DNA of 30,421 nucleotides from Intoshia linei (taxonomy: Eukaryota > Orthonectida > Rhopaluridae), in the NCBI GenBank assembly GCA_001642005.1, contig LWCA01000361.1:1-30421 (forward strand). Reading direction: 5' to 3'. The notes under the pieces were generated by a model, which saw only the letters and a program-made list of their open reading frames with translations, was not told where the DNA came from and ran no database searches. Both the position numbers and the translations under genes were made by a program. This document shows, piece after piece, positions 1-30,421 of this stretch (position 1 is the first letter of the stretch; each line of letters begins with the position of its first letter).

Positions 1-1790
1 ATGCACATTTTTTTTGAAATTGTAGGATCAATATTTACATTTTCAATTTTTGATAATATATTAAAAATTATTTTTGACCGGGAATGCGTAGATTTTTGGG
101 GTTGAAATTATATATATAGTAGTTATATTATTATTATATTATTAGAGTAGCATATTATATAAGTTAGGAAAATAATAATATAATAGTTATATAATAAAGT
201 ATAACAAAATAATAATAATGTGAACTTTTTATTTATTTAATCGTTAAACCTTAGGTTAAGTTTTATTATCGTCAAGCAATTTTGTACATTACTGGTTCAG
301 TTACATTACTTTACTGTACAGTACGCATGTTCCTATCGGACAGGTACCAGTCAGCTGACCGGCGATCGGGAAACGCGGATTAAATATCCAATCCTTTACT
401 TGAATAAAATTAGATATCCGTATATTTAAAACATTGACAGTCTTAGAATCTAAATAAACCTATTTCTAATACAGTTTTTGCTAGTGCTTGTTTATATCCA
501 TTTTTCAATTTCAGAATTCGAGTCCTTCAGGGTCAGAAACACAACTTTTCCTTTTGTTTACTAATAAAATCAGCGTAAAAATGTAATAAAACATACATTC
601 TGGGATGAGTTTTGAAACGATTAACATTATCGTAAATCTCAGCCTCAGAAACGAACACCTTCATGCTCAAACCCAAAATTACCCTATGTTGAAAAACATA
701 AAACATGTCCTAAAATTTTATAAACTCTAAATAATAAACATAAATTCTGGGATAGTTTTTAAAATCATAAGCATTATAATAAATGGCAACTTCAAAAAAG
801 TGCATTTTCAGGACTAAAACCACAGATTGTCCTTTTTTAAAATATCAAAATAGAACTAGAATTTAAAAAAAATTTACAGCTGATCAAGTTATATCTAGTT
901 AAAATACACCAAAAATTTCAATCTGACAAAGTGAGGCCTTCACGGTCAAAAAAGCACTTTAGTATTCATTTATTTTTGGAAATTATTTTATTAACATGTA
1001 AAACAAAAAATTTGAAATAATTAAGTCGTATAATTAAAAAAATATTAATCAATTATTCTGATAAAGCTTATTCCAGTTGATATATATACCAAATTTCACC
1101 CTCTAAAATCTACGCATTCTCGGTGAAAAATAATTTTTAACAGATTATCAACCAATATTTTTCAAATTTCTGAATTACAATTGTAATTGTAAAATTAAAA
1201 TTTAAATATTCATCCTGTAATTTCAAAAAAAGTTGTTACTTACCGTATACATATTTTAAATACACAAATATAAGTTGCAATTTAATCATTTGATTATTTT
1301 TGTTTTTTTATCATTGCTACGTTTCAAAGATTATTCATTTTTTAAAAATTTCAAGTTTAGAATCAACTTTGAAATTCAATACAAAAAGTAACTCAGTACT
1401 CTATAAAATTGTGAATTTTTTACAAAATTTGAACACACTAGTATACACTAGTGACTACAAATAAATTAAAAAATTGATCTTAAAATTAAAAAGACGGCCC
1501 TCGTCGGATCTAGCTGCTGTTTGTACGAAGTACATAACAGTCAAGCTACAATTTAATATAATTTTTTAACAGTAGTGTAGTTTAAAAATATAATATTCAT
1601 GTGTGCAAAAAATTTAAACTATGATTTTGTTACCTACCAATGATTAATGTTATTGTTTGTTAGAAACAAAAATAGATGTAACTTTTAATTGAAAAAGCCT
1701 ACAAATGGTGTATAAAGTAGGTAAAAACATTTCCTAGTAAATTTTTATAATTAGAAAAAAACAAAAAAAATTGTTCAAAAAAACATAAAA
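1..1790. repeat. AT-rich repeat tract upstream of DYNC2I1; no gene seen
   Basis: This stretch holds no coding exon that I can support. Positions 1-115 and about 1060-1200 are two inverted copies of one sequence: the phrase at 85-106 (GCGTAGATTTTTGGGGTTGAAA) reappears reversed near 1097-1118. Positions 597-640 and 744-785 are diverged direct repeats about 147 bp apart, both containing ATTCTGGGAT. Positions 1497-1546 carry the dispersed hairpin-core motif described separately. Related copies of the AT-rich parts lie near 7000-7320, 11740-12110 and 23400-24240. Confidence 0.7.
1480..1550 (+). repeat. Hairpin-core dispersed repeat, copy 1
   Basis: The core can fold: AGCTGCTGTTTGTAC (from about 1511) faces GTACATAACAGTCAAGCT with only three bases between. 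Similar cores occur near 4816-4860, 11038-11085 (minus), 16108-16150 and 26714-26760. The preceding CTTAAAATTAAAAAG and GGCCC are shared with the copy at 26694. Confidence 0.7.
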
Positions 1791-4700
1791 ATGACTGAAA
1801 CTTTCAAACACCAAAAATCCATTACTCCAGATTCTAATTCTGTAAAATCGGATAATTATGAAAATGAAGAATTCGATATAGATGCTTCAAATAGTTCAAA
1901 TGTACTAAATTTTAATTGCACTTAAATTTACGCATTCATTTACAATTTGCAATTTATTTTTAGAATTATAATGACGAATTTGCTACTGATTCATCAGATA
2001 CTGAACCAGCCAATGAAAAGGTAAAATTGAGCATTTTTATATAAACCCCCTCCCAGCAATTTTGCAATTAATATAAACCTGTCTAGATAAACATATAAGT
2101 TTCTGAATTTTTTTATATGATACAGATTACCAAGACCCGTTATTAGAAAAAAAATTTAAAAAAAAAATCGATATATTCGTAAATATTTAATTTTTTATTT
2201 AAAATTATTATTAAAATTGCTGGGACGGGATATATGCATTTTAAAAAAAATTCTAGAATTATAAAATTGAAATAAATGGAAAGTTTAAAGTGACAAAATC
2301 TTGTGACAAACGTTATCGTGATTTATATTCACTATTAGTATTAGATTTTTGTCAAATAAATATATACAATCAATCCATTTTTGATAAAAGTCGGCAATAT
2401 TTATCTAATTACCAAAACAAAAAAATAAAACAGGTAAATTTAAAATCTGAAATTTGAAATTAAAAATTAAGCAAAATGTTACCTTTAAATTAGATGTCAA
2501 TTCAAACAGGAGACTACACTATGAGCGAGTCCTGTCAAACTGACAAAATCAACAAAATTGACGTATCCGTACAATCGCCAGAAAAGTACAGCCAAAACGT
2601 AAAGATTGAAATTGCAAATGAAATTGAAAAAGAAAAATTGGAGAAGGATTCACAAGTTTTAAAATTTTTACAACAAGTAGAAAGCCCACTATCTAACTAT
2701 TTAAGATTGATTGTTACAGGACAATCCAACAAATCGAAAAGTAACTTGTCCATATCGAGTGTAATGGTCACTATACTATCCAGAGAAATTAAGAAAATTG
2801 AAAAGATTTACCAACAAAGTTTGAAACCTTCAATTTCATGCTTTTCAGATAACAATTACAATTACTTGATGGTTGTTTATTCAAATGAATCTATGAATGC
2901 TTCTTTTTTGGCAATTTTTCATATCTGTGATGATAAGAATGTTTTGTTTGTGTCTGACAAATTACATTACAAAATTGTTAAAGCTTCTTTTGGATTAGCA
3001 ACTGAAAATGTATTGATATGTGGGTGTGATGATGGGGTTATCGTCATTTTTCAAAAAAGGGTAGACGGTGATTCCATTCAATATATACCAGTATATGACA
3101 CATCATATTTATCATCAATTTCTGAAAAATGTCATCGTGGAGCAATTGTTTCCATTGAATTGTTATTGGAAAATGATAATAAATTTGAAACTGTTCTCAA
3201 GGATGTAGAACACTTTTATTTTTACACCTTTGATAATACTGGATTAGTCATTTGTTGGTGCATTAAATTAAATGAAAAACATTCCATTTTTGAGACGAAT
3301 TTGAAACATCAATATGGCCAATTGAATAATTCCAAAGTTAAATTGAACATCATCTCTTATATTCATTTTAATGAGTAATTTTAATTTTTAACGACTTCTT
3401 GCAGAACCGAGCCTACTATACTCTGATATCCTACTTCGGGAGAATCGGAAAAAGGGTCGATGAAATTTTTGTAAAACGGTGGAATTATATTTCTAAATTG
3501 GCATTAAAAATTATCTTATTGACATTATTAGTGAATATCATAACTATTTTGTGTGCAAAATTTAAAATGTTAAGTTATATGGCTATATGACTCTACAATG
3601 TAGAGTCTATATATCGTTTTTTTAATTTTTACGACCTATTTTTCATTTCGGATAGCCTCGAGCTTGGTAGGTCGATTCTGACTCATGTTCTCGAGTATTA
3701 CTTTTTAAACATATTTATTTTAGAACTAATTTTGATTATACGGATATGATTGTATATAAAAAAATTGGTAAACTCTTTGCTTCAAATCAACAAGTACATT
3801 TTTTTGTCAAATTTATTTACATTTATTAGTTTTTAAAAACTTTTTATCGTAATTTTAAATTGATAATTTTAAATTGATAAATTTAAATCTGATCTTCTGA
3901 AAATCTAATTTGCATTACTGTATCATCTCCAAAAACTGTATTAGAAATTGGGATTGTTTAAATTTCTAGGACTACATTTTTGAATTAAACAGTAACATGC
4001 AGAGTCTGTATTACAGATACAGCAATTTTATATTAGTAAAGAATGTAAAATTAAAATCAAAAATCCAGGTTTTAAACATTTCCTTTTGGCGCAAAATTTA
4101 TTTGAGCGACATAATCATTATTTTTTTAATACTATTGATTCTTTAACCAAGTTTTTAAAGGAAGTTTTTTTATTCAATTTTTAGACATTTTAAAGGTTTT
4201 TTTGGTCAGAAATTTTGTAGGGATTTGACAAATTTTTTTTTATTTTTACCAAATTTTTAAGGATTTTAAAGTTATTTTTTGGTCTATAATCTGTATGATT
4301 TTTAAGGTAAGTTTTTTTGATCTAATTTTTAGTTATTGAAGATACTTTTATGATCAATATTTGGTTGGGGTTTTAAGAGCATTTTTTACCCAATTTTATG
4401 GTCTTAAAAATTTGGTAGGGTTTTTAAGAGAACCTTTTTTTCATCTAATATTTAATTTTATATTTTAAATATTTTCAATATAATTTTTGGACTAAGATGT
4501 TATAGTGTTAAGGGAATATTTTTAACATGTAAATTTAAAAATTAAAAATTAAAAATTGTGTGATAAATATTCTTTTAAATGGCCTCTAAATTTTGGTAAC
4601 AAAATTATCTTCAAAATCTCTAAAAATTGAGAGAAAAAAACTTTCTTTAAAAACCCTACCAAATTTTGAGACCAAAAATAACTGAGGATTTCAAATGGAC

Positions 4701-6724
4701 GTCTTCATTTTTGTTAATTCATTAAACTTTAATGTCAATGACAATCCATTTATCTAGTTTTTTAAGTTTGTAAAATTAAAAAATTTGGTATGCAAAAATG
4801 TATACATGAATAGGTCCGCCCTCGGTAAAGCTAGTACTTTATACAAAACGGACTAGCTAATAAAATTATAAAATGAATATTCCTATAAAAATTTAAAAAT
4901 CTACATTCTATTCTTTAAATAGACTTACATTTAATGTTAATACATTTACGGCCGTTAAAATATCCATTTAGGGATCAGTATCTGTAAAATCTTGCGTCTC
5001 TTCAAATTTCAAATGTTATCCATCAAAATTGTTTAGTTCTGAAGGTAATATATTACAATTTATAAAGAACAAATAGCCAATTTTTTTACTTACTGTTAGT
5101 TCTGTTACTGTTAATATTGTTAATACATTTGAAAATTTTAAATTTTTAGACTTGAAAGTCAGTTGTTTATTTTTTTAATTTGTATTATTCCACAACACCT
5201 TTTGCATCTCGTGGACCATTTTTTATATCAATAAATTCTACGGGCCTCGTTTTAGAATATTTACACATGATACATTTCAATTTTAATTAAACAGAAACGG
5301 TTCTATTATAATATAATTATATGCAACGAAATAAAATCCTGGGCAATCTGAAAATTCAGTATTAAAATCATTATAATGAACCGATTATTATAGAAAATTT
5401 TTTAAACCGTGTTTAAAAGTTAAAACATTTATTTATAAATAATTTACATATTTACTAAAAGAGCCATCAAAATTATTGTGTGGGCCACTGGTTGCCGACC
5501 CTGTTCTAAAACTTTGTATAATTGCACGTACTTTGAACAAAACGGAAAATGCATAAATGTATTTATTAAATTTAGACGATGAAATAGTCTTCATTGATGT
5601 ATCAAATTTCGAACCTCTGCTTTTAGTAATATATTATTGATATCTTAATTAATTAAGACTTAATTCAATGGTCGCCACTTTTTTTCAGTGTTACTCCTGT
5701 GACAGTTTATTTTATTTAAATTCAATTTAAATTTTAAAAGTAAATTTTTAGGTTTCTTATCAAAATGGGAACATTTACATGTATCATATCAATTGGATTA
5801 GTAATTTTAAAATTATATAAACGGATTCTGTACAATACATTTTCTATTTTAGAAAACGATCCAATTTTATCACTTTTACAGACAACTCAGTACGAAATAA
5901 CAGGCATGAAGTGGAGCCAAAGTAGACCATCAATTTTTTATGTATTGGACAAAAATTCAAATTTACATATTTGGAATTTATTGCAATCAAATATCAAACC
6001 AACATGTGTAGAAAAAATTTGTGATTCACAGTATTGCATTCTTATTATTTTCATGAGTTTATTTTTTAAATGATTCCATATTACATAAAGCAAGGGTTCC
6101 AATATTTTTTACCATCGATGAATACTTGAAATTAAATTTTTCGTGGCTTATTAAAAAGTAATTTTTAAAAAAAGATGTGAAAATAGTACATTATTTCTAT
6201 GATCTTAGTTGAGAATTAAATTTTTCAAATATTTAAATCTTTGTAGAGACAGGTAGCGATCCTCCAGCCTACATTTGATGTAGATTGAATTATATTACAT
6301 TTAGTTAATATATAAAATATATAGTTGATTTAGAATTGAATGTATGAGTTTATCTTGTGATTACTTTTCTACCGGGATTGGTTCTTCAAACTTTTCAAAC
6401 TGCTATATGGTTTGTTTAAAAATTAGATATTTTAAATTTCATTTATTATGTAATTTATGCACCTTTTGATAATTCATAAAATATGAACAGTAATTTATTT
6501 ATATTTTTTATATACTTTTTGTGTTATTGATGCAATATAATAGTGTTTGAGGTGTGTAAATCACAGCTAATCATACATTTAAAAGTAATATAAATGTATA
6601 TATAATTTAGTCATTTTGTTTATCTAACGGAGATATAAAAATCTACGCTTTAAGCAAAAAGTTTGGTACATTACCAATTGATGACAACGACAAATTCGAC
6701 AAATACTTACACTTGATTTTATAA
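1791..6724 (+). CDS. DYNC2I1: Cytoplasmic dynein 2 intermediate chain 1 (WDR60), WD-repeat protein
   Basis: Non-catalytic intermediate chain of dynein-2, the motor for retrograde intraflagellar transport in cilia. I read ten exons: 1791-1901, 1964-2020, 2257-2433, 2494-3336, 4972-5044, 5576-5625, 5752-5800, 5853-6030, 6334-6409 and 6611-6724. All junctions are GT-AG and in phase, giving 575 residues. The acidic N-terminus (around NYNDEFATDSSD) and the segment with MSIQTGDY and SCQTD (residues 116-132) resemble the light-chain-binding region of WDR60. WD-propeller blades follow, for example NVLICGCDDGVIVIFQ, NGNIYMYHIN, SIFYVLDKNSNLHIWNLL and the last strand NGDIKIYAL. Vertebrate WDR60 is about twice as long, so the N-terminal tail is strongly shortened. 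The ATG follows an AT-rich leader. Introns 2, 4 and 5 are swollen by repeats. The fold is sure; WDR60 rather than WDR34 rests on the N-terminal motifs. Exon 9 is the least certain. Confidence 0.88.
2046..2231. repeat. Small inverted-repeat element in DYNC2I1 intron 2
   Basis: The ends are near-perfect inverted repeats: CCCCTCCCAGCAATTTTGC at 2046-2064 faces TTAAAATTGCTGGGACGGG at 2211-2229. The interior is AT-rich and has no reading frame. It nearly fills the 236-bp second intron, while neighbouring introns are about 60 bp, so it looks like an inserted miniature element. I could not define a target duplication. Confidence 0.5.
3337..4971. repeat. Repeat-filled intron 4 of DYNC2I1
   Basis: This 1,635-bp intron contains no supported exon. 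A fragment at about 3625-3690 (ATTTTTCATTTCGGATAGCC followed by CTCGAGCTTGG) belongs to a family with copies near 12635-12690 and 29550-29590. A foldback-like minisatellite occupies about 4140-4690. A copy of the hairpin-core repeat lies at about 4810-4860. Confidence 0.6.
4140..4690. repeat. Palindromic degenerate minisatellite (foldback-like) in DYNC2I1 intron
   Basis: From about 4140 to 4445, units built around AATTTTTAGACATTTTAAAG and GGTTTTTAAGAG recur every 35-45 bp in one orientation. From about 4595 to 4680 the complementary phrase appears (AAAAACCCTACCAAATTTTG, CTCTAAAAATTGAGAG). The two arms are therefore inverted relative to each other around an AT-rich centre. Units are degenerate and unit borders are approximate. 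Confidence 0.5.
5188..5503. mobile_element. Worn hAT-type element in DYNC2I1 intron 5
   Basis: The right edge reads GGGCCACTGGTTGCCGACCCTG (ending 5503), whose reverse complement CAGGGTCGGCAACCAGTGG is typical of hAT transposon termini. The left side near 5190-5260 has the matching style (CTCGTGGACCATTTTTT, then ACGGGCCTCG) but has lost a clean end. No reading frame is present. No target duplication could be confirmed. Confidence 0.45.
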
Positions 6725-9466
6725 TTTATCCATTGTAATTAAATATTATACCATTTTTATTATTTTCGTTTTTAATAATTTTGTTCGAAATTGAAGTTTT
6801 CATTTTCAAATTGATCTGTCTCTGCGTAACATCTTGGTATGCGACAATAATTATAATTAAAATTATTTTTTGTTTTAACACTATAATATTCTATATTAAA
6901 GTAATTTTATTGTTACTTGTATAACATTGAATGTATTTGTGTGATATATAATTATTCAATAACTAAGGGTCCTAGAATTTTACATTTTTTACAAAAAGGG
7001 TAATCTAGGTTTTGATTGTTAAAATACACTTTTTGAGGTGTCATTTATGATTTTAAAATCTATCCCAGAATTATATTTTATAAAGTTTTAAAACAAATTT
7101 CATTTTTAAAAAAAAAGGTAAATTGTGGTTTTGACTATGAATGTGTGCGTTTCTGAGGCTGAGATTTACGACAATGTTAATTAATTTAAAACACGTCCAG
7201 AATTTATATTTGTAATTTAATTTGTGGGGTTTTTTTTTAAAAAAGAAGAAATTGCGTTTTTGCCCTGAAGGATTCAAATTAGGGATTTGAAACTTGGACA
7301 TGAATATTAACCGCGAAATCTGTATTATAAATTGAAGGGTATAGCGTTATTTATACATACTTATTATTATTATTATTATTAGAATGAGAATATTCTCAAA
7401 CCCAACCATTTTTACTAAAATCCAACTATTGTTACTTAAATCCAATCATTTTAACCAACCCTTAAAAGTAAAATCCCTTTCACAAACTCTTTAGTTTCAT
7501 TTAGTTTTTTCATTAACAATTTCAGAGAACAAATACGTTTTACCAACTTTTTAGGGAAAAATCCAGTTTTACCAACGCTAAAGTGAAAAAATGAGCTTTA
7601 CCAACTCTTAGGTAATATTCTAATTTTACCAACCCTTAAGAGATTAATCCACTTTTAAAAACCCTAAAACGAAAAAGTCCGGTTTTACCAACCCTAAAAG
7701 GTTAAACCTTAACTGTATTTTTCCTTTTAGTGTTAATAAAACTAAAATTTTCCCTAAAGATTTGGTAAACTAATTTTTTCATTTTAGCGTTGGTAAAACT
7801 GGATTTTTCACTAAAGGTTTGATAAAACCAATTTTTACGCAACACAGTTTTTACCGTTTAGCGTGGAACTCTTGGATTTTCCCAAAAAGTGAAAAGTTCA
7901 CACCTTTAGGGTTCATGCAGCTTCAATGGAAAAATACAAAATTTAACCTTAATTTTGTTTCGACATTTTGACTAAAACAACAAAAAATGACATCTAAATA
8001 TGAGTTTAATAGAATACAAAAAAGTTGAATAATTCCTAAAAAAAGTAATTTTTCATAGACATTTTCTGATTGACTGAATTTTTTGTTGTTCATATACATT
8101 TATGTACGTTTATGAAATTTCTTATTATTATTTATTGTATGTGTTTTTAAATGATAGGCAGAACCAAAATATTAAGGCCACTAACATTTTATACTGTTTT
8201 TACAAAATATGTTTACTACTTAATTTTTCAAACACGTTTGGGATATATTTTTAAAAATAATCTTATTTCAATTTCTACATATTATCTTTCGATGATGTAT
8301 TAATAAATTCAGAATCATCAAATTATTCAATGAATAATGAACCCTTACTTATATAGTGATATATGATGTAAAGTAGATAGCTATGTTTGTAACCATTTAT
8401 TTACGAAACAGAAATTTCTAGAAATTATAAAACTAATATTCAAAAGTAGTTTTTTCCGGTGCAGTAAATAGAATATATTTGAAACTCAGAAGTTTGCATT
8501 TTCATAATCAAGAACCCAAATTAACTTTTTATTTAATTTGAAAAAAAGTGTTCATAAATTAAAAAAACAACAGTCTAATTTTGAAATTGGATTTTACAAT
8601 TCTAATTTGAAATTTTCATGTTCTGTTAAAACCTAAAATTACCCATTATTTTGAAAAACTGACAAAGAATTATTGACTAATCTTATCATTAAACAAATTA
8701 TAGCTAATACACTTTGTGCCAGTTACCACCCAAAGATGTTTTAATTTCTTAACCCTTTTTAAAAATAACAGAAACGTTTAAGTAAATTTCCTATTAATTT
8801 TTTAACAAAACATAATGTTCACTCCTTTGTCTTTTTACGACACATTAAAATCAACAATTACTTTTGTATGTACTGTAATGTTTTTACATTGACGTGCATG
8901 GGAAATAATTATTCCAAATTATAATGTATAAGTTACAATCTATATTTACTGTAATATTATAATTAAGTTGTCATTGTTAGCCTTAAGCCTTAAGAACTAG
9001 TCAAAAGTAATCAAATTCAGCAATTTAATATTTATCCTTACTCACTTAAACGAAATTAAAAAAGTATAAGCATCGTGAGTCTCAAATTGATACCCACTAA
9101 CCGAAGGTGTTAAACTAACATTTTGATTAACCATGCATAATTTACTATTAATGGTAATCAATGAAATAGTACCAGAAAGACATTAAAAGGAATAATAATA
9201 CAAATTACCAAAATCGGCACGCTACTAAAATGTTTACGATCCCTACCCCACAACGAAAAACTAAACAAGATAAAACTAGCAGGAAATTAACCGTGTAGCT
9301 TACAATAACAAAACAAAATAATAATCTAGTCTAGCAACTTTAATTGCGAAAAATTTGTAAAATAATATTAAATCTATGCCGTTTTCCGGTATTATTCAAA
9401 ATTAATTGATATTTGCGTGGATACCTGCATTTATAAACAAAAAATATAAATTACAATTGAATAATT
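6725..9466. repeat. Intergenic gap with dispersed repeat and minisatellite
   Basis: There is no supported gene between DYNC2I1 and the coiled-coil gene. A possible ATTAAA poly(A) signal for DYNC2I1 is at 6738-6743. Positions 7000-7320 are a reversed copy of the sequence at about 520-860: the GAGATTTACGACAATGTTAA phrase at 7162 matches TTAACATTATCGTAAATCTC at 621. Positions 7395-7900 are a palindromic minisatellite. Nothing recognisable was seen from 7940 to 9466. Confidence 0.6.
7395..7900. repeat. Palindromic degenerate minisatellite (foldback-like)
   Basis: Units of about 34-38 bp built on TTTTACCAACCCTAAAAG plus GAAAAATCC run in one direction from about 7410 to 7710. From about 7735 to 7870 the complementary form appears (GCGTTGGTAAAACTGGATTT, AAAGGTTTGATAAAACC). 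The locus is therefore an inverted pair of tandem arrays, the layout of foldback elements. The array is degenerate. Confidence 0.6.
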
Positions 9467-12400
9467 ATGAATTTTTGTAAAAATGATTATGGTTTGTCAT
9501 CTTGCCCAGATAGAATAAAGTCACTAAATGAACGACTAAATCTATACGCAGAAAATAAATCACCTAGTGGTAGAAATAATTCTGCAAGTGAAATTGAATC
9601 TTTAAAAAACCTTAATGTCGCCAATCAAATTAAACTAAAAAATCAATATCAAATTCAATTTGATAATTTAGGGTAATAGTAAATTTCAATTAGACATGTA
9701 ACAAGATTAATAATTCCAATATTTAGTAATAAATTACGGGAACTGCAAATTACAGTACGAAGACAAAGCAATGAATTGGAAAAAAAGAATGAAATCATTG
9801 TAAACCTTGAAAACACGTAAATATAATTGCATAATTATAATAATTATTATTATAATAATTATCGTGTTACATTTAAATTTCATAATTAAAATAGATTGGC
9901 TGAAGAACAACGAATAAACGTTAGAAATCGAGAAACAGTGGAAACTATTAAAGCAAAATTGTTGCGAAAAGACTATGATATCCAACAATATCATACTGAA
10001 TTGGAAGACAAAAAATTAGACTTTGATAGATTAATTCGACAGCTCAAACAAATTAGTGATAGAGACAATGCTTCTCAGAATGAGTTTTATACATTGAATT
10101 ATTTATTACATGTATTTTAGATGTAATCGATTAAAAAATCAGGTACAACAATTACAACAGGATTTGAACAATGAAAGAGAAAAATTGAAAAATGAAAAAT
10201 CAAACAATTCTTATGTAATTTATTGAGAACACTTTTCATTAGCTATTTTAATTATTATTCATTAATTTAACCAGATAAGTTTAAGTCAATTCAGATTGTG
10301 TATTATAAATTTGGTATTATCATTAGTCTGTCTGCTAGACGTAGTAGCTAGCTCTCAGGAAAGTTTACTTTTCAGATACTTTTTATGTATATGTTGCTTA
10401 GAATGTGTACAACTGTGAAATGTAAACTGGAAAATCGTAGAATGTACACATTTCATAACCAAGTTGTGGAATGTGTAAAATTTTCACTTATATTTTAATT
10501 ATATATTCATTTTGAGTTTTATCAATTTTTTTTAAAGCCAACTTTAATGGATTTTTTAGTATTTTTTTTCGAACCATACTTTCAAGGGAATTTTTAAGTT
10601 TTTTTTAAGACCAAATTTGTAGAGAAGTTTTTATGAAATTTTTTTGAACAGAACTTTAAGGATGATTTTTTTAAACCAAACTTAAAGATACCTTAAAGTT
10701 TGGGTTAAAAAAATTCTAAGAAACCTCTTTTGAAAGTTTGGTTAAAATAAAATCTTAAAAATCACTTAAAAGTTTGATTCAAAAAAAATCTTCAAAACCA
10801 CCATGAAAGTTTGGTTCAAAAAAAATTTCTAAAAAAACCACCCATAAAGTTATGTTAAAAAAATTCCTAAAAACCCCTTAAAGTTTTGGTTAAAAAAAGT
10901 TTTCTAAGAAACTTCTTTTGAAAGTTTGGTTAAAAAAAATCTTCCAGTCATCCATAAATGTATACATTCTAAGACTTGCCCATAGAATGTGTACATTTCA
11001 CAGTTATACACATTCTATACGACATATATACTAGGTTGACTGTTATGTAGTACGTACAACAGCGCCTAGCTCTGCCGAGAGCAGACATTTATATTCTATC
11101 AACAAATACATTCAATAAGAAAATCTAGCTTCAAAATGTTAGTATTCACTATTATCAATCCTTTAAAGGAGTCGGTTCCAAACTTGTGTCATCACGGACC
11201 GGTCATGTGAGATTATATTTTAATTTAAAGTTAATATTCCCACTTCATTTTAATTTAACGTTTATATAAAAAGTTTTAAAACCATTTTGTGACTCATTTT
11301 TTTAATTTATTAGAGAGAACGAGTGCATAATCTTAAAAATAAAGTAAAAACAGTAATCTTAAAAATTGTCATAAACAGCTTAAATTCAAGAAAAAATTAA
11401 ATTGTAAATAAACCAGTATTTTCTTTTTTAATGTGATGATGTATATTCAGTATCTGCTTTCGATGCAAAAAAAAAATCAATTTTATAATAATAAACGGAA
11501 TCAGCACTTTAAAAACATTTTCAGGATAATTTTAACATTTTAAAATAAATATAAAAATGATAATAACAAAGTTGTACTTTGTAGTACTTTGTTATAGTTT
11601 TAATTTAAAATATTGTAGAGAATTAAAATAAATTTTTGAAAATTAGTGTTTCAGAATGAAAAATTGCGTAGCAACGAAAAAAATCTGAAGGAAACAATTA
11701 TATAAATTTTCACCCATATTTCTTTATTGGAAATATGTAGACGTTTAATGCACATTTTTTTTGAAATTTGTAGAACGAATATTTACTTTTTAATTTTAAT
11801 CCAAAAATTTGAAAAATATTGGTTGATAATGTATTAAAAATTATTTTTTACCGGCAATGCATAGATTGTTGGGGTTGAAATTCTGTATTTATTTCAACTG
11901 GATTAAGCTGTATCAGAATAATTTTTTTTTAAGTTTTTAGTTTTTAATTTTTTGTAGGACTTTAATTATTTCAAATTTTTTGTTTTACAGTTGTTAATAA
12001 AATTAATTAGTTTAGAAAAAAAATAAATACTAAAGTGCTTTTTTTCCCTGAAGGCGTCACTTTGTCAGATTGAAAATTTTTGTGTGTGTGTTAACTGGTA
12101 TAACCGTATCTGTATTTTTTTGAGTTTGCTTATTATGATAAGGCTAAATGTTCGTGCATTGAACAATTTCTAAATAAAAATTTAGAATTTAATGGACGCA
12201 GATGCAAAATTAAAAAATGCTCTGAATGTAATAAAAGATTTGGAAATGAAAACAAATAATAAAAGTAATCCAGATTCAAACAATGATGGCACATTGGAAA
12301 AAATGAGAAGACAGCATTTGGCTCAATTAGAAAATTTAAAAAATAAAACAACTGGCCATTTGGAAAAAACTAGAAGTGAAATGCAGAAATTGTTGGACCT

Positions 12401-13849
12401 TGAAAATAGAAGTAATAAATCAGTTTTGGCAGAGAATGATAATTTGAATGAGAAACTATCCAATCTCGTTCGTCATGTTCATCAATTAGAAGCAGAGGTA
12501 CTTTAGAATTTTTAGCAAATTATTAAAATGTCATGTTTGATAGAAACTTTGACAATACTTGATTGAACCCAGAAAAGAGTTACGGTATTCCGAGCTCTCC
12601 TTGGTGGCATCATTTTTATTTTTAAAATTTTTTAGTCCTATTTTGCATTTTAGGGTGACCTCGCCTTAGGTTCGGCTCTGATTGAACCATAAATTTTGTA
12701 GTACAAAAGAGTAAAAAATTGTTAAAATCTTTCGATGCCCATATAGAAGCTTTCAATACCAAAGAATACTTATACAAATTGACGTAGCACGCCCCATTAT
12801 ATCAATCCATGTCTTTTTGATGTTAGAAATTGGTTGAAAATTATGAAACATACAGATTTTGATAAATTAACCAAATCATTATTTAGAAAGGTGTTAGAAA
12901 CTCATATCTTTTAAGTAAAAAAATGTAACTACAATTACAAGGCATACTGGTGCTATGGGTCTATGCTAAAATTTAACGATTACAAACCTAAAAAGTCAAA
13001 TAACTTGGATTTGTATATTTCATTCACTAAATTTTAGATTAAATGAAAATAATATTATGATTTAAAGTTAAACAGGTGTTTCTAGATTCAAAGTTTGACG
13101 GATAGTAACAACGATTTGAGCAATGCCTTAAACGCAGAGAGAGAAAGAGGATCTAGAAAGGAAGCAGATTTGAAGAATATAATAAAGGAATTGAATGACC
13201 AAACGTCTAATAGCCTAGAAAGATGTGTCAATGGAGCTGAAAAACACGCCGTAATAACAGGTGAGATTGAAAAATACGCATCAATTTTAGACAAAATTGA
13301 GAATAAAAGGTATATTTGATTTAAAAATGTAGTCAGAATATATAATGAATTTACACATTTCCCTGGTGAATATCCAATTTTGTTTAAATTAGTCAACTAA
13401 AATGTGGAATCGTCCTATCCTAAAATAAAGTGACCAGATTTAATAAGTACTATCAATTTTAGTTTATTTGGTGTTAAATTTAAAGCTGAAACTACATATC
13501 TATGATTACGAATAAAAATTTTAAGCTTAACCTTAATTTAAGGCTTAATCTGGTCGCTTTACCTAAAAATTGATTTTTGATTAATATAAATTGTAAATGC
13601 TATTATAGATCACCTTTTCAAGAGAGGCCCAGAACGGGAGAATGTAGAAGAAATACCCCTAGAAGTACACCAATAAGCCCCGAGTGTAATTCAAAATTCT
13701 TTAATCCTAGGGAAAATTGTCCAAAAATCGACATTTCCGGAAGAATAAAAAATTTAAAACCAAATTATGAAATTCCACTGACAACTTATCAATATTCATT
13801 CAATGATCTCAGTAGTCCTAGTTTCAGTACATATGCACGAGGTAAATAG
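9467..13849 (+). CDS. Coiled-coil protein of unknown function, 451 residues
   Basis: I read seven in-phase exons: 9467-9672, 9727-9816, 9895-10083, 10121-10214, 12186-12497, 13086-13309 and 13609-13849. After about 40 polar residues, an almost uninterrupted heptad-rich coiled coil rich in E, K, L, N and Q runs to about residue 370, for example LRELQITVRRQSNELEKKNE and KLDFDRLIRQLKQISDRDN. It ends with EIEKYASILDKIEN. A proline- and arginine-rich tail follows (RTGECRRNTPRSTPISPEC) and the protein closes with SPSFSTYARGK. The coil end loosely recalls the EIxxYRKLLEGEE box that closes intermediate-filament rods, and the rod length is about right, but head and tail match nothing I know. A centrosomal or ciliary coiled-coil protein is equally possible. 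Intron 4 (10215-12185) is inflated by repeats. The exon structure is well supported; the function is not. Confidence 0.85.
10215..12185. repeat. Repeat-filled intron 4 of the coiled-coil gene
   Basis: This 1,971-bp intron holds a foldback-like element (10391-11030) and a hairpin-core repeat copy on the minus strand (about 11038-11085). It also holds a hAT-type end near 11171-11210 (GTCGGTTCCAAACTTGTGTC, then CACGGACCGG) and a copy of the roughly 1-kb AT-rich family (about 11560-12110). No exon is supported in it. The other introns of this gene that lack repeats are 37-78 bp. Confidence 0.6.
10391..11030. mobile_element. Foldback-like element: inverted minisatellite arrays with hairpin termini
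   Basis: The left terminus (10391-10450, ATGTTGCTTAGAATGTGTAC then AACTGTGAAATGTA) is the reverse complement of the right terminus (about 10965-11030). Between them, units like AACTTTAAGGATGATTTTTT run rightward to about 10680. The complementary units (CTTTTGAAAGTTTGGTTAAA) then run to about 10945, making a large palindrome. The terminus is itself a hairpin: AGAATGTGTAC faces GTACACATTCT. No coding sequence is present. Confidence 0.65.
12498..13085. other. Intron 5 of the coiled-coil gene, with one repeat fragment
   Basis: This 588-bp intron has no supported exon. Positions about 12635-12690 (TTTTGCATTTTAGGGTGACC and TTAGGTTCGGCTCTGATTGA) belong to a small dispersed repeat family also seen near 3625-3690 and 29550-29590. 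Nothing else was recognised. Confidence 0.5.
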
Positions 13850-14353
13850 TAATTTAAACTTTTAATTAAATTGATATACAAAATTTGTATAAATATGTTA
13901 CAAAAAAATTTAGATTCATGGATATCACATACAAACTATTGATAAATCGATTTAAAGAATCCCATTTGAAAATTAAACTGTTATTAAAATAAAATTTAAA
14001 TTGACTTAACCATTAATATACAATTCGTTTACCTTAAATAAATTGAACATAGTAAATAAATGTTGCCATTAAAATACAGTGCACAATCTATAGTAACCTC
14101 ATTGAAAGAAAATACAATTTATACTTGTGCCAACTGGCTTAAGTTATCATTTACATTTTTTAAAAAAGAATTTATCGTTTTGAGATATCTTTATTTTTGC
14201 AGTTCCAATTATCGCCAACTCATGTTGATAAACTGGTTTGCAAGTCTAGTCAATTTCCATGTAACATTTATAATTTTAGATTTGAATTGACATTTTAATT
14301 GTAAATATTCACGTCGAATTTTCAATTTTTATAAATACAATATTTGCTTGAAA
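13850..14353. other. Spacer between the coiled-coil gene and CK2 alpha
   Basis: These 504 bp separate the TAG of the coiled-coil gene from the CK2 alpha ATG. They are AT-rich, with ATTAAA near 13865 as a possible poly(A) signal. An open frame at 14060-14290 has no homology that I recognise, no intron phase linking it to either neighbour and a composition like the spacer, so I do not call it a gene. Confidence 0.5.
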
Positions 14354-17300
14354 ATGGTCATACCTACTATTTCAAGTGTATATCCCGATGTTCATGTTGA
14401 CAAACCACGAATGTATTGGGATTATGAAAATTACAATATTGTTTGGAGGTTTTTCTTATTATGATAATGTTCATTTTTTTTAGTGATCCTGAACCATATG
14501 AGCTGGTTAAAAAGATTGGCCGTGGCAAGTATAGTGAAGTTTTTGAAGCCGTCGATGTTCGAACCAATACTACGGTTGTAGTTAAAACTTTAAAGGTGAT
14601 TTTTCATTTTTAACTTTGTAACTTAATTTAAGCCTGTTAAAAAGAAAAAAATTAAACGAGAAATTCTAATACTTAACAATTTGAAAGGAGGGATAAACAT
14701 TATTACTATGCTTGATACTGTTAAAGATTCACTGGTAGGATTTTTTTGTTTTTTTAATTTTTTTTAGTCTAAAACACCATCACTTATTTTTGAATATGTC
14801 GATAACACTGATTTTAAGGTACATTTTTTTTATTTGTGTTTATTTCAGTTCAAGTGTATGATGTGGTAGTTTTTTGATTATTTAGATTGGAAGAATAGTA
14901 GACACATGTTTGTATTGTGTTGGGATTCATATATAATTAGGTGTTTCCTTTTATAATTGAAGATATTTGCAGCATATATTTAAGAAAATTTTCAGCGATT
15001 TATTGATTTTTTAAGTCGTATATAATGCTGATCCGTGTATTCGTTTACTTGTTTCGCATTATCTGATTAAATGATGGATGAGAAATGTAGATAATTGCAT
15101 TTGAGAGAATAATCACCAAATTATAAAAAAAAAAATGAAAACTGCGGAAATTTATATAAAATTAATTTTTTTTGAGATGCTGCCAAAGTTTTAAAGTGTA
15201 GTATTATTATTAAAGCAGTATTATTTTTCAAAGCCGATGATAATTAAACTTTAATGTTATGAAAAAAGTATGACCTTACAAATATATCTTATCTTAGTTA
15301 GTTATTCAAAGCATGATAAAATGAGGCTTATCTTTAAATTGTATTTACATTCAGTTAAATTTGATGTTGGTTTAGTTTGTCTTTTAAAATTTAACATTAT
15401 TTAAAAAAATTGTCGGTTATAAAATAAGGTTTTTTAGCTAAGAATCAAAATCTTTACAGACAAGTTAATTTTTGTAAATTTTTTCACTATCAATAAAGAA
15501 ATTTCCAAAGAAATGCCAATTATGTAAATTTAATTTTTCAACAGAATTATTTCGAAGAATATATATTTCTGTGTTCAACTTTTGGAAAAAGTACTTAGTT
15601 TACTCAGTACTTTGTTTTACTTTTACTCAGTTTTAAAACTCGGTACAATTAAGAATAAGCCTATTTTAGAAAATTATGTCACTTGGGTTTTGAATGTTTC
15701 ATAGTTTATGAATAAATATATTTGTACTTAATTAAAAAATCAATTAGTTTTTTAAATTTTTTATGAGCGAAAACTGAAAAGTCGGAAAATTTTTATCATT
15801 GAAACAAGTCAATTTTTACTGAAATCTGATAAAAATTTTACTCAATTTTACCATACTGAGTTTCTAAATAACTGAAACACATTAATTAATATACAATGCA
15901 TACTATACATATTAGACATTTATTACACAACTATTAGTGTTTACCAACTTTTTTTGTGCTTAGCCCCTATTCAAAGAATGACCGTTAGATCATTTTGGAG
16001 GGGGGGTTGATATAAAAATTCAATTAAAAAAGAATTAATTTTTCAAATCATTGGCATTATCATAAATCACAACCGCAAAAACTTAAAGCCAATTAAAAAA
16101 CTCAACCCTCTGCAGAGCCAGCTGCTGTTTGTACAAAGTATATGTCGAGCTAGTATTGTACAAAATTAACTTTAAATTCATCTATAGTTTTCATAATTCC
16201 AATAAATTTGCGAAATTTACCAGTACCCTCTAGTGGGCCTCGTCTCACGTTTACGAAACAATGATTTACAAAATATATATCATGTAATCCAAAGTAGGCC
16301 ACATGCGGCGCGTAACACAAATTTTACGATAGAAAATTTATCTAATTATATCGATTTCTGTTATAAAAATGATTAGTTTTCATAAAAGTTCAATTATCCG
16401 GTTAATAAAAACGCATTGTTGAAAGATATTAACTTTAGTACAAAGTCTTTAAGTACATTGTTGATACAGAAAAAGACTATAGTATAAGTTTTTAGAATAG
16501 GAGTAGTAAAAAATATTGAAAGTGCGACCCACTAAATTTCTTTCTACCCTAAATCTGTTTCCGGGTCTTTTCTGAAATGTTCATATACTTAAAACGACAG
16601 TTTGTTTACATTATATGTTGGTTAAATTTTTACTTTCTGTTATATCAGGTGGTATAACCATTTCATAAAAGGTCAAATTTGCGTATTAAATGTTTATTTT
16701 GATGAATTATTTCATAATATTCGTAGAAAGTATACAATGCATTATAAATGTTTTTCAGAATATTCCCAATCTGTGGGTATATATGTTGCATAGAATGTAT
16801 ACAACTGTGAAATGTACACTAGGGTGCCACACACATTTGAATTTTAATTGCGCGTAGTGAAAATTCGTTGCTCTTAAGCAATATATTCACTATGTCGTTT
16901 TAAAATTAACTAAAATGACCTGCTTGATCCGCAGTCTTTAAGCAAAGTTTTACAAAATTTGGAACGAATAAACATCAGTTCAAACTATTTTACATGGTTA
17001 CCACCGGTTTTACACGTCCGAAGCATGACGAAAAGATGCGAAAATAGTATTGTCGGTGATTTTATGTGTTTTAAACTGAACAACAATAAGTCACCAACAA
17101 ATCTCCTGGGGGATTATAATGTATTTCTATTGAAGCAAGGAAGCGGGAATAATATCGTCGGTCATTTTAACGATTTTACCTTTAACTCTAATAAGTTACA
17201 TACAAATCGTCAGATTATTAAATGCGTACTTTCATTGAAACACGAAAAATCTACTCTTCAATTTCGAAGAGCTATAAAAGAAGTATTCGAAATATACAAA

Positions 17301-19577
17301 AAGACTGATCTGAATATAATAATACAGATTGACTCGAAGATCAAGGAATTGTTCAAGAAAGTTGTTAGCGTCACACCACACACAGAGAAAGGGCGTTTAT
17401 TCATAGATAAACTTGATGACCTGTTCGAATGTGCAAAGATTCATCAGTCCAGAGCGCTCGATGCTTAATTAACTAAATAACAACCATCATTCACGTATAG
17501 TTAGACCAATTAAATAAATATATAGTTTAATGATGAAAACACATACCTCAGTGTAAGCGCTTGCATAGAAAAAATGAATTTATTATTAAAAATTAAATTA
17601 AGTGTTGATTCAATCATTTGAATCTGTTGAAAGCTGAATTGATTTTTTGTATTTCATTAAGGCTCTTTCAGCGGGATCGTTAACCGAAGGAGCGTTCTTC
17701 ACAGGGTGAACATTTTTATTGAGATAGTCGTCGTGCATTGAAAATTTTCTTCGAGCAGTACTACAGAGTACTACAGATTCTTCGAAATATATCAGATCTA
17801 CTAGATAGATTTCTCCAGGAATCGAGCATGCAGAGGTCGTTGGACTTCGCATTTTGTGTGTCAGCAGCCTTTAACCAAAATGGCAAGTAGCCATAGAAAA
17901 TCCAAATTAAGAATTATTTCATCAGACTTGAGCGATTGATTCTAAGTATATATGATTTCGTAGAGTACAAAATACTTGACATCCATCGAGCTTTCGATAC
18001 CGCTCCGGGTTTTCTAAGGGTTATTCGATTACCAAATATCAGTTAAGAGGTCACAACATTTTTTATAATCGTCGCGCAGGTTTTTGGCTCTTGATAAAAT
18101 TGTTGATCTGGCATGTCAAGAATCAATTACATCAGCCTCGATTTGTGGGACTTCGTGTGGACCATAAAACGTACTATTTTCCTTGTAGGCTTCAGAAACT
18201 TTCTTGATGAAAGCATAACCTGTTAATACAGACCTCAATATCAACTCTAGTATGTGATGGCTGATGTTTATTTGTTCAGAATTTTGTAAAACTTTGATTA
18301 AAGCCTGCGGATCAAGCAGGTCATTTTAGTTAATTTTAAAAACGACATAGTGAATATATTGCTTAAGAGCAACGAATTTTCACTACGCGCAATTAAAATT
18401 CAGATGTGTGTGGCACCCTAATGTACACATTCTATGGGTTAGTGGTACAATCCTAGGTATATAGGAAATATATAATGGAAATATTTTAATTTTTCAATAA
18501 TGTTTTATTTACGTCCCAAAGTAGAACGCCATCAGGTGCGAATAGCATCAACTGTAAAAATAATTGAAATATTCATAAAACTTTCAGTGCGGTTTTTTTG
18601 TGAAAAATAGTTAATGGTATGCTATTCAACCGGGTTATTGGGACCTAATGTATAACAATATTTTAATTTTAGAGACTTTACAGTAGACTCAGCGACTTTG
18701 ATATTCGATATTATTTGAATGAATTATTGAAGGCTTTAGATTATTGCCACAGCATGGGTATAATGCATCGAGATGTTAAACCCCACAATGTGATGATAGA
18801 TCATGAAAAACGCAAGGTATATTTTCAAATATACTGAAATATTCTTTAATTGAATTATTAATTTATTAAATTTAGTTGAAACTGATAGACTGGGGACTCG
18901 CTGAATTTTATCATCCTAAACAAGCATATAATGTCAGAGTAGCTTCTAGATATTTTAAAGGACCCGAACTTTTGTTAGATTATCAAGTATTTCGTTTTGA
19001 TGCATAATTTAAATTATAATTCAGAATTACGACTATTCTCTCGACTTGTGGAGCTTTGGATGCATGTTGGCATCTTTAATTTTTAAAAAGGAACCTTTTT
19101 TCCATGGTCATGATAATCAAGACCAAGTAAAATATATTTAGAATGTAATTGTTAATTTCGATTTTAGATGGTGAAAATTGCCAAAGTTCTTGGAACAGAT
19201 GAGCTATTTCAATATACCCGAAAATACAATATTATAATTGAACCACGATTTCTGGAGTTGATCGGAAGGTATATTCATTAATTTGCATAATTAATTATGT
19301 TTTTAGACACACTAGAAAGCGGTGGTCTCGATATCAAAACGAAAAGAACACGCCATATATCTCTGCAGATGCTATTAGTCTATTGGACAATTTATTGAGA
19401 TACGACCACAAAGAGAGATTAACAGCAAAAGAAGCTCAATCACATCCATACTTTAGTAATTTTTTAGTTTATTAAATTTTATTTCAATACTTAGAATCTT
19501 TAACTGAAGTGACTAATGGATCTTATCCCAACAACCAAAATCTCAACTCAAATAATTCAGATTCCAGTCACAAATGA
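14354..19577 (+). CDS. CSNK2A1: Casein kinase II catalytic subunit alpha
   Basis: Constitutively active Ser/Thr kinase that phosphorylates acidic sites, working in the nucleus and cytoplasm with CK2 beta. Ten in-phase exons encode 349 residues: 14354-14448, 14484-14595, 14633-14734, 14768-14818, 18673-18816, 18876-18986, 19025-19126, 19168-19268, 19307-19455 and 19495-19577. Visible landmarks are RMYWDYE near the N-terminus, the glycine loop [11 protein letters not shown] (44-54), ATP lysine 66 in VVVKTL, the basic cluster KKKKIKR (72-78), catalytic HRDVKPHN (152-159), the CK2-specific DWG in place of DFG (173-175), GPELL (197-201) and [13 protein letters not shown]. All key residues are intact and the length is typical. 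The C-terminus is a short Asn/Ser-rich tail. Eight of nine introns are 33-59 bp; the fourth is 3,854 bp and contains the mobile element at 16820-18420. AATAAA follows the stop by 20 bp. Confidence 0.97.
16812..16819. repeat. Left 8-bp target-site duplication (ATGTACAC)
   Basis: ATGTACAC directly abuts the TAGGGTGCC end of the element and is repeated exactly at 18421-18428. Removing the element and one copy restores GTGAAATGTACACATTCTAT, which is the sequence present uninterrupted, in reverse complement, at about 10984-11005. Confidence 0.93.
16914..17468 (+). CDS. Left-arm gene of the 1.6-kb element, unknown function
   Basis: The frame is open from just after a stop at 16911-16913 to TAA at 17466-17468, about 184 codons. 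The first part (DLLDPQ at 16917-16934, then KVLQN and INIS) lies in the inverted repeat and recurs in the right-arm gene. The first in-frame ATG is at 17025, so the true start is unclear: a non-ATG start, an unseen leader exon, or the 17025 ATG are all possible. Three short tandem repeats follow the pattern N-x-(I/L)-(V/L)-G-(D/H)-(F/Y): [19 protein letters not shown] and NIVGHFNDF, each about 17-19 residues, suggesting stacked beta strands. The C-terminal half is helical and charged ([20 protein letters not shown]). I recognise no family. AATAAA at 17513-17518 lies downstream. Confidence 0.6.
   Translation, partial: NDLLDPQSLSKVLQNLERINISSNYFTWLPPVLHVRSMTKRCENSIVGDFMCFKLNNNKSPTNLLGDYNVFLLKQGSGNNIVGHFNDFTFNSNKLHTNRQIIKCVLSLKHEKSTLQFRRAIKEVFEIYKKTDLNIIIQIDSKIKELFKKVVSVTPHTEKGRLFIDKLDDLFECAKIHQSRALDA
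17610..18325 (-). CDS. Right-arm gene of the 1.6-kb element, possibly decayed
   Basis: Reading leftward, the frame begins with the repeat-encoded [14 protein letters not shown], mirroring the left-arm gene. It continues through [19 protein letters not shown] to a single in-frame TGA at 18118-18116, then stays open ([18 protein letters not shown]) to a good donor after 18033 (GTAATC). Joining to an acceptor before 17868 keeps the frame and leads into the 80-codon segment starting at ATG 17852, with [17 protein letters not shown] and [14 protein letters not shown], ending at 17610. The lone TGA suggests either recent decay, a base error, or two shorter proteins. The start codon is unclear, as on the left. 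AATAAA follows at 17584-17579. No known family is recognised. Confidence 0.5.
18421..18428. repeat. Right 8-bp target-site duplication (ATGTACAC)
   Basis: This is an exact copy of 16812-16819, directly after the terminal CACCCTA of the right inverted repeat. It is followed by ATTCTATGGGTTAG, the continuation of the interrupted host repeat. Confidence 0.93.
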
Positions 19578-19596
19578 AATTTCCAACTTTTTACTC

Positions 19597-19602
19597 AATA
19601 AA
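19597..19602 (+). terminator. Poly(A) signal AATAAA of CK2 alpha
   Basis: A canonical AATAAA begins 20 bp after the CK2 alpha TGA. Cleavage would fall shortly downstream, just before or within the opposing DGAT1 3' end. Confidence 0.7.
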
Positions 19603-19656
19603 TAGTACAACTACTTATTTTGAGTAAATATATAACTGATTATTATTAATTTACTG

Positions 19657-19662
19657 TTTATT
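19657..19662 (-). terminator. Poly(A) signal AATAAA of DGAT1
   Basis: TTTATT on the plus strand reads AATAAA on the minus strand, 43 bp after the DGAT1 stop. With the CK2 alpha signal at 19597-19602, the two convergent 3' ends sit within about 130 bp. Confidence 0.65.
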
Positions 19663-19705
19663 ATGGTTTGTAAAATGAGAGGATTAAAATTTTCTGTTAC
19701 ATTTG

Positions 19706-22131
19706 TTATTTATTTGCAATTTTTTTGTGGTAGTAATCGTAATAATAAAGAATGTACACCACGGGTTGTCCTAGTATTAAAGAGAGCCATATAATTGCAT
19801 TTGAGTATCTGGGATTGCTTACTTTTGAAGTGATAATTTGGAGGGGTACCTATTAAAATATACAATTATCAAAACACAATATTCAATCTAAAAAACCTGT
19901 GCCGACATTCCCAAGAATATCCAAACATTAAATGATCCAACGGAAATGCTTACAACATACTAAAAATACTTAAATTGTATAACTCTAACCATAAACCTCG
20001 TGCATAACAGCAGAGATTAAAAAAACTACACATTTTGCCGAAAATGAGCTATACCCGTGTCGTATCATTGGCAAATAAATATGTCTGGATGCCCATTTAT
20101 GTACTGGCAGGTTCCAATTTCTCCAAAAATATGAAGCTGAAGTAGCATTCCTGTAGTAATGTTTTCAATATAAAATGATGCTATAATGCAGTGTGTCAAA
20201 ATATTTTTCAGTAGCACTCGTAAAAATTTTCAAAAAAAAATTATTTTGCTTATTATTATTAAAGGTGTAGAATAATAAACTCAAACATAAATGCAAGTGC
20301 CACGTGTTTTTCTTTTGACGCACACTGCTATAATGAACAATTTACCACCAATCTCTGTAAAAATCGCGATCTCCAAATTTTAATAATTCAGCTACAACAT
20401 TTAAAGTAGAATGAAAATACCAATAAAAGAATATTAACCACATTGAAATGTTTGGAATCTACATTTCAAGTGAATGGTATAACGGACAACTTACGCACAA
20501 AGTTAAAGTTCCTTCAAAAACTTTGATAAAATCATTTTCGATGAATGGATCAATTGAATTTTTGATTATTGGTATTATCCACTAAACAAAAAATTTAAAC
20601 TATGCATTTTGTAAAATAACAATTAAAAACCTGTTGGGACATAATATTTAATAGTTGAAACAAAAATATCTAAAAAATTAATTTAAAAATTTCTTAAAAA
20701 TACTGCTTCCGTGGCTCTTTTCATTAGAAAATAAATTCTTATTTTTGAATTTCGTGGATAGTTCAGTTCATAGCATAAAGTCGGTGCAAAATAAAAATAG
20801 AAAAAATCTAATTGAGATTAAGATTAGTTTTTATTGTATTGAAATCATAATTGCTTAAAGTTGCATTATATTCCATTGCAAATAGTGATTGTAATTCTCG
20901 GGAAATATAAAAAAATTCAATCAAGCACAGGTAAGGCCAGATTAATGTAATATAATATAGAGCCAAAAATTTCCATCTTGTCCAAGCCTACTGCTTCGTC
21001 GTAAATCATCAAAATCCCGGTATTTTCCCGAGCACAGTCACTAATTACATTGTACTTACTTCTTAAAGTGATATTTTCAGGGTATTTAACTTCTCCTTTA
21101 ATAGAATATAAATCTAAATAACATGAATATATAGTTTAGTTTACATTTTTAAACTTTTATATTTTCTTGAGTAATGGTTTATTTGAAAGTATGAAATATA
21201 CTTTAAGAGAAGAATGACATATAACAATAGAGCAATTGGAACGACATCTAAATGAAATTCAGTAAACAGACGATATTTCACTAAGCGTAATAACTACAAG
21301 GTGACCATAAATATTCCAAAGTTAAATGAGTGGAGAGTAGACCTTTCCACAAATACGGATAGGCGATGGTCGAACCAGCTTTAATTTTAGATATAAAATA
21401 ATTACATCTAACAGATTCATCAATTTCAATTTTGTGTAAAACGTAAACAGGGAAAATCAAAATGTATAAACAAAATGAAGATTGTACCGCAAAAATAAAA
21501 AATGGACTATTCAATATTTTCTAAAAACATAAAAAATAAATAATAAAACAAAATAACCTTATAAATGAGGTATTCAATAAATACAGGTATGAAATTATAA
21601 ACAAGAGTCACTAAAAGAAGGTTTAAATGGAAATTAAAAAAATATACTCGCCATAAGTCCAAAGTATGGCCAACAATTGTAATTGATAAAACCGACTTTG
21701 GCTAGAAATCCATACCTAAATGTTTATTACAATAATCAAAAAAATAATTACTTTACATAATTTTCAAAAACCATCCTAAAATTGTGAATAAACTAGAAAA
21801 TGAGTAACAAAAAAACCAAGTTAATGAATACTAGCATTATAAGCGCCAAATTGAGAAAACCACTGAAATTCGTAAAACCAGACGTACTGGTAAAAGGAGA
21901 ATCTCTCATTACGTGAATTCTAAATTTTATAATTGAATTATATTAATCATTCAAGTGGAAAAATCACTTTTTTAATATCACACAGTCTTTTACTCGTTCC
22001 ATTAGACTTGTTTTTTGTTTTTTATACTTATGTTTGGGTTTATCAAACTCTGAATCAATAAAAAGTGGACCATCTCTCTTGGGCTCCTTGTATAGATCAT
22101 CGGAAAGTATATTTTCCTCTACGATACTCAT
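19706..22131 (-). CDS. DGAT1: Diacylglycerol O-acyltransferase 1 (MBOAT family)
   Basis: ER membrane enzyme joining acyl-CoA to diacylglycerol, the last step of triacylglycerol synthesis. Fifteen in-phase exons give 495 residues, close to the 488 of human DGAT1: 22131-21968, 21919-21832, 21792-21752, 21715-21648, 21610-21558, 21520-21298, 21247-21155, 21113-21060, 20807-20704, 20669-20631, 20581-20495, 20458-20346, 20150-19997, 19959-19897 and 19849-19706. Recognisable stretches are [52 protein letters not shown] (motif FYRDWW at 371-376), [13 protein letters not shown], catalytic MHEY with His426, and [14 protein letters not shown]. Many hydrophobic segments fit a multi-pass protein. Most introns are 34-50 bp; the two long ones are 252 and 195 bp. 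The junction of exons 6 and 7 is the least certain. Tail-to-tail with CK2 alpha. Confidence 0.95.
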
Positions 22132-25100
22132 TCAATACCAAAGTGAAAAACTTTATTCGTTTTTAAAATAAACTAATCATATCCATATCAGTCGTTTTTG
22201 AACTGTTTTATTTATAAAATCAATAAAAAGTGCAACACTTTATAATTTAAACGTGGAGCAACTGTAACAAATTTAAATCAGGATTGAAACGTACTAAAAT
22301 ACTTAACAAGTAGATCATACACGTCTGTCAAACAATTCAATATCCAAATTACAAAATGTTAATACGCGATAGCACTGTATAATATTCAGAATCAGGCCTC
22401 TCCATACCGCGATTTTAGTATTTCAATATTTATGGCGGTATTAAGACTCAATTTGAGAGTGTAACATTATAGCGAATATATCTTGGATATGGTTACTAGG
22501 TATGAATAGGTAGCCATATAGTAAAATAATGATAATTAATACATAATTATTAATTACTAAGGCGCACAAGAGTTAATAAGGGCAATTTTTGGATTTTACG
22601 TTTTTTGCCATTCATTTGCAAAATAACAATATTACCATGTCTAATTTTGAATTAAATTAAATTATAATTGTTATAACCAAATTTCTCCTAAATTTTGAAT
22701 CTATTTTAAATTTATATTTAAATTGACGTTTTTATACCAATAATGTTTTTATCAATGAAATTTCATTATTTATAATTAAAAATTGTTATGTTCTGACAGC
22801 ATTTATTGCTATGTATATTTAACAGTAAAAATATTAATATTTTATTTTGCAAATGTGTGTAAAAACGATTCCCAACATACTTCACAGTTGCTAATCCTAA
22901 ACTGAAAAAAAATAATTTAGTACACCCACAATAATCCACATTTAGTGTGACTATGACACCGTATTAATTAAAAAAAATTGTTAAAATTCTACTTGACCAA
23001 AAATGGATATCTGAAAAATCGTTAAATCGATTGAACTGACGAAATAAGGACATACATATATTTAATATCATATACTTAAAAGCGCAGAAAATATCAAATA
23101 AACGCAAATACATTAGGAACTAAGTATATTATTTTAAATTAATTTAATTTTCTAATATTTTTGATAATTTAAAAAATATCTATAATTTATGAGTAATAGT
23201 ATCAGTTGAGCTGGTACCCCTTAGATTTTAAGTATCCCATTTGGGAACCGCTAGTGTAAAAGATAAATATATTTTTTCATCCTTACTTATATAATATGCT
23301 ATGCAATATTTGTTTGTGGGTGTTACCGTTTATTTCAATGACTACCAGTCTTAGAATTTTATAAAGTCCACATTTCAAATACAGTTTTTTCTTAACTCAC
23401 ATCTTACGGGTCAAAAAGCCCAATTGTCCTTTTTTTAAAAATCAAACGAGTTCTAGAATTTAAAAAAATATATACTTTATACGAATTTTAAAATATTAAA
23501 TATTATATAAATTTAAATTTAAACAAAATATATCTTTAGGGCCAAAACACCAAATAATCCTTTTTTTTGTATGAAAACAGCGCTAGAATTTAAAAAAATT
23601 TACAGGGGGTACAGTTGTATCCTGTCAACACACACAAAAATTTTCAATCAGAATAAATGACGCCTTCACGGTCAAAAAAGCATTTTAGTATTCATATATT
23701 TTTTTCCGAAATAATTTATTAAAACAAAAAATGTGAAATACTTAACGGTCCGAAAATTAAAACAAAAAAATTATTTTGATAGAGCTTATTCCAGTTGATA
23801 TAAATACAAAATTTCAACCCAGAAATCTACACATTCCCGGTGAAAATAATTTTTAAAATATTATCAACCAATATTTTTTAAATATTTCGATTAAAATTAA
23901 AATTGAAAATGTAAATATTGATCCTACAATTTTAAAAAAAAGTGCGTTGAACGTCTACACATTTCCAATAAAGAAATTTGGGTGAAATCTATATAATTCA
24001 TTCCTTCAGAATTTTTTTCATTGCTACGCAATTTTTAAATCTCAAATTTTCATTTCCAAAACATTTTGTATAAAATTTAAATTAAAACTACAACAACGAT
24101 TACTAAAAGTAATTCAACTTTGTTATTATAATTTTTATATTTATTACAATCCTCTGCAATATTGGTAAAATTCACCTGAAATATGTTTCTAAAGTGCTGA
24201 TTCCGTTAATTATTGATACAAAATTGATATTTTTGAATCATCGAAAGCAGATACTGAATATATATTATCACATTGAAAATGACAAAATAGGTTTATCTAA
24301 TTTTATTTTTTCTGGAATTGATGCTATTTATGACAATTTTCAGGATTGGACTGTTTTATACCAATTTTAACAAATTAGTCGTTTTCACATGGAATTGCTC
24401 AATTTTCAATTACAAATCAAACTTTATATCAATATTATTCTAAATAAATGTATCAAATTATTTTACTTTTTTACTAATAATTGCTAAAATTGAGCTGATT
24501 GAATCATAATTTATATCATCTTGATGAGATTAAAATTGTGATTCTTATAATGAACATTTATCATAATAAATAAATTTTATTGAGAAATTTTTTTGTGTTG
24601 TCTAAAGTTATTAATTATTATAATTTACATTACATTTTTTTTATCGATAAAAATATTTTGATGAATTGCCAGCGCAAGATTTAACAAATTTTAATCAATT
24701 TTTAAAATGTTGGCTGTACATATGTAATGTATTAGTAATAGTAGTTGTAGTATGTAGTAAGTATAGTTGTAAATGTAATTGTAGTATTAATAAACGTATT
24801 AGGAATTTGAGTTTGTTATTGTTAAAATGGAAATATAGTGGCGGTATTGGAAGGTCTGACTGTACTTGGAAATTATATAAAATGTCAAATAAATGGACCA
24901 AAGACTTAACAATTTAAATATAAATAATAATCCAATTTAACGTGGATTAATTAATGATTATAATGATCTTGATCCAAATCGGAAGCTCTACTGTTGAAAC
25001 TGGAAATAATCATAATTAATCCAACAAATTTCCCAATTCAAATTTTATTGGAGACGGTTGTCATTACTGTATGATGTCTAGCCAATGTTGTCCATGAAAT

Positions 25101-25199
25101 TGAATCAATAAATTGATAATCAATGGAAGGAAATTATATTGCTATCGAAACACACAATAAACTTTTGTTGTCAAGTTTATACAGTAAATATACTTTAAA
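22132..25199. repeat. Intergenic gap between DGAT1 and SRSF7
   Basis: No gene is supported in these 3 kb. Positions 23205-23262 look like a hAT-type end (GGTACCCCTTAG, then CCCATTTGGGAACCGCTAGTG). Positions about 23400-24240 are a copy of the roughly 1-kb AT-rich family, matching 540-1400 in orientation. Positions 24720-24800 are a simple-sequence-like tract of TAG/TAGT/TTGTAG steps. An open frame at 24666-24917 begins in a protein-like way (PAQDLTNFNQFLK) but then becomes low complexity, so I leave it uncalled. Confidence 0.55.
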
Positions 25200-26101
25200 A
25201 TGGTTTCTGACGAATGCAAAATTTATGTAGGAGGTTTACCAAAAGACGCCAATGAAAACGAAATAACAAAGTTTGCATTCTGTTTCATATAGTAATAATT
25301 TGTAGAGTGTTTCAAAGATACGGGACACTAAAAAATGTATGGGTAGCAAGAAATCCTCCAGGATTTGCATTTGTTGAATTCGAAGATACTCGAGATGGTT
25401 ATGATGCCATAAAAGCAACCGACGGAACGTATTTTTTCTTTTCACTTCATATTTAAAAAAGGTCTACTACATGTTTAGGGTTAGGATTCTAATTTCTTTA
25501 CAATAATTGAAATTTTAGAATAATCTGTGGAAATCGTTGTAGAGTTGAAAAATCAAAAACCCGAAGTGACAAACGACCAACCAGAAGGTATGACCATGGG
25601 GAAGGAAGAAGAAACTACGACAATGACAAGGGAGGAAAAGCGTTTAGTCCGTCTGATCGTTGTTATGAATGCAACGGTCAAGGTCACTACGCGTACGACT
25701 GTGATAAGAGAAAAAGTGGTCGACGCGAGTATTCTGGTAGAAATGAACGCACTACTAATAATAGATATAGGTATGATTGGACGGTACCCGACCGATAACA
25801 TCTTCAAATTTTCATCGACATTTCATTGACATCATAACACCTAAAATTACTAAAATCGTCACATTAACTTGATTGCTTGACATCATCAGTATGATTATCA
25901 CCGTCATTTATGAGATCATACTTTTCATCTCTCATTTCAAAGTAAACGTTTGATAATCATATCGTTACTTTTTTTAATGAAAAATTTAGATCTCGATCCA
26001 GATCATATGATCGTAGAATCAATCACAGGTTTTTTTAATTTGTGGTAATATTAATGTTAATTTGTAGATATGAAAGATCAACTTCACCTCGAAGATATTA
26101 A
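25200..26101 (+). CDS. SRSF7: SR splicing factor with RRM, CCHC zinc knuckle and RS tail (SRSF7/x16/RSP-6 type)
   Basis: Nuclear splicing regulator that binds pre-mRNA and supports splice-site choice and mRNA export. Five in-phase exons, 25200-25270, 25306-25428, 25519-25770, 25991-26029 and 26068-26101, give 172 residues. The RRM has RNP2 KIYVGGL (7-13) and RNP1 within [12 protein letters not shown] (RNP1 core near 43-49), preceded by the SRSF3/7-type [17 protein letters not shown] knuckle, [14 protein letters not shown] (113-126, Cys113, Cys116, His121, Cys126), separates SRSF7 and fly x16 from SRSF3. The tail ([10 protein letters not shown], then RSTSPRRY) is a very short RS domain, far smaller than in vertebrates. 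Introns are 35, 90, 220 and 38 bp. ATTAAA at 26120-26125 is a plausible poly(A) signal. Confidence in the family is high; a reduced RS tail is directly visible. Confidence 0.94.
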
Positions 26102-26669
26102 TTGTACTTTATACATTTTATTAAATATTCAAAAACGTATCTTGTCCAGGTATGTATCTTTTATTTTATTTGAAAGCAATTTCCATTGTTCGTAAACTGA
26201 TTTATTTAAGATATTGGTCATGTCCTTTTCATTTTTTAAGGGTATTTCTAGGTTTTGTATTGTATCTCGATAAAACATTAGATATCTAAAATTAAATATT
26301 TAAATTTACACCAATTAACTCTTTTAATGGAAAAAGGTTGTCTATTAGAGGCTTATTCGATTTTTACTCATTGTAAGTATTTTATTTGGGTACACTAAGT
26401 TATTCCAACTTTATTTTACTGTAGCACAGGGCTGAGGAGAGCCACCAGTAACTCCATATAATTTTTTTAAAATGAGACGTCGTCGTAAATAATGCAGCCT
26501 GAACGAGCTTTACAAAAATATAAAAGCCTTAAACATTTCTAATATAAAGGAAGAAATCCAGAATATTATTGGATTGTCATTTTTTTAAGATTATATCTAA
26601 TCTACCCCGTCTGTTTTTTAATTTCTTTTAAAATGTTTAACTGTGTCACTCTATTATACACGCATTGTC

Positions 26670-26775
26670 TATAATAAATTAAAAAATAAGTCTTAAAATT
26701 AAAAAGTCGGCCCACGGCAGAGCTAGCTACTGTTTGTACAAAGTACATAATAGTCAAGCTGGTATAAAATAAAAA
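26670..26775 (+). repeat. Hairpin-core dispersed repeat, copy with longest match
   Basis: AGCTACTGTTTGTAC and GTACATAATAGTCAAGCT form the arms of a stem-loop, preceded by CGGCCCACGGCAGAG. Against the copy at 1480-1550 the match extends over about 85 bp with few differences, including the AT-rich left flank. Confidence 0.7.
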
Positions 26776-26999
26776 CTACAATAATTTTACCCAGCATAAT
26801 CTTGTTTATTCATAATTTCATCAGATCCAGTGAAAAAAATTTGATTTTGTTTCATCTTTTCATCTTTTGTATTTGAGAATCTAAACTCTTTATTTATCAG
26901 TTAAAAAATAAAAAACCTTAAAGACATAGATTTGCCACAATATTTATCAATTTTCCAGGTTAACACTCTAAATTTATAAAAATTAAAATTGGTATAAAA

Positions 27000-27439
27000 C
27001 AGGGTGGTTCAAACATGGCGAGTGAGGGCCAAAATATAAATTTTACAAATTTCGCGGGCCATAACATTAAAAAATATATTCCAAAGGTAATCATAAGACC
27101 AAAAAAGTAAAACTTTCTCAAATTAATCAGAAAATTACTGCGAGTATTATATTAGTAATATTCATGATATGAGTATTATGGCACTTAAAAATATAATTAG
27201 TATTTTATAAAGTTAGCATAATACAAAAGGTCCAAAAAGTTATTATCGTAAAGTACAAAAAGTGAGAAGTTGAGAATAATTAGTACACAAAGACAGAATT
27301 ATTTCTACAAAATTTAAATTAATGCTAGGTAATTATGATATTTCTGTCAATTAAAATTTTTAAAAATATATAAATAATATGTAAACAATTTCGAGAGCCG
27401 CACAATTTGATCTGGTGGTTCACGCTTTGGACCACCCTG
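27000..27439. mobile_element. 440-bp non-autonomous hAT element (MITE)
   Basis: The left end CAGGGTGGTTCAAAC faces the right end, which in reverse complement reads CAGGGTGGTCCAAAGCGTG. The flanking 8 bp, GTATAAAA, are exactly duplicated at 26992-26999 and 27440-27447. Inside the ends are the GGGCC-type phrases common in hAT termini (GAGTGAGGGCC, TTCGCGGGCC, GAGAGCCGC). There is no reading frame of note. The 8-bp duplication and CAGGG ends are hallmarks of hAT elements. Confidence 0.88.
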
Positions 27440-27549
27440 GTATAAAATATAAAACGTTTAAATTTTAAAATGCATTTATTATAATAATGTCAATGTGGCG
27501 TCAACATCTTTAGACACAGCTTAAAAACTATCGATCCATGATACCTATT

Positions 27550-27555
27550 TTTATT
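27550..27555 (-). terminator. Poly(A) signal AATAAA of the 155-residue protein gene
   Basis: TTTATT on the plus strand reads AATAAA on the minus strand about 20 bp after the stop codon at 27578-27576, supporting the last exon and orientation. Confidence 0.6.
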
Positions 27556-27575
27556 CAATAGTCACGTTAAAACAA

Positions 27576-28350
27576 TTACCTAGTACTTGGAGGTTTCAAC
27601 TTGGCTTTGATAAATTTTTGGCATCTAAAATAAGGTAAATTAAAAGATATTCAAGCTTTACAGTTTTGTTTTAATTTGCAAAGTAAATGTTACAATTACA
27701 ACAAAAAATACCTAGTTTTGTCAGCTTTGTTAATTTTTAGCATCTAAAAATTTTAATAAAACTAGTTTTCATTTTTAAATGTTACATTTTATTTAAATTA
27801 TCATTATAAGCTCTTGTATTACCAGTTTTTTTGAAGAAATATAATTCTTCATGGTGCTATCAATACAATCTGAGCATTTTTGTTGTAAAATATTTTTTAC
27901 GTCGATATATGCAGTTGATTTAGTGGCTAAATAATTGGAATCTAACGGAGTGGAATTTTCACTTTAAATAAAATTTATATTTTTAGTACAAATGTATTTT
28001 ACTTTAAATTTTTTTCTATAAAATTTTGTCGGATGGCCTCAAATTTGTTCAACAAATTTTCATCTTCAGATAAATTATCTAAATTGTATTTTGTGAAATA
28101 ATTTTACATTCAGTATTTTACATTTCTCTTTTAATCCGATGAGGACAAGAGATTCAACAAAAGTAATGTGATTCATGGTGTCACGCAATATTTCTACCTG
28201 AAAAAGTATATACAATAATAATTTAATTTAACTTTGTAAAGTAGTAAATATTACTTTGGGTCGTTTTTCTCCATTCGATATTTGATTCAATTTGTTTAGT
28301 TGTTCGTTAATTGCTAATTTCCACTTGCTGATACTATTATTCATTTTCAT
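27576..28350 (-). CDS. Small protein of unknown function, 155 residues
   Basis: I read six exons with matching phases: 28350-28255, 28197-28122, 28078-28003, 27961-27823, 27743-27712 and 27624-27576. Introns are 57, 43, 41, 79 and 87 bp, all GT-AG. Two in-frame ATGs lie six bases apart (28350 and 28344); I take the first. The product starts MKMNNSISKWKLAINEQL and has helical stretches such as ITFVESLVLIGLKEK and DENLLNKFEAIRQNFIEK. It carries the cysteine pair KCSDC and ends in a basic tail (KCQKF-like, then KAKLKPPSTR). No signal peptide or clear membrane span is seen. I recognise no family. It stands head-to-head with the acidic-protein gene, whose ATG is 549 bp away. The intact frame over six exons and the poly(A) signal argue for a real gene. 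Confidence 0.75.
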
Positions 28351-28899
28351 CGATAATAACTTGTGCAATCACACTAATCGACACGTTTTCGCGCTAACGC
28401 TTTAATCATTGATATTGCGCCAACAAAACACCATACAATCAAAATATATTGTTTGTCTACTTTGATTTTTGATACATTTTAATCTAGTCTTTACATACAA
28501 AGCTAATTGATCCTAAACCACCTGTACAATTTTAGTAGCACAGTCATAGAACATAGTAATCAAACAAAGTCGATAAAGATTAAACGATACTCTTCACGAC
28601 GTAAAATTGAAATATGAATGTGCTAAAAAATGTCATGAAGTAAACAAATCAGATGCGATAAATCTTATCGTAAGAACATCACTAAGTTAGTAATAATTAT
28701 TTGAACTACAATTATTGTAGATAAATCTGTACAATTAGTATAAATTGTCAATTTACAAATTTACATGTAAGTAAATCAAAACTTTATTTTTAAAAATTGT
28801 TACTTTATTTACGTAATATAAAATATGGCATCATTTATATCAATTTTCGCTCATAACACATTGTATTTGTAAATATTGTATTTAAAATTATAATCAAAA
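28351..28899. promoter_or_regulatory. Spacer between two divergent genes, possible bidirectional promoter
   Basis: These 549 bp separate the ATGs of two genes transcribed away from each other, so promoter elements for both must lie here or in overlapping leaders. Positions 28370-28440 are locally richer in GC than the surroundings (ACACGTTTTCGCGCTAACGC, ATTGCGCCAAC). I see no sure TATA box or known motif. Confidence 0.35.
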
Positions 28900-30186
28900 A
28901 TGAAGGTTAATAAGGTATCATTTTAATATTATGGGAATATTAAATTTAAATTTTAGTTTAATAAAGGACGAAACACCAAAAATAATAATGTAAGTTACTT
29001 GATGTATTATTTTAATTTAAGTTTAGTCCAATTCAAAGCCAAATGGCAGACAGCAAAATAAAGTATCAAACTTTAAAAAAAATGGAAAAAACAAATTTGC
29101 AAATAATGGCAAAGGAAATAAATTTGCAAACAATGTTAAAAATTTTAAAAATCAAAATAATAAAAACAGTGTTGATGCAAAAAAGAATGATAAAAAAGTA
29201 ACATTTGCAAAGTCCGATTCATCTGAAGTTGACGATGAAGAATTTGAAGTATGCCTTCGATTTGATATAATTAATTTGTAATTTAGAGTAAAATTGAACA
29301 AGTTAGCAAGCAAGATATCACTGCAAATTCAGAAGTAATATTTTGTTTTTCTTACTGCCCGTTATTATAAAGTAAGTATTGGTAATACCCATAATATCTG
29401 AAGCTACCATACTTGTAGACCCTAGAAGATTTCGCAAAAGATGTGTATTGCCATATAACCACTAAACACTTCAACGGTTGGACTTTAAATTTAACATAAA
29501 TAGCTATTATACTTAAAAAATTTATTTCATCGTGGCAATCTCACGAGAGTCTGCAGAGTAGGTTCGGCTCTGATTCGGTCGATTGAAAGTTTTATTAAAT
29601 GATATTTTTTTTCACAAAAATGCTGTATTATTGATTTACATTAAATAATACTAGTTGTTGTTTTAATGAAATTTTGGAAATTATTTCTACCCTTTAAAAT
29701 TCATATTAATATTACAAATTATTATTTTTTCTTTGTTCTGTTGATGACTGAGAAAAACTAATCTGTACTTTGTTGCGCCTAATATTTAATTAATTTAGGA
29801 CGGATCTGATTCAGAACTCAATTCAAGTGAAATTGATGAAATAATTAAAGATTCAGGTGATTCTGAAGAAGTCTCAGAGGACGAGGACAATGAATCAATG
29901 GAGAGTGACGATATAACTGCTCAAATTAACGGAGAATCAAAAGGTTTGGATATTGAAATGGCTACTGATGATTCTGATGATGATTTGGATGACGATTCCG
30001 ACTTTAATGAAGATTCTGATGATGATCTGGTAGATGGTGAAAATGAGCTAGAATCTCTTACTAAAGAACTGAAACAAGTAGATTCTGAATCTGAAGAAAA
30101 TGATGATACTTTTGTTGATGATATGGCAGAAGAGGAATCCGATGACGAATCAGAAGATAATGATGAGGTTGATTCTGGAGATGAAA
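28900..30186 (+). CDS. Basic/acidic low-complexity protein, nucleolar style, 3' end outside the window
   Basis: Five in-phase exons are visible: 28900-28914, 28957-28989, 29027-29248, 29287-29334 and 29799-30186. The last ends in phase 1 at a GTAATT donor, so the gene continues past the window. The first 80 or so residues are rich in Lys and Asn (MKVNKFNKGRN, NGKNKFANNGKGNKFANN) and reach KKVTFAKSDSS. From about residue 85 the protein is strongly acidic and Ser-rich (DDSDDDLDDDSDFNEDSDDD, EEESDDESEDNDE), with many casein-kinase-II-type S-D/E sites. This layout is typical of nucleolar proteins such as nucleolin, where RNA-binding domains follow the acidic part, but those would lie outside the window. 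Identity is therefore open. Intron 4 (29335-29798, 464 bp) carries a repeat fragment. Confidence 0.72.
29335..29798. other. Intron 4 of the acidic-protein gene, with a repeat fragment
   Basis: The introns before it in this gene are 37-42 bp; this one is 464 bp. It contains GTAGGTTCGGCTCTGATTCG near 29559-29578, shared with the fragment at about 12666-12682. It also has the phrase TCTGCAGAGTAGG, related to the ends of the hairpin-core family. Nothing coding was seen. Confidence 0.45.
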
Positions 30187-30421
30187 GTAATTTATTTTTC
30201 ATAAAATTTGTATATATGTAATTCGCATCACAAAATCTTTGTTCTAATTTATTAACCATTTTTATACCAATTTATTTTTTGTACTGAAAAGGATTTTTTC
30301 GTTTTAATTGTTAATCCTCTCAGCAGTTATGATACGTTTTCTTTGAATTAAGTTAAGTAATGTCAAATGGTATATTGACAGTATCATATTCCATTGTCTC
30401 ATAATAGCCCAACGAGGGCAA
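30187..30421. other. Start of an intron running off the window
   Basis: After the GTAATT donor at 30187 the sequence is AT-rich with stops in all forward frames. No acceptor with a clear downstream exon is visible before the window ends. Confidence 0.4.

Follow-up and report, generated by a model that had tools for sequence, protein, structure and literature searches.

A probable non-autonomous hAT-superfamily derivative with its transposase remnants in convergent layout in a kinase-gene intron of Intoshia linei

Examination of the whole of contig LWCA01000361.1 from the orthonectid Intoshia linei (assembly GCA_001642005.1; 30,421 bp, hereafter the window) identified a mobile element of 1.6 kb at positions 16820–18420, inside an intron of a kinase gene. 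The initial annotation described it as a hAT-type element with no recognisable transposase, moving with a cargo of two inward-reading genes and possibly virus-like. The locus raises the question of what these two frames encode, and whether they are foreign to the element that carries them.

The element and its insertion site

The features of the element are collected in Table 1. Pairwise alignment of the two inverted repeats, annotated initially as being about 160 bp long, reveals six mismatches and one gap, an identity of some 96%. The ends start TAGGGTGCC, which fits the YAGGG with which hAT terminal repeats begin. The 8-bp sequence ATGTACAC flanks the element on both sides as a perfect (8/8) duplication; 8 bp is the length of the duplication made by Ac/Ds.

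Table 1. Features of the element in the window; coding parts are assigned by comparison with the transposase family
Feature	Position	Strand	Remarks
Left target-site duplication	16812..16819		ATGTACAC; undoubled in paralogous unoccupied sites
Left terminal inverted repeat	16820..16978	+	159 bp; starts TAGGGTGCCACACACAT
Left ORF	16959–17468	+	169 aa from TTG; N-terminal domain of hAT-fold transposase; ends ...QSRALDA-stop
Stretch between convergent stops	17469..17609		One AATAAA per strand
80-aa ORF	17610..17852	-	Frame chimera: about 29 out-of-frame residues, then about 51 residues of transposase C-terminus (...VNDPAERAL...)
C-terminal half of transposase, decayed	17613..18260	-	Abuts right repeat; stops and frame breaks
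10-bp tandem duplication	17757..17776	-	Shifts frame of right remnant; window copy only, absent from C385, C1178 and C539
In-frame TAA in right remnant	17914..17916	-	Common to C385; absent from C539 and C1178
Right terminal inverted repeat	18261..18420	-	160 bp
Right target-site duplication	18421..18428		ATGTACAC

The left flank (16778–16819) belongs to a dispersed repeat, which hosts the element and has at least 40 matches in the genome, the window's own included, a lower bound obtained from 40 scored candidates out of 80. Unoccupied paralogous sites were located by means of a 12-base motif containing most of the 8-mer. At all 10 of these sites, which fall in seven loci, the 8-mer is undoubled and the repeat continues; it reads ATGTACAC at nine sites and ATGTACAG at the other. 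The undoubled 8-mer at the unoccupied sites and its duplication beside the element together give good support to insertion with an 8-bp target duplication. The dispersed repeat has inner direct repeats (GTCGTAGAATGTACACAT...), and both the window element and the copy on contig C385 are inserted in it.

The G+C content of the element is 0.346, against 0.259 and 0.289 in its flanks of about 3 kb each, and none of 512 sliding windows of 1601 bp across the rest of the window reaches this value. Minisatellite-like tandem arrays with units of 20–73 bp are present elsewhere in the window, at 7398–7836 and 10525–10943. A CK2-alpha exon, its identity checked by search, neighbours the element at 18673–18816, and exon-like pieces resembling CK2-alpha were recognised by eye in the translations upstream, around 14485–14820; with kinase coding pieces on both sides, the element is intronic. 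As to its inverted repeats, perfect target duplication, distinctive composition and intronic location, the initial annotation is upheld. Its assignment to the hAT type also stands, and relatives with the same ends lie on nine other contigs.

The two reading frames

Counted from an ATG, the left ORF spans 17025–17468 and encodes 147 residues in a frame that is open in the window copy. Direct BLASTP comparison of the two window ORFs with one aphid relative gave weak matches only (E 0.006 and 0.14), and profiles were therefore required. A query of 405 residues matched seven proteins at E ≤ 0.01; two of these, the named ones, are aphid proteins and matched weakly (E 1.2e-3 and 8.5e-3). A profile built from the seven matched at least 1277 proteins at E ≤ 1e-5 among the 7992 candidates sharing most words with it, which were those scored. 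An initial protein search with a 157-residue catalytic piece had returned no match, probably owing to a limit on candidate length. The left ORF fits the N-terminal domain of the family profile with an E value of 5e-11, and most of that domain is retained. At the protein level it has 42 match rows in the genome, itself and pieces of sister copies included; in several cases a conserved FDTT...NTG / CRHHI segment follows in line, downstream of the match. The left ORF also contains an internal partial duplication, 17035–17103 (ENSIVGDF...NKSPTN) and 17131–17208 (NNIVGHF...NKLHTN), whose halves are about 73% alike in DNA when cross-matched between copies.

On the opposite strand, the right remnant begins within the CRHHI motif and runs in the correct order to ...VNDPAERAL.... 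The 80-residue ORF spans the 10-bp tandem duplication, its frame being non-transposase before the duplication and that of the transposase after it. Of the two inward-reading genes of the initial annotation, the left survives as an open frame; the right, a frame chimera, is not one gene. The window copy is without the presumably catalytic D, D and CR, and in comparison with the C385 copy, it lacks everything from the right repeat's inner border up to the CR of CRHHI. C385 retains this middle on the same strand as its C-terminal half, and we conclude that the window copy has lost it. The AATAAA signals between the stops, noted in the initial annotation, number one per strand, against a chance expectation of about 0.4 per strand for so AT-rich a window, and are no more than chance.

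The family (P0001–P0125) is a large one of hAT-fold transposases of about 750 residues, the named members being from animals. Scans with Pfam and NCBIfam failed to recognise the family proteins submitted to them here, and the Pfam hAT dimer domain PF05699 was not reported in any of 15 scanned; PF05699 has 97 matches in the genome, so that Pfam-recognisable hAT sequences are abundant there too. Pfam scans with single sequences gave no match for either window ORF and were uninformative for five pieces of relatives. Sequence searches of the PDB produced no convincing match for the left ORF or for the family profile; a profile of ten catalytic pieces drew one weak, unrelated row. A precomputed Pfam label, PF27041.1, is attached to one of 120 listed relatives, and was not returned by a Pfam scan of that protein; a very recent Pfam family may cover these transposases. 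In titles and abstract openings, which are weak evidence of absence, no account of the family was recognised.

Among 91 relatives, residues D358, C387–H390 and E689 are invariant and D293 is nearly so; these residues presumably correspond to the catalytic D, D and E with CxxH of Hermes. One full-length relative was modelled with a mean pLDDT of 89.4, and a structure search with this model ranked Hermes first (PDB 6dwz, 4d1q and 2bw3), predicted residues 251–724 matching Hermes residues 135–609. The sequence identity is about 10%, the first 250 residues of the model are unmatched, and no catalytic middle is left in the window copy. Eleven Hermes rows come before the P element transposase structure 6p5a, which is 12th (E 5e-3). 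In this one relative, the transposase is predicted to comprise an RNase H core and a helical insertion in a hAT fold. The hAT assignment rests on this fold together with the ends and the duplication.

Judged by these comparisons, both window frames are pieces of the family's own hAT-fold transposase. The absence of a recognisable transposase, as first annotated, was only apparent, and the supposed two-gene cargo resolves into an N-terminal domain on the left and a decayed C-terminal half on the right. Nor did a virus-like nature find support: of 20 stretches of a viral collection that matched a pattern, not one codes for a protein related to the left ORF. That the frames might be scraps of a known hAT transposase had been foreseen, and this comes close to what was found, the family being hAT by fold, though not named by Pfam here.

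Copies and layouts in the genome

The genome comprises 1319 contigs and 34.65 Mb. A search with the 160-bp repeat found 11 matches spread over 10 contigs, the two ends of the window element being among them. Both ends are visible in the window copy only: five of the nine other contigs break off within the element (C1178, C539, C385, C305 and C1151) and four show one end only (C112, C785, C1303 and C874). The further copies foreseen in the initial annotation therefore exist: nine other contigs have a matching end, and the N-terminal and later coding pieces occur together in four copies, those of the window, C385, C539 and C1178. A second complete copy of the window's form was not found among the end-bearing contigs. 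No intact source gene for the transposase was seen in the genome.

More widely, 43 ends in the genome match TGTACACTAGGGTGYCACACA within two mismatches, and none matches the reversed pattern. Nine of these have a recognised transposase match within 3 kb, five of the nine being ends of the window's own family, and 34 do not (the matches were represented by their start coordinates, and where a copy had a second row it was omitted); the 34 perhaps represent a large non-autonomous population. The hexamer TGTACA precedes the end in four of the 10 end-bearing contigs (the window and nine others). It is found at 32 of the 43 related ends, a figure that does not measure site preference since the search pattern itself contained TGTACAC; the reversed pattern is a control for TGTACACTAGGGTGYCACACA as a whole and not for TGTACA.

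Among the loci compared, N-terminal and later pieces occur together on 21 contigs. Counted by contig, the layout is one-stranded in 15, convergent in four and on both strands in two (C355 and C146), the four purely convergent contigs being the copies of the window's family. An element on contig C1068 (locus L076; 1967 bp, repeats of about 120 bp) resembles the window element in its long repeats with TAGGGTG ends, its protein family and its 8-bp duplication, near-perfect in this case (one base differing). It differs in that all parts of its gene lie on one strand and the catalytic middle is kept, with stops. The duplications of two further relatives, C676 and C656, are mismatched at one and two of eight bases, respectively. 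A repeat pair on C23 (locus L072) was dropped as a candidate element, seven of its eight duplication bases differing, and was taken as chance. From the 15 one-strand contigs of 21 and the arrangement in C1068, we conclude that the one-strand layout is most likely ancestral and the convergent one most likely an internal inversion that has been copied.

Among the four convergent copies, the left ORF is open along its full length only in the window. Its equivalent has a stop and has lost its 5' part in C385, is interrupted by frame breaks in C1178 and has suffered a large internal loss in C539. Values of pN/pS for the N-terminal part range from 0.31 to 1.07 over six pairs, the lowest coming from only 37 codons; for the two best-covered pairs, window–C1178 (0.84, 127 codons) and window–C385 (0.92, 113 codons), the sequences suggest evolution near neutral. 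These observations bear on two readings of the left ORF. That the unit carries two true cargo genes, convergent and with no part in transposition, is extremely improbable. The left frame is indeed open for 147–169 residues, neither ORF is matched by Pfam, and the left one has no convincing PDB match; against this, both frames are transposase pieces, the left one is disrupted in C385, C1178 and C539 alike, and the best-covered comparisons are near neutral. The KP product of the P element binds ends without cutting and represses transposition, and the N-terminal fragment here could have been retained as a family repressor of that kind. In its favour, the frame is open in the window copy and keeps most of the N-terminal domain; given the broken equivalents in the three other copies and the mostly near-neutral pN/pS, it is very unlikely.

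For the main part, pN/pS is 0.34 for C385–window, 0.44 for C385–C539 and 0.54 for window–C539, and 0.70, 0.79 and 1.29 for the three pairs with C1178. Values that run from 0.34 to 1.29 speak neither clearly for nor clearly against selection on the main part in the convergent layout. The lower values would accord with a working two-gene form, in which N-terminal and catalytic proteins from opposite strands act together as one autonomous element. The layout is common to four copies on different contigs, and hence was spread or copied, and C385 has the catalytic middle within it. The main part of C385, however, is interrupted by one frame break and one stop. The right side of that copy is cut off by the contig edge and may have held a second N-terminal part, and the C1178 pairs make the selection signal inconsistent; we consider such a form very unlikely. 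There is a similarly slight chance that C385 is a lightly decayed survivor of it and the window copy its deletion derivative.

Origin of the window element

The element is very probably a non-autonomous derivative of a hAT-superfamily element, made by internal inversion and deletion. It has the attributes of a non-autonomous deletion derivative: kept ends, remnants of its own transposase and missing catalytic residues. The ancestor would have had a single transposase gene on one strand, flanked by long inverted repeats with TAGGGTG ends, an arrangement still to be seen in the decayed C1068 element. This gene would have encoded an N-terminal domain, an RNase H core bearing D, D, CRHH and E, and a helical insertion. 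In one lineage, the catalytic and C-terminal part would have been inverted relative to the N-terminal part, giving the two convergent half-genes observed in four copies. In the window copy, as comparison with C385 shows, the part from the right repeat up to the CR of CRHHI is gone. No active transposase can come from a copy without the two D residues and with an incomplete core. Its movement was most likely of the cut-and-paste kind, a transposase from elsewhere acting on its ends, and its landing duplicated 8 bp.

Movement by a transposase from elsewhere is favoured by the stop that the window copy shares with C385 and that is absent from C539 and C1178, in two copies whose outer flanks differ, and by the abundance of related ends in the genome. 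It is weakened by the fact that both flanks are the same kind of dispersed repeat, by the small share of the 43 related ends near a recognised transposase match (nine, five of them from the window's own family) and by the failure to see an intact source gene; the shared stop could also derive from one parent without movement after breakage.

The maize Ds-del class consists of internal-deletion derivatives of hAT elements, as outlined in one account (PMC3260210), in which the ends are kept, the transposase gene is internally deleted and transposase is needed from elsewhere. The window element is alike in these respects and differs in that its C-terminal half is also inverted and its repeats are about 160 bp long, against 11 bp in Ds. 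It is a variant unusual in layout and ordinary in kind.

What had been claimed as a transposase-less element with cargo is now explained by remnants of its own transposase. The proteins of this family that were scanned are missed by Pfam, NCBIfam and PDB sequence searches, so that elements of this type can pass for unknown cargo in annotation. The locus offers a clear case of an internal rearrangement turning one transposase into two convergent 'genes'.
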